The notes beneath the pieces are model-generated. The model saw only the letters and a program-made list of their open reading frames with translations. It did not search any database and had not been told where the DNA came from. Source: Thiohalomonas denitrificans (lineage in GTDB: Bacteria > Pseudomonadota > Gammaproteobacteria > Thiohalomonadales > Thiohalomonadaceae). Taken from it: 64,000 nucleotides of DNA. The stretch is taken from the NCBI GenBank assembly GCA_020725115.1, contig DYFR01000019.1, positions 1-64,000 on the forward strand, in the 5' to 3' direction. Positions 1 to 64,000 of the stretch are shown in pieces. Position numbers and translations under genes: made by a program. The stretch's first letter is position 1, and each line of letters begins with the position of its first letter.

Positions 1-196
1 TCGGGTCAAGAGTTTATTCTCTTAACCGGGTGTCCGGGGAATCGGGGCAAGATCAATCATAGGTTGGCGCTGACGCAGGAAGCCCAACACTGCCGGCATC
101 TCGTTGGGCTTCGCACCTCAGCCCAGCCTGCCGCGTTGCCCTACTGCCCCGACTTCAGAAATATCAGAAACAACTGTATTCTGACCCCACATATTC

Positions 197-716
197 CTCC
201 GTCCCCTTTTTACGCCCTATTGCATTACTGCGGAACAATCTGCCTGGGCGCATTGATCTTGGGAGCGAACTTCTGCGGGGCCTTTGATGAGCTGCATTTG
301 AACTGGCACTGGTCACCGCGCTCGCAGGTGACACCCGCCGGAATGTCCTTCTTGACGGAATAATCGTAGGTGACCTTGTAGCCGCCGTAATAGCAGACCA
401 TCTCCTGCCCCATCACTTTCCAGTTACCGCAGGACATGAGCAGGGCCTGATTGGCCGCCATGGGCTTCTTCACCCAGGCATCGTCAGGTGTCCAGATGCG
501 CTTGTACTGGAACGGACTCCCGATCTCCATCTGCGGGCAATCCTCGGTCCAGCTGGCGGCCTGCGACCCCAAGGGAAGCATCAAAGCCGCGAACAGATAT
601 ATGCGCTTTAACATGATTTCCTGCTCCTCAGTTCAAAAAACAAAAAAGGGACGGCGGGATTAAAAAGTGACCAGCTTTAATGATTGGTTATAAATTAATC
701 CCTCCGTCCCCTTTTG
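197..716. repeat. Short inverted repeats around the first gene
   Basis: A CCTCCGTCCCCTTTTT motif at 197-211 recurs inverted at about 642-657 and again in direct orientation at 701-716, so the arms bracket the small secreted-protein gene. A second motif, GTTGGGCTTCG(C/T)ACCTCAG, occurs at about 109-127 and 817-836. These look like dispersed intergenic repeats. The rest of 1-224 and 615-888 shows no convincing gene. Confidence 0.5.
225..614 (-). CDS. Small exported Cys-rich protein, unknown function
   Basis: This 129-residue protein starts with a signal peptide (MLKRIYLFAALMLPLGSQA, cleavage likely after A19), so the mature form should be periplasmic or secreted. The mature part has several Cys residues (DCP, SCGNW, VCYY, TCERGDQC, KC), compatible with disulfides. 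AGGAG lies nine bases before the ATG, which supports the start. The W..CP opening and YGGYKVTYDYSVKK segment resemble small exported proteins of the STY0301 type, but this is only a weak impression. It is monocistronic and bracketed by short inverted repeats. Confidence 0.6.
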   Translation of the reverse strand: MLKRIYLFAALMLPLGSQAASWTEDCPQMEIGSPFQYKRIWTPDDAWVKKPMAANQALLMSCGNWKVMGQEMVCYYGGYKVTYDYSVKKDIPAGVTCERGDQCQFKCSSSKAPQKFAPKINAPRQIVPQ

Positions 717-888
717 TTGCATAGAAACACACATAGGGGAACGGGTGAGGCACCCCGGTACTTTTAGATTCGATTTAAGGGTACTGACCCCTTTGTTTTT
801 TCGTTGTGTTTTTTCGTTGGGCTTCGTACCTCAGCCCCAACCTACCATTTAGTGCTAAATGCTAGACCTGACCCCGCCCTCTTGTGTC

Positions 889-1509
889 CTACATTGAGTT
901 GAGTAATTCAGTCTTCTTCTGTTCGTAGTCTTGCTCGGTAATCATCCCCTCATCACGAAGTCTTTTGAGCGCCGATAGCTTTGAATAAACATCACCCGAT
1001 TGCGATGTCATAACTCCGTCATTCCGCCCTGATGCAGAGATGGCCTTTGGCGCATTCGGATCTATTCGCAAATTTGCCAGCATATCATCTATAACAGGGT
1101 TCATCTTGCTCTCAACACTCGCCCACTTGTTGAGTGCCAGGCCACCTTTCCCTTTCAGGTGATACTCAGCTTGGCCAATTCTGTTCGTGCCTTTATAAAG
1201 CCGTATTTCAGCATGGTGAAGATACGTTGCTACGTCCCAGGTTTTCAACGCTGTGTAGGTCATTCGGTATATGCAATGCGCAGGAGGTTCGGTACCAACA
1301 TAGATTTCTGATGAAACGCCATGAGTATGAAAGCGGTCCTGTACGACACCAAGAAACTCTTCCACGATCACCTTGTCATTCTTTTCAATACACACATGAT
1401 TCATGTCGCTATATTGTGAATCGACCTTACTGACTTGAATGGATGTACATCCACTTAATCCCAATACCAGCAATCCCGCACCCACCGCCTTCATTGACAT
1501 GTATTTCAT
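889..1509 (-). CDS. Lipoprotein with C-terminal SHOCT domain
   Basis: This 206-residue protein has an N-terminal lipobox (LVLGLSGC, Cys about residue 21), so it is expected to be lipidated and membrane-anchored. Residues about 170-206 (KLSALKRLRDEGMITEQDYEQKK) form a typical SHOCT domain, a short helical oligomerisation module found at protein ends. The central part (about 30-150) resembles small lipoproteins annotated as the Sbal_3080 family, though I cannot confirm this. GGGGAA precedes the ATG. Base composition is lower in GC than the rest of the window, hinting at acquisition. No function can be assigned. Confidence 0.65.
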   Translation of the reverse strand: MKYMSMKAVGAGLLVLGLSGCTSIQVSKVDSQYSDMNHVCIEKNDKVIVEEFLGVVQDRFHTHGVSSEIYVGTEPPAHCIYRMTYTALKTWDVATYLHHAEIRLYKGTNRIGQAEYHLKGKGGLALNKWASVESKMNPVIDDMLANLRIDPNAPKAISASGRNDGVMTSQSGDVYSKLSALKRLRDEGMITEQDYEQKKTELLNSM

Positions 1510-1550
1510 GCTTCCCCCTTAGCGATCTCTAAAAGCAGGTTCGCAATAAA

Positions 1551-1582
1551 AAGCCGGCACCCACTCCCGCAGGTACCGGCTT
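1551..1582 (-). terminator. Hairpin terminator after the YgiT/DUF4258 pair
   Basis: AAGCCGG (1551-1557) pairs with CCGGCTT (1576-1582). Read on the minus strand the stem is followed by TTTTTATTG, as expected for an intrinsic terminator ending the transcript from 2181. The loop is long (18 nt). Confidence 0.55.
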
Positions 1583-1672
1583 CCGATTTATTTCCTGTCA
1601 ACTTTCCTTGTCACTGAATCGCGTCCCTCGCGCCTATCACATCCTGAAGCGTCCGCTTTCGGGCAACATGAG

Positions 1673-1897
1673 CTACGCCGCGTAGCGCACAATCTCCACT
1701 TCGGCGCCCTGGCGGATCGCCTCTTCCGCGCGGCTCATTAGCCGGTCAGTCACCTCATCGGAAAGGTAGTATTCACCGCAGTTCTCGCACACCTCTGCCG
1801 GCACATCCTTGAAGATCACCACGCTGCCGCCACGCTCCAACGTAACGGTCACATGACCCGGCTGGGTTGCACCTTGTCTACAGAGTACGCATTGCAT
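1673..1897 (-). CDS. YgiT-type zinc-finger protein, probable antitoxin
   Basis: The 74-residue product carries two CxxC pairs (CVLC near residue 3 and CENC near residue 38) of the YgiT/MqsA-N zinc-finger type, followed by the usual helical tail (LSDEVTDRLMSRAEEAIRQG). The start at 1897 is set by AGGAGG seven bases upstream and lies two bases after the stop of the DUF4258 gene. In such pairs this protein is usually the partner, and presumed antitoxin, of the DUF4258 protein. Toxicity and neutralisation are inferred from family context only. Confidence 0.75.
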   Translation of the reverse strand: MQCVLCRQGATQPGHVTVTLERGGSVVIFKDVPAEVCENCGEYYLSDEVTDRLMSRAEEAIRQGAEVEIVRYAA

Positions 1898-1899
1898 GG

Positions 1900-2181
1900 C
1901 TACCTCCTCGTCCTGAAGTCGTCGCTCCACAGTACCGCATCGGGAATATACACCGTAATGACATAGCACATTCCGTTGCCGGGATCACGGGCGACGACCA
2001 CATGGAGCGGTCCGCCGTCCACCCAGCCGAGCAGGAGACGGCTGGGATAGGGACGGTCATCCGGGTAATCGAGTATCGTCTCTCCCGACCGGATTACTGC
2101 GGAGACACTCAGACGGTCTATTCTGCGTTCAAACATCCGCCGCAGTGCATGACCACTGAACATGACGCCGGTGCAATCCAT
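1900..2181 (-). CDS. DUF4258 protein, probable toxin-like partner
   Basis: This 93-residue protein has the DUF4258 pattern: F..HA..RM.ER.I near the N-terminus, then a beta-rich part (LLLGWVDGGPLHVVVARD, CYVITVYIPD). DUF4258 is related to the BrnT/RelE-like toxin fold. The gene is co-transcribed with the YgiT-type gene that starts two bases after its stop codon. The toxin-first order matches other DUF4258-YgiT pairs. A real toxic activity is not demonstrated. Confidence 0.7.
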   Translation of the reverse strand: MDCTGVMFSGHALRRMFERRIDRLSVSAVIRSGETILDYPDDRPYPSRLLLGWVDGGPLHVVVARDPGNGMCYVITVYIPDAVLWSDDFRTRR

Positions 2182-2240
2182 TGAGGGCGACTTCTCTCCT
2201 GTGGCGGTTGCGTTATATCTCCGCGAGCCTGCGAGTTACA

Positions 2241-2936
2241 TCAACCGCACTTCGAATCGCCGCAGTTAAGACAAGTCATACACCCATCCATCTGTATCAC
2301 GGCCTTGGTGTGACACTTGCCGCACAGCTGGGCGCCATCGGGGAATTCGCTCGGCTCCTTGGCCTCGGCGTCCTTGACGGTGGCATCGTACTGGGCGCGC
2401 TTTTCCTGGATCAGCTTCTTCTGGTGTTCGTCGAGGTCGTTGTCCTTGATCAGGCCAATCATGCGCAGGTGGCATTCGATGGCGTCGCCGATCTCGGCCA
2501 CCAGGGAGGGCATGTATTTGCCGCCCTTCTTGAAGTAGCCGCCGCGCGGGTCGAACACCGAGCGCAGTTCTTCCACCAGGAAGGTGACGTCGCCGCCCTT
2601 GCGGAACACGGCGGAGATGATGCGGGTCAGGGCGACGATCCACTGGAAGTGGTCCATGTTCTTCGAGTTGATGAACACCTCGAAGGGGCGGCGCAGTTCG
2701 TGTTCGGTGCCGGCGTTCAGGATCACGTCGTTGATGGTGACGTAGAGGGCGTGTTCGGACAGCGGCGTCTTCACCTTGTAGGTGGAGCCGAGCAGCATCT
2801 CCGGACGCTCCAGCGTCTCGGTCAGGTGGACGACGTTGCTTTCCTTCTTGACCTCGGCGACGGCGGCCTGTGCTTTCTTGTCTTCTTCTTTGACGACGCC
2901 GTAACCGACTATCTTCTTTTCAATCTTGATGGCCAT
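2241..2936 (-). CDS. nrdJb: Class II ribonucleotide reductase, small component NrdJb
   Basis: This 231-residue protein corresponds to the C-terminal part of adenosylcobalamin-dependent ribonucleotide reductase, encoded separately as in Pseudomonas aeruginosa. Residues about 40-150 contain the TSCPD-like region, with SVFDPRGGYFKKGGKYMPSLVAEIGDAIECHL. The end carries CxxC motifs (CGKC, CMTC, CGDSKC at about 205-230), likely the zinc or redox-shuttle tail that re-reduces the active-site disulfide in NrdJa. GGAG precedes the ATG. It is 205 bp downstream of nrdJa on the same strand, so probably in one operon. Confidence 0.9.
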   Translation of the reverse strand: MAIKIEKKIVGYGVVKEEDKKAQAAVAEVKKESNVVHLTETLERPEMLLGSTYKVKTPLSEHALYVTINDVILNAGTEHELRRPFEVFINSKNMDHFQWIVALTRIISAVFRKGGDVTFLVEELRSVFDPRGGYFKKGGKYMPSLVAEIGDAIECHLRMIGLIKDNDLDEHQKKLIQEKRAQYDATVKDAEAKEPSEFPDGAQLCGKCHTKAVIQMDGCMTCLNCGDSKCG

Positions 2937-2959
2937 GTGGTTTTCTCCTTAGCCGGGGT

Positions 2960-3090
2960 TAAGAACGGGGGGCACGGAGTTGCTTTGTTTTTTCTCCGTG
3001 CCCGCCGTGGCTTTCCCCCTGGCAGAACGCTGTTGTTGTGTCCTTGTCTATCCCCTCACCCTAACCCTCTCCCTGGGGGAGAGGGGATTG
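2960..3090. repeat. Two hairpin elements between nrdJa and nrdJb
   Basis: GGGCACGGAG (about 2981-2990) is inverted as CTCCGTGCCC (about 2993-3002 after a short T-rich loop). A second element has TCCCCTCACCC...CTCTCCC facing GGGGAGAGGGGA (about 3053-3088). The second resembles a REP-like unit common in proteobacteria. Both would form hairpins in the nrdJa-nrdJb mRNA. Confidence 0.55.
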
Positions 3091-3141
3091 GGTGCTTACC
3101 CTCAATGGGGAGTCATAACTTATTGGGTATGAGAAGGGACA

Positions 3142-6100
3142 TCACAGTTTTCCGTAGTACCCCTCTTTGATGGCGTCAAACAAATTCGCCGCGCTGTGCA
3201 TCTCACCGTCGTATTCGATCTCTTCGTTGCCCTTCACCTCCAGCACCTGGCCGTCTTCCAGTTCGAAGCGGTAGGTGGTGTTCTCCAGGTCCTTGTCCTT
3301 GACCAGGACGCCCTGGAAGGCCTCGGGGTTGAAGCGGAAGGTGGTGCAGCCCTTGAGGTCCTGTTCGTAGGCGTAGAGGTAGATGTCCTTGAAGTCCTCG
3401 TAGGGGAAGTCGGTGGGGACGTTCGCCGTCTTGGAGATGGAGGAGTCGATCCACTTCTGCGCCGCGGCCTGGATGTCGACGTGCTGCTTGGGCGTCACTT
3501 CGTCGGCGGCGATGAAGTAGCCCGGCAACTGGTCTTCGGCCTTGTCGGTGTAGGGCATGGCGCCGGGGTTGACCAGTTCGCGGTAGGCGAGCAGTTCGAA
3601 GGAGAACACGTCGACCTTCTCCTTGCTCTTCTTGCCTTCGCGGATCACGTTGCGCGCGTAGTGGTGCGCGAACGATGGCTCGATGCCGTTGCTGGCGTTG
3701 TTGGCCAGGGACAGGGAGATGGTGCCGGTGGGGGCGATGGAGCTGTGGTGGGTGAAGCGGCAGCCCACCTCGGCCAGTTCGCTGACCAGTTCCGGATCGA
3801 CTTCGGCGACGCGCTGCATGTAGCGGCTGTAGCGTGCATGCAGCACCTTGCCCTGCACCTTGTCGCCAAGCTTGTAGCCGTCCTTCTTCAGTTCCGGGCG
3901 CTTGCGCAGCATGTCGCCGGTGACGGTGAACTCCTGCTCCATGATCGGGGCCGGGCCCTTCTCCTTGGCCAGGTCGAGGCCGGCGCGCCAGCCCACCAGG
4001 GCCATCTCGCGCGTGACGCGCTCGGTGAAGCCGACGGAATCTTCATCGCCGTACTTCATGCGCAGCATGGTGAGGGTGGATCCCAGTCCCAGGTAGCCCA
4101 TGCCGTGGCGGCGCTTGGTGGTGATCTCGTGGCGCTGCTGCTCCAGCGGCAGGCCGTTGATCTCCACCACGTTGTCCAGCATGCGGGTGAACACGGCCAC
4201 CGCCTCGCGGAAGCTGTCCCAGTCGAAGCGCGCCTTGTCGGTGAACGGGTCCACCACGAACTTGGTCAGGTTGATGGAGCCGAGCAGGCAGGAGCCGTAG
4301 GGCGGCAAGCCCTGTTCGCCGCACTGCCCGGTTGCTATGCCATTGAACACGACGGAATTGTGGTCCGGCTGAGTGGTGTCATAAACCGGATGCATTCCCT
4401 CGTACACGATTTCCTCAACACGGGCGGTGAAGCGCTGGGTTTTGCGCAGACACTTGTCCTTGACCCATTCTTGATATTTGGCGACCTTGCCCTCGGACAG
4501 GAAACCAATCTCCTGCATGAAACGATCACGGGACTCTCCGTCGATGATCAGCTCATAGTCGGCTTGGCACTGATAGAGTTTCTGTCCACCCTTGCCGTCG
4601 GGAAGCAGGCGCTCCCGCGCTTCCCGGCGCTTGTGGATGCGGGAGAATATGCCGAAGTTGGCCAGCAGCGTCTGAACATCCTTCAAGAGGCTGTGCTGAC
4701 TGGAGGCAAGACGGACGGAACAGGTCAAGGACTTGCCGGACACGTTGACCGTGCCATCGGCCTGGAACAAGCCTCGCAGATAGCCAATTACACACTCCTC
4801 ACTACCCTGCCAAACCACTTCCGGCACTCGCAGCTTGCTCTCCTTGGTGAAGCCGTAGTGCTGGAGATAGCGCGCCAGCAACACCGAGCCGACAAAAACG
4901 TGATTGCGATCTTCGACCGCAACCGGCTGCACCTGATAATCCCGGCCTTGGAGCAAAGCGGTGCCGGCAATCAAGGTATTCACATAGGCAGCGACGTTCG
5001 CAGCAAACTGGCGGTCATCACCCCAGAAATTGACATAGGCGATGGGTTCTTTGTTTTTGGTTTCGGTGAAGTGTCCATCACCCGCGATGAGGCCGATGAG
5101 CAGGCCGAGTTCCAGGCTACCTTGCTCGCCAAACTGACCTTTGCCGGACTGAATGAGAAGCTCATCGCCGACTTTTAGTTCCCTGAGCTTGATTTTGCCG
5201 CGCTGGGTATAGAAATCGTGCCATTCGGTGGCCTTGATCTCATAGCCTTCACGGGTGACTACGCGATATACATCGGCGCTTTGTGCCGTCATGAAGGCCG
5301 GCTTGGCCGGGCGCGTAGCCGTACCACGCTTGCCTTCTGCCAGCGTGCGCGTGTCGACGGTCACCTCCAGAGGTTCACCGCTCTCATACAAATCGCCTAT
5401 TTGAATCATGCCGCGCTTGGTGTGCAAACGGGTGTCGGCGGTGACGCACGGGTTGGTCGCGCGGATGTTCTCGCAGAACCAGTTATTGTTCATCTCGTTG
5501 TACTGATCGATGAGGATGAAGCCCGGTTCGGCGAAGTCGTAGGTGGAGGCCATGATCATGTCCCACAGACGGCGCGCGCGAATGGTCTTGTAGATCTTGC
5601 AGGCGACCAGGCCTTCGTCGTTGGCGATGTAGCCCTGGGTGGTGGGCCATTCGCGCCACACCACGCTGGCACGGTCGGACAGGTCGATGTTGTCGATCTC
5701 CACTTCCTTCTCGGACAGCGGGAAGGCCAGCTCCCAGTCGATGTCGGCCTTGACCGCTTCCATGAAGTCGCGCGTCACCAGCAGCGACAGATTGAACTGG
5801 CGCAGGCGGCCGTCCTCGCGCTTGGCGCGGATGAAGTCCGTCACGTCCGGGTGGCCGACGTCGAAGGTCGCCATCTGCGCGCCGCGGCGGCCGCCGGCGG
5901 AGGAGACGGTGAAACACATCTTGTCGAAGATATCCATGAAGGACAGCGGGCCGGAGGTGTAGGCGCCGGCGCCGGCGACGAAGGCGCCCTTGGGACGCAG
6001 GGTGGAGAATTCGTAGCCGATGCCGCAATTGTGAATGACCATCAGGCCGCTTTCGCCGGCCAGATAGTTGTGATGCTTCTCCACGGTAAAGTCGTAGAAG

Positions 6101-7746
6101 GTCTCGCCGATGTCCAGGTGGCGGCGAACCGCCTCGACCGGACGCAGGGTGCGGGTGAAATCGATGAGCTGACGCAGATGGGGAAAACGCCCGCTCCAGC
6201 GGTCGAGCCATACCCGGCTGATGACCGTCCTGCGATGGTAGCCGTGATAGAAGCCGAGAGCCTGCCGCTCGCCATGACCGAGGCTCTCCGCCTCGGCGCT
6301 CAATGCCTCGGCCAGCCGCTCCGGCATCCGGTAGCGGTCGTACTGCCCCGGCCGGCTGGCATGTTCGAGTATGCGCGACCGCTTGCCGCTGTCGGCCATG
6401 AACTCGGCCACCTTCGCCAGGAAAGCGGAATCGGAAATCTTGATCATCGCACCGCCGCTGTCGCGGATGACGGTGCCCTGATAGTCATGCTCGCTCGGTT
6501 TGCGGAGGGTAATCCCTCCGTGTACCCCGAACAGGCCCAGCAGGCCCTTGAGTTCCTCGGCGAAGGCGTGGTTCTGCATGGCGATGGTCACGCTGCCGTG
6601 CTCGGTGCTGACGGTTCCGTCGGTATCGATCAGGCCGGCCAGGAAGGGCAGAAAGCAGGCATCCGGGCGGGACGCAATCCAGGCGGGAACGCGCAAGGTG
6701 CCACTCTTCTTCCCCACCTGCCCATCGAACAGTTCGGCCGCGTGGCTTGCCTCGAAGCTGGCGACGGTGTAATCCCAAACGGGCGTCCCGTTCGGTGTCG
6801 CCGCAGCCACCACTTGCGCCTCGGAGCCGCAAAATGCCTGGAAGAATTGGGCATACCGCTCAACCACCTCCCGCTCGGCGGCCCGGATCTTGAAGATGAG
6901 CCGTTGGCCCGCCGCGAACGCCTTCGCCTTCCACGCGGCGCGGCTGGATTTGTACTCGAATCGCTTCTCGTAGGCGCTGCCGTCGCCGAGATGGGCGCCC
7001 GCAAACCATGCCTGGAGTGCCTGGGCCGGATCGGCCTGCCAGGCGAACGTGTGGTGCACCAGCGCGTCGCTCCCGACGACCTCGTCGGCCCGCACGTAGC
7101 GCAGCTTGTCGGCACGGTACACCAGCACCGGGTGCTTGATGGAAGTCTTGAGCGCCACGCCATTGGAAACGATCTCGATGTTCTCGTCGCGCGGCACGTG
7201 AGTGGTCATGTGCCGCTCGATGCGGCGCATCTCGAACCGTCCCGTATCGCGGTCATAACACAGCATCTGCGCATGTCGCTCTTTGACCGCCCGCTCGGCG
7301 GTCACCACGCCATGCTCCGTCACCACGGAAGTTTCGGGCGCGACGCAGCCGGCCTTCAGGGTCAGCCCCGCCTCGTGCACCTTGCCCAGGATGTCGTCCA
7401 TGGAATCACGCACGGTGCCGGACACGGTGCAGTTGATGGTGGAGGTGGCGGGCTTGTAGGCCAGCGCGCCGGCGTTGGAGGTGATGCGGCCGGCGGGGAT
7501 GGCCCCCTGGCGCAGCGCCCACAGGAAGCGGTCGTACCATGCGTCGCGCTTCTCCTGGGTGTCCTCGACGTCGGCCAGGGCACGGGCCACACGCTGGTAG
7601 GTCTCATCGATGCTTTGATCGATGAGCTCGCCGTTCTTGGTCTTGAGGCGGTATTTCTTGTCCCAGATGTCCAGGGACGCGGGCTGAAACGGAATCTCGG
7701 TTACTGTGGTGGACACTGCTTTGAGGTGTGCACTGCTTTTGGTCAC
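3142..7746 (-). CDS. nrdJa: Class II (B12-dependent) ribonucleotide reductase NrdJa, with two inteins
   Basis: The precursor is 1534 residues; removing two inteins (134-573 and 767-1141) leaves a 719-residue mature subunit, the usual size of split NrdJa. It reduces ribonucleotides to deoxyribonucleotides using adenosylcobalamin instead of oxygen or a glycyl radical. The exteins carry STINC (C106, redox Cys), ATNP|CGEQ (C1142 as the thiyl-radical Cys, E1144) and GSCLLGSINL (C1153). The 11-residue spacing from thiyl Cys to redox partner agrees with class II enzymes. C-terminal elements include APTGTISL and TTFRFNPE. The start is GTG with GGGAG upstream. nrdJb follows on the same strand. Confidence 0.95.
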   Translation of the reverse strand: MTKSSAHLKAVSTTVTEIPFQPASLDIWDKKYRLKTKNGELIDQSIDETYQRVARALADVEDTQEKRDAWYDRFLWALRQGAIPAGRITSNAGALAYKPATSTINCTVSGTVRDSMDDILGKVHEAGLTLKAGCVAPETSVVTEHGVVTAERAVKERHAQMLCYDRDTGRFEMRRIERHMTTHVPRDENIEIVSNGVALKTSIKHPVLVYRADKLRYVRADEVVGSDALVHHTFAWQADPAQALQAWFAGAHLGDGSAYEKRFEYKSSRAAWKAKAFAAGQRLIFKIRAAEREVVERYAQFFQAFCGSEAQVVAAATPNGTPVWDYTVASFEASHAAELFDGQVGKKSGTLRVPAWIASRPDACFLPFLAGLIDTDGTVSTEHGSVTIAMQNHAFAEELKGLLGLFGVHGGITLRKPSEHDYQGTVIRDSGGAMIKISDSAFLAKVAEFMADSGKRSRILEHASRPGQYDRYRMPERLAEALSAEAESLGHGERQALGFYHGYHRRTVISRVWLDRWSGRFPHLRQLIDFTRTLRPVEAVRRHLDIGETFYDFTVEKHHNYLAGESGLMVIHNCGIGYEFSTLRPKGAFVAGAGAYTSGPLSFMDIFDKMCFTVSSAGGRRGAQMATFDVGHPDVTDFIRAKREDGRLRQFNLSLLVTRDFMEAVKADIDWELAFPLSEKEVEIDNIDLSDRASVVWREWPTTQGYIANDEGLVACKIYKTIRARRLWDMIMASTYDFAEPGFILIDQYNEMNNNWFCENIRATNPCVTADTRLHTKRGMIQIGDLYESGEPLEVTVDTRTLAEGKRGTATRPAKPAFMTAQSADVYRVVTREGYEIKATEWHDFYTQRGKIKLRELKVGDELLIQSGKGQFGEQGSLELGLLIGLIAGDGHFTETKNKEPIAYVNFWGDDRQFAANVAAYVNTLIAGTALLQGRDYQVQPVAVEDRNHVFVGSVLLARYLQHYGFTKESKLRVPEVVWQGSEECVIGYLRGLFQADGTVNVSGKSLTCSVRLASSQHSLLKDVQTLLANFGIFSRIHKRREARERLLPDGKGGQKLYQCQADYELIIDGESRDRFMQEIGFLSEGKVAKYQEWVKDKCLRKTQRFTARVEEIVYEGMHPVYDTTQPDHNSVVFNGIATGQCGEQGLPPYGSCLLGSINLTKFVVDPFTDKARFDWDSFREAVAVFTRMLDNVVEINGLPLEQQRHEITTKRRHGMGYLGLGSTLTMLRMKYGDEDSVGFTERVTREMALVGWRAGLDLAKEKGPAPIMEQEFTVTGDMLRKRPELKKDGYKLGDKVQGKVLHARYSRYMQRVAEVDPELVSELAEVGCRFTHHSSIAPTGTISLSLANNASNGIEPSFAHHYARNVIREGKKSKEKVDVFSFELLAYRELVNPGAMPYTDKAEDQLPGYFIAADEVTPKQHVDIQAAAQKWIDSSISKTANVPTDFPYEDFKDIYLYAYEQDLKGCTTFRFNPEAFQGVLVKDKDLENTTYRFELEDGQVLEVKGNEEIEYDGEMHSAANLFDAIKEGYYGKL
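4324..5448 (-). other. Intein 2 of NrdJa (375 aa, LAGLIDADG type)
   Basis: Residues C767-Q1141 of the precursor. It begins CVTADTRLHTKRG (block A) and has a block B region around ATEWHDF. Two dodecapeptide endonuclease motifs follow: LLIGLIAGDG near 882-891 and YLRGLFQADG near 989-998. It ends VVFNGIATGQ followed by Cys. The final residue is Gln instead of the usual Asn, and the penultimate residue is Gly instead of His. The +1 extein residue C1142 is the catalytic thiyl Cys in NPCGEQ, so splicing must precede activity. Confidence 0.93.
6028..7347 (-). other. Intein 1 of NrdJa (440 aa, LAGLIDADG type)
   Basis: Residues C134-N573 of the precursor. It starts CVAPETSVVTEHG (block A), has TSIKHPVLVY (block B, with the His), and carries the endonuclease motifs WFAGAHLGDG near 247-256 and FLAGLIDTDG near 368-377. 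It ends HHNYLAGESGLMVIHN, a classic block F/G, and the next residue is C574. The flanking exteins rejoin as LTLKAG-CGIGYEFS, the conserved class II sequence. All canonical splicing residues are present. Confidence 0.95.
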
Positions 7747-7794
7747 TTATCGTGTCTCCCTTTATTGTTGTCGCACTCGGGTGCCGCCGCCTTC

Positions 7795-7842
7795 CCGCGA
7801 CACATCGTGTTCCTGATGTCCTTGCAACACTACATGTTGTTA
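7795..7842 (-). promoter_or_regulatory. Candidate NrdR-box pair just downstream of the nrdJa promoter
   Basis: By eye, 7827-7842 matches the NrdR box consensus ACACWATATATWGTGT at 12 of 16 positions and 7795-7810 at 10 of 16. Their starts are 32 bp apart, the three-helical-turn spacing known for NrdR sites. They lie just after the predicted transcription start. The individual matches are modest; the spacing makes the pair worth noting. Confidence 0.45.
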
Positions 7843-7852
7843 TGGGCGGAAT

Positions 7853-7881
7853 AGAGTAGGCATGCCGGCCGGCACTGTCAA
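7853..7881 (-). promoter_or_regulatory. Predicted sigma70 promoter for nrdJa
   Basis: On the minus strand TTGACA (7881-7876) is followed after 17 bp by TACTCT (7858-7853). The -35 is perfect and the -10 weak. It would give a leader of about 100 nt before the GTG at 7746. Confidence 0.55.
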
Positions 7882-7960
7882 CAAAAAGAAACTTATTTCA
7901 ACGCGCCTTAAATAACAATGACTTATGTATTTTCTTTTTGGATTCAGGCAGATACGGATG

Positions 7961-7997
7961 GCACCAGAATTGTGCAGCCAGACACAATATATAGTGT
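7961..7997. promoter_or_regulatory. Perfect NrdR box in the nrdJa-hsp20 divergent region
   Basis: ACACAATATATAGTGT at 7982-7997 fits the NrdR consensus at all 16 positions. A weaker half-matching site GCAC-N7-GTGC lies at 7961-7975, starting 21 bp away (two helical turns). NrdR represses ribonucleotide reductase genes, and nrdJa is the nearest such gene. No cobalamin riboswitch is visible in 7747-8110. Confidence 0.7.
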
Positions 7998-8110
7998 TTC
8001 TAATATGGCCGTTCACAGGGCGTTCCTGATGAAAGTAAGCTCTTACCAACCTCCCGCAAACGCGCATTCTTGCGTATTGCCGACTAGCATTTCCCTGCCT
8101 GTCGAGCGGG

Positions 8111-8139
8111 CTTGATCTGCCGCTGCCCAATTCCCATAT
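8111..8139 (+). promoter_or_regulatory. Candidate sigma32 (heat-shock) promoter
   Basis: CTTGATC (8111-8117) and TCCCATAT (8132-8139) are separated by 14 bp, close to the sigma32 consensus CTTGAAA-N13-17-CCCCATNT. It sits 42 bp upstream of an Hsp20 gene, which supports the reading. Confidence 0.65.
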
Positions 8140-8180
8140 GTGGGATCAGATCCCGTCAACCGTCACAGAGGAGGTCAATC

Positions 8181-8615
8181 ATGAGCCTGGTTCGCTACGA
8201 TCCCTGGAGCCTGCTGGATCAACTGCGCCGCGAGATGGATCGCGGCTATGAGGGCCGCGGCGAGGAAACCGGTATCAGCACCGCATCCGACTGGGTGCCC
8301 GCCGTGGATATCAAGGAGGAAGGCGACTGCTTCGTCATCCGCGCCGATGTCCCCGGCGTCGACCCCAAGGCCATCGAGGTTCATGCCGAGAACGGCATGC
8401 TGACCATCAAGGGCGAGCGCGAGTCGGAGAAGAAGGAGGAGAAGGAAGGCTACAAGCGGGTGGAACGCGTCTACGGCAGCTTCTTCCGCCGCTTCAGCCT
8501 GCCCGACACCGCCGACACCGACAAGATCAGCGCCAAGAGCAACAACGGCGTGCTGGAAGTGCGCGTGCCCAAGCACGAAAAGCTGCAGCCGCGCAAAATC
8601 ACGGTGGAAGGCTGA
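8181..8615 (+). CDS. Hsp20/alpha-crystallin family small heat-shock protein
   Basis: This 144-residue protein is an ATP-independent holdase that binds unfolding proteins. The N-terminal arm (MSLVRYDPWSLLDQL) is followed from about residue 40 by the alpha-crystallin domain: WVPAVDIKEEGDCFVIRADVPGVDPKAIEV, GERESEKKEEKEGY and the GVLEVRVPK strand. The C-terminal IxI-like motif (PRKITVEG) is present. AGAGGAGG precedes the ATG and sets the start. It opens a stress cluster with cbpA, a second hsp20 and degP, behind a sigma32-like promoter. Confidence 0.92.
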   Translation: MSLVRYDPWSLLDQLRREMDRGYEGRGEETGISTASDWVPAVDIKEEGDCFVIRADVPGVDPKAIEVHAENGMLTIKGERESEKKEEKEGYKRVERVYGSFFRRFSLPDTADTDKISAKSNNGVLEVRVPKHEKLQPRKITVEG

Positions 8616-8629
8616 CTGTGTCAGGGGCT

Positions 8630-8669
8630 AGGGGCAAGGAACCAGCCCCTAGTTCCTAGCCCCTAATCC
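8630..8669. repeat. Intergenic inverted element, AGGGGCTAG family
   Basis: AGGGGCTAGGGGC near 8629-8641 faces CCCCTAGTTCCTAGCCCCT near 8647-8665. The element begins about 14 bp after the hsp20 stop codon. A second copy is at 58986-59092. Confidence 0.7.
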
Positions 8670-8679
8670 CTGCCTTTCC

Positions 8680-9633
8680 ATGCGCTACAAGGACTACTAC
8701 AAAATCCTCGGCGTGGAGCGCACTGCCACCCAGGACGAGATCAAGCGCGCCTACCGCAAGCTGGCGCGCAAATACCATCCGGACGTCAGCAAGGAGCCGG
8801 AGGCGGAGGAACGCTTCAAGGAAATCAACGAAGCACACGAGGTGCTGCAGGATGCAGAAAAACGCGCCGCCTACGACCGCCTCGGCGCCAACTGGAAGGC
8901 CGGCCAGGACTTCACCCCGCCGCCCGGCTGGGATACCGGTTTCGAATTCAGCGGCGGCTTTGGCGGCGGCGGCGATTTTTCCGACTTCTTCGAAAACATG
9001 TTCGGCCAGGGCAGCCCCTTCGGCGGCGTTCAGGGCCAGCGTCGCCGCAGCGGCGGCGGCTTCCGCATGCGCGGCCAGGATCACCGCGCCAGGATTCGCA
9101 TCAGCCTGGAAGACGCCTTCCACGGCAGCGAACGCGCCATCCACCTGGAGACACCGCAGCTCGACGCCCAGGGCCGCGTCAAGCTGCGCCCGCATACACT
9201 GAAGATACGCATCCCTGCCGGCATCGGCAGCGGCCAGCAGATCCGCCTCAGCGGTCGCGGCGAACCGGGCAGCGGCGGCGGCCCTGCCGGCGATCTCTAT
9301 CTGGAAGTGGAGTTCGAACCCCACCCGCTCTACACCGTCGAGGGCCGCGACATCTATCTCGACCTGCCCATCACGCCGTGGGAGGCCGCGCTCGGCGCAC
9401 GGGTGGCCGTGCCCACCCTGGGCGGTGCGGTGGACATGAAGATCCCCGCCGGCGCCCGCAGCGGCCAGAAGCTGCGCCTCAAGGGCCGCGGCCTGCCCGG
9501 CCAGCCGGCGGGCGATCAATATGCGGTACTGCAAATCGTCACACCGCCGGCGGAAACCGCCAAGGCGAAACATTTCTATGAGGAAATGGCGCGCACGCTG
9601 CCGTTCAATCCGCGGCGGCACCTGGAGAGCTAA
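8680..9633 (+). CDS. cbpA: DnaJ-type co-chaperone CbpA
   Basis: This 317-residue protein has an N-terminal J domain (residues about 4-70) with the HPD motif in KYHPDVSK, then a Gly/Phe-rich linker ([22 protein letters not shown]) and two C-terminal substrate-binding beta domains. It lacks the CxxCxGxG zinc region of DnaJ, which makes it the CbpA class. It should stimulate DnaK and pass on clients held by the flanking Hsp20 proteins. It sits 64 bp after hsp20, so probably in one operon. Confidence 0.93.
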
Positions 9634-9675
9634 GCAGATTTTTCGCAGGAACCCGCTCCGTTGGGATTGGCGCCA

Positions 9676-9823
9676 CTATGTAGTGGGGGATAAGCGCAGC
9701 GCATCCACCGCACACCGCGGATTGGTGGATGCGCTGCACTTATCCCCCCTACATGTCTGATCCCCATGCCGGGAGGGAATGTTCTCTCCTCCCCCACGAC
9801 CGTGGGGGAGGCCGGGAGGGGGC
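9676..9823. repeat. Palindromic intergenic elements between cbpA and the second hsp20
   Basis: GGGGGATAAGCGCAGCGCATC (about 9684-9704) faces GGATGCGCTGCACTTATCCCC (about 9727-9748). Just after it, CTCCCCCACG-accg-TGGGGGAG (about 9788-9812) forms another hairpin. Related units occur at 10488-10517 and 11998-12031. Confidence 0.65.
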
Positions 9824-9880
9824 GCGGAACTTGCCGCCACACTTCCTGTCTTTCATTACGCCGATCACAAGGAGACGACG

Positions 9881-10384
9881 ATGAGCACACTGGAACAGAT
9901 TCGTCACGGCCTGTCCCGCGCCTGGGACTCGATGGCCGAGGGCTGGCAGCAACTGCGCGAGCGAGCGGCGCAGGCCATGACGCGCTACACACCGACACGC
10001 CACACCAACGCGCTGGAGACCGCCGAGGATCAGGTGGCCGCACACAGCGCGCGCTGGGGCCTGCTCGCCGCCGAGGTGCAGGAAAACGAGGACGAGGTGG
10101 TGGTGCGCCTGGAAGCGCCCGGCATGGAGAAGGATCAGTTCGACATCAACGTGATCGACGGCCGCTATCTCAGCGTACGCGGCGAGAAGCGTGTGCAGCG
10201 CGAGGAAAAGCGCGGCCGCTATCACGTCATGGAATGCGCCTACGGCAGCTTCGAGCGTGCCGTCGCCCTGCCCACCGAGGTGGACGACGGCGGCGCGAAG
10301 GCCAGCTACCGCAACGGCGTGTTGCGCATCTCTTTGCCCAAGGTACGTGGCGGTGGCGCACGGCGCATTCAGGTACAGGGTTAA
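9881..10384 (+). CDS. Second Hsp20 family small heat-shock protein
   Basis: This 167-residue Hsp20 protein has a long N-terminal arm (MSTLEQIRHGLSRAWDSMAEGWQQL, amphipathic) and an alpha-crystallin domain at about 55-160 (EVVVRLEAPGMEKDQFDINV, GEKRVQREEKRGRYHVMECAYGSFERAVALP, NGVLRISLPK). It is divergent from the first Hsp20, so not a recent duplicate. AAGGAG eight bases before the ATG at 9881 makes this start better than the longer upstream frame. Likely part of the same proteostasis unit. Confidence 0.88.
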   Translation: MSTLEQIRHGLSRAWDSMAEGWQQLRERAAQAMTRYTPTRHTNALETAEDQVAAHSARWGLLAAEVQENEDEVVVRLEAPGMEKDQFDINVIDGRYLSVRGEKRVQREEKRGRYHVMECAYGSFERAVALPTEVDDGGAKASYRNGVLRISLPKVRGGGARRIQVQG

Positions 10385-10409
10385 ATATCCATAGCGAATG
10401 GTAGCCAGG

Positions 10410-10517
10410 GTTACGCGTCGCTTCGCCGAGAGGACTCGGCTCCTGCCGCGTTCACGGCATTTCACCAAATATTAAGCGAATAAATGTAGGGTGGATAAGT
10501 GCAGCGCATCCACCACA
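10410..10517. repeat. Palindromic intergenic elements upstream of degP
   Basis: CTTCGCCGAGAGGACTCGG (about 10421-10439) matches an arm at 26700-26718. GTAGGGTGGATAAGTGCAGC (10488-10507) matches the arm near 9684. Nothing else is recognisable in 10385-10629. Confidence 0.5.
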
Positions 10518-10629
10518 GCGGCAGCAGGGCATGCACCACGCACTGTTGTATCCGGTACACAACACAACGGCATCACCTGCAACATGAGACAACCTATCCC
10601 TCTTATCACTGCCAGCCATGAGGCAACCC

Positions 10630-11988
10630 ATGCATAAATACCTTCCCGCCCTGCTGCTGCTCATCGCAGCCAGTCTCCCCGTTCACGCCGCCCTGCCCAT
10701 GGCCGACAGCCAGGGAGAACCGCTGCCGACCCTGGCGCCCATGCTGGAAAAAACAGTCCCTGCGGTGGTGAACATCTTCACCCGCACGCGCGTGCCGGTG
10801 CAGCAGAACCCGCTGCTGGCCGATCCCTTCTTCCGCCGTTTCTTTGATGCACCGGAGCAGCCGCGCGAACGCATCACGCAGAGCCTCGGCTCCGGCGTGG
10901 TGCTCGACGCCGCCAAGGGCTACATCGTCACCAACCATCACGTCATCGATCGCGCGGTGGAGATCGCCGTGCATCTGGCCGACGGACGCACGCTGCAGGC
11001 GGAGCTGGTGGGCAGCGATCCGGAAACCGACGTCGCGGTGATCAAGGTGCCGGCAGAGAATCTCACCGCGCTGCAACTGGCCAACTCGGACCAGCTGCGC
11101 GTGGGCGACTTCGTCGTTGCCATCGGCAATCCCTTCGGCCTGGGCCAGACCGTCACCTCCGGCATCGTCAGCGCCGTCGGCCGCTCCGGCCTCGGCATCG
11201 AAGGCTACGAAGATTTCATCCAGACCGACGCCTCGATCAATCCCGGCAACTCCGGCGGCGCGCTGGTCAACCTGCGCGGCGAACTGGTGGGCATCAACAC
11301 CGCCATCCTGTCGCAGAGCGGCGGCAACGTCGGCATCGGCTTCGCCATCCCCATCAACATGGCCAAGGAGATCATGGCGCAACTGGTCGAACACGGCGAA
11401 GTGCGCCGCGGCGTACTCGGCGCACAGGCGCAGGATCTCACGCCGGAACTGGCCCAGGCCTTCGGCCTCAGCGCGCAACGCGGCGCCGTGGTCACACAAG
11501 TGACGCCCGGCTCGCCCGCCGACAAGGCCGGTCTCAAGAGCGGCGACATCATCACCCATCTCAACGGCCGCCCGGTACGCGACGCCTCCGACGTGCGCAA
11601 CGTCATCGGTCTGCTGCGCATCGGTCAGAAGGTCGAGATGCAGGTCATGCGCAACGGCAAGGGCCACACCCTGCGTGCCAATGTGGAACAACCGCGCGCC
11701 ACCACCGTCGGCGGCGAGAAACTGCACCCGCGCCTCGCCGGCGCCATTGTCGGCGACATCGTCGAAGGCATGCCCTTCCACGGCAAGATCGAAGGCGTGG
11801 TGGTACTGGAAACCGAACCCGGCAGCCCCGCCTGGCGCGCCGGCCTGCGCAAGGGCGACATCATCGTCCAGGCCAATCGCCAGGACATCAGCGACCTCGC
11901 CGGTCTGGACAAGGTCATCCGCCCGAAGTCACCCCTGCTGCTCAATGTGCAGCGACGCGAGGGGGCGTTGTTTATTCTGCTGCAGTAG
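10630..11988 (+). CDS. degP: Periplasmic serine protease/chaperone of the Do (DegP/DegQ) family
   Basis: This 452-residue protein degrades or holds misfolded envelope proteins. A signal peptide (MHKYLPALLLLIAASLPVHA) is followed by a trypsin-like domain with the triad H104 (NHHVID), D134 (ETDVAVIK) and S208 (GNSGGALVN), then two PDZ domains (about 245-340 and 365-450). I start at 10630, where GAGG lies six bases upstream; an ATG at 10618 has no ribosome-binding site. Its place after hsp20-cbpA-hsp20 suggests a combined cytoplasmic and envelope stress module. Confidence 0.93.
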   Translation: MHKYLPALLLLIAASLPVHAALPMADSQGEPLPTLAPMLEKTVPAVVNIFTRTRVPVQQNPLLADPFFRRFFDAPEQPRERITQSLGSGVVLDAAKGYIVTNHHVIDRAVEIAVHLADGRTLQAELVGSDPETDVAVIKVPAENLTALQLANSDQLRVGDFVVAIGNPFGLGQTVTSGIVSAVGRSGLGIEGYEDFIQTDASINPGNSGGALVNLRGELVGINTAILSQSGGNVGIGFAIPINMAKEIMAQLVEHGEVRRGVLGAQAQDLTPELAQAFGLSAQRGAVVTQVTPGSPADKAGLKSGDIITHLNGRPVRDASDVRNVIGLLRIGQKVEMQVMRNGKGHTLRANVEQPRATTVGGEKLHPRLAGAIVGDIVEGMPFHGKIEGVVVLETEPGSPAWRAGLRKGDIIVQANRQDISDLAGLDKVIRPKSPLLLNVQRREGALFILLQ

Positions 11989-11997
11989 ACGTATTGC

Positions 11998-12031
11998 TCC
12001 TCCCCCATGAACATGGGGGAGGCCGGGAGGG
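11998..12031. repeat. Hairpin element after degP, CTCCCCCA family
   Basis: CTCCTCCCCCATG-aa-CATGGGGGAGG is a near-perfect hairpin starting ten bases after the degP stop and four bases before the stop of the opposing gene. It could act as a bidirectional transcription end. A related copy is at about 9788-9812. Confidence 0.65.
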
Positions 12032-12035
12032 GGTG

Positions 12036-12797
12036 TTAGGCGCGCCCCGCCGCCTCGCACCGCCCCACCCGCATGAACAGCGGCCACCTTACCCGCCGCG
12101 ACGATTGCTCCGAGCCCCACGCTGCCGCCAACTCATCGGCAATCAATGCCAGCGGATCAACGCCACGCTCCTTGCGATACCGCTGCACCGCCGACCAGGT
12201 GCCGAGATAACCGTTGAGCTGTGCCAACCTCCACTCCGCCTCCATGGCAAATGCAGGAGCGGCGATTTCATCCAACGGAAACGGCAGGCTGCGGTACTGT
12301 TCTTCCACGTAGCGCCGCTCCGGCGGCCAATACGGCCCGGTTATCGGCTCATACAGCCGCCATACCGCCGCATCGACAGCAGGACTCACCTGCATCAGCC
12401 CATAACTCCACGCCGCCAGCACGCCGCCGGGCTTCAGCACCCGCGCGGCCTCGGCGTAGAAGGCAGGAAAGTCGAACCAGTGCAGCGCCTGGCCCACCGT
12501 GATCAGATCGACACTGCCCGCGGCGATGCCCGAGTTCTCGGCGGGGGCCACTGCATAACGCACACGCGGATGGACATGGGCGGTGGCTATCTGGTTGTCG
12601 CTGGCATCAGTGGCGATGACTGCGTCGAAATGGGCGGCGAGCCCGAGTGCCGCCTGGCCATTGCCCGTGGCGCAATCCCACACCAAGGTGTGCGTCGGCG
12701 CCTGCTGCGCCAGCCAGGCGAAGAGTTCGGGCGAATAGGTGGGCCGGTAACGAGTGTAGTCGGCGGCGTGGCCGGAGAAGTGATCCTTGAATCCCAT
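12036..12797 (-). CDS. Class I SAM-dependent methyltransferase
   Basis: This 253-residue protein has a Rossmann methyltransferase fold: motif I VWDCATGNGQAALGLA (about 36-51), DASDNQIATA, then VDLITVGQALHWFD and ARVLKPGGVLAAW. The N-terminus FKDHFSGHAADYTRYRPTYSPELFAWLA is typical of the Methyltransf_11 relatives of Tmt1/BioC-like enzymes. The substrate cannot be inferred. The start at 12797 is two bases after the stop of the PsiE-like gene; a longer upstream frame is only a shadow of that gene. Confidence 0.8.
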   Translation of the reverse strand: MGFKDHFSGHAADYTRYRPTYSPELFAWLAQQAPTHTLVWDCATGNGQAALGLAAHFDAVIATDASDNQIATAHVHPRVRYAVAPAENSGIAAGSVDLITVGQALHWFDFPAFYAEAARVLKPGGVLAAWSYGLMQVSPAVDAAVWRLYEPITGPYWPPERRYVEEQYRSLPFPLDEIAAPAFAMEAEWRLAQLNGYLGTWSAVQRYRKERGVDPLALIADELAAAWGSEQSSRRVRWPLFMRVGRCEAAGRA

Positions 12798-12799
12798 GC

Positions 12800-13276
12800 T
12801 CAGGTGCGCGCGCGTCCGGACACCAGCCAGTAGGTGACGCCGAGCGCCAGCACCACGGCCGCGGTGGCCCACACATACTCCGGCCCCACGGCATTGAAGT
12901 CGAACACGATGACCTTGCGCGCGATGGCCATCAGGGCGGTAGCGATGACCAGCTTGACGTGGATGATGTCGTCGCGCAGGTACATGGTGATGTTGACGAA
13001 TATCTCGATGGCGATGAGCACGGCAAGAAAGGCGCCGAAGGTGGCGAGGATGTCGTTGATGGCCAGCAGCATGAACGGCGGCTCCATCAGACGTTGATAC
13101 AGCACCCACACCACATCGCCGATGCCCCACAGAATCACCAGCACCATCAGCACCGCCAGCACCCGCACCGCCTGCCTGATGACCTTGTGCAACCCGTCGA
13201 TGAGCGGGTCGCGGTGCTCAACAGAGAAATCGGTATGGTGCTCCGGATCGTGCCGCCCCTGATTTTCGTCGTTCAT
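12800..13276 (-). CDS. PsiE-like integral membrane protein
   Basis: This 158-residue protein has four predicted membrane segments (about 38-60, 73-95, 102-122, 134-153) after a charged N-terminus (MNDENQGRHDPEHHTDFSVEHRD). The pattern TMYLRDDIIHVKLVIATALMAIARKVIVFD is characteristic of the phosphate-starvation-inducible PsiE family. The biochemical role of PsiE is unknown. GGAGAG lies upstream of the ATG. It is translationally close to the methyltransferase. Confidence 0.8.
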   Translation of the reverse strand: MNDENQGRHDPEHHTDFSVEHRDPLIDGLHKVIRQAVRVLAVLMVLVILWGIGDVVWVLYQRLMEPPFMLLAINDILATFGAFLAVLIAIEIFVNITMYLRDDIIHVKLVIATALMAIARKVIVFDFNAVGPEYVWATAAVVLALGVTYWLVSGRART

Positions 13277-13297
13277 CGCCCTCTCCTTCGGAAAGAC

Positions 13298-14289
13298 GGG
13301 GTCAGTTCTTTACTTTATAGCTTCCAAGACAGCCGCCAACTGTCCCGTCGGCGGGTTTGCTTCAATCTTCGCCTGAATCTGTGACACTCGCGGCGGCGAA
13401 ATCGAAGCCAGCTGCGCCACCTCCTTGAGGCTCAAATTGGCAACCCGCCGCAGCAGGTAGACCATAACCTGAAATGCCTGCTGACTCTCACGGCTGAGCA
13501 GCGCTGCCGGCTCAAGGCCATAAACTTTTGCCACCGCGTCCACAATGACCTCATGGCCCGGGCGCAGTGGCCTGCGCTGAACGGCAGGCACATCCTCCGC
13601 CGGCTGTTCCGCTGCAAGCTTTTCCATCCGCGCAAGAAAAGCGTCGTCACCAAGATACATCTGGCCGGCCAGATTTGTCCAAGGCGCTGCCAGCCCCATG
13701 CCCTGGGCGACGAAACGCGCATACGCCCGCTTTGCCGACGCCCCCGATGGGTGAAAGAGACTCCGTACCGCATCCACCGCAAGCCAGTCCGGAGCCGCCG
13801 CCGCCCCGACAGTGGCCGCATAACTGCTCCATGGCCACATGTCCGGCTGCGCCACCATCCCGGCCCGTACCGGGTTCAACACCACATAGCGACACAACTC
13901 AGACAAATAGGCGTCACGATCCACAACAATTGCCTTGTAACGCCCCTGGAAAAGGTGCCCTACCAAGCCGTGGCGGCGATTGAACGCCTGAGTATAGACA
14001 CCGTTAAGCCGCCGCATGCCGCGCCCCAGATTCGGCTCAGGCGTTTCGATCAACAAGTGGAAATGGTTACTCATCAGGCAATAGGCATAGAGTTGCCAGC
14101 CCTGCTGACGTACCTCAAGGCCCAGCAGGCGCAAAAACTGCTGCCTGTCTTCATCATCAAGGAAAATGGGCTCGCGACGATCACCGCGGCTGGTGACGTG
14201 ATATACGGCCCCAGGAAACTCCAGTCGTAATGGACGTGCCATAACGCATACCTTAGGCTGCAAAAGCTATAAGGTAAAGAACTGACCCC
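13298..14289. mobile_element. RAYT gene bracketed by 26-bp inverted REP arms
   Basis: The arm at 13298-13323 and its inverted copy at 14264-14289 match at 25 of 26 positions; the shared core is GGTCAGTTCTTTAC on one side and GTAAAGAACTGACC on the other. The transposase stop codon TAA lies inside the left arm. The same arm occurs about ten more times downstream (14957-16297) and inverted near 19221-19241. This is the layout expected of a REP/RAYT unit. Confidence 0.8.
13310..14242 (-). CDS. REP-associated tyrosine transposase (RAYT)
   Basis: This 310-residue protein starts MARPLRLEFPGAVYHVTSRG and has the Y1 (IS200-like) HUH signature NHFHLLIE near residue 61 and the Tyr-bearing helix around AYLSELCRYVVLNPVRAG. 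The C-terminal part (LSLKEVAQLASISPPRVSQIQAK) looks like a helix-turn-helix DNA-binding segment. RAYTs nick and move short REP palindromes. The gene appears intact and is flanked by inverted REP arms, with a REP array nearby. A start seven codons upstream (14263) is possible. Confidence 0.9.
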   Translation of the reverse strand: MARPLRLEFPGAVYHVTSRGDRREPIFLDDEDRQQFLRLLGLEVRQQGWQLYAYCLMSNHFHLLIETPEPNLGRGMRRLNGVYTQAFNRRHGLVGHLFQGRYKAIVVDRDAYLSELCRYVVLNPVRAGMVAQPDMWPWSSYAATVGAAAAPDWLAVDAVRSLFHPSGASAKRAYARFVAQGMGLAAPWTNLAGQMYLGDDAFLARMEKLAAEQPAEDVPAVQRRPLRPGHEVIVDAVAKVYGLEPAALLSRESQQAFQVMVYLLRRVANLSLKEVAQLASISPPRVSQIQAKIEANPPTGQLAAVLEAIK

Positions 14290-14320
14290 TTTTGCCTGAC
14301 CCCTTTTGCCTTAGCCTCGG

Positions 14321-14593
14321 TTACCGATCCTCATGCAATCGACCTTCCACATATTTATGAAGGATACTGGCAACAAGTGTTTGGTAGGGAATGCCTTCCG
14401 CCAAAGCCTTCTTCTGAAGCCCCCGGAGATCCTTGGAAGAAAGCCTGATATTGATGCGGGCATCTTTCTTGAACATAGCCTCGGCGTACTGCTGATGCCG
14501 CACTTTCCTATCTTCACTATCTGGCGCTCGCTGTAGCTCTCCGGCATCGAACGCATCCAGAATTTCCTGCTCTTCTTTATCCAGCCTGCTCAT
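14321..14593 (-). CDS. brnA: BrnA-type antitoxin
   Basis: This 90-residue protein has an acidic N-terminal part (DKEEQEILDAFDAGEL) that would contact the toxin, and a ribbon-helix-helix-like C-terminus (INIRLSSKDLRGLQKKALAEGIPYQTLVASILHKYVEG) for DNA binding and autoregulation. It overlaps the 3' end of the BrnT-like gene by 17 bases, the usual toxin-then-antitoxin order of BrnTA. It could equally be called a CopG-family antitoxin. Confidence 0.8.
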   Translation of the reverse strand: MSRLDKEEQEILDAFDAGELQRAPDSEDRKVRHQQYAEAMFKKDARINIRLSSKDLRGLQKKALAEGIPYQTLVASILHKYVEGRLHEDR

Positions 14594-14867
14594 TTCGGAC
14601 CCCCAAATAGGTTTTGGTCGCTTTCCGGCTCGGAATGATCGTTTTCAGAAAAACCTCTTCTTCCGACTCTACAAAGGGCACCAGGTAGACATACTCTTCT
14701 ATTTCAACCACATGAATCTGTTGACCCGGATACCGTTCCTGATTCGGATGCTCGAACGTATCCAGGATACCCCCAGCCGAAATGTGCAAAACCACATCCT
14801 CGAAAGAGATGTTCCTTTCCTCCTGGAGAAGCTTGTTCTTCTCCGGATCCCATGTGATCGGCTTCAT
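14577..14867 (-). CDS. brnT: BrnT family (DUF497) toxin
   Basis: This 96-residue protein begins MKPITWDPEKNKLLQEERNI, then SFEDVV, matching the WDxxKNxxNxxKHGIxFE core of BrnT toxins, and continues with a RelE-like beta sheet (VVEIEEYVYLVPFVESEEEVFLKTIIPSR). BrnT is a ribonuclease that cleaves mRNA. The start is chosen from the family alignment; no strong ribosome-binding site is seen, and an ATG 18 bases upstream is possible. Confidence 0.8.
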   Translation of the reverse strand: MKPITWDPEKNKLLQEERNISFEDVVLHISAGGILDTFEHPNQERYPGQQIHVVEIEEYVYLVPFVESEEEVFLKTIIPSRKATKTYLGVRNEQAG

Positions 14868-15036
14868 GAGGGAACTGTAGCACATCGTGTGCCTTTTGTG
14901 CTCGCTCGGTAAATTTAGAACAAAACGGTGATCCCATGGCCACGCAAGACAGCAGCTGCAAAGTAAAGAGCTGACCCCTTTTGCTCCGCGGGCATCAAAT
15001 GATGCTACTATCTGCATCAATTATAGGAGGTGTGTC

Positions 15037-15228
15037 ATGCGAACCACGTTGAATATTGACGACGATCTGATGGCCACGGCACAACGCCTCAGTGGCCTGA
15101 CCGAGAAACCAGCCGTGGTCAGAGAGGGCCTCAAGGCGCTCATAGAGAGGGAAAGCGCGCGCCGTCTCGCCCGCCTGGGCGGCAGTGAGCCACAACTGCA
15201 ACCGGTACCACGGCGCCGCCCGGAGTGA
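15037..15228 (+). CDS. vapB: VapB family antitoxin
   Basis: This 63-residue protein is of the DUF2191/VapB type: MRTTLNIDDDLMATAQRLSG, then EKPAVVREGLKALIERES. The N-terminal ribbon-helix-helix should bind its own promoter and the C-terminal tail should block the VapC nuclease. A strong AGGAGG precedes the ATG. Its stop overlaps the GTG start of vapC by three bases, so the two are translationally coupled. Confidence 0.9.
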   Translation: MRTTLNIDDDLMATAQRLSGLTEKPAVVREGLKALIERESARRLARLGGSEPQLQPVPRRRPE

Positions 15229-15599
15229 TTCTGGTCGACACCTCAATCTGGATTGATCACCTGCGCGGCGCCAATACCGCACTCGCTGAATTGCTCAACA
15301 AGGGTGCAGTGTTGACCCACCCGTTCATCATCGGCGAATTGGCCTGCGGCAATCTCCGCAATCGTGAAACTGTGCTGTCTTTGCTGCACAACCTTCCCGC
15401 CATACCTGCGGCCAACGATGCGGAAGTTCTTTATTTCATCGACAAACATGACCTGATGGGCAAAGGCATTGGTTACATCGATGCCCACCTGCTTGCTGCC
15501 ACGTCCCTGGCCACGCCAACACATCTTTGGACCCGTGACAAACGGCTCGCAACCATCGCCGCCGACATGGGAATCGCTACAGAGTTTCCCGCGGCATGA
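15225..15599 (+). CDS. vapC: VapC toxin, PIN-domain ribonuclease
   Basis: This 124-residue PIN protein has the four acidic residues of the active site: D5 in MILVDTSIWID, E in IGELACG (about 40), D in YIDAHLLAAT (about 87) and D in WTRDKRLATIA (about 105). VapC enzymes cut specific tRNAs or rRNA. It begins with GTG inside the vapB stop region. The target is unknown. Confidence 0.92.
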   Translation: MILVDTSIWIDHLRGANTALAELLNKGAVLTHPFIIGELACGNLRNRETVLSLLHNLPAIPAANDAEVLYFIDKHDLMGKGIGYIDAHLLAATSLATPTHLWTRDKRLATIAADMGIATEFPAA

Positions 15600-15639
15600 T
15601 CTGACTCGGGCAAAAGCTTTACTCTGACCTCGAGCTCGA

Positions 15640-16311
15640 CGTGCCATGACGCATACCTTAGGCTGCAAAAGCTATAAGGTAAAGAACTGACCCCTTTTGC
15701 CCAGTGGAAATGGTTACTCATCAGGCAATAGGCATAGAGTTGCCAGCCCTGCTGACGTACCTCAAGGCCCAGCAGGCGCAAAAACTGCTGCCTGTCTTCA
15801 TCATCAAGGAAAATGGGCTCGCGACGATCACCGCGGCTGGTGACGTGATATACGGCCCCAGGAAACTCCAGTCGTAATGGACGTGCCATAACGCATACCT
15901 TAGGCTGCAAAAGCTATAAGGTAAAGAACTGACCCCTTTTGTTTGACTCGGGCAAAAGCTTTACTCGGACCCCGAGCGCCCAACAGCTATAAAGTAAAGA
16001 ACTGACCCCTTTTGCCCAAAGCTTTACTCGGACCCCGAGCGCCCAACAGCTATAAAGTAAAGAACTGACCCCTTTTGCCCCATGGCCACGCAAGACAGCA
16101 GCTGCAAAGTAAAGAACTGACCCCTTTTGCCCCTTTTTGGTGCTGACCCCTTTTGCTTACAAAGTAAAGAACTGACCCCTTTTGCTCATATGGCTGCAAA
16201 AGCTATAAGGTAAAGAACTGACCCCTTTTGGTTTTCTAAGGTAAAGAACTGACCCCTTTTGGTTTTCTATAAGGTAAAGAACTGACCCCTTTTGGTTTTC
16301 TTTTGGATTTT
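15640..16311. repeat. REP array linked to the RAYT gene
   Basis: About nine direct copies of a unit containing GTAAAGAACTGACCCCTTTT lie at about 15669, 15909, 15984, 16045, 16101, 16159, 16197, 16238 and 16265, plus a truncated one at 16139. The spacers are duplicated pieces of nearby DNA: the RAYT 5' region, the brnT 5' flank (CATGGCCACGCAAGACAGC at 14936 and 16080), and a doubled segment with ACTCGGACCCCGAGCGCCC. No intact gene lies in 15600-16373. Confidence 0.85.
15704..15889 (-). pseudogene. Truncated duplicate of the RAYT 5' end
   Basis: Bases 15704-15941 appear identical to 14057-14294 (constant offset of 1647), covering the REP arm and the first ~62 codons of the transposase up to MSNHFH, where the copy breaks off into a REP unit. 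It retains the HUH start but no catalytic tyrosine region. The identity implies a recent duplication. Confidence 0.9.
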
Positions 16312-16324
16312 TGGCACAAAAGAA

Positions 16325-16346
16325 AACGGGGCCCGAAGGCCCCGTT
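16325..16346 (-). terminator. Terminator of the porin gene
   Basis: AACGGGGCC-ttcg-GGCCCCGTT (9-bp stem, stable TTCG loop read on the minus strand) followed by TTCTTTTG, 27 bases after the porin stop codon. Confidence 0.85.
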
Positions 16347-16373
16347 CTCAACTAACACATCCGGAAGGATGGA

Positions 16374-17426
16374 TTAGAACGCTACACGCAGACCAGCGGA
16401 GACGGTGGTCTCCTTGTCCTTGGTGCCAGCGACGCTCATTTCAGAAGAGCGGTAACCAACAAAGGCGTTGGTGGTCTTGCTGAGCGCGTGGTTCAGAGCG
16501 ACCATCATATAAGTAGCGTCATTGACATTGTCAACCAGCTTCTTGTCAGCCTTACCGTAAGCGGCGGAGATGGTGTTGTTGCCCATCTTGTAGGAGCCAG
16601 TCACGTACATAATGGCAGCAGAATCGTTGGTAGTGGCAGAGAAGCCCTTGTCCAGCATTTCGTACTGGCCAGCGACGGTGATGTCACCGGAAACCCACTT
16701 CACACCAACCTTGGTTGCAGCGATGTTGTCGGTAGCGGCAGTAACGATCTCGGAGTGCTTGCTGGCATTGATATAGGCAACAGCCACTTCAACCGGACCA
16801 ACGGGAGCGTTGACGGAGAAGGAGGTGGCGTGCTTGCCGTTGGTCTCGGTGGAAGCAGCGTTGCTGTCCTTCGCGCCTTCATCCAGAACCACAGCGGCAA
16901 CAACCTTCACGCCGCCGAAGCTGTTGGCATAGGCCAAGGCGTTACCAACATAGCCGTTATGCAGGGTGGACATGCCAGCGTTGCCGCGAGCCTGCATGGA
17001 GGTAGCCAGCATCGGGTCCCAGCCCACGGTGGAGGACTTGTACGGGGAGCTCAGGGTACCAGCCAGCACGGTGCCGAAACCACCGGACAGACCAACAAAG
17101 GCTTCACGAGCGCCCAGACCAGCGGTAGCGTTAGTAGCATTGGTGCCGCCGTCGCCCACGTGGATGTTCATGTTGTACACAGCCATGGCCTTCATGCCGT
17201 CGCCCAGGTCTTCAGAAGCGGTGAACTTCAGGAAGCCATAGTTGCCACCATTCTCGAGGCCGTACTCGCCAGCATCGGTAGCATACAGACCCTTGCGCAC
17301 GGAGTTGCCGTCGCCACCAACGGAACGCAGCTCAGCCTGCAGGCCGCCGGAAATGGTGACGTCAGCCAGGGCAACCGGGGCAGCCAGGACAGCGGCTACA
17401 GCAACAGCAATTGCAGTCTTCTTCAT
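16374..17426 (-). CDS. Outer-membrane general porin
   Basis: This 350-residue protein has a signal peptide (MKKTAIAVAVAAVLAAPVALA) followed by DVTISGGLQAELR, alternating beta strands and a C-terminal phenylalanine (SAGLRVAF), all typical of Gram-negative trimeric porins (Porin_4 type). Features such as LKFTASEDLGDGMKAMAVYNM and AREAFVGLSGGFGTVLAGTL mark the first strands and turns. I start at the fourth Met of the longer frame because AGGAG is nine bases upstream of it. It has its own terminator. Substrate selectivity cannot be read. Confidence 0.9.
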   Translation of the reverse strand: MKKTAIAVAVAAVLAAPVALADVTISGGLQAELRSVGGDGNSVRKGLYATDAGEYGLENGGNYGFLKFTASEDLGDGMKAMAVYNMNIHVGDGGTNATNATAGLGAREAFVGLSGGFGTVLAGTLSSPYKSSTVGWDPMLATSMQARGNAGMSTLHNGYVGNALAYANSFGGVKVVAAVVLDEGAKDSNAASTETNGKHATSFSVNAPVGPVEVAVAYINASKHSEIVTAATDNIAATKVGVKWVSGDITVAGQYEMLDKGFSATTNDSAAIMYVTGSYKMGNNTISAAYGKADKKLVDNVNDATYMMVALNHALSKTTNAFVGYRSSEMSVAGTKDKETTVSAGLRVAF

Positions 17427-17732
17427 ATTGTTCATCTCCTAGATGGTTGAACGAATTGTTCCTTGGAAAAGCCTTGCTTAAGGTTGAGCTCAATCTTAAA
17501 CGCGGGTAACTCTAGGACACTTTCGACCCTGAATGCAACACCTGTTTTCAAAAAAACCACAAATTGTTTTTATGTTGGCTTTTTGCAACACCCAGAAGCA
17601 TCAGTAGCTTAGTCAGGAATGCGGAGAGGGTACATGAGACAAGGCCCTGAGGATAGTACGGGGAATGGGTCGGGGCGTGGGGTTGGGGCGACAACGGTGA
17701 AGGCCTCTCTCCCGGCGGGGAGTGGCGGGCTT

Positions 17733-17939
17733 CTATAGCTCCGAAGCGTCTATACCGGCCATTTTCATTAAATGCACTTGCAAACCGGCTTTGAGCGATG
17801 CGTTACCGTGAACCGGAACAGACAGCCGAACCACGGTCCCTGGCTTCGAGTAAATGTGGTGGCTTCCGTTGATGCGCTTCAACTCCCAGCCCCTTGCCTC
17901 CAACAAACGGCAGAATTGCTTTCCGCTGACCGCCTTCAA
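17733..17939 (-). CDS. hicA: HicA family mRNA interferase toxin
   Basis: This 68-residue double-stranded-RNA-binding-like protein has the HicA pattern: GKQFCRLLEARGWELKRINGSHHIYSKPG with the catalytic His (SHHIY), then VPVHGNASLKAGL. HicA cleaves mRNA. It starts with TTG overlapping the hicB stop codon, so expression depends on hicB translation. Confidence 0.9.
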   Translation of the reverse strand: MKAVSGKQFCRLLEARGWELKRINGSHHIYSKPGTVVRLSVPVHGNASLKAGLQVHLMKMAGIDASEL

Positions 17940-18139
17940 ACAGCGATCTCCATGATTTTGTCATTGGCCGAGGCAACGACATCCTCGACATCCACCGACA
18001 GGCAACCTTCGACTGCCTCATAGATATTGCTCAGTAGTTCATCAAATGTTTCGCCCTGGGTTGCACAGCCGGGTATGGCAGGTACTTCCGCCCAGTATCC
18101 GCCTTCTTCTGCTTCGTGTACCACGACTTTCAATTTCAT
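17936..18139 (-). CDS. hicB: HicB family antitoxin (short form)
   Basis: This 67-residue protein has the partial RNase H-like fold of HicB (VHEAEEGGYWAEVPAIPGCATQGETFDELLSNIYEAVEGCL). No separate DNA-binding domain follows, so autoregulation may rely on another factor. It lies six bases after the unstable-antitoxin gene, whose last codons supply its ribosome-binding site (GAGGTG). Order antitoxin-toxin is reversed relative to many hicAB loci. Confidence 0.9.
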   Translation of the reverse strand: MKLKVVVHEAEEGGYWAEVPAIPGCATQGETFDELLSNIYEAVEGCLSVDVEDVVASANDKIMEIAV

Positions 18140-18145
18140 GTGAAT

Positions 18146-18376
18146 TCACCTCATGCAGGTGGAACCAAGGATTCTTTGCTTGGCTTCGGCCCAATCGGAA
18201 AACACCGCCGCCCCCTCTTTGACCTTATCTTCCCGCCCCATCAACACCTCTTCATGCCAGGATGGTGAAGGAATGTTCTCGGGCTGTCGACTGAGATCGG
18301 CCCAGATATCCTCAATCAGCCGCAGCTTTTCAGCGGTCGTCATCTTGTCCAGCGGCAGTACGGTAGCCCTTTGCAT
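18146..18376 (-). CDS. Addiction-module antitoxin of the Unstab_antitox type, without visible toxin
   Basis: This 76-residue protein (MQRATVLPLDKMTTAEKLRL then IEDIWADL, WHEEVL and EAKQRIL) matches the small PF09720-like antitoxins that normally pair with a RelE/ParE toxin. No RelE-type gene follows; hicB starts six bases downstream. The start at 18376 fits the family but GGGAGG is only two bases upstream, so 18391 is an alternative. It may be an orphan or a third member of the hicBA operon. Confidence 0.7.
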   Translation of the reverse strand: MQRATVLPLDKMTTAEKLRLIEDIWADLSRQPENIPSPSWHEEVLMGREDKVKEGAAVFSDWAEAKQRILGSTCMR

Positions 18377-18496
18377 CACCTCCCAAGGCATGGAAATTGT
18401 AGCGCCCTGCTCAGGCTTTTAACATAACGGTTGGGGTCAGACTCGATTTCCGCCCCTCTGGGCGCGGGCAGCTCAGAACACTACATAGCCTTACAT

Positions 18497-18525
18497 TTGA
18501 CGCATTACGTACAACATACTAGACT
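18497..18525 (+). promoter_or_regulatory. Predicted promoter of higBA
   Basis: TTGACG (18497-18502), 17-bp spacer, TAGACT (18520-18525), immediately before the higB start at 18532. The transcript would be nearly leaderless. Confidence 0.45.
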
Positions 18526-18531
18526 TTCAGC

Positions 18532-18813
18532 ATGATCAAGTCGTTCCGCGATAGGGAAACCGCGGCGCTTTTCCTCGGCGAGCGCGTGAGGCACATTCCC
18601 CCCGATATCAAGCAGGTGACCCGCCGCAAACTCGCACAATTGGAGCAAGTCGGCCGCGTTGAAGAGTTACGCATCCCACCAGGCAATCGGCTTGAGGCGC
18701 TGAAGGGCGATCAGACAGGCTTCTGGAGCATACGTATTAACGATCAGTGGCGCCTATGCTTTCGCTTTGAAGACGGCAATGCCTGGGATGTGGAGATCGT
18801 TGACTACCATTGA
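18532..18813 (+). CDS. higB: HigB family toxin (RelE superfamily)
   Basis: This 93-residue protein has the HigB signature: MIKSFRDRETAALFLGERV, KLAQLEQVGRVEELRIPPGNRLEALKGD and GFWSIRINDQWRLCFRFEDGNAWDVEIVDYH. These ribosome-dependent ribonucleases cut translated mRNA. The toxin-before-antitoxin order with higA ten bases downstream is typical. Confidence 0.92.
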   Translation: MIKSFRDRETAALFLGERVRHIPPDIKQVTRRKLAQLEQVGRVEELRIPPGNRLEALKGDQTGFWSIRINDQWRLCFRFEDGNAWDVEIVDYH

Positions 18814-18823
18814 GGTGCAGAGA

Positions 18824-19174
18824 ATGGCCATACGCCGCGAAGAAATCGAGAGGTTGGATTTTTCCGATATCGTGGAGCCGGGCGAGAAGCTGTCGCCGGT
18901 TCATCCGGGTGAAATCCTGCTGCATGAATTCATGACGCCGTTGGCGCTTTCTGCCAATTCGCTGGCCGCGGCCCTGCGTGTTCCTGCCAACCGCATCAGT
19001 GGCATCGTCAATGGATCACGTGCGGTCACCGCGGACACCGCGCTGCGTTTGGCGCGGTATTTCGGCACCACGGCAGAGTTCTGGATGGGTTTGCAGAAGG
19101 ATTACGAGCTGGGGAACGCTCGGCGGGCCGAGCTTGCCGTTATCGAGAAGGAAGTTTCTCCTCGAGCAGCCTAA
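18824..19174 (+). CDS. higA: HigA family antitoxin, XRE-type helix-turn-helix
   Basis: This 116-residue protein has the helix-turn-helix HPGEILLHEFMTPLALSANSLAAALRVPANRISGIVNGSRAVTADTALRLARYFGTTAEFWMGLQ, the standard HigA core, which binds the operon promoter. An N-terminal extension (MAIRREEIERLDFSDI) precedes it. GAGG lies upstream of the ATG at 18824. Confidence 0.92.
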   Translation: MAIRREEIERLDFSDIVEPGEKLSPVHPGEILLHEFMTPLALSANSLAAALRVPANRISGIVNGSRAVTADTALRLARYFGTTAEFWMGLQKDYELGNARRAELAVIEKEVSPRAA

Positions 19175-19301
19175 AGGGAATTGACAGCGCTGGGGGTCTG
19201 CAGCGCTGGGCAGCGCTGGGGGTCAGTTCTTTACTTTATAGCCGGTCCTGAACGTCGTTGGGCCGGAAACCGGGAGGCCGCTCGATTTCCGGAAACAAAA
19301 A

Positions 19302-19323
19302 GGCCCATCCTTGCGGATGGGCC
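19302..19323 (-). terminator. Terminator after tRNA-Gln
   Basis: GGCCCATCC-gcaa-GGATGGGCC on the minus strand followed by TTTTTG; A/T runs on both sides mean it can stop transcription from either direction. It starts ten bases after the tRNA 3' end. Confidence 0.85.
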
Positions 19324-19332
19324 TTTTTTATT

Positions 19333-19408
19333 TGGCTGGGGCGCTAGGGGTCGAACCTAGAACCTACGGAGTCAGAGTCCGTCACTCTGCCAGTTGAGCT
19401 ACGCCCCA
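19333..19408 (-). tRNA. tRNA-Gln (CTG)
   Basis: The minus strand folds into a 76-nt cloverleaf. The acceptor stem is TGGGGCG/CGCCCCA followed by encoded GCCA. The anticodon stem ACGGA/TCCGT encloses loop CTCTGAC with anticodon CTG. The T arm contains GGTTCGACC. The G-starting discriminator (G73) and the weak U1-A72 pair are typical of tRNA-Gln. Confidence 0.92.
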
Positions 19409-19427
19409 CTAAATCAGATGAAAGATA

Positions 19428-19836
19428 CAAGGGTAAAGATACAAGTGTTCAGTTCGGGGGCAATCGGTTGATGAGCCCCTGGAGCATTTTACTGATTTCG
19501 GCGGCTTCTGCTATGCAGGTTTTTGCCACCGAGCGCTCCAGTAGACCTATCTCGATCCCGATGTACAGTTGGGTGCGGAGTTCGCCGCAGGAGCCTTTGG
19601 CAATTTTCAGGAATTGCACGAAGGCGCTGCGCGAGTTTCTTTCGTAGCCTTCCGCGATGTTGCTCGGCACAGACAATGCTGCGCGAGTGATCTGATCGCG
19701 AAACCCCGCATCGGAACAGCCCCGGCACGCCTTGTAAACATCCACGCAAAGCCGGGAGCTGCGTTTCCATACTTCCAACTGCTCGAAGGCATCCATGCCT
19801 TCTCCTTGTATCTTGTAACTTTTCTCTTGTATCTGC
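19428..19836. mobile_element. CAAGTG-family arms bracketing a four-helix-bundle gene
   Basis: The left flank (about 19428-19447) reads GATACAAGGGTAAAGATACA then AGTG. The right flank (about 19803-19833) is the inverse, CTTGTATCTTGTAAC then CTCTTGTATCTG. Between them sits exactly one gene, and its stop codon touches the left arm. The same arm sequence forms gene-less elements at 20793, 23807, 24541, 51141 and 61085. Confidence 0.6.
19449..19796 (-). CDS. Four-helix-bundle protein, S23/intervening-sequence family
   Basis: This 115-residue protein has the family pattern FEQLEVWKRSSRLCVDVYKAC, FRDQITRAALSVPSNIAEGYER and FLKIAKGSCGELRTQL. The fold is a four-helix bundle first described from genes in 23S rRNA intervening sequences; its biochemical role is unknown. 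It sits between rpsI and tRNA-Gln on the same strand, bracketed by inverted CAAGTG-type arms, suggesting it arrived as a unit. A ribosome-binding site (GGAGAAGG) precedes the ATG. Confidence 0.88.
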   Translation of the reverse strand: MDAFEQLEVWKRSSRLCVDVYKACRGCSDAGFRDQITRAALSVPSNIAEGYERNSRSAFVQFLKIAKGSCGELRTQLYIGIEIGLLERSVAKTCIAEAAEISKMLQGLINRLPPN

Positions 19837-19855
19837 GCTATCGCGCAGAGCGCGA

Positions 19856-20251
19856 TTAGCGCTTGGAGTACTGCGGACGCTTGCGCGCCTTGTGCAGGCC
19901 GACCTTTTTACGCTCGACTTCACGGGCATCACGGGTCAGGAATCTGCCGCGGCGCAGGGCGCCACGCAGGCCTTCGTCGTAGCCAACCAGGGCGCGGGCG
20001 ATGGCGTGGCGGATGGCGCCGGCCTGGCCGGTGGTGCCGCCGCCGACGACGGTGACCATGATGTCGAACTTGTCGGCCAGTTCAACGGCTTCCAGCGGCT
20101 GGCGCACGACCATGCGGGCGGTGACGCGACCGAAGTAGGCGTCGAGGTCACGGCCGTTGACGGTGATGCTGCCCTTGCCGGGAGCCAGGAAGGCACGCGC
20201 GGAAGAGGTCTTGCGGCGGCCGGTGGTATTGATAGCTTGGGTCTGTGCCAT
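19856..20251 (-). CDS. rpsI: 30S ribosomal protein S9
   Basis: This 131-residue protein shows the S9 landmarks [43 protein letters not shown] and the C-terminal [11 protein letters not shown] tail that reaches the ribosomal P site. It follows rplM with a 17-base gap, the universal rplM-rpsI operon. Confidence 0.98.
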
Positions 20252-20268
20252 GGTACGTGTCCTGAAAC

Positions 20269-20706
20269 TCAGATTTCCAGCGGCTTCGGCTGCTGGGCGG
20301 CGTGGGTGTGCTCCGGACCGGCGTACACCTTCAGCTTGCTGAACATGGCGCGGCCGAGGGAATTCTTCGGCAGCATGCCCTTGACGGCAATTTCCAGTAC
20401 CCGCTGCGGGGCCTTGGCGATCAGCTTGTCGAAGCTGATGCCCTTGATGCCGCCGGGATAGCCGGTGTGGTGGTAGTACATCTTGTCGGTCGACTTGCGG
20501 CCGGAAACATGCACCTTCTCGGCGTTGACCACGATGATGTAGTCGCCGGTGTCCACATGCGGCGTGAACTCTGCCTTGTGCTTGCCGCGCAGGCGGGAAG
20601 CGATCTCCGAAGCCAGACGGCCGAGGGTCTTGCCGGCGGCGTCAACCACGTACCAGTCGCGCTTAACTTCAGCGGGCTTCGCACTAAATGTCTTTGTACC
20701 AATCAT
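20269..20706 (-). CDS. rplM: 50S ribosomal protein L13
   Basis: This 145-residue protein has the L13 core ([70 protein letters not shown]). The N-terminus [11 protein letters not shown] is three residues longer than the common MKTFSAKP form. It is the first gene of rplM-rpsI and has its own predicted promoter. Confidence 0.98.
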
Positions 20707-20750
20707 CCCAAATCACTCCACGAAGAGCGGGTATCACGAAAAGAGGCGGA

Positions 20751-20779
20751 ATCTTATAGAAAACGCGGACGGTATTCAA
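20751..20779 (-). promoter_or_regulatory. Predicted promoter of rplM-rpsI
   Basis: On the minus strand TTGAAT (20779-20774), 17-bp spacer, TAAGAT (20756-20751). The transcript would start about 40 bases upstream of rplM. This separates rplM from the candidate small RNA upstream. Confidence 0.55.
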
Positions 20780-20792
20780 CCCCCGTCGGGCA

Positions 20793-20822
20793 GATACAAG
20801 TGGCAAGATACAAGTGACAAGT
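20793..20822. repeat. Single CAAGTG-family arm upstream of rplM
   Basis: AGATACAAGTGGCAAGATAC followed by AAGTGACAAGTGG; a lone arm of the family seen at 19428, 23807, 24541, 51141 and 61085. It lies just upstream of the rplM -35. Confidence 0.6.
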
Positions 20823-20885
20823 GGTTCTGGGGCCACTGAGCGGGCCGCGATTCTAGCGCCGTCCTGCCGGTTTTCCAAGGCCTCA

Positions 20886-20988
20886 AATAAAAAAGGCCCG
20901 GCAGGATGTGCCGGGCCAATAAAACCACCAAAGGAGGGTGGAGGAGTCACAGACTTGCTGCGCATTGGGGGGCAGCAGCAAATCAGTG
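20886..20988 (-). ncRNA. Candidate small RNA with an anti-Shine-Dalgarno-like loop
   Basis: A promoter-like pair (21022-20995) and a strong terminator define a unit of about 103 nt. The terminator stem is GGCCCGGC (20917-20910 on the minus strand) with GCCGGGCC (20902-20895), followed by TTTTTTATT. Between them, TTGCTGC pairs with GCAGCAA and a second hairpin CCACC-ctccttt-GGTGG exposes CUCCUUU, complementary to Shine-Dalgarno sequences. An upstream ACTCCTCC is also C/U-rich. No open reading frame fits. It could alternatively be the end of the hydrolase transcript. Confidence 0.5.
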
Positions 20989-20994
20989 CTTGCT

Positions 20995-21022
20995 AATATA
21001 CTCATATTTCAGCGCAAGTCAA
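20995..21022 (-). promoter_or_regulatory. Predicted promoter of the candidate small RNA
   Basis: TTGACT (21022-21017) and TATATT (21000-20995) on the minus strand, 16-bp spacing. Both hexamers match the sigma70 consensus at five of six positions. Confidence 0.55.
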
Positions 21023-21083
21023 CACCCGAGTGATGTGGAACTGCAGGCTTGTGCCCAGCGAAGTCCCTTCCCGGGGGTTCCCG

Positions 21084-21767
21084 TTACCCCCACGCCTCCA
21101 TCACGGCGTCGCGCAGGCGGTTGAGGCGGCCGTGGAAGAAGTGGTCGGCATCGGCCATCCAGCGATAGTCGGGGCGCGGCTTCCGGGCACCCACCCAGGC
21201 GGAGACGGCAGGCGGTGAGATGATTTCGTCCTGGCCGCCCTGCACCACCATCCACGGCACCGTGACCGGTGGCACTGCCCCGAAGTCGAACAGGGTGACC
21301 GGCGGCGCCACCAGCAGCAGGCGCTCGGCGCCGATGTCGGCGTGGCTGCGTGCCGCCACGAAGGCGCCGAAGGAGAAACCGGCCAGCCAGAGCGGCGCCT
21401 GGGGATGGCGGGCGCGGAAGAAGGCCACGACGGCCGCCAGGTCGGCGCTCTCGCCGCGGCCCTGGTCGAAGCGGCCGGCACTTTTGCCGACGCCGCGAAA
21501 ATTGAAGGTGACACTGAGCAGACCCATGTCGTTGAAGGTCTGGCTCAGGATGTGGACCACCTTGTTTCTCATGCTGCCGCCGTAGAGCGGATGGGGATGA
21601 CAGACGATGGCGATGGGCCGATCCCCGGCATAGCAGTCGGGGCAGGAGGTCAGCACCTCGATGGCACCGGCGGGGCCGGCAATCAGCAGCTCCTCACCGG
21701 TACAGTAGTCTTCCTCTAATCCGTCGTATAAGTGTCGGCTGGCCAGCTCCGCATAATGTTCTGCCAT
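21084..21767 (-). CDS. Alpha/beta-hydrolase family protein
   Basis: This 227-residue protein belongs to the COG2945-type hydrolases: IAIVCHPHPLYGGSMRNKVVHIL, TFNFRGVGKSAGRFDQGRGE, then the nucleophile elbow LAGFSFGAF (Ser), an acid in VVQGGQDEIISP and a final His in DADHFFHG. The substrate is unknown. GGGAG before the ATG at 21767 favours this start over a longer frame. Confidence 0.88.
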   Translation of the reverse strand: MAEHYAELASRHLYDGLEEDYCTGEELLIAGPAGAIEVLTSCPDCYAGDRPIAIVCHPHPLYGGSMRNKVVHILSQTFNDMGLLSVTFNFRGVGKSAGRFDQGRGESADLAAVVAFFRARHPQAPLWLAGFSFGAFVAARSHADIGAERLLLVAPPVTLFDFGAVPPVTVPWMVVQGGQDEIISPPAVSAWVGARKPRPDYRWMADADHFFHGRLNRLRDAVMEAWG

Positions 21768-21894
21768 GGGCTCCCTCGGGTGCGGCGACAGGCCGCACGT
21801 GGTGTTTTGATGGGAAGGTTCGTGCCTTCCTCTGTATTTGTTGATGCCGGATTCAATGTCGGTGGGAGCCCGATTCATCGGGCTCCCACAAGGG

Positions 21895-22200
21895 CTAGAT
21901 CTTGAGGCGCTCGACCACGCGGCCGTGCTGCAGGTGCTGCTCGATGATGTCGTCGATGTCTTCGCGGTCGACGTAGGTGTACCAGGTTTCCTGCGGGTAG
22001 ATGACGATCACCGGCCCCTCGGCGCAACGGTCGAGACAGCCGGCGCTGTTGACGCGCACGCCGCCCGGCCCGGCCAGGCCCAGGGCCTTCACCTTGTCCT
22101 TGGCGTAGTCGCGCAGCGCCTGGGCGTTGTGGTCCTGGCAGCAGGCCTTGCCCTCGCGCTGATTGGTGCAGAAGAAGACGTGGTGCTGGTAGTAGGACAT
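21895..22200 (-). CDS. Thioredoxin-like [2Fe-2S] ferredoxin
   Basis: This 101-residue protein has the Shethna-type arrangement of cluster cysteines: VFFCTNQREGKACC near residues 8-21 and NSAGCLDRCAEGP near 51-63. The fold is thioredoxin-like and the cluster carries electrons. Its redox partner is not clear from context; the divergent neighbour is a GlcF-like iron-sulfur protein. Confidence 0.9.
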   Translation of the reverse strand: MSYYQHHVFFCTNQREGKACCQDHNAQALRDYAKDKVKALGLAGPGGVRVNSAGCLDRCAEGPVIVIYPQETWYTYVDREDIDDIIEQHLQHGRVVERLKI

Positions 22201-22272
22201 GTCGGTCCGCCACTGTTATTGAGATGGCGCGTAGTCTACCATGAGGCGCTGTTTTCCTGCCGTGACCCCACA

Positions 22273-23484
22273 TTGAACCTGCTGCCCCAAATCCTCGCCG
22301 ACGCCGACCGCTGCGTGCTGTGCGGCATGTGCCTGCCCCACTGCCCCACCTATGGCCTGAGCCATAACGAGGCGGAGTCGCCGCGCGGGCGCATCTCGCT
22401 GATGCTGGCGGTGGCGCGCGGGCAGCTGGAGCCCACGGCAGGATTGCGCGGCCATCTGGAGCGCTGCCTCGGCTGCCGCGCCTGCGAGGCGATGTGCCCC
22501 TCGCTGGTGCCCTATGGCCGGCTGCTGCGCAACACGCGCGAACATCTGTATCGTCACGAGCACTCCCGTCTGGCCGATACCCTGGCCACACCGGCGCGGC
22601 GCCGGCTGCTGCACGGCGCGCTGCGCCTGTTTCAGGCCAGCGGCCTGCAGCGGGTGACGCAGAAACTGCACCTGCTCGGCCACAGCGCCGCCGGGCGGCT
22701 GGTGCAGGGACTGCCGGCGACCACCGCCGCCCCGGCCCTGCCGGAGTTCACGCCGGCGCAAGGCCAGGAACGCGGCCAGGTGGCGCTGTTCACCGGCTGC
22801 ACCGGCGACCTGCTGCAGCGGGCGCTGCTGCACGATGCACGACGGCTGTTGAGTGCGCTGGGCTATGCCGTGCATATTCCACCGCAACAGGGCTGCTGCG
22901 GCGCACTGCATGTGCAGCAGGGTGACGGCGAAAATGCGCGTCGGCTGGCGCGACAGAATCTGGCGGCCTTCCCTGCCGGGGCCGAGGCCATCATCAGTGT
23001 GGCCAGCGGCTGCGGCGCCCTGCTGCATGAATACGATCAGCTGCTGGAAGATGAACGGGCGACGGGCTTCGCACGGCGCGTGATCGACATCAACGCCTTT
23101 CTCGCCGGCGTGGAATGGCCGGACAGCCTGATGCTGCGCCCGCTGGCGCACAAGGTGGCGGTGCATGAGTCCTGCACCCTGCGCAACGTGCTGCACGGAC
23201 AGCAGGCGCTGTACGCGCTGCTGCGTCGTATTCCGCAACTGGAGGTGGTCGAACTGCCGCACAACGATCGCTGCTGCGGCGCCGCCGGCAGTTATCTTAT
23301 AGATGAGCCGGACAGCGCCGATGCCTTGCGCGCCGACAAGGTAGACGCAGTGACGGAACTCCAGCCTCAGTGGCTGGTGAGCGCCAACATCGGCTGCGCC
23401 ATGCATCTGGCGGCAGGGCTGCGCGGGGCGGGACTGGCGGTGGAGGTGGTGCATCCGGTGACATTGCTGGCGCGCCAATTGTAG
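22273..23484 (+). CDS. GlcF-like iron-sulfur protein (heterodisulfide reductase-related)
   Basis: This protein of about 403 residues has two [4Fe-4S] motifs near the N-terminus (CVLCGMCLPHCP and CLGCRACEAMCP) and two CCG domains (GCCGALH, RCCGAAGSY), the layout of glycolate oxidase subunit GlcF. No glcD or glcE is adjacent, so a role in another two-carbon or lactate-type dehydrogenase complex is possible. No ATG is in frame near the start; TTG at 22273 is the best candidate. Downstream is a 73-bp tandem repeat. Confidence 0.85.
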   Translation: MNLLPQILADADRCVLCGMCLPHCPTYGLSHNEAESPRGRISLMLAVARGQLEPTAGLRGHLERCLGCRACEAMCPSLVPYGRLLRNTREHLYRHEHSRLADTLATPARRRLLHGALRLFQASGLQRVTQKLHLLGHSAAGRLVQGLPATTAAPALPEFTPAQGQERGQVALFTGCTGDLLQRALLHDARRLLSALGYAVHIPPQQGCCGALHVQQGDGENARRLARQNLAAFPAGAEAIISVASGCGALLHEYDQLLEDERATGFARRVIDINAFLAGVEWPDSLMLRPLAHKVAVHESCTLRNVLHGQQALYALLRRIPQLEVVELPHNDRCCGAAGSYLIDEPDSADALRADKVDAVTELQPQWLVSANIGCAMHLAAGLRGAGLAVEVVHPVTLLARQL

Positions 23485-23520
23485 GAACCCGATTTATCGG
23501 GCACTGCGGCGTCCGGCCAG

Positions 23521-23786
23521 GCCCCATCGCCCGATGAATCGGGCTCCCACGGGAGGGGCGAAGACTCGGCGCCGTACATCGCCAAGATCAACGGCCCCAT
23601 CGCCCGGTGAATCGGGCTCCCACGGGAGGGGCGAAGACTCGGCGCCGTACATCGCCAAGATCAACGGCCCCATCGCCCGATGAATCGGGCTCCCACGGGA
23701 GGGGCGAGGACTCGGCGCCGTACATCGCCAAGATCAACGGCCCCATCGCCCGGTGAGTCCGGTTCCCACGGGAGGGCCATTGGCGC
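23521..23786. repeat. 73-bp tandem repeat, about 3.6 copies
   Basis: Copies start at 23521, 23594, 23667 and 23740 (the last partial). Each unit contains a small palindrome (CCCGATGAATCGGGCTCCCA) and a segment GACTCGGCGCCGTACATCGC. The copies differ at only a few positions. The palindrome is related to one at 21866-21890. There are no unique spacers, so it is not CRISPR. Confidence 0.9.
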
Positions 23787-23806
23787 CGGTGACCTTGCTG
23801 GCCCGA

Positions 23807-23898
23807 CAAGTGACAAGTGACAAGTGACAAGTGACAAGTGACAAGCAAAGAGAGTTTTGTGGTTACTTGCAACTTGTCACTTGGAACTTGTAACTTAC
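23807..23898. repeat. CAAGTGA-heptamer inverted element before coq7
   Basis: Left arm: about five tandem GACAAGT heptamers (23812-23844). Right arm: ACTTGCAACTTGTCACTTGG then AACTTGTAACTT (23865-23896). The core is about 20 bp. The right arm ends six bases before the coq7 ATG. Confidence 0.85.
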
Positions 23899-23903
23899 CT
23901 CCC

Positions 23904-24542
23904 ATGCGCAACTACTCTCCCATCGATCAACTGCTACTCAACCTCGACACCGGTCTGCGTACCGTGTTCGGCCAGCCGGTACTCACCGAGCGCCCCAACC
24001 CGGCGGAGCATTTGCCCGACGCGGAACTGAGCGAGGCCGAACGCGTGCTGGCCGGGCGGCTGATGCGCATCAACCATGCCGGCGAGGTGTCGGCGCAGGG
24101 GCTGTATCAGGGCCAGGCGCTGACCGCGCGGCTGCCGGAGGTACGCGGCAAGATGGAGCGCGCGGCGCTGGAGGAAAATGATCACCTGGAATGGTGCGAG
24201 GGACGTGCGCGGGAACTGGGCACCCACGTCAGTTATCTCAATCCGCTCTGGTACGCGGGCTCCCTGGCCATCGGTGCCCTCGCCGGCGCGGCCGGCGACA
24301 AGTGGAGCCTGGGCTTCGTGGTGGAAACCGAACATCAGGTGGTAAGGCATCTGGACGAGCACCTGGAGCAGCTGCCCGCTCACGACCTGCGCAGCCGCGC
24401 CATTCTCGAACAGATGAAGGAAGACGAGGCCCACCACGCCACCCTCGCCCTGCACGCCGGCGGCGCCCCGCTGCCGGCACCGGTCAAGACGCTGATGGGA
24501 CTGGTGTCGAAGGTGATGACCCGGACGGCGTATTGGATCTGA
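23904..24542 (+). CDS. coq7: Demethoxyubiquinone hydroxylase Coq7
   Basis: This 212-residue di-iron enzyme carries out the oxygen-dependent C6 hydroxylation in ubiquinone synthesis. Two repeats supply the iron ligands: [17 protein letters not shown] with ENDHLEW, and [16 protein letters not shown] with [11 protein letters not shown]. The start has no purine-rich ribosome-binding site because an inverted repeat element abuts it. It is flanked on both sides by CAAGTGA elements. speD lies convergently downstream. The ubiT/U/V genes elsewhere in the window offer an oxygen-independent alternative. Confidence 0.95.
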
Positions 24543-24640
24543 GTGACAAGTGACAAGTGACAAGTGACAAGTGACAAGTGACAAGTGACAAGTGACAAGA
24601 AAAGAATTTCGCCTTTAACTTGTCACTTGCAACTTGAAAC
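24541..24640. repeat. CAAGTGA-heptamer inverted element after coq7
   Basis: About eight tandem GTGACAA heptamers begin at the coq7 stop codon (24540-24600). The inverted arm AACTTGTCACTTGCAACTTG (24617-24636) ends at the stop codon of speD. The element thus fills the whole gap between two convergent genes. Confidence 0.9.
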
Positions 24641-25455
24641 TATTTCTTCGGAATCTTCTTCAGATTCCTTCCGTAGAAAATCTCCAGCATTTCCCGTTGC
24701 AGGCGCCGACGGATGGTGCGTGTGTCCGCCGGATCGAGGTCGCGCGCCATGACACCGAACAGATAGTTATCCAGGTCGAATTCCTTGAGCATCATCTTGG
24801 TGTGGAAGATGTTCTCCTGATAGACGTTGACGTCGATCATCTGGTACCGCTCAAGGGTGTCGCGGGCGATGTAGTTCTGAATTGAATTGATCTTGTGATC
24901 GATGAAGTACTTGCGGCCCTTCACGTCGCGGGTGAAGCCGCGCACGCGATAGTCCATGGTGACGATGTCGGACTCGAAGCTGTGGATCAGGTAGTTCAGC
25001 GCCTTCAGCGGCGAGATGCGGCCGCAGGTGGAAACATCGATATCGGCGCGGAAGGTGCTGATGCCGTTGTCCGGATGGCTCTCCGGATAGGTGTGCACGG
25101 TGATGTGGCTCTTGTCCAGGTGCGCCACCACGGCGTCCGGCAACAGCGGACCCGGGGCCTCGGTGTTGGACAGTTCCTGTGACAGCACCGGCTCCTCGGA
25201 AATGAGCATGGTGACGCTGGCGCCCTGGGGATCGTAATCCTGGTGGGCGATATTAAGGATGGTGGCGCCGATGATATCGGCTACATCGGTGAGGATGTTG
25301 GTCAGCCGTTCGGCGTTGTATTCCTCGTCGATGTACTCGATATACTCGCGCTGCTGGGCGTCGGTCTGCGTATAGCAGATATCGTAGATGTTGAAGCTCA
25401 GTGTCTTGGTCAGATTGTTGAAGCCATGCAGCTTCAGTTTCGTCAGTTCTTCCAC
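24640..25455 (-). CDS. speD: S-adenosylmethionine decarboxylase proenzyme
   Basis: This 271-residue pyruvoyl enzyme makes decarboxylated SAM for spermidine synthesis. Self-cleavage should occur before S116 in [17 protein letters not shown], creating the pyruvoyl group; FNIYDICYT and [23 protein letters not shown] are further family marks. It is the long (E. coli-like) class 1 form. It starts with GTG three bases after the OsmC-like gene. No spermidine synthase is nearby. Confidence 0.95.
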
Positions 25456-25458
25456 CGT

Positions 25459-25875
25459 TCAGGCCTCGACGATTTCATAGTCATGGGTGATTGCGGCCAC
25501 CTTGCCCAGCATGATGGAGGCGGAGCAGTATTTTTCCGCCGACAACTCCACCGCCCGCTTCACCTGGGCTTCTTTCAGTTCCTTGCCGGTGATGATGAAG
25601 TGGACGTGGATTTTGGTGAACACCTTGGGGTCGGTGTCAGCACGCTCGGCGGAGATTTCGGCCACACAGTCGCTGATGGACTGGCGCGCCTTCTTCAGGA
25701 TGCTGACCACGTCGAAGGAGGTGCAGCCGCCCATGCCGAGCAGCAGCATTTCCATCGGCCGCGGCCCCAGGTTGCGGCCGCCATGGTCGGGCGGGCCATC
25801 CATCACTACCGCGTGGCCGCTGGCAGCCTCCCCCACGAAGGTGGCCTGCTCCACCCACTTGATACGTGCCTTCAT
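25459..25875 (-). CDS. OsmC family protein
   Basis: This 138-residue protein has the OsmC fold with the two conserved Cys (GMGGCTSFDVVSILKK near 51 and EKYCSASIMLGK near 119), which in peroxidase members reduce organic hydroperoxides. It resembles the YhfA subgroup and occupies the conserved position between crp/vfr and speD. GAGG precedes the ATG. Confidence 0.9.
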   Translation of the reverse strand: MKARIKWVEQATFVGEAASGHAVVMDGPPDHGGRNLGPRPMEMLLLGMGGCTSFDVVSILKKARQSISDCVAEISAERADTDPKVFTKIHVHFIITGKELKEAQVKRAVELSAEKYCSASIMLGKVAAITHDYEIVEA

Positions 25876-26015
25876 TTTACTTTCCTCAAGATTGGGCTAC
25901 CCTAGCAGCCTGTCGGGCTTGTGACTGATCTACTGCGCCATTGTAACCGCTTGCCTGGGTTCGGGCAGGCTGGTATACGTAACACCCATCAAATTCCTAG
26001 GGACAAGGGGCCACT

Positions 26016-26651
26016 ATGACGACCCAGGCGCTGACCACCGGCAATCCGGCGATCGATCGCTTCCTGGTCCATTGCCACCGCCGCAAGTATTCCGCCAAGA
26101 GCACCATCATCCGTGCCGGCGACAAGCCCGACGTGCTGTATTACGTCATCAAGGGCGGGATGACGGTGCTGATTGAGGATGACAACGGTCGTGAGATCGT
26201 ACTCGCCTACCTCAATCCTGGCGACTTCTTCGGCGAAATGGGCCTGTTCAACGAGGGCGCCGGACGCAGCGCCTGGGTGCGCTCGCGCACCGAATGCGAG
26301 CTGGCCGAGATCAGCTACCCCCGCTTCCGTCAGGTGGCCCATGATGACCCGGAAATCCTCTTCGCCCTGGCCACCCAGATGGCGGCGCGCCTGCGCACCA
26401 CCAGCCGCAAGGTGGGTGATCTGGCCTTCCTCGACGTCACCGGCCGCATCGCCCGCACCCTGCTCGACCTCACCAAGGAGCCAGATGCCATGACCCATCC
26501 CGACGGCATGCAGATCCGCATCACCCGTCAGGAGATCGGCCGCATCGTCGGCTGCTCGCGCGAAATGGCCGGGCGCGTGCTCAAGACCCTGGAGGAACAG
26601 GGCCTGATCTCGGTGAAGGGCAAGACCATCGTGGTGTTCGGCGCGAGATAA
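26016..26651 (+). CDS. crp: cAMP receptor protein family regulator (Crp/Vfr)
   Basis: This 211-residue protein has an N-terminal cyclic-nucleotide domain with the phosphate-binding cassette [20 protein letters not shown] (around residues 70-90) and a C-terminal winged helix with recognition segment [30 protein letters not shown]. The RSAW and E residues fit cAMP binding, and the gene order crp-osmC-speD matches the vfr locus of pseudomonads. AAGGGG lies upstream of the ATG. Confidence 0.93.
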
Positions 26652-26652
26652 C

Positions 26653-26727
26653 CGTAGGAGCCCACTCCGTGGGCGAAGGCAGCGCCTGGTCTCGGCACTG
26701 TTCGCCGAGAGGACTCGGCTCCTACGG
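26653..26727. repeat. Inverted element between crp and trpC
   Basis: CGTAGGAGCCCACTCCGTGG (26653-26672) faces GAGGACTCGGCTCCTACGG (26709-26727), about 75 bp in all. It starts two bases after the crp stop, and the trpC stop codon TAG lies inside its right arm. An arm with the same sequence is at about 10421. Confidence 0.75.
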
Positions 26728-27525
26728 TATGAAAAAAAGCTCCGCCAGCTTCTCCCCCGGCTCCGCCGCACGCATAAACGCCTCCCCCACCAGAAAGCCG
26801 TGTACACCGTGACGGCGCATCAGCACGACATCGTCACGGCTCAGGATGCCGCTTTCGGTGATCACGATGCGGTCGTTCGGGATCTGCGCCAGCAGATCGA
26901 GGGTGGTGTTGAGGCTGACCTCGAAGGTGCGCAGGTTGCGGTTGTTGATGCCGACGAGCGGCAGCGGCAGGCGCAGCGTGCGCTCCAGCTCCTCCCCATC
27001 ATGCACCTCCACCAGCACATCCAGCCCCAGTTCGGTCGCGGCAGCGGTCAGCTCGGCCATCTGGCCGTCGCTCAGTGCGGCGGCAATGAGCAGGATGCAG
27101 TCGGCGCCGATGGCCCGCGCCTCCACCACCTGATAGGGATCGATGATGAAATCCTTGCGGATCACCGGCAGGCTGCAGGCCGCGCGCGCCTGCTGCAGAT
27201 ATTCGTCGCTGCCCTGAAAGAAATCGATGTCGGTGAGCACCGACAGACAGGCGGCGCCGCCGCGCTCATAAGAGGCCGCGATCTCGGCCGGGCGGAAATC
27301 GGGCCGCAGCACGCCCTTGCTGGGAGATGCCTTTTTCACCTCGGCAATCACCGCCGGCAGACCGGCAGCCAGTTTGGCGCACAGGGCGCCGACGAAGGGG
27401 CGCAGCGCCGGTGCCGTCGTCACGCGTTCGCGCAGTCTCTCGATACTGACCCCGGCACGGCGCGCGGTGATCTCCTCGGCCTTGCGGCGCAGGATCTTTT
27501 TCAGGATATCCGGGGTGTCGCTCAC
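26722..27525 (-). CDS. trpC: Indole-3-glycerol phosphate synthase
   Basis: This 267-residue TIM-barrel enzyme closes the indole ring in tryptophan synthesis. Motifs include [54 protein letters not shown] and [12 protein letters not shown]. It starts with GTG one base after the trpD stop, so the two are coupled. It is monofunctional, with no TrpF domain. Confidence 0.96.
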
Positions 27526-27526
27526 G

Positions 27527-28552
27527 TCACGCCGCCTTGAAACCGTTGCTGACCTGCACCAGGCGATTGAGCCGCTCGCGCGCAGCACCGCTGCTGATCA
27601 CCTCACGCGCCTTCTGCACCCCGTCATCCAGACTGGCGACAAGGTCGGCGGCATAAATGGCGGCGCCGGCATTGAGCACCACGATATCGCGTGCCGGGCC
27701 ATCCTTGTCGTCCAGAACCTCCAGCATGATACCGAGGCTCTGGGCCGGAAGTTCCACGGCGAGGCGGCGCACATCGGCACGCACCATACCGAACTGCTCC
27801 GGCGTGATGGCGTAGCGCCTGAGGCTGCCGTTATGCCATTCGGCTACCTGGCTTGACGCACCGATGCTGATCTCGTCCATGCCGTCTTCCGCATGCACCA
27901 CCAGCACATGCTTCGAGCCGAGCCGGCCCAGCACCTGCGCCAGCGGTTCCAGCCACTCGCTGCTGTAGACGCCGAGCACCTGATGCGGCGCACCGGCCGG
28001 ATTGGTCAGCGGCCCCAGGACATTGAAGATGGTGCGCACACCCATCTCGCGACGCGGGCCGACGGCATGCTTCATGGCGCTGTGATGCCTGGGGGCGAAC
28101 ATGAAACCGACACCGGCCTGCCGGATGCATTCGGCTACCTGTTCCGGCGTCAGTTCCAGATTGACACCGGCCGCCTCCAGCACGTCGGCACTGCCGGACT
28201 TGCTGGAGACCGAACGGTTGCCGTGCTTGGCCACGTTGGCGCCGGCGGCGGCCACCACGAAGGCTACCGTGGTGGAGATATTGAAGGTGTGGGCACCATC
28301 GCCGCCGGTGCCGCAGGTGTCCACCAGGTGCGGCAGGTCCACGTCCACCCGCGTCACCAGTTCACGCATCACGCCGGCGGCGGCGGCAATCTCGTCCACC
28401 GTTTCGCCCTTCATGCGCAGGCCGACGAGGAAGCCGCCGATCTGCGCCGGTGTCGCCTCGCCGGTCATGATCAGGCGCATCACCGCCGTCATCTGCTCGG
28501 AACTGAGGTCGCGGCGCTCGGTGACCGCGCGGATGGCTGTCTGCATGTCCAT
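27527..28552 (-). CDS. trpD: Anthranilate phosphoribosyltransferase
   Basis: This 341-residue enzyme joins anthranilate to PRPP. The signature [27 protein letters not shown] and [21 protein letters not shown] form the PRPP and anthranilate sites. Frame and start are clear from [17 protein letters not shown]. It is separated from trpG by an MFS exporter gene, unlike the usual trpGDC cluster. Confidence 0.96.
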
Positions 28553-28650
28553 GTTCAAAACCCTTGGTTCGTGCCGTAAGAGACAGCGTGGATTGTCCGT
28601 GCCACCCCAGCCGCGGTCAAGCGGACGCAGGCAAATCAAACCACAAAAAT

Positions 28651-28732
28651 CCAACGCAGAGGCACAGAGACGCGGAGTTCGCAGAGGAGGTCTTTGCCGA
28701 AATAACTCTGCGTCTCTGCGCCTCTGCGTTGG
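28651..28732. repeat. GCAGAGACG-family inverted element between trpD and the MFS gene
   Basis: Left arm CCAACGCAGAGGCACAGAGA then CGCGGAGT (28651-28678); right arm ACTCTGCGTCTCTGCGCCTC then TGCGTTGG (28705-28732). The arms match at 26 of 28 positions. It ends three bases before the stop codon of the MFS gene. Confidence 0.9.
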
Positions 28733-28735
28733 ACG

Positions 28736-29944
28736 TTATTCATGTTCTGAGTGCCTGGCCTGCCAGGCCCATATAGCCAGGCCGGCACAGGCCAGGGCCA
28801 GCATGCCGAGGGCCAGGCTCCAGACATGATGGGCGATGAGCGGCACCAGCAGACCCGCCACCAGCGCGTTGAAACCCACCTGCATGAAGGACTGCACCGC
28901 CGCCGCCATGCCGCGGTTGCGCGGAAAGCAGTCCAGCGCCAGCACGGTGAGATTGGGCATGCTGAACGACACCGCGAAGGCGTACAGCACCAGCGGCGCC
29001 AGCACGTTCACCGGTGTCGCCGGCAGCCACAGGGCCTGCGCCACGTTGAGCAGGCTGGCAGCGAGCATCAGCGCATAACCGATGCGGATGCCGCGCTGCG
29101 GCGTCATGCGGCCGGCGAGCCGGCTCATGGCAAAGGAGCCCAGCATCAGGCCGCCCACCATGGGTACGAACTGCATCCAGAAATCGTTGACGCCCAGGTG
29201 CAGGTGCTCATACAGCAGCGTGGGCGCGGCAGCGATATAGATGAAGAAGCCGCCGAAATTGAGGGCAAAGGCCGACACCAGCGCCATGAAGCGGCCATGG
29301 CGCAAGGCCATGGCATAGGCGCCGCCCACTTTTACCGGGTGGATCGAATGACGTCCCTCGGCAGGCAGCGTCTCCGGCGCACGCCAGGCGATCAGCGTCA
29401 GCACGGCGACACCGAGCAGGGCAAGAAACCAGAATACCGCACGCCAGCCGGACCAATCCTGCAGCACACCGCCGATCATCGGCGCGATGGCCGGGGCGAT
29501 GGCGAAGATCAGCATCGCCTGTGACAGCACCTTCTGCGCATGATGGCCACTGAAGGCATCGCGCACCATGGCACGGCCGACCACCACCCCGGCACCGGCG
29601 GACAGACCCTGCACCACGCGCCAGAACAGCAGGCCGTCGATAGTGGATGTCAGTGCCGCACCGATACTGCCCACCACGTACAGCGCCAGCGCACCGATGA
29701 TCACCGGGCGGCGGCCGAAGCTGTCGGACAGCGGGCCGTAGATCAGCGTGGTACAGGCGAAGGCGGCCAGATACAGGCCCATGGTCTGCTGCATCTGCAC
29801 ATGCGTCGCACCCAGATCGGCAGCGATGGCCGGGAAGGACGGCAGATAGGTATCGATGGTGAACGGCGCCAGCATCGACAATGCGGCGACCACGAAGGCG
29901 ATGAACAGCGGACGGTGCGCCACAGGGGCGCCTGGATTCGACAC
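28736..29944 (-). CDS. MFS drug-resistance exporter, Bcr/CflA family
   Basis: This 402-residue transporter has 12 predicted membrane helices and the DHA1 marks DTYLPSFPAIAADLGA and YGPLSDSFGRRPVII (motif A), with QGLSAGAGVVVGRAMVRD (motif B-like). It should export a small toxic compound by proton antiport. The start is GTG at 29944 with GGAG nine bases upstream. It interrupts the trpG-trpD order. Confidence 0.92.
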   Translation of the reverse strand: MSNPGAPVAHRPLFIAFVVAALSMLAPFTIDTYLPSFPAIAADLGATHVQMQQTMGLYLAAFACTTLIYGPLSDSFGRRPVIIGALALYVVGSIGAALTSTIDGLLFWRVVQGLSAGAGVVVGRAMVRDAFSGHHAQKVLSQAMLIFAIAPAIAPMIGGVLQDWSGWRAVFWFLALLGVAVLTLIAWRAPETLPAEGRHSIHPVKVGGAYAMALRHGRFMALVSAFALNFGGFFIYIAAAPTLLYEHLHLGVNDFWMQFVPMVGGLMLGSFAMSRLAGRMTPQRGIRIGYALMLAASLLNVAQALWLPATPVNVLAPLVLYAFAVSFSMPNLTVLALDCFPRNRGMAAAVQSFMQVGFNALVAGLLVPLIAHHVWSLALGMLALACAGLAIWAWQARHSEHE

Positions 29945-29971
29945 TGGAAACTCCAAAAGAAACCATATTGT

Positions 29972-30217
29972 CACAGAGAGCAGAGATGCAGAGTTATCAA
30001 CCTGAAAAGGGTCCGCAAATGAACGCGAATGGACGCGAATCAAAGCGCACGAACAACGGCCTAGGGCTACAGCACGGCTTCACCCGGTGGGCGAGTCGGT
30101 CACCCTTGGCAAGCCTATGAGTATTTGCGTCTATTTGCGTTCATTCGCGGACTAATTGAGGTTTTTAGGATCAAGGATGAAGCAAATAATCCCTCTCTGC
30201 GTCTCCGCGTCTCAGCG
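29972..30217. repeat. Nested inverted elements between MFS gene and trpG
   Basis: An inner element of the AAATGAACGCG family has left arm CCGCAAATGAACGCGAATGG (30013-30033) and right arm TTTGCGTTCATTCGCGGAC (30134-30152). Outside it lie degenerate GCAGAGACG-type arms (CAGAGAGCAGAGATGCAGAG near 29974 and CTGCGTCTCCGCGTCTC near 30197). The order suggests insertion of one element into another. Confidence 0.7.
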
Positions 30218-30227
30218 ACAACGGGGG

Positions 30228-30824
30228 TTAAGCCCGCCGCCCGCCCTGCATGGCGAGGAAGTTGCGCAGCATGTCGTGGCCGTGCTGCGTGAGGATCGAT
30301 TCGGGATGGAACTGCACGCCCTCGATGACGAACTCGCGATGGCGCACGCCCATGATTGCCTCGCGTGTCCCGTCGGCGTTCTGCGTCCAGGCCGTCACCT
30401 CCAGGCAGGCCGGCAGCGAAGACTGCTCGATCACCAGGGAGTGATAGCGCGTGGCCTGGAACGGATTGCTCAGGCCGGCGAACACACCGATGTCGGCGTG
30501 ATGAATCTGTGAGGTCTTGCCGTGCATGATCATCCCGGCATGCACGATGTTGCCGCCGAAGGCCTGGCCGATGGACTGATGGCCAAGACAGACACCGAGG
30601 ATCGGCAGCTTGCCGGCGAAGTGCCGGATGGCGGCGACGGAAATGCCCGCCTCGCTGGGCGAACATGGCCCCGGCGACACCACGATGCGCTCGGGCTTGA
30701 GCCGCTCGATCTCCTCGACCGTGATCTGGTCGTTGCGGTGCACCTGCACCTCGGCGCCCAGCTCGGCGAAATACTGCACCAGGTTGTAGGTGAAGGAGTC
30801 GTAGTTGTCGATCATCAGCAGCAT
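30228..30824 (-). CDS. trpG: Anthranilate synthase, glutamine amidotransferase component
   Basis: This 198-residue class I amidotransferase supplies ammonia to TrpE. The Cys-His-Glu triad is seen in [14 protein letters not shown] (Cys about 79) and [10 protein letters not shown] (His, Glu about 170). It lies on the same strand as trpE but a GxxExxY gene separates the two. Confidence 0.96.
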
Positions 30825-30840
30825 GGCGGAAAACCCTCTG

Positions 30841-31287
30841 TCGCAGAGACGCAGAGACGCGGAGATTTAAAAATTATTGACCACACGGGTCACTCCATCG
30901 GCCAAGCGCCGCACATTGAAATTGATTAGCAAGCCCAGCTTGAGTTCGCTCATCCGCAGATATGACAGCAGCTGTGCCTTGAAGACCGGCGACAGACATT
31001 CCACTGCCTTCAATTCGACCACCACCGATTTTTCCACCAGCAGGTCCAGACGCAATGCAGAGTCAAAGCGGATGTCTTTGTACTGCACGGGCAATGACAC
31101 TTCGGATTCTGCGGCAAGGCCCCGCAACTGGAGTTCATGTACCAAACACCGTCTGTATATCGACTCCAGCAATCCTGGACCGAGTTGCCGGTGCACTTCG
31201 ATGGCTGCACCGATGACAGCCTCCGTAATCTCATTCTCCTTCATATCCTCTCCCTGGATATCTCTGCGCCTCCGCGTCTCTGCGGCA
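30841..31287. mobile_element. GCAGAGACG-family arms bracketing a GxxExxY gene
   Basis: The left arm CGCAGAGACGCAGAGACGCG then GAG (30842-30864) ends two bases from the gene's stop codon. The right arm CTCTGCGCCTCCGCGTCTCT then GCGG (31262-31285) begins about 17 bases before its start codon. The same arms form gene-less elements at nine or so other places in the window. The unit splits trpE from trpG. Confidence 0.65.
30867..31244 (-). CDS. GxxExxY family protein
   Basis: This 125-residue protein carries the name-giving motif G-LLES-IY (LGPGLLESIYRRC, residues about 22-34) and the nuclease-like residues D and E-x-K in LRLDLLVEKSVVVELKAVE, which suggest a PD-(D/E)XK fold. Function is unknown. 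It lies between trpE and trpG, bracketed by inverted repeats, so it is probably a recent arrival. The start at 31244 has GGAGAG upstream. Confidence 0.85.
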   Translation of the reverse strand: MKENEITEAVIGAAIEVHRQLGPGLLESIYRRCLVHELQLRGLAAESEVSLPVQYKDIRFDSALRLDLLVEKSVVVELKAVECLSPVFKAQLLSYLRMSELKLGLLINFNVRRLADGVTRVVNNF

Positions 31288-31297
31288 GGGTGTTTTC

Positions 31298-32770
31298 CTA
31301 CCCCAGCCCCGCTTCGGCCAGCGTGGCGGCGCGGAAGATGGCGCGGCTCTTGTTCATGGTTTCGTCCCACTCGTTGCGCGGCACCGAGTCGTAGACGATG
31401 CCGGCGCCGGCCTGCATGTAGAGCGTGCCTTCCTTGACCACCGCGGTGCGGATGGCGATGGCGGTGTCCATGTTGCCGTTCCAGGCCAGGTAGCCGACGG
31501 CACCGGCGTAGACGCCGCGCTTCACCGGCTCCAGCTCGTCGATGATCTCCATGGCGCGGATCTTCGGTGCGCCGGAGACGGTACCGGCGGGAAAGGTGGC
31601 GCGCAGCGCATCCATCGCGCTCATGCCCGCCTTCAGTTTGCCTTCCACGTTGGAGACGATGTGCATGACGTGAGAGTAGCGCTCGATCACCATCTTCTCG
31701 GTGAGTTCGACGCTGCCGGTCTCGGCGATGCGGCCGACGTCGTTGCGGCCGAGGTCGATGAGCATCAGGTGCTCGGCGATCTCCTTCGGGTCGGCCAGCA
31801 GATCCGCCTCCAGCGCCTTGTCCTGCTCCTCGCTCTTGCCGCGTGGCCGCGTGCCGGCGATGGGGCGCACCGTCACCTTGCCGTCTTCGCAGCGGGTGAG
31901 GATCTCCGGCGAGGAGCCGACCACCTGGAAACCGTTCAGGTCCAGGTAGAACATGTAGGGCGAGGGATTGAGGCTGCGCAGGGAGCGGTACAAATCCAGC
32001 GACGGCGCATAGAACGGAATCGACAGGCGCTGCGACAGCACCACCTGCATGATGTCGCCGTCGACGATGTATTCCTTCGATTTGCGCACCGCCTCTTCGA
32101 AGCCGTGCTGGGTGAAGCCGGAAATGAAATCCTGTTCGGTCACCTGATGCGGTGTCGTTGCCGGACGCGCCGGCAGCGGGCCGCGCAGCTGGGCGATGAG
32201 CTGGTCGAGGCGCTGCTGCGCCGCGTGCAATGCATCGCTCTGTGCCGGGTCGGCGTGGACGATGACGTGCAACTTGCCGCCCAGATTGTCGAACACCACC
32301 ACCTCGTCCGACACCATCAGCATCACGTCGGGCACGCCCATCTCGTCGGTATTGGGACAGGGGCCGAGACGCGGCTCGATGTAGCGCACGGTGTCATAGC
32401 CAAAATAACCGACCAGGCCGCCGTTGAAGCGCGGCTCGCCCGGCTCGCAGGCCACCTTGTAGCGCTGCTGGAACTGTTCGATCCAGGCCAGCGGATCGGT
32501 GACGGTAACGGACTCCACCGGATTGCCGTCGTGCTCGACATCGATGTCGTGGCCGCGCACCCGCACGATGGTGCGGCAGGGCAGGCCGATGATGGAGTAA
32601 CGGCCCCACTTCTCACCGCCCTGCACCGATTCGAACAGGTAGGAGTACGGTGCGTTGGCCAGCTTGAGGTAGGTGGACAGCGGCGTGTCGAGGTCGGCGA
32701 GGACCTCGCGCGCGACGGGAATGCGGTTGTAGCCCTGGGAGGCGAGTTCGGCGAAACGTTGTGGAGTCAT
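31298..32770 (-). CDS. trpE: Anthranilate synthase component I
   Basis: This 490-residue enzyme converts chorismate to anthranilate. The chorismate-binding core has [26 protein letters not shown], and [16 protein letters not shown]. The N-terminal [19 protein letters not shown] carries the S..E element used for tryptophan feedback binding. A candidate leader peptide with two Trp codons lies upstream. The ATG start is clear. Confidence 0.97.
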
Positions 32771-32823
32771 GGCAATTACCTGACAGGCAAAGTGTTACGG
32801 AATCGATGGGTACACGCGAACGC

Positions 32824-32883
32824 CTACCAGTGGCGCCATCGCGTCGCGACCACTTCCGTCTTTGTCTTGTCGGTATGCACCAT
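32824..32883 (-). CDS. Candidate trp leader peptide (19 aa)
   Basis: A short frame begins two bases after the gph stop and reads MVHTDKTKTEVVATRWRHW. It has Trp at positions 16 and 19, the last residue before TAG, and lies 53 bases before trpE. Tryptophan codons are rare, so two at the end of a short frame before trpE suggests attenuation. A GUGUAC...GUAACAC hairpin follows, but I see no U-rich intrinsic terminator and no strong ribosome-binding site. Confidence 0.5.
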   Translation of the reverse strand: MVHTDKTKTEVVATRWRHW

Positions 32884-32885
32884 GT

Positions 32886-33563
32886 TCATTTCAGCTTGAG
32901 CAGGGTTTTCAGTTCGGCCATGGAGTCGATCACGGCATCCGGTTTGGCCTCGCGGATGTCGACGCCATGGTTGTAGCCATAGCTCACCGCCACTACCGCG
33001 TAGCCCGCGGCCCGCGCCGCCTCCACGTCGTGCATGGAGTCGCCCACCATCATGGCGTGTGCCGGCTCGACTTTAAAGAAATCGGCCGCATGGAGCAAGG
33101 GCGCCGGATGCGGCTTCTTTTGCGGCGTGGTATCACCGCTCACCACGATACCGAAGAAATCGCGTATCCCCTTGTCCCGCAGCAGCGGCTCGGTAAAGCG
33201 TGCCGCCTTGTTGGTGACGCAACCGAGCTTCACACCGGCAGCCTGCAGCGCCTCCAGCCCCTCACGCACACCGGGGAACAGACGGCTGCGCTGGCTGGTG
33301 TTGACCTGATACAGGTCGTTGAAGATGTGCAGGGCGCGCTCGAACTCGGCAGCCTCCGGCTCGGCATACAGGTCGTCGGTCAGGGCGCGCTTGACCAGGC
33401 GCTCGACGCCATTGCCGACCCAGCCGCGCACCTTGGCCTCGCCCCATACCGGGCGGCCCAGCTGCTTCATCATCTCGTCGACGCAATAGGCCAGGTCCGG
33501 CACGCTGTCCACCAGCGTGCCGTCCAGGTCGATGAGGATCATTTCAGGTTTGGCTAAAGGCAT
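32886..33563 (-). CDS. gph: Phosphoglycolate phosphatase
   Basis: This 225-residue HAD-superfamily enzyme removes phosphate from 2-phosphoglycolate. Motif I is MILIDLDGTLVDS, motif II VTNKAARF, motif III KPHPAP, and the final acids are in MMVGDSMHDVEAARAAG. The ATG at 33563 is preferred over a TTG five codons earlier. rpe-gph-trpE order is conserved in gammaproteobacteria. Confidence 0.95.
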   Translation of the reverse strand: MPLAKPEMILIDLDGTLVDSVPDLAYCVDEMMKQLGRPVWGEAKVRGWVGNGVERLVKRALTDDLYAEPEAAEFERALHIFNDLYQVNTSQRSRLFPGVREGLEALQAAGVKLGCVTNKAARFTEPLLRDKGIRDFFGIVVSGDTTPQKKPHPAPLLHAADFFKVEPAHAMMVGDSMHDVEAARAAGYAVVAVSYGYNHGVDIREAKPDAVIDSMAELKTLLKLK

Positions 33564-33648
33564 GGAATCGCTGACCAATAAAATTTCAACCCCCGCCGCA
33601 GACGACTACATGGATGTAGTCGGTTGGAAATGTCTGGAACATATTTCC

Positions 33649-33713
33649 CAGACACGGAGACACAGAGAATTTACAGAGGTTTTCTTCTCTGCGGCTCTGC
33701 GCCGCTGCGGCAG
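33649..33713. repeat. GCAGAGACG-family inverted element between gph and rpe
   Basis: Degenerate arms CCAGACACGGAGACACAGAG (33648-33667) and TTCTCTGCGGCTCTGCGCCG (33684-33703). It ends 17 bases before the rpe stop codon. Confidence 0.65.
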
Positions 33714-33729
33714 GTATTGTCTTTAGGGC

Positions 33730-34422
33730 TTACTTGCCGACCTTGGCCAGCTCGGCGCGCATTTCGGCAATGATGGTGTTGTAGTGGTTCTTGTCCTTGT
33801 CGTTGCGCTTGCCGAATACGGCAGAGCCGGCAACGAAGGTGTCCACACCCGCCTCGGCCACTTCCCTGATGTTGCCCGGGCCGACGCCGCCGTCGATCTC
33901 CAGACGGCAGTTGTAGCCGCCTTCCTTGATCATCGCGCTGACCTTGCGCGCCTTGTCCAGCACGTAGGGGATGAACTTCTGGCCGCCGAAACCGGGGTTG
34001 ACCGACATCAGCAGCACCATGTCCAGCTTGGGCAGGGTGTACTCCAGCACGTCCAGCGGGGTGGCCGGGTTGAACACCAGGCCGGCCTTGCAGCCGCTTT
34101 CCTTGATCAGGCCGATGGTGCGGTCGATGTGCTCGGAGGCTTCCGGGTGGAAGGTGATGTAGGTGGCGCCGGCCTTGGCGAAGTCGGGGATGATGCGATC
34201 CACCGGCTTGACCATCAGATGCACGTCGATGGGTGCGGTGACGCCGTGCTTGCGCAGGGCCTCGCACACCAGCGGGCCGATGGTCAGGTTCGGCACGTAA
34301 TGGTTGTCCATTACATCGAAGTGAACGATGTCCGCGCCGGAGGTCAGTACGTTCACAACCTCCTCACCAAGACGGGCAAAGTCAGCCGAAAGGATGGAAG
34401 GGGCAATCTGATAGTCCGCCAT
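33730..34422 (-). CDS. rpe: Ribulose-phosphate 3-epimerase
   Basis: This 230-residue TIM-barrel enzyme interconverts ribulose and xylulose 5-phosphates. It has [28 protein letters not shown] (metal ligands H and D), [10 protein letters not shown] (phosphate loop) and [11 protein letters not shown]. The ATG start is supported by AGGGAAC upstream; a longer frame is spurious. Confidence 0.97.
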
Positions 34423-34556
34423 GGTGTTCCCTCTGATTTGGTTTGTTCGCCCTCTGGGGGGCGTAAAAGAAAATGACCGGGGATTGTAGCGACTCCCGAC
34501 GCCCATTGCGACAACCACCTTTACGCCCCCCCGGCCGATTGCTAGGCTGCTAACCC

Positions 34557-35411
34557 ATGAAAACCCTGCATTCCATACTGCTGTCGGCCCTCTGCACGCT
34601 GGCCACCTCCGGCTTGCCGGCCGCCGTGGCGGCGGAAACCGCTGCGCCCGCGGCCGCAGCGGAGAGCCCCGCGGCGACACCGGCCCTCAGCCAGGAGCAG
34701 CAGACCCTCGCCCTGCTGCGCGCCAGTCCGTCCGGCGCCGATGCGGTGGAACTGATGGTGGACGGCGCCCCGGTACTGGCCCTGTTTCGTGCGGAAACCC
34801 TGGGCCTGCCCCAGGGCGGCCTGATCCTGTTGCACGATCTCGGCGCCCATGCCGACTGGCCCGGCGTCATCGGCCCGCTGCGGCGCGAACTGACCGGCTA
34901 CGGCTGGTCCACGCTGTCAGTACAACTGCCGGCGGCGGTCGACGACACCGCGCAGGCCCAGGTGCAGGCACGGCTGCGCGCTGCCCTCGCCTTTCTCAAC
35001 GGCAAAAACATCCGCAATATCGTCCTGCTCGGTCATGGCCGCGGCGCCCACGACGCCCTGCGTTTTGCCGCCGACAACGGCACTGGTATTGACGGCCTGA
35101 TCCTCATCGGCATGGATGGCGATCCGCAACCGTCCGGCGACACCTTGCTGGAACGCGTCAGCGCCCCCATCTACGACCTCTACGGCAGCGCCGATAGTGT
35201 GGAGGTGCTGGCGGCCGGGGCACAACGCCTGGTGCAGGGCCGGCGCCTGGTGCGCCGGGCTGGTAACAGCGGGGCCGACCGACCGCAGTACCGCCAGTTC
35301 GTGCTGGAAGGCGCCGACCATACCTTCAGCGATCAGACCGGGCTGTTATTGCGCCGCGTATACGGCTGGCTGAAAACCCATGCCGGCGGCATGGAAATCA
35401 CATCAAAATAA
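34557..35411 (+). CDS. Exported DUF3530-like alpha/beta-hydrolase
   Basis: This 284-residue protein has a signal peptide ([20 protein letters not shown]) followed by an Ala-rich linker. It has an alpha/beta-hydrolase-like core with [14 protein letters not shown] and [14 protein letters not shown], where the nucleophile elbow is GHGRG instead of GxSxG. The usual catalytic Ser is missing, so activity is doubtful, as in other DUF3530 members. The next gene is 14 bases downstream. Confidence 0.75.
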
Positions 35412-35425
35412 TCCGAGGGGAAATT

Positions 35426-35893
35426 ATGGGAATTGCAATGCTACTGCATGTATTGTCCGCCGTGATCTGGGTCGGCGGCATGTTCTTCGCCTATCTGGTG
35501 CTGCGCCCGGTGGCGGCGAGCCAACTGGAACCGCCGCAGCGCTTGCCGCTGTGGGCCGGCTGCTTCCAGCGCTTCTTCCTCTGGGTCTGGATGGCGGTGA
35601 TCCTGCTGCCGCTCACCGGCTACTGGATGCTGTTCAGCATGTTCCAGGGGATGGCCAACGCACCGCTCTACGTGCATGCCATGCAGGGACTGGGGCTGCT
35701 GATGATTGCGCTGTACCTGTGGCTGTACTTCGGCCCCTATCGCGGCCTGCGCAATGCCGTTGCGCAGCAGGACTGGAAAACCGGCGGCGCCTCTCTCAGT
35801 CGTATCCGCCACATCGTCGGCGGCAACCTGCTGCTGGGCCTGCTTACCATCATCATTGCAGTGGCCGGGCACTATTTGATCCCGTCGTCGTGA
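35426..35893 (+). CDS. CopD-like integral membrane protein
   Basis: This 155-residue protein has four membrane helices. H8 in LLHVLSAVIWVGGMFFAYLVLRP, H84 (LYVHAMQGLGLLM) and H128 (RIRHIVGGNLLLG) resemble the haem or copper ligands of the CopD/HemJ superfamily. AGGGG lies upstream of the ATG. Role uncertain: copper handling or a haem-linked membrane function. Confidence 0.75.
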   Translation: MGIAMLLHVLSAVIWVGGMFFAYLVLRPVAASQLEPPQRLPLWAGCFQRFFLWVWMAVILLPLTGYWMLFSMFQGMANAPLYVHAMQGLGLLMIALYLWLYFGPYRGLRNAVAQQDWKTGGASLSRIRHIVGGNLLLGLLTIIIAVAGHYLIPSS

Positions 35894-35902
35894 CGTACCC
35901 TG

Positions 35903-35930
35903 CCACGGAGCACGGCAGCGTGCTCCGTGG
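35903..35930. terminator. Bidirectional terminator between convergent genes
   Basis: CCACGGAGCAC-ggcagc-GTGCTCCGTGG is a perfect 11-bp stem lying between two converging stop codons (35893 and 35931). No clear U-tract, so termination strength is uncertain. Confidence 0.65.
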
Positions 35931-36119
35931 TCATGTCTCCCTGCCGTCATGCTGTCGCAGCAACACCTCCAGATCCAGCATGCGGATGGCATCCACCCCC
36001 GCCTCGAAGGCGCCCTCATGGCACAGGCCACTGATGGCCGCCTGCTGATAGCCGTCGAGCACGGCACGGATACAGGCCCGGCGCACCGCCTCGGCCAGCT
36101 GCTGCTCTTCACCGCTCAT
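35931..36119 (-). CDS. Small helical protein of unknown function
   Basis: This 62-residue acidic protein (EEQQLAEAVRRACIRAVLDGYQQAAISGLC, then GAFEAGVDAIRMLDLEVLL) has no recognised domain, but similar small proteins with a CHEGAxExAxxAI pattern occur in gammaproteobacteria. Its ATG overlaps the stop of the upstream gene by four bases, which argues that it is real and coupled. Confidence 0.6.
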   Translation of the reverse strand: MSGEEQQLAEAVRRACIRAVLDGYQQAAISGLCHEGAFEAGVDAIRMLDLEVLLRQHDGRET

Positions 36120-36799
36120 TCGCACAAGGCCCCGGCCCACAGTTTGCCGTTGATCATCAGTTCGGTGATGCGGCCATCCTTCTGGCGCATGTTCACCCGC
36201 GCCGTGGTGGTGCTGCCATCCTGCAAACGGATGTGCACCGTATCGCCACTTACCTGATAGGTGCCGGGGGTTCCCCCGCTCTTGCCGTAATAACCGCCGG
36301 CATCACTGCCGAAGGTGGCCTCGTTGCTGTACACCACACCGCCGGCACCGTCGAACACCATGGTGGTGATGCGGTAGTAGCCGCTGCCGCTATAGCTGCT
36401 GGAGGAGCCGCCCCAGTTGCACATGCGTCCCTTGATCTGCGCACTGCTGCCGGCCGCTGCCGGCGGTGCAGCGGGGGCGGCGCGCCGGGCCGCAGCGCGC
36501 GTGCAGCGCAGCGCCTCTCCATCGGGGAACTGCACCGTCAACTTGTCACCCTGCAGTAGATAGGGATAGGGCACCGGCCCGAATTCCTCCTCCACCACGA
36601 TGATGCCGGGCTGCAGGCTGTAGCGGCTCGGTTCGCCGTCGAAGATCAGACGGCTGGCGCTCTGAAACTCCAGCAGCACCGGGCCATCATCGCCCTGGCA
36701 CTGCCACTGGCCCAGCAACGGCGCAGGCTTTTCCGCCGCCTGCACGGATACACCACCCAATGCCAGGAACAATCCCAACATCAGCCTGCGCAGCCACAT
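36116..36799 (-). CDS. Exported protein of unknown function
   Basis: This 227-residue protein has a signal peptide (MWLRRLMLGLFLALGGVSVQA) and two beta-rich halves joined by an Ala/Pro linker (AAARRAAPAAPPAAAG). The first half (LLGQWQCQGDDGPVLLEF) resembles lipocalin-like small domains. The second repeats a similar idea around NWGGSSSSYSGSGYY. GGGAGG nine bases upstream supports the 36799 start; the transaldolase stop overlaps that site. Confidence 0.65.
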   Translation of the reverse strand: MWLRRLMLGLFLALGGVSVQAAEKPAPLLGQWQCQGDDGPVLLEFQSASRLIFDGEPSRYSLQPGIIVVEEEFGPVPYPYLLQGDKLTVQFPDGEALRCTRAAARRAAPAAPPAAAGSSAQIKGRMCNWGGSSSSYSGSGYYRITTMVFDGAGGVVYSNEATFGSDAGGYYGKSGGTPGTYQVSGDTVHIRLQDGSTTTARVNMRQKDGRITELMINGKLWAGALCE

Positions 36800-36804
36800 G
36801 ATCA

Positions 36805-37902
36805 TCATCCTCCCGTGAGTACCGTACGTTTCCGCTGCAACACAGCAACCAATTGATCGTAGGCGTCGGCAAACTGTTGCACCCCCTCGCGTTGCAATTG
36901 CCGGCACACGGCATCCAGATCGATGCCCAGGCCCGCCAGCCCGGCCAGCACCGCCTGCGCTTCATCCACCTGTGCCGTGAGCGTGGCCGCAACGCGACCG
37001 TGATCCAGATAGGCCTTGAGGGTGGCCGGCGGCAGGGTGTTGACGGTATCGGCACCGATCAGCTCGTCCACGTACAGCACGTCGGAATAGGCCGGGTTCT
37101 TGGTGCCGGTACTGCCCCACAGCGGGCGCTGTACCCGCGCGCCGCGCGCCCGCAGCGGCGCGAATTCATTGTCTGCAAACGTCGCGCGAAACCGCTGATA
37201 GATCATCCTGGCGTTGGCGACGGCACTGCGCCCGCGCAGGGCCAGGGCCGCTTCCGTACCGATGACCTCCAGCAGCCTGTCCACTGCGGTATCCACCCGG
37301 CTGATGAACAGCGAGGCCACCGAGGCGATGTGCTGCGGCGCCGCACAGCGTGCCAGGCCGCGCAGATAGGCTGCGGCCACCGCCTCGTAGTCCGCCAGGG
37401 AAAACATCAGCGTGGCGTTGACGTTGATGCCGCCGGCAATCAGCGTTTCGATGGCGGGTATGCCCTCTGCCGTTGCCGGCACCTTGATCATCAGGTTGGG
37501 CCGGTCCACCGCCCGCCACAGGCGCTGCGCCGCAGCGACGGTACCCGCCGTGTCGTGGGCCAGATGGGGCGACACCTCCAGGCTGACATAGCCGTCGCCG
37601 CCGGCGGAACTGTCGAATACCGGACGCAGCACGTCGGCCGCCTCGCGGATGTCCTCGACCGCCAGCAGTTCGAACATCTCGTGCGCATCGATATCGGGCG
37701 CCGCCTCCAGAATGGCGCGGATATGCTCGTCATAGGCGGCGCTGCCGCCGATGGCCTTTTCGAAGATGCTGGGATTGGAGGTGACACCGCGCACCCCGGC
37801 ATCGATCAGCTGCTGCAATGCGCCGCTGCGCGTCTGGCCGCGCTCGATGTAGTCCTGCCACACCGACTGCCCCTGCTGCTGCAACTCGTGCAGTATGCCC
37901 AT
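36805..37902 (-). CDS. tal: Transaldolase (TalAB long form)
   Basis: This 365-residue enzyme of the pentose phosphate pathway has GVTSNPSIFEKAI near the N-terminus and the Schiff-base lysine in LMIKVPATAEGIPAI. GSTGTKNPAYSDVLYVDELIG marks the longer clade found in actinobacteria and some proteobacteria. It starts at MGILHEL with AGGA upstream. rpe, another pentose phosphate gene, is 2.4 kb away. Confidence 0.94.
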   Translation of the reverse strand: MGILHELQQQGQSVWQDYIERGQTRSGALQQLIDAGVRGVTSNPSIFEKAIGGSAAYDEHIRAILEAAPDIDAHEMFELLAVEDIREAADVLRPVFDSSAGGDGYVSLEVSPHLAHDTAGTVAAAQRLWRAVDRPNLMIKVPATAEGIPAIETLIAGGINVNATLMFSLADYEAVAAAYLRGLARCAAPQHIASVASLFISRVDTAVDRLLEVIGTEAALALRGRSAVANARMIYQRFRATFADNEFAPLRARGARVQRPLWGSTGTKNPAYSDVLYVDELIGADTVNTLPPATLKAYLDHGRVAATLTAQVDEAQAVLAGLAGLGIDLDAVCRQLQREGVQQFADAYDQLVAVLQRKRTVLTGG

Positions 37903-37928
37903 GATGAATATCCTTCCTGTCCAAAAAA

Positions 37929-38073
37929 TCAATCAGTCCGCAAATGAACGCCAATAAACGCGAATGCTATTGCTGCCACGAAAGATGATCTGTATTCACA
38001 GCCAAACCACCTCAAGACATTTCTTCTTCACAAGGATTTGCGTCCATTCACGTCCATTTGCGGACTCAGGTTT
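37929..38073. repeat. AAATGAACGCG-family inverted element after tal
   Basis: Left arm GTCCGCAAATGAACGCCAAT (37936-37955); right arm ATTTGCGTCCATTCACGTCC then ATTTGCGGAC (38036-38065). The core of about 70 bp has no similarity to other copies. The sequence from 38066 to 38129 shows no other feature. Confidence 0.85.
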
Positions 38074-38129
38074 TTAATTCCGCGCGCTGTGTTCTGCACC
38101 ACAATGGCACAACCAGGGCCGGCATCATC

Positions 38130-38204
38130 CTATTTCGCCAGCCAGAACCACCAGACGATGAATCCGATGAGCGCAATACCTGCCAGATTGATCCACAGCA
38201 TCAT
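38130..38204 (-). CDS. 24-residue membrane protein coupled to the copper ATPase
   Basis: The frame starts with ATG overlapping the ATPase stop (ATGA). It has GGAGG seven bases upstream and encodes [20 protein letters not shown] then WLAK: one membrane helix ending in an aromatic belt. Tight coupling to copA suggests an accessory subunit. It is too short for most gene callers and I do not recognise a named family. Confidence 0.65.
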
Positions 38205-40438
38205 GCCTTGCCCTCCGGTTTGAAGAAACGCAGCCGGTTGGCGTTGCTCACCACGGTGAGCGACGAGGCGGCCATGGCGGCGCCGGCGATCATCGGATTG
38301 AGCAGCAGGCCCAGGAACGGATACAGCAGGCCCGCCGCCACCGGGATGCCCAGGGTGTTGTAGATGAAGGCGCCGAACAGGTTCTGCTTGATATTGCGCA
38401 CCGTGGCGCGCGAGACGTATATGGCATCGGCCACGCCGTGCAGCGAACCGCGCATCAGGGTCACGTCGGCGCTCTCGATGGCCACGTCGGTGCCGCCGCC
38501 GATGGCAAAGCCGACATCGGCACGGGCCAGCGCCGGTGCATCGTTGATGCCGTCACCCACCATGCCCACCACCTCGCCCAGTTTCTGCAGCGCCGCCACC
38601 TGCTGTTCCTTTTCTTCCGGCAGCACCTCGGCGATCACCGCATCGATGCCCACCTGGCGTGCCACTGCATCGGCGGTGGTGCGCGCATCACCGGTAAGCA
38701 TCACCACCTTGATGCCTAGCTGGTGCAGGCGCGCGATGGCGGCGGCGGAATCGGCCTTCACCGGGTCGCTCACCGCGATGACACCGGCGCCCATGTCGTT
38801 CAGCGCCAGATACAGCGGGATCTGCCCTTCGTTGGCCAGGCGCTCGGCCTGCTGCGGCAGGTCGCCGAGGTCGACGCTGTTTTCCTCCATCCAGCGCCGG
38901 TTGCCGAGCAGCACGCGCTGCTGGTTCATCTGCGCGCGGACACCGCGGCCGGCGGCGGCCGCGAAGCCGGACATCTCCAGCCGCGCCATGCCCTTGCCGT
39001 CCGCCGCGGCGACGATGGCGGCGGCCAGCGGGTGTTCCGATACCGCCTCCACGGTGGCGGCGATCTCCAGCAGCTGATCGGCATCGATCCAGCCGCGCGG
39101 CACGATGGCCGTCACCTGCGGCTTGCCCTCGGTCACCGTACCGGTCTTGTCCAGTACTACGGTGGTGAGGCGGCCCGCCTGTTGCAGGGCCTCGCCGTTG
39201 CGGATCAGCACGCCGAACTCCGCCGCCTTGCCCACCCCGACCATGATCGAGATCGGTGTCGCCAGACCGAGGGCACAGGGACAGGCGATGATCAGCACCG
39301 TCATGGTGGTGACGATGGCGAAGGACATCTGTGGGCTGGGACCAAAATTGATCCAGGCAAGAAAGGTAAGCACCGCAATGATCATCACGCTGGGCACGAA
39401 CACGCCGGCCACCTTGTCCACCAGGCGGCCGATGGCCGGCTTGCTGGCCTGGGCGTTACGCACCAGTTCGATGATGCGTGCCAGCACCGTATCCTTGCCG
39501 ATGCGTTTCGCCTGATACAGGAAGGAGCCGGAGGTGTTGATGGTGCCGCCCACCACTTCGTCCCCGATACGCTTCACTACCGGCAGCGGCTCGCCGCTGA
39601 TCATCGATTCATCCAGATACGATTCGCCGTCGATGATGACGCCGTCCACGGCGACACGCTCACCCGGACGCACGCGCAGGGTTTCATTCAGCCCCACCTC
39701 GATGATCGGTACATCCATTTCCTTGCCGTCACGCACCACGCGCGCGGTCTTCGGCTGCAGGCCGATGAGACGACGGATCGCCTCCGAGGTCTTGCCGCGC
39801 GCACGCAGCTCCAGCGCCGAACCGAAATTGATCAGGGCGATGATGATCGCTGCCGCCTCGAAATAGGCGTGCTGCGCCAGGGAGGGCACCAGGTGCGGCC
39901 ACAGCACGATGGCCATGGAGTAGACCCAGGCCGAGCCGGTACCCATGGCGATGAGGGTGTCCATGTTGGCATTGTGGTGGGTGAACTGCTTCCAGGCGCC
40001 GGTGAAGAAGTGGCGTCCGGCGTAATACATCACCGCCAGGGTGGCGATACCGATCAGCAGCCAGACGACGCGCCCGCCCTCGCTGTGCAGGGTAGGAAAT
40101 CCGTCGATCATGTCGAACAGCATGAGCGGAAAACCCAGCGCCGCGGCTACCGCCGCGCGGCGCAGCAGACTGCGGTATTCCGCCTGCTCCCGCGCCTCGC
40201 GCTCGGCCTGCTCGTCGTCCAGTCCCTTAAGCTCCGCCGCCTCGTAGCCGGCGTCCACCACCGCCTTGATCAGGACAGCGCCGTCCACCTCACCCTGCAC
40301 CACGGCCACGTGCTCGGCAAAGCTCACCGTGGCCTCCGCCACACCCGGCACTGCGCGCAGCGCATTCTCCACGGACGCCACGCAACCGGCGCAGCTCATG
40401 CCGCCGATGGACAGCCGATGTACCACGGGTTCGCTCAC
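38201..40438 (-). CDS. copA: Copper-translocating P1B-type ATPase
   Basis: This 745-residue pump has one N-terminal heavy-metal domain ([17 protein letters not shown]) and eight membrane helices. Its CPC metal site is in [15 protein letters not shown], the phosphorylation motif is DKTGTVTEG, and SEHPLAAAI (HP motif) and [17 protein letters not shown] follow. The pattern indicates Cu(I) export from the cytoplasm. It starts with GTG after GGAGGTGGCAT. A tiny membrane protein gene overlaps its end. No CueR-like regulator is in the window. Confidence 0.94.
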
Positions 40439-40493
40439 ATGCCACCTCCGGGCCGACAGGGAATGGATGAAGAATAACCCCAAAACGGCAATT

Positions 40494-40642
40494 ACTCTCG
40501 CCAAGACGCCAAGCGCGCCAAGATAAGCATTACCGGAACCATCATACCCACCGCCGAGACGCGGAGGTCGCAGAGGAAAACAGATTTCTTAGACTTTCTC
40601 TGCGCCTCTGCGTCTCGGCGGTGGATTTTTTATTTGGCGCGT
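40494..40642. repeat. GCCAAGACGCC arm with an inserted GCAGAGACG element
   Basis: A CTCGCCAAGACGCCAAGCGC arm (40497-40516) is followed by a complete GCAGAGACG-type element (left arm CCACCGCCGAGACGCGGAGG from 40549; right arm CTCTGCGCCTCTGCGTCTCG to 40624). A degenerate TTGGCGCG (40635-40642) may be the opposite outer arm. This would be a nested insertion. Confidence 0.65.
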
Positions 40643-40680
40643 CGGGGGAGCGTCGCGATGACAGGCATTTTCCGGGTTGA

Positions 40681-40694
40681 TTGACGCAGATCAA
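40681..40694 (+). promoter_or_regulatory. FNR/Anr-type site upstream of ubiT
   Basis: TTGACGCAGATCAA fits TTGAT-N4-ATCAA with one mismatch. A -10-like GATACT at 40717-40722 places the site centre near -41.5, the class II activator position. The identical 14-mer is upstream of the gene at 45333. Confidence 0.7.
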
Positions 40695-40756
40695 CTGGAA
40701 AATGCGCGGGAATTGCGATACTTTCGCCCGGTCGTCACCCTGCGGAGTACCTGTCC

Positions 40757-41260
40757 ATGCGCCTGCAACTGCTGCCCCTGTCCCTCCTGCTCAAGAGCCT
40801 GCCCTCGGCGGTGCACAGCGAACTGCTGTCGCGCCTGTTCAACCACCTGCTCAAGGGACAGTACATCGTCGACCAGTTGCAGGAGCTGGACGGCAAGCGC
40901 CTGGCCATCGCCATCAGCGACACCGGTACCGAATTGATCTTTGCCATCAAAAATGGCCGCCTCACCCGTGCCCCGGGCAAGGCATGGGATGCGCGCATCA
41001 AGGGACGACTGGAAGAATTCTGGCTGCTCGCCACCCGCAGCGAAGACCCGGACACCCTGTTCTTCGCCCGCCGCCTCAACATCGAGGGTGAAACCGAAAC
41101 CGGTCTCTATGTGAAAAACCTGCTCGACGGCATGGACTTCGACTGGCGCATGCACATCCAGGCCGTCGCCGGCCCGCGCCTCGCGCCCTTCATCCAGCGC
41201 GCGGTGGAGCGCCTGCAACTGGACCGCCGCGTGCAGCGCTTCGCTCGTCCCCTCGTCTAA
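40757..41260 (+). CDS. ubiT: UbiT, SCP2-domain accessory factor for anaerobic ubiquinone synthesis
   Basis: This 167-residue protein has an SCP2 lipid-binding domain (about 30-130: LDGKRLAIAISDTGTELIFAIKNGRLTR, ARIKGRLEEFWLLATRSEDPDTLFFARRLNIEGETETGL). The F-ARRL-IEGETE motif is typical of UbiT/YhbT. It binds quinone intermediates for UbiU-UbiV. It is divergent or convergent to those genes at this locus. GGAG lies seven bases before the ATG. An FNR-like site precedes it. Confidence 0.92.
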   Translation: MRLQLLPLSLLLKSLPSAVHSELLSRLFNHLLKGQYIVDQLQELDGKRLAIAISDTGTELIFAIKNGRLTRAPGKAWDARIKGRLEEFWLLATRSEDPDTLFFARRLNIEGETETGLYVKNLLDGMDFDWRMHIQAVAGPRLAPFIQRAVERLQLDRRVQRFARPLV

Positions 41261-41266
41261 AAATCA

Positions 41267-41440
41267 AATCCAACGCAAAGGCGCGAAGACGCAAAGGACG
41301 CAAAGATTTCGATTCAAAACCCTTTCACCGCAGAGGCGCCGAGGTCGCAGAGTAAACCGAATCATGAACTCTCTGCGTACTCGGCGCCTCTGCGGTAAGC
41401 ATGTCATTAACTTTGCGTCTTCGCGCCTTTGCGTTGGATT
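41267..41440. repeat. Nested inverted elements between ubiT and ubiV
   Basis: Outer arms: 41267-41296 and 41411-41440 are perfect 30-bp inverted repeats (core GCAAAGGCGCGAAGACGC). Inner arms: 41327-41352 and 41371-41396 match at 24 of 26 positions (ACCGCAGAGGCGCCGAG...). The inner element belongs to the GCAGAGACG family and lies wholly inside the core of the outer one. Confidence 0.92.
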
Positions 41441-41449
41441 GTGCCTTTC

Positions 41450-42376
41450 TCACCCCCCCGACTGCGCCCGCGCCTCGCGCACCTCGCCCTGCTCCAGCCA
41501 GGCCAGTCCTGCGCTGCCGTACCAGTAGCCGTTGCAGGGTTCGCCCCGGGTAAGCCCCTGCACGGCGTCTATCCCCTGTTGCGGAGTAAGCGTGCCGTCG
41601 ATGACGGCACGAAAGGCACTGACGATCTTGTCCATGTGCCGCGACTGCGGCGACAGGCGCAGCACCTCCACGTCGAGTTCTTGCAGTTCGGGCACCGCGC
41701 CGATGAGATTGCAGGTGGCGGCGGACTGGGTCTGGATGCCGTTCATGACGAGGAACTGCGCGCCCTCCTGTGAGTTGAGCACCAGACCATCGGCAAAGTC
41801 ACCGCAGCGCAGCTGGCAGTCATCCTTGGGCAGGTTGTAGTGGCGTGCAGTGAAGCAGCGCGCCGAGAAGGCCAGCGGCATGCGGCCGAAGGCAAACACC
41901 TCGGTCTGCAGACCCGCCGGGCGGCAGGCCTGGATCGCGGCCAGGGTATCGCGCGACAGTTCCACCGGCATCACCCAGCGCTGCGCGCCCAGATCGCGGA
42001 ACAGGCCCAGCGTCTCGCAGTTGTAGGCATTGAGATGCGGCCCGGCAACGAACGGCACCTGGTTCGCCGCGAGGCGCACCGCGCCCATGTCGTTGGCCTC
42101 CACCGCAAAGCGGCCGTTATCGATGATGCGGTGCAGCGTAAGCAGTTCCGATTCCGCCTCGATCAGCGCCAGGGTGGACAGCACCACCTCCTTGCCGGCG
42201 GCGGTGAGTTCCTCGGCAATGGTCAGCCAGTCCTCCAGCCGCACCACCCGACGCTTGGAACATACCGTCTCCCCCAGATACACCACATCCACCGGCCAGT
42301 CGCAGGCCTGGCGATAGAACGCCAGCACGTCTTCCCGTGACCAGAAATACAACAACGGACCCAGTGCCAGTTTCAT
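41450..42376 (-). CDS. ubiV: UbiV, U32 family subunit of the oxygen-independent ubiquinone hydroxylase
   Basis: This 308-residue protein begins MKLALGPLLYFWSREDVLAFY and contains the U32 core VYLGETVCSKRR. The Cys set likely to hold a [4Fe-4S] cluster is C41-like (ETVCSKRR) together with SARCFTARHYNLPKDDCQLRC. With UbiU it hydroxylates ubiquinone precursors without oxygen, using prephenate as oxygen source in studied bacteria. Between ubiU and ubiT, the gene is next to repeat elements. Confidence 0.94.
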   Translation of the reverse strand: MKLALGPLLYFWSREDVLAFYRQACDWPVDVVYLGETVCSKRRVVRLEDWLTIAEELTAAGKEVVLSTLALIEAESELLTLHRIIDNGRFAVEANDMGAVRLAANQVPFVAGPHLNAYNCETLGLFRDLGAQRWVMPVELSRDTLAAIQACRPAGLQTEVFAFGRMPLAFSARCFTARHYNLPKDDCQLRCGDFADGLVLNSQEGAQFLVMNGIQTQSAATCNLIGAVPELQELDVEVLRLSPQSRHMDKIVSAFRAVIDGTLTPQQGIDAVQGLTRGEPCNGYWYGSAGLAWLEQGEVREARAQSGG

Positions 42377-42408
42377 CGAACAGCCCTCACTCAAAAATCT
42401 TTATTACT

Positions 42409-42483
42409 CTCGCCAAGACGCCAAGTGCGCCAAGAAAGGCTTTTCAGAATTGTTTTCTTGGCGGCCTTGGCGCGCTTGGCGAG
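42409..42483. repeat. GCCAAGACGCC-family inverted element between ubiU and ubiV
   Basis: Left arm CTCGCCAAGACGCCAAGTGC then GCCAAGAAA (42409-42437); right arm TTTCTTGGCGGCCTTGGCGC then GCTTGGCGAG (42454-42483). It ends 15 bases from the ubiU stop. Confidence 0.9.
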
Positions 42484-42497
42484 ATCAAATTTATAAT

Positions 42498-43505
42498 TTA
42501 CTGCCAGGCACGATCGAGCGCGCCCAGGGTGTGCGTGCTGCCTTCGGCCACCTTGTCCAGCGCGGCCACCCAGTCGCTGCGCGGGGTAAAGGTATCGGGA
42601 CTGCGTTCGGCGGCGTCCAGCGCCTCGCGCAGCACCCTGGTCACCTGCGCCACATAGGCCGGGCTGCGCTGGCGGCCTTCCACCTTGATGGCGGAGATCC
42701 CCATGCGCACCAGTTCGGGCAGGATATCGAGCACCGACAGTGAGGTGGGCTCCTCGATGGCGTAGCTCACCGCGCCGTTGACCTCGTAACGCCCCTTGCA
42801 CAGCACCGGATAGCCGGCGGCCTCGCCCGGCTTGTACAGATCGATGAGCACGCCGCCCAGACGCACCTCGCGCCCCCTGTCGGTCTCGCGCCACTCCACC
42901 GCCTTGGCCGGCGAACAGGCGCCGCAGGTGTTGGGCGATTCGCCGGTGGCGTAGGACGAGAGATAGCAGCGCCCCTCCACCATCACGCACAGCGAGCCGA
43001 AGGCGAACACCTCGATCTCGGCATCGGTGTGTTCCATCACCCGCCTGACCTGCGCCATGGACAGTACGCGCGGCAGCACCACACGCTGGATGTTGAACTG
43101 CTCACGGTAGAGATTGATCGCCTCGTAGCTGGTGGCGGAACCCTGCACCGACAGATGCAGGCGCAGCTCGGGATGGGTCTTGGCCGCATAACGCATCAGG
43201 CCGACGTCGGCGAGGATCAGCGCATCGACGCCCAGCTCCGCCGCCTTGTCCACCGCGCCGGTCCATATATGCCAGCCCTGCGGCTGCGGGTAGGTGTTGA
43301 GCGCCAGCAGCACCTTGCGGCCACGCTCACGCGCGTAACGGATACCCTCGCGCGCCGCGCGCTCGTCGAAGTTTAGACCGGGGAAGTTGCGCGCATTGGT
43401 GCCGTCGCGAAATCCCATGTACACCGCATCGGCGCCGTTATCCACCGCCGCGCGCAACGCCGGCAACGACCCGGCGGGACAGACCAGCTCGACTTTCTTA
43501 GCCAT
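42498..43505 (-). CDS. ubiU: UbiU, U32 family subunit of the oxygen-independent ubiquinone hydroxylase
   Basis: This 335-residue protein has ELVCPAGSLPALRAAVDNGADAVYMGF, the U32 signature AFGSLCVMVEGRCYLSSYATGESPNTCGACSPAK with clustered Cys for a [4Fe-4S] centre, and IKVEGRQRSPAYVAQV. It partners UbiV. It is transcribed ahead of ubiV with a repeat element in the 121-bp gap. Confidence 0.95.
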   Translation of the reverse strand: MAKKVELVCPAGSLPALRAAVDNGADAVYMGFRDGTNARNFPGLNFDERAAREGIRYARERGRKVLLALNTYPQPQGWHIWTGAVDKAAELGVDALILADVGLMRYAAKTHPELRLHLSVQGSATSYEAINLYREQFNIQRVVLPRVLSMAQVRRVMEHTDAEIEVFAFGSLCVMVEGRCYLSSYATGESPNTCGACSPAKAVEWRETDRGREVRLGGVLIDLYKPGEAAGYPVLCKGRYEVNGAVSYAIEEPTSLSVLDILPELVRMGISAIKVEGRQRSPAYVAQVTRVLREALDAAERSPDTFTPRSDWVAALDKVAEGSTHTLGALDRAWQ

Positions 43506-43532
43506 GATTTCGTACTCCAAAAACCCAAGACT

Positions 43533-43628
43533 CAACGCAGAGACGCAGAGGCGCGGAGGGCACAGAGAAATTCAGGATCAAATTCATAGTCTCTCCGTTT
43601 TCTCTGCGTCTCTGCGCCTCTGCGCTGG
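43533..43628. repeat. GCAGAGACG-family inverted element upstream of ubiU
   Basis: Left arm CAACGCAGAGACGCAGAGGC then GCGGAG (43533-43558); right arm TTCTCTGCGTCTCTGCGCCT then CTGCGCTGG (43600-43628). It ends ten bases from the stop codon of the radical SAM gene. Confidence 0.9.
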
Positions 43629-43637
43629 ATGTTGCCT

Positions 43638-44570
43638 TCAACACCGCTGAACCGCTGCCCGCGGCTGACCCTGGCGGGTGCCGCGGCGAGCCAGTTCCCG
43701 TTCAATACCATTGAGTACGCGCCATTTCCAATTGCACCAAAGAGGTGCCAGCAGGATATCCAGCGAGGCGGTACCGGTGACGCGGTGGTACACCACATCG
43801 GCCGGCGTCAGCTCGATGAGGTCGGCAGCGGTTCCGATGTACTGCGCCATGTTCCACGGCAGATATTCACCGCGGCGCCACTCGTTGGCCAGGCGTGTGC
43901 CCTTGACCACGTGCAGCGGATGCAGTTTGAGGCCGTCGACACCGTCATCCAGCACCCGTGCCAGGCTGGTACGGGCGTGAAACGGCTCCTCGCCGGGCAG
44001 GCCGAGGATCAGGTGAGTACACACCGGCAGGCCGCGCTCGCGCGCTGCACGTACCGCGTGGCGATATTCCGCATAGCCATGACCACGGTTGACCCGCCGC
44101 AGGGTTTCATCGAAGGCGGATTGCAGGCCCAGTTCCAGCCACACCTCATGGCCCTGGGCGCGGTAGCCGGCCAGCAGATCCAGTACCGCCGGCGGCACGC
44201 AGTCGGGGCGGGTGCCGATGGACAGGCCGATGACATCCGGCTCGGCCAGTGCCGTGTCATAGCGCCGGCGCAGCAGTTCCACGTCGTCGTAGGTATTGGT
44301 GTAGGCCTGGAAGTAGGCGAGAAACTTTTGTGCACCGGTACGCCGGGCAATGACGCTGCGACCGGCGGCAATCTGTTCGACGATGGGATCGGGTTCGCGC
44401 GCATTGGGGCTGAACGAGCCGTTGTTGCAAAAGGTGCAGCCGCCGATACCCTTGCTGCCGTCGCGGTTGGGGCAGGTGAAGCCGGCGTTGATGGCCACCT
44501 TGTGCACCCGCGCGCCATGCTTCGCCAGCAGATACTGGCCGAAGGTATGGACGTAGTCGGACAGCGCCAT
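43638..44570 (-). CDS. Radical SAM protein, TIGR01212/YhcC type
   Basis: This 310-residue protein has MALSDYVHTFGQYLLAKHGARVHKVAINAGFTCPNRDG and the cluster motif GGCTFCNNGSFSP, with ELGLQSAFDETLRRVNRGH and THLILGLPGEE as barrel motifs. In this family the first cluster Cys lies in TCPNRDG. Substrate unknown; a tRNA-modifying role has been suggested for relatives. Its ATG overlaps the stop of the upstream radical SAM gene. Confidence 0.9.
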   Translation of the reverse strand: MALSDYVHTFGQYLLAKHGARVHKVAINAGFTCPNRDGSKGIGGCTFCNNGSFSPNAREPDPIVEQIAAGRSVIARRTGAQKFLAYFQAYTNTYDDVELLRRRYDTALAEPDVIGLSIGTRPDCVPPAVLDLLAGYRAQGHEVWLELGLQSAFDETLRRVNRGHGYAEYRHAVRAARERGLPVCTHLILGLPGEEPFHARTSLARVLDDGVDGLKLHPLHVVKGTRLANEWRRGEYLPWNMAQYIGTAADLIELTPADVVYHRVTGTASLDILLAPLWCNWKWRVLNGIERELARRGTRQGQPRAAVQRC

Positions 44571-45202
44571 CAGCCGACCACGTCCAGCTCGCGCCGACGG
44601 AAGTTCACGCCCAGCCGGCGCGCGATGTCTTCGCAAGCCGCAATGTCCACGCCCTCCAGGCCGTTGATGGCGGTGAGGGTCACGGCAATGCCGCCAAGTT
44701 TGGCGGCACGGGCAAAGTCGAGCATCGCCTGATAGGCCCCCGCGCGCTTGGAGCGGGTATGGCGATCATAGGTGGCCTCGTCCTGGGCGGTGAGGGAAAT
44801 GGACACGCTGTCCACCCAGCGCGCCAGTTCCGGCGTCACGTCGCGGCCGTACACCAGATTGGCCAGACCGTCGGTGTTGATGCGGATGTGCTTCGCCCCC
44901 CGGGCCTTGAGCGCCTCGGCCACGGCCAGCAGGGTGTCGAGACGCAGGGTGGGCTCGCCCAGACCGCAGAACACGATTTCCCTGTAGCGTGCAGGGTCAC
45001 CCGCCGCCGCCAGCACCTCATCCGCCGTCGGCTCGCGGGTCAGCAGCAGGTCGTAGTTCTGTACCTCCCAGCTGCCCTGGAACTTGGGGCAGAAGGCGCA
45101 GCGCAGGGTACAGTGATAAGTGATATTGAGATAAAGATTGCCGTGCAGTTCGTAGGCGAGGATTTCCTCGGCCTGTTGCTGCCGGCGCGAGACTTTAGTC
45201 AT
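44570..45202 (-). CDS. Radical SAM protein of the TatD-linked type
   Basis: This 210-residue protein has the cluster motif CTLRCAFCPK (CxxxCxxC) near residue 31, FCGLGEPTLRLDTLL, and HIRINTDGLANLVYGRD, as in the small radical SAM proteins named for linkage to TatD. No tatD gene is in this window. The stop overlaps the next gene start (TGATG), so they form an operon. Reaction unknown. Confidence 0.88.
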   Translation of the reverse strand: MTKVSRRQQQAEEILAYELHGNLYLNITYHCTLRCAFCPKFQGSWEVQNYDLLLTREPTADEVLAAAGDPARYREIVFCGLGEPTLRLDTLLAVAEALKARGAKHIRINTDGLANLVYGRDVTPELARWVDSVSISLTAQDEATYDRHTRSKRAGAYQAMLDFARAAKLGGIAVTLTAINGLEGVDIAACEDIARRLGVNFRRRELDVVG

Positions 45203-45261
45203 GCCGCGACCTGCTCCTGTTCAAGGGAAGGGAGTGTAAGCGAGGTATCCGCCCAATTCGA

Positions 45262-45275
45262 TTGACGCAGATCAA
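45262..45275 (+). promoter_or_regulatory. FNR/Anr-type site upstream of the nitronate monooxygenase gene
   Basis: TTGACGCAGATCAA, the same 14 bases as the site before ubiT. Candidate -10 elements are TATCAT (45291-45296) or TAGCCT (45297-45302); the latter would centre the site near -41. Confidence 0.6.
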
Positions 45276-45332
45276 TATCGCGCCGTGATGTATCATGTAG
45301 CCTTACCCGCTTTTGATTCTAACAGGTGATTC

Positions 45333-46502
45333 ATGATCAAGACCCCATTCCCTCTGTTGACACTGCGCGGACGGGAGATCCTGCCCATCATCCAGGGAGG
45401 AATGGGTGTCGGCGTTTCTGCGCACCGCCTGGCAGGCACCGTGGCCAAAGAAGGCGCCATCGGTACCATCGCCAGCATCGACCTGCGCGTGCATCATCCC
45501 GACCTGATGGAACGCACCCACCGCACCAAGGATCGCAAACTCATCGACGACGCCAATCTGGAGGCCCTGGATCGCGAGATCAAGGCCGCCCGTGCCATCG
45601 CGCCGGACGGCGTCATCGCCGTCAACGTGATGAAGGCGGTGGATCGTCATCAGGACATGGTGCGCCAGTCCTGCGAGAGCGGCGCCAATACCATCATCAT
45701 GGGTGCCGGCCTGCCCTTCGACCTGCCCGATCTGGTGGGTGACTACAGGAAGGACGTGGCCCTGATTCCGATCCTGTCGGAGGAGCGCGGCGTGCGTGCC
45801 GTGCTCAAGCGCTGGATGCGCAAGGGCGTGCTGCCCGACGCCATCGTCATCGAGCATCCGCGCTACGCCGGCGGTCATCTGGGCGCGCCCAAGCCGGAAG
45901 ACATCACCAACCCCAAGTTTGAATTCAAGCGCGTGCTGGCGGAGATATTCACCGTCTTCAAGGAACTGGACATCCCCAATATCCCGTTGCTGCCCGCCGG
46001 CGGCATCAACTCCTTCAAGAAGATCCGGGAGATGTTCGATATGGGCGCCAGCGGTGCGCAGATCGGCACCCCCTTCGCCGTCACCGAGGAGGGCGATGCC
46101 CATCCCAACTTCAAGAAGGTGCTGCTGGAGGCCAAACCGGAGGACATCGTTACCTTCATGAGCACCGCCGGCCTGCCGGCCCGTGCCGTGCTGACCCCCT
46201 GGCTGAAGAAGTACCTGGAACGCGAGGAGCGGGTACGTTCCCGCGCCACCCCGGAGAAGGGCACCTGTGCCGTGTGGTTCGAATGCCTCACCCACTGCGG
46301 CCTCAAGGACGGCGACTCCAACTCCGGCCAGTTCTGCATCGATACCCAGCTGGAGGCCGCGGTACAAGGCAATCTGGAGAAGGGCCTGTTCTTCCGCGGT
46401 TCCGAATCCCTGCCCTTCGGCGACCAGATCCGCTCGGTACATGATCTGCTGGTGCTTCTCCTCACCGGGCAGGATCCCCGCCTCACCACCGCCCGACCCT
46501 GA
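45333..46502 (+). CDS. NAD(P)H-dependent flavin oxidoreductase / nitronate monooxygenase family
   Basis: This 389-residue TIM-barrel flavoprotein has PIIQGGMGVGVSAHRLAG (FMN site), IAVNVMK, IMGAGLPFDLP, VIEHPRYAGGHLG (H-x-GGH catalytic region) and LPAGGINSFKKIREMFDMGASGAQIGTPF. A C-terminal Cys-rich part (CAVWFECLTHCGLKDGDSNSGQFC) is an extra of this subfamily. Substrate is uncertain: nitronates or enoyl reduction are both known in relatives. An FNR-like site precedes it; a terminator follows. Confidence 0.88.
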   Translation: MIKTPFPLLTLRGREILPIIQGGMGVGVSAHRLAGTVAKEGAIGTIASIDLRVHHPDLMERTHRTKDRKLIDDANLEALDREIKAARAIAPDGVIAVNVMKAVDRHQDMVRQSCESGANTIIMGAGLPFDLPDLVGDYRKDVALIPILSEERGVRAVLKRWMRKGVLPDAIVIEHPRYAGGHLGAPKPEDITNPKFEFKRVLAEIFTVFKELDIPNIPLLPAGGINSFKKIREMFDMGASGAQIGTPFAVTEEGDAHPNFKKVLLEAKPEDIVTFMSTAGLPARAVLTPWLKKYLEREERVRSRATPEKGTCAVWFECLTHCGLKDGDSNSGQFCIDTQLEAAVQGNLEKGLFFRGSESLPFGDQIRSVHDLLVLLLTGQDPRLTTARP

Positions 46503-46516
46503 CGCGGTGCGAACAG

Positions 46517-46551
46517 AAAAGGGGCAGGCGCCGAGCGCCTGCCCCTTTTTC
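46517..46551 (+). terminator. Terminator of the nitronate monooxygenase gene
   Basis: GGGGCAGGCGC (46521-46531), loop cga, GCGCCTGCCCC (46535-46545), preceded by AAAA and followed by TTTTTCTTTT. A strong intrinsic terminator 18 bases after the stop codon. Confidence 0.92.
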
Positions 46552-46686
46552 TTTTCCCGCAAATAAATTGCGGATTATCAATGACAGGGGACGGCCAATA
46601 ACCCTAAGGTCTATACCGCTATCGACGGGCACATGCCCGGCCCAGCGGACTCTCTCGTTGTACAACCGTCACTGAGGAGAAAGACC

Positions 46687-46761
46687 ATGGTTGAAACCCT
46701 TGTTGCCACTGCCGTCTTCGGTTCCCTGTTCTATCTGGTCTTCCTGGCCAAGATATTCTGA
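46687..46761 (+). CDS. 24-residue single-helix membrane protein
   Basis: ATG at 46687 has GAGGAG eight bases upstream and the frame reads MVETLVATAVFGSLFYLVFL then AKIF, stop. It is one hydrophobic helix with an acidic start and a basic end. It stands alone between the terminator of the upstream gene and its own hairpin at 46791-46820. The strong ribosome-binding site and dedicated terminator support expression. I do not recognise the family. Confidence 0.6.
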   Translation: MVETLVATAVFGSLFYLVFLAKIF

Positions 46762-46790
46762 GTTACCCGGCCTTGCGCCGGCCAACAAAT

Positions 46791-46820
46791 TAGGGGGAAG
46801 AGCAAACGCTCTTCCCCCTA
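46791..46820 (+). terminator. Terminator after the 24-residue gene
   Basis: TAGGGGGAAGAGC (46791-46803), loop aaac, GCTCTTCCCCCTA (46808-46820), a perfect 13-bp stem followed by TTTGCTT. It can also serve in the reverse direction. Confidence 0.8.
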
Positions 46821-46844
46821 TTTGCTTGAATGACCCAACACAAT

Positions 46845-46930
46845 CGTAGGTCGGGTTAGGCGTAGCCGTAACCCGACGATCACGCAGATCTTTGACATGT
46901 CGGGTTACGCTGCGCTAACCCGACCTACGA
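46845..46930. repeat. GTCGGGTTA-family inverted element
   Basis: Left arm CGTAGGTCGGGTTAGGCGTA then GCCGTAACCCGAC (46845-46877), right arm GTCGGGTTACGCTGCGCTAA then CCCGACCTACG (46900-46930). Each arm is itself palindromic. This resembles a widespread REP-like unit in proteobacteria. Confidence 0.85.
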
Positions 46931-46966
46931 CTTTGTGTCTTTGCGTTGAAGGTCTGTTCACGTGTA

Positions 46967-48619
46967 TCAATCCCGCGGCCAGGCGAAGAGCCACAGCACG
47001 GCGCCGGCCAGCCCCAGGGCCCAGGAGGCCACCGGGGCGCCGCCGATCATCGCCGGGGCGTAGCCATCCAGTCCCAGCAGCACGGCGGCACTGACGATGA
47101 GTGCGGCGCCGACGATGGCGGCAAAGCTGCGCCGGTTGGCCTGGCGTATTTCATGGCGCAGGCCCTGCAACTCCTCCGTGCTGCCCTGCACCTGCAGGGT
47201 GCCGTTGCGGGCGCGCTGCAGCACGTCATGGATCAGCTGCGGCACCTCGGGCAGGCTTTCGCCCCAGTGTGGAAAATTGTCCTTGATGCGATTGAGGAAG
47301 GAACGCACGCCCACCTGCTCGCTCATCCAGCGTTCCAGGAAGGGCTTGGCGGTGGACCACAGATTCAGCTGCGGATCGATCTGCCGGCCCAGGCCCTCGA
47401 TGTTGAGCAGGGTCTTCTGCAGCAGCACCAGCTGCGGCTGCACCTCCATGTTGAAGCGGCGTGCGGTCTGAAACAGGCGCAGCAGCAGGTGGCCGAAGGA
47501 AATCTCGGCAAAGGGCCGCTCGAAGATCGGTTCGCACACGGTACGGATCGCCGCCTCGAACTCGTCCACCCGGGTGCCTGCGGGCACCCAGCGCGATTCC
47601 ACGTGCAGCACGGCGACACGGTTGTAGTCGCGCTTGAAGAAGGCCAGCAGGTTTTCCGCCAGATAGCGCTGATCCTCGGCACTGAGCGAGCCGACGATGC
47701 CGAAATCCACCGCGATGTAACGTCCGCTCGGCTCGACGAAGATGTTGCCCGGGTGCATGTCGGCATGGAAGAAGTTGTGACGGAACACCTGGGTGAAGAA
47801 TATCTCCACGCCGCGCTCGGCCAGCGCCTTCATGTCGACGCCGGCGGCACGCACCGCCTCCAGATTGGCGATGGGGATGCCGTGGATGCGCTCCATCACC
47901 ATCACGTTGCGCCGGCACAGCGGCCAGTACACCTCGGGGATGTAGAGCTGCGGCGAGTCGGGGAAATTGCGCCGGATCTGCGAGGCATTGGCCGCTTCGC
48001 GCATCAGGTCCAGTTCGTCGAGGATGGTGCGCTCGAACTCGGCCACCACCTCCTGCGGACGCAGGCGGCGACCGTCGGCCCAGAACTGCTCCATCTTCTC
48101 GGCGATGATGTACATCAGGCTGATGTCGCGCCGGATCACCGGTGCGATATCCGGCCGCAGTACCTTCACCACCACCTCGCGGCCGTCGTGCAGGCGCGCG
48201 GCATGCACCTGGGCGATGGAGGCCGAGGCAATGGGGGCTTCATCGAACTCGGCAAATACCTCGTCGGTGGACTGATGGTAGGCCTTCTCGACGATGGCAC
48301 GGGCCTGGGCACCGGGGAACGGCGGCACCCGATCCTGCAGATGCGCCAGCTCCAGGGCGATATCGTCGGGCAGCAGGTCGCGGCGGGTGGAAAGGATCTG
48401 GCCGAACTTGACGAAGATCGGGCCGAGGTCTTCCAGCGCACGGCGAATGCGTTCGCCGCGCGGGCCGTGACGGCGAAACCAGTTCCACCACATGAACACG
48501 CGCAGAAAGCGCAACGGGCGGAACAGGTGGGTGGCCAGGATCAGATCGTCCAGCCCGTGCCGCACCAATACCCAACTGATGTAGAGCAGACGCAGTGCCT
48601 GACCCGGACGTAGTAACAC
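46967..48619 (-). CDS. ubiB: UbiB, ABC1-like atypical kinase/ATPase of ubiquinone synthesis
   Basis: This 550-residue protein has the KxGQ motif ([15 protein letters not shown]), [11 protein letters not shown] in place of a typical Gly loop, and [13 protein letters not shown] and [10 protein letters not shown] as catalytic and metal loops. Two C-terminal membrane helices (about 500-548) anchor it. It helps extract or organise lipid quinone precursors. GTG at 48619 is chosen for GAGGT eight bases upstream. Confidence 0.95.
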
Positions 48620-48643
48620 GTTATTGCACCTCAAAAAGCCAAT

Positions 48644-48721
48644 CCACCACAGAGGCGCCGAGAACGCAGAGAACACAGGGCAGATCCAGGTTTTCTCTGC
48701 GTTCTCGGCGTCTCGGCGGTG
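48644..48721. repeat. GCAGAGACG-family inverted element between ubiJ and ubiB
   Basis: Left arm CCACCACAGAGGCGCCGAGA then ACGCAGAGAA (48644-48673); right arm TTCTCTGCGTTCTCGGCGTC then TCGGCGGTG (48693-48721). It ends six bases from the ubiJ stop, within the ubiE-ubiJ-ubiB unit. Confidence 0.88.
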
Positions 48722-48727
48722 AAATAT

Positions 48728-49339
48728 TCATTTGTCCAGCCGGCGCAGGCGCGCCTCCAGCCGATCCACGGCGCTGCGCAGCTGGTCGACACCGGCAAGG
48801 AACTCGTCCACTTCCCAGCGCGGCGGCAGGTCGCGTCGCTCTTCCTGCACATAGTCGGCCAGGTCACGCTCCAGGTTGGTCGCCGCCTGCTCGCCCCAGC
48901 GCAACAGGCCGCGCACCATGTTGCCGAGCTGGTGCGCCACCACATCGCCGGTGAGGCGGGACAGATGCTCCTCCCAGTCGATGTCGAGACCGCCGAGGAT
49001 GCGCTGCACGCGTTGCCCCAGCTCCACGTCACCCTCGATCTTCACCGCGCCGGAGAACATCCCCTCGCCCGGCTTGCCGCTGCCCAGCCGCAGCAGCGCC
49101 AGCGGCGTGCCGCACAGCCGCGTATCCGGCACACCTTCAAAGTGCCCCATCAGGCGGAAACCATCGGCGCCGGGCAACAGGAACAGGGTGATATCCGGCC
49201 CCTGCAGTTCAACGGCGATCACCTTGCCCTCCAGGGCGCCCAGGCGCGCCCTGGTCTCCGGATCGAGTGCCAGGGCAGCATTGATGGCCGATTCCAGCAC
49301 GGCCAGTGCCGTCTGCGGCAGCAGGGTCACCGCACTCAT
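48728..49339 (-). CDS. ubiJ: UbiJ, SCP2-domain scaffold of the ubiquinone complex
   Basis: This 203-residue protein has an SCP2 lipid-binding domain (about 20-125) and an alpha-helical C-terminal part ending in a coiled-coil-like segment (VDQLRSAVDRLEARLRRLDK). UbiJ holds hydrophobic quinone intermediates in the cytosolic Ubi complex. Its start overlaps the stop of the RDD gene by four bases. Confidence 0.93.
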   Translation of the reverse strand: MSAVTLLPQTALAVLESAINAALALDPETRARLGALEGKVIAVELQGPDITLFLLPGADGFRLMGHFEGVPDTRLCGTPLALLRLGSGKPGEGMFSGAVKIEGDVELGQRVQRILGGLDIDWEEHLSRLTGDVVAHQLGNMVRGLLRWGEQAATNLERDLADYVQEERRDLPPRWEVDEFLAGVDQLRSAVDRLEARLRRLDK

Positions 49340-49818
49340 CGCACTTCCTCCATCAGGCGTTGCAGGGATTTCTCCGCCTCATCCGCCGGGGCGTACAACA
49401 CCACCGTCTTCGCCACCATGTCATGAAACCCCTGCCGGCGCTTGTCCCAGATGATCCACAGAAACCCCAGCCCCAGCGGCAGGATGGAAATGATATAGGC
49501 GAAGTAGCGGATCACCGCCTGTCTCACGGTGATGGCCTGCAAGGTATTCGCATCCACCACCAGACAATCCAGCAGGCGCTTGCCCGGCGTGCCACGGAAC
49601 TTCACCCACAGCACCACCGCCGCCAGCAGCGGCAGAATCTGGTTGAGCATGAAATCGCCCACACCGGCATAGCTGAACGGCTCGCGTGATTCCGTAAAAT
49701 AGGCGGCGCCGTACAGCAGCCAAAGCAGCGGCGCGATCACCGCCAGCAGGATCATCGTGTCGATGAGGGTGGCGCCGACACGGCGCCAGAACCCGGCATA
49801 CTGCGGCGGCGCGTTCAT
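49336..49818 (-). CDS. RDD family membrane protein
   Basis: This 160-residue protein has the RDD pattern (AGFWRRVGATLIDTMILLAVIAPLLW) and three or four membrane helices, plus the GTPGKRLLDCLVVD segment usual in the family. Function unknown; some members are linked to ion transport. It is inserted between ubiE and ubiJ and overlaps ubiJ (ATGA), so it is translated with the quinone genes. Confidence 0.88.
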   Translation of the reverse strand: MNAPPQYAGFWRRVGATLIDTMILLAVIAPLLWLLYGAAYFTESREPFSYAGVGDFMLNQILPLLAAVVLWVKFRGTPGKRLLDCLVVDANTLQAITVRQAVIRYFAYIISILPLGLGFLWIIWDKRRQGFHDMVAKTVVLYAPADEAEKSLQRLMEEVR

Positions 49819-49831
49819 CGTGGTATGCAGA

Positions 49832-50581
49832 CTAGGCCTTGAAACCGCGATGCAGCGCGACGATGCCGCCGGAGAGATTGAAGAACTCCACGCGGTCGAA
49901 ACCGGCGTTTTCCATCATGCCCTTGAGTGTCGCCTGATCCGGGTGCATGCGGATGGACTCGGCCAGGTAACGATAGCTCTCGGAATCGCCGGCGATGATC
50001 TTGCCCATCATCGGCAGCATGGTGAAGGAGTACAGGTCGTACAGCGGAGACAGACCGGGCACCGCCGGCTTGGAGAATTCCAGCACCAGCAGACGCCCGC
50101 CCGGCTTCAGCACGCGGTGCATGGAAGCCAGCGCCTTGTCCTTGTCGGTGACGTTGCGCAGGCCGAAGGCGATGGTGATCAGGTCGAAGTGATTGTCGGG
50201 GAAGGGCAGGCACTCGGCGTTGACCTGGGCATACTCGACATTGCCGACGATGCCCTCGTCCACCAGGCGCTTGCGCCCCACCTCCAGCATCGAGGCGTTG
50301 ATGTCGGCCAGCACCACCTGGCCGTCCTTGCCGACGATGCGGGAGAACTTCATCGCCAGGTCGCCGGTGCCGCCGGCCAGATCCAGCACGCGCTGGCCGG
50401 CACGCACGCCGCTCATTTCTATCGTGTAGCGCTTCCACAGACGGTGAATGCCGAACGACATCATGTCGTTCATCATGTCGTACTTGGAGGCGACGGAGTG
50501 GAACACATCGGCCACCAGGTGGACCTTATCCTCCACCGCCACCTGCTTGTACCCGAAGTGGGTGGTGTCGCGTTCGCTCAT
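49832..50581 (-). CDS. ubiE: Ubiquinone/menaquinone C-methyltransferase UbiE
   Basis: This 249-residue SAM enzyme methylates the quinone ring. It has TTHFGYKQV, the SAM motif [51 protein letters not shown] (UbiE signature) and [12 protein letters not shown] at the end. The start [14 protein letters not shown] is conserved. Confidence 0.97.
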
Positions 50582-50606
50582 CTCAAACTCCGTAATTAAT
50601 TCCTGG

Positions 50607-50736
50607 TCCGCGAATAAACGCAAATGAACGCAAATATTGCCATGTGCATGGCCCACTCAGGAGAAAACTGCGGCCGGAGTCCCCCTGATTGTTCCGACAG
50701 TATTTGCGTCCATTCGCGTGCATTTGCGGATTCAAC
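50607..50736. repeat. AAATGAACGCG-family inverted element between DUF971 gene and ubiE
   Basis: Left arm TCCGCGAATAAACGCAAATG then AACGCAAATA (50608-50637); right arm TATTTGCGTCCATTCGCGTG then CATTTGCGGA (50701-50730). The core is about 62 bp. Confidence 0.88.
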
Positions 50737-50752
50737 TTGATCATCCGGCGCC

Positions 50753-51130
50753 TCAGGCCTCGTGCGCCGGCGTCTTGCGCTGCTGGCCGGCGGCGGCCAG
50801 GCGCTCCAGATAGGCCTGCCAGTTCTGCTGATAATTGACCCCGAGGTCGTACAGGGTATCCCAGGCATAGATGCCGGTATTATGACCATCGTCAAAGTGG
50901 GGCTGGATGGCGTAGCTGCCCACCTGCTCGATCTGCTCGATGTTCACGTCTTCCTTGCCCACCTGCAGCGTCTCCTGGCCGGGGCCGTGACCGCGCACCT
51001 CGGCGGAGGGGGAGAACACGCGCAGGTATTCGGTGGGCAGCTGGAAACGCTGGCCGTCGGAATAGGCGATCTCCAGCAGGTGCCTGGCCTTGTGCAGGGT
51101 GATTTCGGTGGGGATGGGCTTTTCGTTCAT
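50753..51130 (-). CDS. DUF971 protein (gamma-butyrobetaine hydroxylase-like N-terminal domain)
   Basis: This 125-residue protein has LEIAYSDGQRFQLPTEYLRVFSPSAEVRGHG and YAIQPHFDDGHNTGIYAWDTLYDLG, the DUF971 signature. The domain is often linked to iron-sulfur or zinc proteins, but its role here is unknown. The position between hslU and ubiE is conserved in gammaproteobacteria. Confidence 0.9.
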   Translation of the reverse strand: MNEKPIPTEITLHKARHLLEIAYSDGQRFQLPTEYLRVFSPSAEVRGHGPGQETLQVGKEDVNIEQIEQVGSYAIQPHFDDGHNTGIYAWDTLYDLGVNYQQNWQAYLERLAAAGQQRKTPAHEA

Positions 51131-51140
51131 GATTTGATTC

Positions 51141-51262
51141 CTAGTGGCAAGTTACAAGCGACAAGTTGCAAGAGAAAGAATGAAGTGGTGGCAATGGCAT
51201 GGCCATTCAATGAGTCCCAGGCCATGTTTTACTTGCCACTTGAAACTTGCCACTTGTCACTT
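51141..51262. repeat. CAAGTG-family inverted element after hslU
   Basis: Left arm AGTGGCAAGTTACAAGCGAC then AAGTTGCAAG (51142-51171); right arm ACTTGCCACTTGAAACTTGC then CACTTGTCACTT (51231-51262). It ends three bases before the hslU stop codon. Confidence 0.88.
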
Positions 51263-51264
51263 CC

Positions 51265-52590
51265 TCACAAAATATATCTGCTCAAATCCTCATCCCGCGC
51301 CAGTTCGCCGAGCTGGACATCGACGTAGGCGGCGTCCACGGTGACCGTGCTGCCGCCCTGATCCGCCGCCTCGAAGGACAGGCTCTCCAGCAGGCGTTCC
51401 AGCACGGTGTGCAGGCGGCGCGCACCGATGTTTTCGGTGGTCTCGTTCACCTGCCAGGCGATCTCGGCAAGGCGCGCGATGCCGTCGGCAGTGAAGTCGA
51501 CGGTGACGCCCTCGGTGGCGAGCAGGGCCTTGTACTGTTCGGTGAGCGAGGCGTCCGGCTCGGTGAGGATGCGCACAAAGTCCTCCACCGCCAGCGCATC
51601 CAGCTCGACACGGATGGGGAAACGGCCCTGCAGTTCCGGGATCAGATCCGATGGCCGCGCCAGATGGAAGGCGCCGGAGGCGATGAACAGGATGTGGTCG
51701 GTCTTGATCATGCCGTACTTGGTGGACACGGTGCTGCCTTCCACCAGCGGCAGCAGGTCGCGCTGCACGCCCTCGCGCGACACATCGGCACCGGAGGCCG
51801 ACTCGCTGCCGCGGCGACAGATCTTGTCCATTTCATCGAGGAACACGATGCCGTTCTGTTCCACCGCGCGCACCGCACGGGACTTCAGCTCGTCCTCGTT
51901 GATCATCCTGGCGGCCTCCTCGTCGGTGAGCAGGCGCATGGCCTCCTTCACCGGCAGCTTGCGCCGCTTGGTGCGGCTGCCGCCCAGGTTCTTGAACAGC
52001 CCCTGCAGCTGCGAGGTCATCTCCTCCATGCCGGGCGGCGCCATGATCTCCACGCCCATGGGCGCGGCGCTCAGCTCCAGTTCGATCTCCTTGTCGTCCA
52101 GTTCGCCCTCGCGCAGCTTCTTGCGGAATTTCTGTCGTGTGCCGGAGTCGGCCTGCTCCTGCTCGAAACCGCGCGCCGGCGGCAGCAGGATATCGAGCAC
52201 GCGATCCTCCGCCGCCTCGAAGGCACGGTGGCGCACCTTGGCCATCTCCTGCTCGCGCAGCAGCTTGATGGCGATGTCCACCAGGTCGCGGATGATGGAT
52301 TCCACGTCGCGACCCACATAGCCCACCTCGGTGAACTTGGTGGCTTCCACCTTGATGAACGGCGCGTTGGCCAGCTTGGCCAGGCGGCGCGCGATCTCGG
52401 TCTTGCCCACGCCGGTGGGGCCGATCATCAGGATGTTCTTCGGCGTGATCTCGTTGCGCAGCAGGTCGCTCACCTGACTGCGACGCCAGCGGTTGCGCAG
52501 CGCCACCGCCACCGAACGCTTGGCGGCGGTCTGGCCGATGATGTGCTTGTCCAGTTCCTGGACGATTTCACGGGGCGTCATTTCAGACAT
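51265..52590 (-). CDS. hslU: HslU, ATPase of the HslVU protease
   Basis: This 441-residue AAA+ unfoldase has [17 protein letters not shown], Walker [15 protein letters not shown], the I domain (about 110-245), Walker [12 protein letters not shown] and sensor 2 [14 protein letters not shown]; it ends DLSRYIL, the C-terminal tail that docks into HslV. It is co-transcribed with hslV, with a repeat element in the 130-bp gap. Confidence 0.98.
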
Positions 52591-52621
52591 GCGATGTTTC
52601 CTGAATTCTCAAATTCCAAGA

Positions 52622-52707
52622 CCCGCCGCAGAGACGCAGAGACGCGGAGGGAATCAAGGTAACAATCCGTAGCGTTGATACACTCTGCGCCTCTGCGTCT
52701 CCGCGGC
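52622..52707. repeat. GCAGAGACG-family inverted element between hslV and hslU
   Basis: Left arm CCGCCGCAGAGACGCAGAGA then CGCGGAG (52623-52649); right arm CTCTGCGCCTCTGCGTCTCC then GCGGC (52683-52707). It would fold as a hairpin in the hslVU mRNA. Confidence 0.9.
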
Positions 52708-52720
52708 AAGTGTTTTGCTG

Positions 52721-53257
52721 TTAACCCAGCTCCTCGATGGTGAGGTTGCCGTTGGTGTAGATACAGATGCCGGCGGCGATGCCGAGGGCCTTCTCGACGA
52801 TGCTGCGCGCATCCAGCTCGGTGTTCTGGTACAGGGCCAGGGCGGCGGACTGGGCGAAGGGCCCGCCGGAGCCGATGGCGATGAGGTCGTGCTCCGGCTC
52901 GATGACGTCGCCGTTGCCGGTGATCATCAGGGTGGCCGTGGTGTCGGCGACGATGAGCAGGGCCTCCAGACGGCGCAGCACGCGGTCGGTGCGCCAGTCC
53001 TTGGCCATCTCCACCGCGGCGCGGGTGAGATTGCCCTGATGCTTTTCCAGCTTGCCCTCGAAGCGTTCGAACAGGGTGAAGGCGTCGGCGGTGCCGCCGG
53101 CGAAACCGGCGATGACGCGCTCCTTGTACAGGCGGCGCACCTTGCGCGCGTTGCCCTTCATCACCGTGTTGCCCAGGGTAACCTGGCCGTCGCCGCCGAT
53201 GACCACCTTGCCATGGCGACGCACCGCCAGGATGGTGGTGCCGCGATACTGTTCCAA
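52721..53257 (-). CDS. hslV: HslV, peptidase of the HslVU protease
   Basis: This 178-residue N-terminal nucleophile hydrolase should be processed after MEQYRG to expose the catalytic threonine of [19 protein letters not shown]. Other family marks are [15 protein letters not shown] and [16 protein letters not shown]. Paired with HslU it degrades misfolded proteins. Confidence 0.98.
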
Positions 53258-53297
53258 AGTCGAGTCTCCGAAATTCCAGGTGGGTAATGTTACACCA

Positions 53298-54236
53298 TCA
53301 CGGCGTCAGCACCGCGGCACGGCGTGTGGTACGGCGGAAATAGCCGGCTGCCCCGGCGGAGGTGATGATGCACCACACCGCGAACAGGGCGCCGGGCAGG
53401 GCGGTTTCCGGCTCGAAGTGCCTGAGCGCCAGGGCCACGCCGAGGCCGGCGTTCTGCATGCCGATCTCGATGGCCAGGGTGAGGCGGTGGCGGGCATCGA
53501 AGCCGAACCAGCGCGCCGCCTGCCAGCCGAGCACGTAACCCAGGGCATTGACCAGCACCACCAGCAGGAACACCTGCATCCCCACCTCGGCCAGGCGCGT
53601 CTGGTTGGCCGCCACGGCGTAGCTGCAGATGACGACGATGGCGATCGTTGCCACCGCCGGGGCGATCTCCCGCGCCAGCATCAGCTGTTTGCCCAAAATC
53701 TGGCGCAGGCCCATACCCGCCACCAGCGGCGCCACCACGGTCATCAGGATGGTCTGCATCATGGGCCAGAACGGAATGTCGAGGAAGGCGCTGCCCAGCC
53801 ACTGCACCAGGAGCGGGGTGAGCAGCGGCGACAGCAGGGTGGACAGGGTGGTGAGGGCGATGGAGTAGGCCACCGCGCCGCCAGCCAGGTAGACGATGAC
53901 ATTGCTGGCCATGGCCCCCGGCGCGCAGCCGACGATGACAAAGCCCAGGGCCAGCGCCGGCGGCAGGCCGCCGAAGGTGGCGGCGGCGAAACCGAGCAGC
54001 GGCATCAGGGTGTACTGGGCGGTCATGCCGGCGAGGATGGCGCGGGGCCGCCCCAGGGTGTCCTGCAAGTCCGCAGGCTCCAGCACCACGCCAAGGGCGA
54101 ACATGGTGGCGGCGAACAGCCACAGGAACACGTCCTTGAATACCAGGAACAGGCCCGGCTCCAGGTAGGCGGCGATGGCCCCGGCCAGGGTCAGCGGCGC
54201 CAGGCTGTTGGCGATCAGGCGCAGCAGGGTGCGCAT
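53298..54236 (-). CDS. BASS family (bile acid:sodium symporter-like) transporter
   Basis: This 312-residue protein has about ten membrane helices. It carries the BASS sodium-site segments [24 protein letters not shown] and [18 protein letters not shown] (the E-x-G-x-QNA motif). Substrates in bacteria include organic anions such as pyruvate or pantoate, so none is assigned. It lies 41 bases upstream of hslV on the same strand. Confidence 0.9.
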
Positions 54237-54260
54237 GGGGTCATCCTGATAAGCCTCATT

Positions 54261-54408
54261 CAGTCCGCAAATGAACGCAAACAGACGCGAAATTCATGGT
54301 GTTACAAACAGGTGACCGGCTCAGCCGGCCATGCAGCGGTGCATCTGCCCAACAGCCTTGATCTGCTGCCTGATTTGCGCCCATTCGCGTTCATTTGCGG
54401 ATTCCGTT
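54261..54408. repeat. AAATGAACGCG-family inverted element
   Basis: Left arm GTCCGCAAATGAACGCAAAC then AGACGCGAA (54263-54291); right arm TTTGCGCCCATTCGCGTTCA then TTTGCGGA (54373-54400). It ends about 15 bases from the stop of the MlaC-like gene. Confidence 0.88.
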
Positions 54409-54415
54409 TGCAGGA

Positions 54416-55105
54416 TTACTGCGCGGCCTTCTTGCCGTTGACCACCTGCTCCATCAGCGCCTGGTTGCGCTCCTCCAGGCGAGCGATGAGGCCGTCGATG
54501 CCCACCTGGGTGATCTCCTGGGCAAAGGAGGTACGGTAATTGGTGACCAGGCTGACACCCTCGACGGTCACATCGTAGACCTTCCAGTCGCCGTCGCGGT
54601 TGTGCACGGCAAACAGCACCTGCACCACCTTGCTGTCATCCATCCGCACCTCGGAACGCACGATGGTGGTATCGCCCTCGGCCGGCCGGCCGGGGAGAAA
54701 GGTGATCAGGTCGTCGTTGCGCGCCAGCAGGTCATCCAGCTGTTTCGGGTCATCCAGCAGGGCGGCGGTATAGAAGCGCACCATCATGACGCGGAAGGCG
54801 CTGATGAAACGCTGGCGCTGCTCCGCCGTGGCCTGGCGCCAGTACTTGCCCAGCACCCAGCCGGACATGCGGGTGAAGTCCACATGGGGCCCCAGTGCCT
54901 GATCCACCAGATCGAACATGTGCTGCGGCCGTTCACGCACGGCATCGCGTTCGCGCTTGAGGGTATCGAGCAATTGCCGGCTGACCTCGGTCATCAGCTG
55001 CTCCGGTGCCTGCGGTACGCTGGCGGCCCCTGCGGTCGCCCCCAGCAGCATTCCGCATGCCAGCAACGTGGCCACGAATCCGTGCAGCCTGCGTATCGAA
55101 ACCAT
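54416..55105 (-). CDS. MlaC-like periplasmic phospholipid-binding protein
   Basis: This 229-residue exported protein (signal MVSIRRLHGFVATLLACGML then LGATAGAA) has the MlaC/Ttg2D fold: HVDFTRMSGWVLGKYWRQATAEQRQRFISAFRVMMVRFYTAAL, NRDGDWKVYDVTVEGVSLVTNYRTSFAQEI. MlaC carries phospholipids between membranes. It stands alone here; no mlaFEDB genes are adjacent, so the transport partner is elsewhere or different. Confidence 0.88.
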   Translation of the reverse strand: MVSIRRLHGFVATLLACGMLLGATAGAASVPQAPEQLMTEVSRQLLDTLKRERDAVRERPQHMFDLVDQALGPHVDFTRMSGWVLGKYWRQATAEQRQRFISAFRVMMVRFYTAALLDDPKQLDDLLARNDDLITFLPGRPAEGDTTIVRSEVRMDDSKVVQVLFAVHNRDGDWKVYDVTVEGVSLVTNYRTSFAQEITQVGIDGLIARLEERNQALMEQVVNGKKAAQ

Positions 55106-55213
55106 GGTGTTCTCCCCTGCGTCCATACGTATTCAGATGGCGGATTGTCGCCCATCGGCATCGGGCGGGCAATCGGCGTTAGAATAGCCGCCCGCCGCAC
55201 CTGAAGATCGCAC

Positions 55214-56494
55214 ATGATGAAAGCCCCCGAACTCCTCGCCCCTGCCGGCAGCCTGCGCCACCTTGATGTCGCCTTCGCCTACGGCGCCGACGCCGTCTAT
55301 GCCGGGCTGCCGCGCTACAGCCTGCGGGTGCGCAACAACGACTTCGATCTGGCCACCCTCGAACGCGGCATCGCCACGGCACACCAGCAGGGCAAAAAGT
55401 TTTTCCTGGCCAGCAACGTCATGCCGCACAACGCCAAGGTGAAGACCTTCATGGCCGACATGGAGCCGGTGGTCGCCCTCGGACCCGACGCCCTGATCAT
55501 GGCCGACCCCGGGCTGATCCTGCTGGTGCGCGAGCGCTGGCCGGAGCTGCCCGTCCATCTGTCGGTGCAGGCCAACACGGTCAATTACGCCACCGTGCGT
55601 TTCTGGCAGCGCCAGGGGGTGCAGCGCATCATCCTGTCGCGCGAGCTGTCGCTGGAGGAAGTGGCGGAGATTCGCCAGCAGTGCCCCGACATCGAGCTGG
55701 AGGTATTCGTGCACGGCGCCCTGTGCATCGCCTACTCCGGCCGCTGCCTGCTGTCCGGCTATTTCAACCACCGCGACCCCAACCAGGGCACCTGCACCAA
55801 CTCCTGCCGCTGGGACTACAAGGTGCACGACACCGTCACCGACGACAGCGGCGACGTGCGCCGCGCCGAGGCACAGAAGACCCTGCTCATCGAGGAAAGC
55901 GAACGGCCGGGCGAGCTGATGCCCATCGAGGAGGACGAGCACGGCACCTACATCCTCAACTCGCGCGACCTGCGCGCGGTGGAGCATGTGGCGGAGCTGG
56001 TGCGCATCGGCGTCGATTCCCTCAAGATCGAGGGGCGCACCAAGTCCCACTACTACATCGCCCGCACCGTGCAGGCCTACCGCAAGGCGGTGGACGATGC
56101 CGCCGCCGGCCGCCCCTTCGACACCACCCTGCTGGCGGAACTGGAAAACCTGGCCAACCGCGGCTACACCGACGGCTTCTACGTGCGCCACCACACCCAG
56201 GAATACCAGAGCTACATGAAGGGCGCGTCCAGCGGCGAGAGGCAGCAGTTTGTCGGCGAGATCGACGGCTACGACCCCGCCAGCGGCCTGGCCGAGATCG
56301 ACGTGAAGAACAAGATCCGCGTCGGCGACCGGCTGGAACTGATCGCGCCGCAGGGCAACCGCAGGTTCATCCTGGAACACATGGAAGGGCGCAACGGCGC
56401 GCCGCTGGACGAGGCGCCCGGCGGCGGCCACCGCGTGCGCATCCCGCTGCCGGCGGGGGATTACCGTTACGCCCTGCTGGCGAAGGAACTTTAA
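55214..56494 (+). CDS. trhP: TrhP (YegQ), U32 family tRNA 5-hydroxyuridine synthesis protein
   Basis: This 426-residue U32 protein has ELLAPAGSLRHLDVAFAYGADAVYAGLPRYSLR, the signature EVFVHGALCIAYSGRCLLSGYFNHRDPNQGTCTNSCRW and the C-terminal beta domain of the long U32 type. In E. coli YegQ makes 5-hydroxyuridine at tRNA position 34 without oxygen, using prephenate. It is a paralogue of UbiU/UbiV in this window. Confidence 0.92.
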   Translation: MMKAPELLAPAGSLRHLDVAFAYGADAVYAGLPRYSLRVRNNDFDLATLERGIATAHQQGKKFFLASNVMPHNAKVKTFMADMEPVVALGPDALIMADPGLILLVRERWPELPVHLSVQANTVNYATVRFWQRQGVQRIILSRELSLEEVAEIRQQCPDIELEVFVHGALCIAYSGRCLLSGYFNHRDPNQGTCTNSCRWDYKVHDTVTDDSGDVRRAEAQKTLLIEESERPGELMPIEEDEHGTYILNSRDLRAVEHVAELVRIGVDSLKIEGRTKSHYYIARTVQAYRKAVDDAAAGRPFDTTLLAELENLANRGYTDGFYVRHHTQEYQSYMKGASSGERQQFVGEIDGYDPASGLAEIDVKNKIRVGDRLELIAPQGNRRFILEHMEGRNGAPLDEAPGGGHRVRIPLPAGDYRYALLAKEL

Positions 56495-56498
56495 AAAC

Positions 56499-56602
56499 AG
56501 TTTCGAGTTTCGGGTTTCGAAAACCCGGGCACAGTCATGCCGAACTCGAAACTCGAAACTCGAAACTCGAAACTCGAAACTCGAAACTCGAAACTCGAAA
56601 CT
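56499..56602. repeat. AAACTCG-heptamer inverted element
   Basis: Left arm AGTTTCGAGTTTCGGGTTTC (56500-56519); right arm is about eight tandem GAAACTC heptamers (56543-56600). It starts five bases after the trhP stop and ends about four bases before the opposing stop. Confidence 0.88.
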
Positions 56603-56606
56603 AAGA

Positions 56607-57830
56607 TTATCCCTCCACCCGGTTCCGTCCCGCCGCCTTGCCGCGGTACAGCGCCGCGTCGGCGCGTGCCAGCAGCTCATCCATGGTGGTCGTCTCGCCC
56701 GGTTCACAGGCCGCCACGCCCAGGGTGGCCGTGAGTCGCAGCTCCAGACCGGGCAGGCCGATGCGGCATTCCGTGATGGTCTCGCGCAGGCGTTCGGCGA
56801 ACAGTTGCGCGCCCTCCAGCGTCGTCGCCGGCAACATGATGGCGAACTCCTCGCCGCCCAGCCGCCCCACCACATCGTTGGTACGCAACACATCACGACA
56901 GCAGTCGCCCACGGCGCGCAGCACCTGATCACCGGTGGCATGACCGTGGTTGTCGTTGATCTCCTTGAAGTGATCCAGATCGAGCATCACCACCGCCAGC
57001 GGTGCGCTGTAGCGCTGCGCCCGCACCATTTCACGCTCGGCCAGCTCGAAGAAACGGCGCCGGTTGGGCAGTCCGGTCAGCTCGTCGGTGCGCGCCTGCA
57101 CCCGCGCTGTTTCCTCCAGCTGGCGGCGCAGGGCAACCTCCTGCTGCAGCAGCGTGGTCAGGTGCCGGCTGTGTACCGAGTCGATGAAGGAAAAGCGGCG
57201 CAGGCGTGCGTGCTGCACCGAGGTGACCACACAAAATATCAGCGTCACCAGAAAAAACATCAGCGCCAGGGGCAACTGGTGCGGGGTCGGCGGAAAGAAC
57301 AGCAGGGTCTCGATCCCCAGGCCGATCACCGCGAAGGCAGAGGCCATCAGACGGTGGTTCAAGGTGCTGGGGACAAAGAAAAAGGCCCCCACCATCATCA
57401 CCAGCAGGCCCGGATAGATTTCCAGAAACTCGCGCTGACTCACCGGATACAGCAGCAGGGCATTGCCCAGCACCACGAAGAAGAACACCAGGCTAAGCCG
57501 GTACAGGCGCGGCGGCAGCACCGGATGGCGCAGCAGCCACACACCCAGCCCCCAGCAGAACCCCAGCACACCGAGGCGCAGCACGGCGTTGACCCAGAAC
57601 AGTGCGCTGAAACCGAGCAGGAGGTAATCGGAAATGACGAAGGCGAAATACAGCGGGCCGGTGACGAACAGGGCAATGATGAAGTGGCGCAGCTCGGCGG
57701 CGCCCACATGCTCGCCGAAGGCATCCTCCGCTGCACGATCGGTGAACTCGCCGCTCCAGCGGCTCAGTTCCACCGCATAGGGCAGACTGGCCGCACCACC
57801 CGGCGCCGTCCCGTTATCCTGTCCGTTCAT
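56607..57830 (-). CDS. Membrane-bound diguanylate cyclase
   Basis: This 407-residue protein has six predicted membrane helices (about 55-215), then a GGDEF domain (about 240-405) starting at DELTGLPNRRRFFELAE. The active-site loop is GGEEF near residue 325. The allosteric inhibitory site RxxD (RTND) lies five residues before it. It should make cyclic di-GMP and be feedback-inhibited. The membrane part resembles MASE-type sensors but is not identified. Confidence 0.92.
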   Translation of the reverse strand: MNGQDNGTAPGGAASLPYAVELSRWSGEFTDRAAEDAFGEHVGAAELRHFIIALFVTGPLYFAFVISDYLLLGFSALFWVNAVLRLGVLGFCWGLGVWLLRHPVLPPRLYRLSLVFFFVVLGNALLLYPVSQREFLEIYPGLLVMMVGAFFFVPSTLNHRLMASAFAVIGLGIETLLFFPPTPHQLPLALMFFLVTLIFCVVTSVQHARLRRFSFIDSVHSRHLTTLLQQEVALRRQLEETARVQARTDELTGLPNRRRFFELAEREMVRAQRYSAPLAVVMLDLDHFKEINDNHGHATGDQVLRAVGDCCRDVLRTNDVVGRLGGEEFAIMLPATTLEGAQLFAERLRETITECRIGLPGLELRLTATLGVAACEPGETTTMDELLARADAALYRGKAAGRNRVEG

Positions 57831-57910
57831 CCTGCCGCATTCCTGTCCTGTGCCCTGCGCCCATGATACCGGGCGCCTTGTCCCGGCGTCGACCTGCGTC
57901 GTGCTTCTGA

Positions 57911-58984
<1,074 letters not shown>

Positions 58985-58985
58985 A

Positions 58986-59092
58986 GGCCAGGAACTAGGG
59001 ACTAGGGTCTAGAAAAGAAATTCAGCCGTGCGCGCAGCGCACTCCTCCCCTAGCCCCTAGCCCCTAGCCCCTAATCCCTAGCCCCTTAAAGC
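58986..59092. repeat. AGGGGCTAG-family inverted element after hemB
   Basis: Left arm GGAACTAGGGACTAGGGTCT (58992-59011); right arm is a run of CCCCTAG heptamers (about 59047-59090). It begins two to seven bases after the hemB stop codon. Confidence 0.85.
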
Positions 59093-59121
59093 AACCAATT
59101 ACATCACTAACGAGAACCATC

Positions 59122-59802
59122 ATGTCCCCCAAAAGCTTCGTCTTCAGCATGTTCGGCTCCTCGCCGGTCAGTCCCCTGCAACAGCACATGGCCAAGGTGC
59201 AGGTCTGCGTGCAGGAGGTGATTCCGTTCCTGGAAGCGGCACTGGCCCAGGACTGGGTTCGGGCCCGCGAAGTGCAGAAGCGCATCGCCGTGCTGGAGGG
59301 CGAGGCCGATGCGCTGAAGAAGGAACTGCGCCTGCACCTGCCGCGCGGCTGGATGATGCCGGTATCGCGCCGCGACCTGCTGGAGGCGCTGCGCATGCAG
59401 GACAAGATCGCCAACAAGACCAAGGACATCGCCGGCCTGATCATCGGCCGCCGCATGGTGTTCCCCACGGAAATCGCTGAAAAACTGCTGGAGTTCGCCC
59501 GCCGCTGCATCGACGCCACCGCCCAGGCGCAGCTGGCCATCAACGAGCTGGACGAGCTGGTGGAGACCGGCTTCCGCGGCCATGAGGTGGAACTGGTGGA
59601 GAAGATGATCACCGAACTGGATGCCATCGAGGCCGACACCGACACCCTGCAGGTGGAGGTGCGTGATCTGCTGTTCAGCAAGGAAAAGGAACTGTACGCC
59701 GTCGATGTGATGTTCATGTACAACATCATCGACTGGATCGGCGACCTCGGTGACTTGGCCCAGCGCGTGGGCAGCCGCCTGCTGATGATGCTGGCACGCT
59801 AG
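59122..59802 (+). CDS. DUF47 (PhoU-like) protein, TIGR00153 type
   Basis: This 226-residue all-helical protein (MSPKSFVFSMFGSSPVSPLQQHMAKV, RIAVLEGEADALKKELRLHLPRGWMMPVSRRDLLEAL) belongs to the family routinely encoded before Pit transporters. By analogy with PhoU it should modulate the transporter in response to phosphate. It is 13 bases ahead of pit, clearly one operon. Confidence 0.93.
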   Translation: MSPKSFVFSMFGSSPVSPLQQHMAKVQVCVQEVIPFLEAALAQDWVRAREVQKRIAVLEGEADALKKELRLHLPRGWMMPVSRRDLLEALRMQDKIANKTKDIAGLIIGRRMVFPTEIAEKLLEFARRCIDATAQAQLAINELDELVETGFRGHEVELVEKMITELDAIEADTDTLQVEVRDLLFSKEKELYAVDVMFMYNIIDWIGDLGDLAQRVGSRLLMMLAR

Positions 59803-59815
59803 GGAGGACGCAGGC

Positions 59816-61072
59816 ATGGAATACGCAACGATTTATCTCGTGCTGGCGGCCGCCTTCGGCCTGTTCATGGCCTGGGGCGTGGGCGCCAACGACGTCGCCA
59901 ACGCCATGGGCACGTCCGTTGGCTCCGGCGCCCTCACCGCGCGCCAGGCCATCATCGTCGCCGCCATCTTCGAGTTCGCCGGCGCCTATCTCGCCGGTGG
60001 CGCCGTCACCGAAACCATCCGCAGCGGCATGATCGACGCCAGCCTGCTGGCCGGCCAGCCGGAACTGCTGGTCTACGGCATGCTCGCCTCGCTGCTCGCC
60101 GCCGCCATCTGGCTGATGGTGGCCTCCCACTTCGGCTGGCCGGTGTCCACCACCCACTCCATCGTCGGCGCCATCGTCGGCTTCGCCGCCGTGGGCCTCG
60201 GCATGGAGGCGGTGAAATGGGGCAAGGTCGGCTCCATAGCCATGAGCTGGATCATCTCCCCGGCCCTGGCCGGCGTCTTCGCCTACTGGCTGTTTCAGAG
60301 CGTGCAGAAGTTCATCCTCGACACCGACAATCCGCTCAAGAACGCCAAGCGCTACGTTCCCGTCTACATCTTCCTGGTCGGCTTCATCGTCGCCCTGGTG
60401 ACCCTGACCAAGGGCCTCAAGCACGTCGGCCTGCACCTGACCACAGGGCAGAGCTACCTGTACGCCGTCATCTCCGGCGTGGTGACCATGCTGGTCGGCA
60501 TCTATGCCATCTCTCGCCTGCGCTTCGACCCCAAGGCGGATCGCGAATTTCACTTTGCCAACGTGGAGAAGGTGTTCGGCGTACTGATGATCGTCACTGC
60601 CTGCGCCATGGCCTTCGCCCATGGCTCCAACGATGTGGCCAACGCCGTTGGCCCGCTGGCGGCGATCATCAGCGTGGTGCAGAGCGGCGGCGAAGTGGCG
60701 CAGAAGGCCGCCATGCCGGCCTGGGTGCTGCTGCTGGGCGGCGTCGGCATCGTATTCGGCCTGGCCACCTTCGGCTACAAGGTGATGGCCACGGTGGGCC
60801 GCGGCATCACCGAACTGACGCCGAGCCGCGGCTTCGCCGCCACCCTGGCGGCGGCGGGCACCGTGGTACTGGCCTCCGGCACCGGTCTGCCCATCTCCAC
60901 CACCCACACCCTGGTGGGCGGCGTGCTCGGCGTCGGCCTGGCGCGCGGCATTGCCGCACTGAATCTGCAGGTGGTGCGCACCATCTTCCTGTCCTGGATC
61001 GTGACCCTGCCCGCCGGCGCCATCCTGGCCATCGTGTTCTTCTTCATGCTGAAGGGCATCTTTGGCTCATAG
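59816..61072 (+). CDS. pit: Low-affinity inorganic phosphate transporter, Pit family
   Basis: This 418-residue membrane protein has ten or more helices and the two duplicated signature motifs GANDVANAMGTSVGSGALT and HGSNDVANAVGPLA, each followed by a THxxxG segment (STTHSIVGAIVG and STTHTLVGGVLG). It should import metal-phosphate with protons. AGGAGG lies upstream of the ATG. Confidence 0.96.
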   Translation: MEYATIYLVLAAAFGLFMAWGVGANDVANAMGTSVGSGALTARQAIIVAAIFEFAGAYLAGGAVTETIRSGMIDASLLAGQPELLVYGMLASLLAAAIWLMVASHFGWPVSTTHSIVGAIVGFAAVGLGMEAVKWGKVGSIAMSWIISPALAGVFAYWLFQSVQKFILDTDNPLKNAKRYVPVYIFLVGFIVALVTLTKGLKHVGLHLTTGQSYLYAVISGVVTMLVGIYAISRLRFDPKADREFHFANVEKVFGVLMIVTACAMAFAHGSNDVANAVGPLAAIISVVQSGGEVAQKAAMPAWVLLLGGVGIVFGLATFGYKVMATVGRGITELTPSRGFAATLAAAGTVVLASGTGLPISTTHTLVGGVLGVGLARGIAALNLQVVRTIFLSWIVTLPAGAILAIVFFFMLKGIFGS

Positions 61073-61084
61073 AGTCAATCGGAC

Positions 61085-61232
61085 ACAAGCTTCAAGTGGC
61101 AAGTGGCAAGTGGCAAGTGGCAAGTTACAAGCGGAGGAATGCGCTGTGCGCACGCTTGTTTGAATTCAAAACAGCACGAGCGCAGCGAGCTCATTCGCTT
61201 GTCACTTGTCACTTGAAACTTGTATCTGCTTT
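61085..61232. repeat. CAAGTG-family inverted element after pit
   Basis: Left arm: four tandem AAGTGGC heptamers then AAGTTACAAGCGG (61092-61133). Right arm: CGCTTGTCACTTGTCACTTG then AAACTTGTATC (61196-61226). The core is about 60 bp. Confidence 0.88.
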
Positions 61233-61249
61233 TAAGTGAGATGCCTGCC

Positions 61250-62071
61250 ATGACCGATCGTTACGCCGTGATGGGCAACCCCATCGGCCACAGCAAATCG
61301 CCGCTGATCCACGCCCGCTTTGCGGAACAGACCCGTCAGTCGCTGACCTACGAGGCGATCCTGGTGGAGGCGGGCGATTTTCCCGCCGCCGTGGCCCGCT
61401 TCGGCGCCGCCGGCGGCAAGGGACTCAACGTCACCGTACCGTTCAAGCAGGAGGCCTGGGCGCTGGCCACACTCCACAGCGCGCGCGCGGAACGGGCCGG
61501 CGCGGTGAACACCCTGCGTTTCGAAGCGGACGGCGGCCTGTACGGCGACAACACCGACGGCGTCGGCCTGGTACGCGACCTCAAGGACAATCACGGCGCA
61601 CAACTCGCGGGCAAGCGACTGCTGCTGCTGGGGGCCGGCGGCGCCGTGCGCGGCGTGCTGGCACCGCTGCTCGCCGAACAGCCGGCGCTCCTGATCATCG
61701 CCAACCGCACCGTCGCCACGGCGGAGGCGCTGGCGGAGGCCTTCGCGGATCTCGGTCCGGTGCGCGGCTGCGGCTTCGAGGCGCTGACGGGGGAACGGTT
61801 CGACGTGGTGATCAACGGCACCGCCGCCAGCCTGCAAGGCGAGGTGCCGCCGCTGCCGGCGGGGATACTGGCAGCGGGCGCGGTGTGCTACGACATGATG
61901 TACGGCAAGGAACCAACGCCATTCATGCGCTGGGCCGACACTGCCGGCGCGGGCCAGGTACTGGATGGTCTGGGCATGCTGGTGGAGCAGGCGGCGGAAT
62001 CGTTTTATCTGTGGCGCGGCGTGCGACCCGCCACCGCCCCGGTGATCGCCGCACTGCGCGCGGCGATGTAG
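61250..62071 (+). CDS. aroE: Shikimate dehydrogenase (NADP)
   Basis: This 273-residue enzyme reduces dehydroshikimate in the aromatic amino-acid pathway. It has [18 protein letters not shown] (substrate site), [10 protein letters not shown] with the catalytic Lys, [13 protein letters not shown] with Asp, the Rossmann loop [13 protein letters not shown], and [12 protein letters not shown] for NADP. The ATG at 61250 matches the family; one three codons earlier is possible. Confidence 0.96.
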
Positions 62072-62088
62072 TACCTGAAGTCAACGGC

Positions 62089-62237
62089 CTTCAACGCGAA
62101 GAATCGCAAAGCGATCTGATGAGTTCTGTTGTGGGAGACCGATTTATCGGGCGATAGGGCCTGTCCAAGCGCCGCAATCGCCCGGCATAGCCGGGTTCCC
62201 ACAGGAAATTGAAACCTTCGCGTCTTTGCGTGGAAGT
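62089..62237. repeat. Nested inverted elements after aroE
   Basis: Outer arms CAACGCGAAGAATCGCAAAG (62092-62111) and CTTCGCGTCTTTGCGTGGAA (62217-62236) are of the type seen at 41267-41440. Inside lies another inverted pair, GTGGGAGACCGATTTATCGG (62131-62150) and GGCATAGCCGGGTTCCCAC (62184-62202). The outer right arm ends nine bases from the stop of the next gene. Confidence 0.75.
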
Positions 62238-62245
62238 TTTGGGGT

Positions 62246-62578
62246 TTACGGTACAGCGCGCCGCTCGTTGCAACGGCGTTCCTCGCCGTGCCAGGGGCGC
62301 ACGCGGTGCTGGCGGCCGCGGCGCTCGTTGGACGGGTTGCGTGCGAAATACTCCCGCACCGTGATGGTACGACCGCGCAGGCTGCGCCCGTGCAACTGCT
62401 GCTGCGCCCGCAGCGCCAGCCGGTCTGGAATGACGGTGGCCACGGCATAGCGCATCACCTTGCCGCCAAGGTTCAGCGAGCCCCCCAGCCTCAGCCGCAT
62501 CGGGCGGAAACTGAGAAACAGCACGTCAAGATCCGTGGCTGTGACATCTTCGGTGAGGTTACCGACATACAAGTCCAT
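62246..62578 (-). CDS. RRM-type RNA-binding protein, second of a tandem pair
   Basis: This 110-residue protein has an RNA recognition motif: RNP2-like MDLYVGNLTEDVTATDL and the region VMRYAVATVIPDRLALRAQQQLHGRSLRGRTITVREY. The RNP1 aromatic residues are weak. A basic tail (SNERRGRQHRVRPWHGEERRCNERR) follows. It is a paralogue of the upstream gene, 14 bases away, with the same SNERR...RPW.G.ERR tail. Confidence 0.85.
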   Translation of the reverse strand: MDLYVGNLTEDVTATDLDVLFLSFRPMRLRLGGSLNLGGKVMRYAVATVIPDRLALRAQQQLHGRSLRGRTITVREYFARNPSNERRGRQHRVRPWHGEERRCNERRAVP

Positions 62579-62592
62579 GATGGCGTCCCGGC

Positions 62593-63030
62593 TCAGGTCT
62601 GCTTGGTGGCGAAGTTGCTATAGCCTTCGATGACGATACGCTCCTCCTCCGTCGCCACCTCTTCCACGTCAAAGATATCCGCCGCTGCAACCAGCACGGT
62701 ACCGCTACGCCGTTCGCCGCCGCGCCGCTCCAGCCCGTCCCATGGCCGGCTGCGCCAGCCCAGGGCACGGCGCTCGTTGCTGTAGCTGCGGTAGAGATAC
62801 TCACGCACGCTCAGTTCACGGCCCAACAGCGGGGAACCATTCAGCTTCTTGAGCGCCTTGTGTGCCAGCCGCTCCGAGGAGAAGGTGCAGACACCATATT
62901 TCACTGGCGCTCCGCCCTTGTACTGCTGCTGTTCCAGCTTGACCTGCACCTGACGATCAAACGGCAGGAGCAACCGCATCAGATCAGCGGCAGTGACGGT
63001 TTCGGCCAGATTGCCCACGAAAACATCCAT
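62593..63030 (-). CDS. RRM-type RNA-binding protein, first of a tandem pair
   Basis: This 145-residue protein has an RRM (MDVFVGNLAETVTAADLMRL, then VKYGVCTFSSERLAHKALKKLNGSPLLGRELSVREY) and a basic tail (SNERRALGWRSRPWDGLERRGGERR). An acidic extension (DIFDVEEVATEEERIVIEGY) is absent in its paralogue. Single-RRM proteins of this kind are often cold- or stress-related, but no specific role can be assigned. AGGAGG precedes the ATG. Confidence 0.86.
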   Translation of the reverse strand: MDVFVGNLAETVTAADLMRLLLPFDRQVQVKLEQQQYKGGAPVKYGVCTFSSERLAHKALKKLNGSPLLGRELSVREYLYRSYSNERRALGWRSRPWDGLERRGGERRSGTVLVAAADIFDVEEVATEEERIVIEGYSNFATKQT

Positions 63031-63060
63031 GTAAACCTCCTTGCATAAACCGGGAATTCT

Positions 63061-63591
63061 TCATACGCCGCGGTAGGTATCCTTGAGCCGCACATAGTGT
63101 GCTGCCGAATAAGCGAATCGTGCAAGTTCCGCCTCCGTCAGCGGGCGGATCTGCTTCACCGGGCTACCCATCCAAAGATAGCCCCCCTGCAGGATTTTGC
63201 CCGGCGGCACCAGGCTGCCGGCCCCCAGCAGGACACCAGATTCCAGCACCGCCCCGTCCAGCACGATGGAGCCCATGCCGATCAGGCAGTTATCCCCCAG
63301 GGTGCAGCCGTGCAGGGTGACGTTGTGGCCGACGGTGACGTCATTGCCGATGAGCAGCGGATGCCCCTCCGGCACCTCGCCGTGGCCATGGGTCACGTGC
63401 AGCACCGAACCGTCCTGGATGTTGCTGCGCGCCCCGACGCGGATGTAATTGACGTCGCCGCGCACCACCGCCATCGGCCACAGCGAACTGTCCGCACCGA
63501 TGACGACATCGCCGATCACCACCGCCGCGCCGTCAATATAGGCGGATTCCGCAATTTCGGGGCATACCCCCTTGTATGGTCGGATATTCAT
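63061..63591 (-). CDS. Gamma carbonic anhydrase-like hexapeptide-repeat protein
   Basis: This 176-residue left-handed beta-helix protein has hexapeptide repeats (VVIGDVVIGADSSLW, VRVGARSNIQDGSVLHVTHG, IGNDVTVGHNVTLHGC) with the three zinc His positions (HVTHGH and GHNVTLHG). It resembles YrdA/CaiE. Carbonic anhydrase activity in such homologues is often weak or absent. Confidence 0.93.
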   Translation of the reverse strand: MNIRPYKGVCPEIAESAYIDGAAVVIGDVVIGADSSLWPMAVVRGDVNYIRVGARSNIQDGSVLHVTHGHGEVPEGHPLLIGNDVTVGHNVTLHGCTLGDNCLIGMGSIVLDGAVLESGVLLGAGSLVPPGKILQGGYLWMGSPVKQIRPLTEAELARFAYSAAHYVRLKDTYRGV

Positions 63592-63746
63592 GTATCATCA
63601 CCCCGTTCACCGCCGATGGCGGCCCGGTGCCAAGGCCAAGTGTCGCTGCGGCGCCGCTTTATGATACAAAAGCCCATGCCCCGAAAGATCGGGGCGACCG
63701 GGGAATTTCAGCAGGGATGCAGAGATAACAAAACGGGCATCCTGCA

Positions 63747-64000
63747 TTGGTTTCACTGCGTCTGTTTCTGCTACTCCTGCTGTGCGTACCCGCAGCCCAC
63801 GCGGCGGCGCCGGTCTATATCGGCTTCGACGCCGAGGCCGGCCACCGCACCAGCACCTCCGACGAGGCCATCCGTCTCGGCCTGGAACTGGCCATCGACG
63901 AAATCAACCGGGCCGGCGGCGTGCTGGACGGCCGTCCGCTGCAACTGCTGGTCAAGGACAACCGCTCGGTTCCCGCCCGCGGCATCGAGAACCTCAAGGC
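63747..64000 (+). CDS. ABC transporter substrate-binding protein, partial (runs off the window)
   Basis: The first ~84 residues are visible. A signal peptide (SLRLFLLLLLCVPAAHAAA) is followed by PVYIGFDAEAGHRTSTSDEAIRLGLELAIDEINRAGGVLDGRPLQLLVKDNRS, the start of a Peripla_BP_6 (LivK/urea/amide-type) binding domain. The start is probably TTG at 63747, because a stop codon lies in frame at 63726. The leader has hairpins GCCCCGA-aaga-TCGGGGC (63678-63695) and GGATGC/GCATCC, which may affect translation. Confidence 0.8.
   Translation, partial: MVSLRLFLLLLLCVPAAHAAAPVYIGFDAEAGHRTSTSDEAIRLGLELAIDEINRAGGVLDGRPLQLLVKDNRSVPARGIENLK

Follow-up and report, generated by a model that had tools for sequence, protein, structure and literature searches.

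The window analysed here (the whole 64-kb stretch, contig C9 of genome G000) contains the convergent genes ubiT and ubiV, between which one hairpin-forming repeat encloses another (Table 1). The identities of UbiT, UbiV and UbiU are backed by NCBIfam profiles. The outer hairpin belongs to a family that we call A and its arms are separated by 114 nt, whereas the arms of the inner hairpin, a member of family B, are only 18 nt apart. A perfect 30-bp outer inverted repeat around an inner element matching at 24 of 26 positions had been claimed from the letters of the DNA alone, and the pairing of the arms (30/30 and 24/26) confirmed this description. The RNA of the ubiT-ubiV gap is predicted to fold with -110.7 kcal/mol (z -13.6), and A-rich flanks lie beyond both arms.

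Table 1 Focal nest with its neighbouring genes, and further nests and remnants in the window
Feature	Position	Strand	Remarks
ubiT	40757-41260	+	NF047962
Outer family-A hairpin, left arm	41267-41296		Pairs 30/30 with 41411-41440
Additional unpaired A unit GACGCAAAG	41297-41305		Adjoins left A arm; read from the sequence
Inner family-B hairpin (arms 41327-41352/41371-41396)	41327-41396		Arms pair 24/26
Outer family-A hairpin, right arm	41411-41440		Same-site A arms in G001 and G003
ubiV	41450-42394	-	NF047965
Second nest: degenerate B arms (~29970-29993/30194-30219) around E palindrome (30011-30152)	29970-30219		Outer hairpin only in G004
E element CCTGAAAA...TTTTTAGG (30001-30169) with ATCAA duplication (29996-30000/30170-30174)	29996-30174
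C left arm (40495-40523), B hairpin (40548-40624), degenerate C right arm	40495-40643		No element in G001 and G002
A-type arms around GTGGGAG (family G) palindrome	62089-62237		Missing from G001, G002 and G004
F palindrome (46844-46930) followed by single A-arm remnant (46931-46952)	46844-46952

The ubiT-ubiV gap in relatives

Four congeners (G001, G002, G003 and G004) share the locus at approximately 79-86% DNA identity to the window. The assemblies of G000 and of most relatives are drafts; that of G001 consists of one contig, and it carries a nest as well. Inspection of the gap in close relatives had been proposed as a check, and it revealed that the compound structure is not common to all of them. 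In G000, A surrounds B; in G001, A surrounds a REP-like GTGGGAG palindrome; in G003, the A hairpin has a short loop and no insert; G004 has only B arms, and G002 has B-like arms with a different interior. The B hairpin within the A hairpin is thus found in neither G001 nor G003. In two other genera of the family, this gap is occupied by a D palindrome or by B arms with a REP-like element between them, and one further genus has no palindrome there. These species-by-species contents indicate that the outer A hairpin is common to G000, G001 and the outgroup-like G003, while what lies inside differs by species.

The neighbouring gap between ubiV and ubiU holds a C element (42408-42484), which is near-identical in G004 (interior 31/31), beyond the likeness of the flanking genes. 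At the same site, a D palindrome is found in G002 and A-type units in G001.

Repeat families

One finder rule yielded 24 strong palindromes in the window, and five Markov simulations gave 0, 1, 0, 0 and 0. Their arms are rows of tandem 7-10-bp units, and families were assigned by the unit motifs (A, CGCAAAG; B, CGCAGAG; C, CGCCAAG; D, CACGGGG; E, CGCAAAT; H, AAGTGAC-like; the family G palindrome is the GTGGGAG element), with termini partly set by eye. Families A, B, C and E consist of non-coding palindromes that exist in many copies and whose presence varies between congeners. With lengths of about 70-250 nt, arms of 13-35 nt and, by pattern count, more than 100 copies in G000, the elements have the size and structure of miniature inverted-repeat elements (MITEs). 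Genome-wide statements derive from searches and from sampled stretches of the genome. Across 398 genomes spread over the phylum, the strict A/B arm pattern occurred in just two genomes besides G000; related arms are present in other genera of the family.

Four further palindromes of the window (23808-23896, 51143-51254, 56499-56602 and 61085-61223) have arms of tandem 7-bp units (AAGTGAC, AGTTTCG), and among the palindromes of this type that we compared, retention at the same site across congeners was more frequent than for A-E. A tandem array at 23480-23800, composed of repeats containing GCCCGATGAATCGGGCTCCCAC, is missing from G001 and G004.

Empty sites and target duplications

The nest at 29970-30219 offers a direct empty inner site, as G004 keeps the outer B hairpin without the inner E element. 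In the window, ATCAA flanks this element on both sides, and G004 has the single five-mer GTCGA there. CCT.AAAA-like termini and target duplications of 5 bp, for these the constant length that is seen in MITEs, are found in a B subfamily of G000 and in one E element. Members of this subfamily are about 165 nt long, share a conserved interior and have the ends CCTGAAAACCGCAGTTTCACCGCAGAG and termini CCTGAAAAC (an end pair of this type is written CCTGAAAAC...GTTTTCAGG). By eye, the CCTGAAAAC-ended subfamily shows three perfect 5-bp duplications and several that agree in 4/5 positions. Of 48 elements whose ends could be recognised, 3 are flanked by perfect 5-bp duplications, compared to a permuted mean of 0.4% and a maximum of 4.1% (200 permutations); the ends for this test were partly picked after seeing positive cases, and the result is hence supportive rather than independent. 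Empty sites of the kind expected of MITEs were also found in congeners. The terminus of the B subfamily had no match among the genome contigs of GTDB.

The claim of the sequence-only reading that the families are or were mobile is supported by the empty sites in congeners, the 5-bp target duplications and the empty inner site of G004. Its argument that nesting implies sequential insertion is likewise backed by the relatives and by the latter site, but nesting by itself does not establish an insertion of its own for every locus.

Several B elements (L152, L154 and L195) have inserted at ATGA stop/start overlaps, where an ATGAA duplication supplies separate stop and start codons; judged by eye, these duplications leave both reading frames intact. 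A spacer of 14 nt that separates a stop codon from a ribosome site (G000, C6:103235) holds B in G000 and E in G001, and is empty in G004.

Proposed succession of families at orthologous sites

In the sampled DNA, A-type arms are common and B-type arms rare in G001, and the opposite applies to G000 and G004. For every alignable A palindrome of G001 (24/24), the corresponding spacer of G000, of G004 or of both carries a B palindrome. Seen from G004, B occupies 22 of 23 such sites, the remaining one being an H array; seen from G000, it occupies 17 of 18, and the eighteenth is the focal A(B) nest. On a rough estimate, B is present in about one tenth of spacers, and chance would be a poor explanation for this match. 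The E sites of G001 displayed no such correspondence. At the replaced sites, the median offset between arm starts is 4 nt for the left arm and 6 nt for the right arm; interiors are alike in 0 of 40 cases.

How could one family come to stand where another stood? On balance, and with belief only slightly ahead of doubt, we favour the explanation that an older A hairpin at ubiT-ubiV took up a younger B hairpin in its loop, and that successive MITE-like hairpin families overwrite each other at fixed junctions. A family-A hairpin would already have been present at this junction before the species split, and the younger family-B hairpin would have inserted into the A loop in the present lineage. The elements may have been moved in trans by a putative transposase of the DDE (cut-and-insert) type, for which existing hairpins at gene junctions would be preferred landing places. 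The nest would then represent the first stage of replacement, after which the outer arms are lost, so that the site would remain occupied while its family changes. In line with this, the A(B) nests and the lone A arms next to B in G000 look like intermediates of replacement, and we infer that the nest stage precedes the clean replacement. Several points count against this explanation. B arms at clean sites start where the A arms start, which is not well predicted if insertion into the loop is followed by outer-arm loss, and mosaic arms mixing A and B units occur. In addition, no transposase could be tied to A, B, C or E, most of the genomes are drafts, and a clean target duplication is readable for neither the inner B nor the outer A element of the focal nest. 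Since this duplication and a parent element were not found, the elements are filed here as MITE-like. More generally, the positions of many intergenic hairpins in this genus might be inherited and their contents not, A being overwritten by B at the same junctions via hairpin-in-hairpin insertion or arm-guided conversion, with arms as a species dialect and interiors that are new each time; this broader statement is put forward tentatively, since here doubt has a slight edge.

The coincidence of arm positions would also be expected from conversion through the arms. According to this alternative, the dispersed hairpins of a genome recombine in place (ectopically) via their similar arms, and copies from other loci overwrite arms as well as interiors, which gives rise to species dialects and leaves nests and remnants as incomplete conversions. 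Agreement of the arm positions to within a few nt and the existence of mixed A/B-unit arms speak in its favour, and so does an E element (37935-38066) whose interior is inverted compared to the orthologous copy of G004 with both flanks collinear; the arms of this element seem to have recombined. However, for 8 of 9 interiors tested, the whole genome contains no further copy that could have acted as donor, and the empty sites with 5-bp duplications are true insertions. We consider conversion an unlikely, albeit serious, explanation. Fast divergence as the origin of the unrelated interiors was also considered and is improbable, since several orthologous copies retain interiors with 83-100% identity.

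Further nests and compound elements

Three other nestings in the window had been listed alongside the focal one. Those at 29972-30217 and 62089-62237 are real, while the one at 40494-40642 is weaker, as its left C arm alone is intact. Elsewhere in G000, A(B) nests were found at C5:32874 and C11:31980, and lone A arms stand beside B at C4:67593, L328 and L335 and, within the window, beside F at 46931. Locus L021 (G000, C5, approximately 32874-33060) is a triple nest, in which A-type arms enclose a B hairpin that in turn encloses a GTGGGAG palindrome.

A compound in which E encloses C occurs with an identical junction at two loci each of G000 and G004, and this recurrence implies that a nest can itself be copied as a unit. 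For E(C), the inner element is thus fixed with its outer arms at four loci, a pattern that had been named as evidence against sequential insertion, and the view that every nest is its own separate insertion is only partly right. Could the focal nest also be a compound that was built once elsewhere and copied whole, with no insertion at ubiT-ubiV itself? The E(C) junction shared by four loci sets a precedent, and A around the GTGGGAG palindrome is recurrent as well. Such an origin is nevertheless improbable for the focal nest, given that the A hairpin lies at the same position in G001 and G003 without B and that the other A(B) nests of G000 have outer ends which differ from those of the focal one.

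Candidate movers

Returning to the favoured insertion of B into an existing A loop, we searched for the element that might have provided the transposase. Among the PF13701, PF01609 and PF01797 genes of the genus, no parent transposon with matching ends was found. IS1380 elements have CC ends and generate duplications of 4-5 bp; G000 has no copy, and the broken copy of G001 ends in CCCGGATATTTCA. DDE_Tnp_1 was rejected too, being absent from G000 and G004, and the five-copy insertion sequence of G001 ends in GGAACTTCTGC.

Alternatively, Y1 (tyrosine) transposases could mobilise the palindromes as REP-like units, as in REP/RAYT systems. This fits families F and G, whose palindromes border Y1 genes of these genomes: GTAGGTCGGGTTAG and GTGGGAG repeats surround the Y1 genes of G000:C24 and G000:C30. 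For A, B, C and E it is very improbable, because none of the 19 Y1 matches in the five genomes is flanked by arms of these families, and the 5-bp duplications of B and E do not match IS200/IS605-type movement. RAYT was accordingly dismissed as the mover of A-E, the Y1 genes being flanked by other repeats. Within the window, a Y1 (tyrosine) transposase gene at 13883-14206 has GGGGTCAG inverted repeats on either side and resembles a TIRtron unit. A GGGGWSAS-type TIR motif is present in the GGGGTCAG repeats that surround Y1 genes other than those of G000:C24 and G000:C30, and A, B, C and E are without it.

An immobile origin, with hairpins that arose where they stand and were retained by selection as ends of transcription, is scarcely credible. 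The location between convergent genes, the very stable fold and the A-rich flanks outside both arms would suit such a role, but the arm sequences are common to many copies, empty sites and duplications contradict it as sole explanation, and a consensus scan detected no intrinsic terminator in the ubiT-ubiV gap.

Implications and comparison with known systems

Orthologous sites of these genomes present a series of states (empty, plain, nested, one-arm remnant and replaced), by which the turnover of small repeats can be traced site by site. This leads to a testable question: is a hairpin at the junction useful to the host, as an RNA end or for RNA stability, whatever its family, or are hairpins merely favoured landing sites?

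A text search of the literature for twelve arm sequences retrieved no paper with any of them. Nesting itself has precedents among bacterial MITEs: BOX, RUP and SPRITE elements insert into one another to form clusters (PMC10969869), and BrickBuilt, a minisatellite-based MITE, contains another MITE within one copy (PMC4596501). The elements studied here resemble bacterial MITEs in being short, non-coding and intergenic, in their inverted repeats and nesting and, for a subset, in their target duplications. They differ in arms made of 7-10-bp units, in interiors that are mostly unique to one copy and in the exchange of one family for another at orthologous sites.

With REP/REPIN-RAYT systems and TIRtrons (PMC3733652) they share palindromic repeat families that differ between relatives, but A, B, C and E lack the GTAG tag, the GGGGWSAS motif and a flanked Y1 gene, and 5-bp duplications occur. 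REPs also serve as targets of insertion sequences (PMC1525189), which is comparable in that a palindrome acts as landing site; in our case, the incomer is a small hairpin instead of a complete insertion sequence. The DNA uptake sequence of the Neisseriaceae likewise exists in species dialects (PMC3630211), and the analogy is one of dialects alone: both are species-specific, genome-wide versions of a short repeated motif, yet the units described here are arranged in long arms and not as single short motifs. In the REP orthoswitch, new REP variants may partly replace old ones (PMC3686654). Nesting MITEs, REPs as insertion targets and partial replacement of REP variants are thus already known, and what we observe here is the replacement of hairpin families at orthologous sites.
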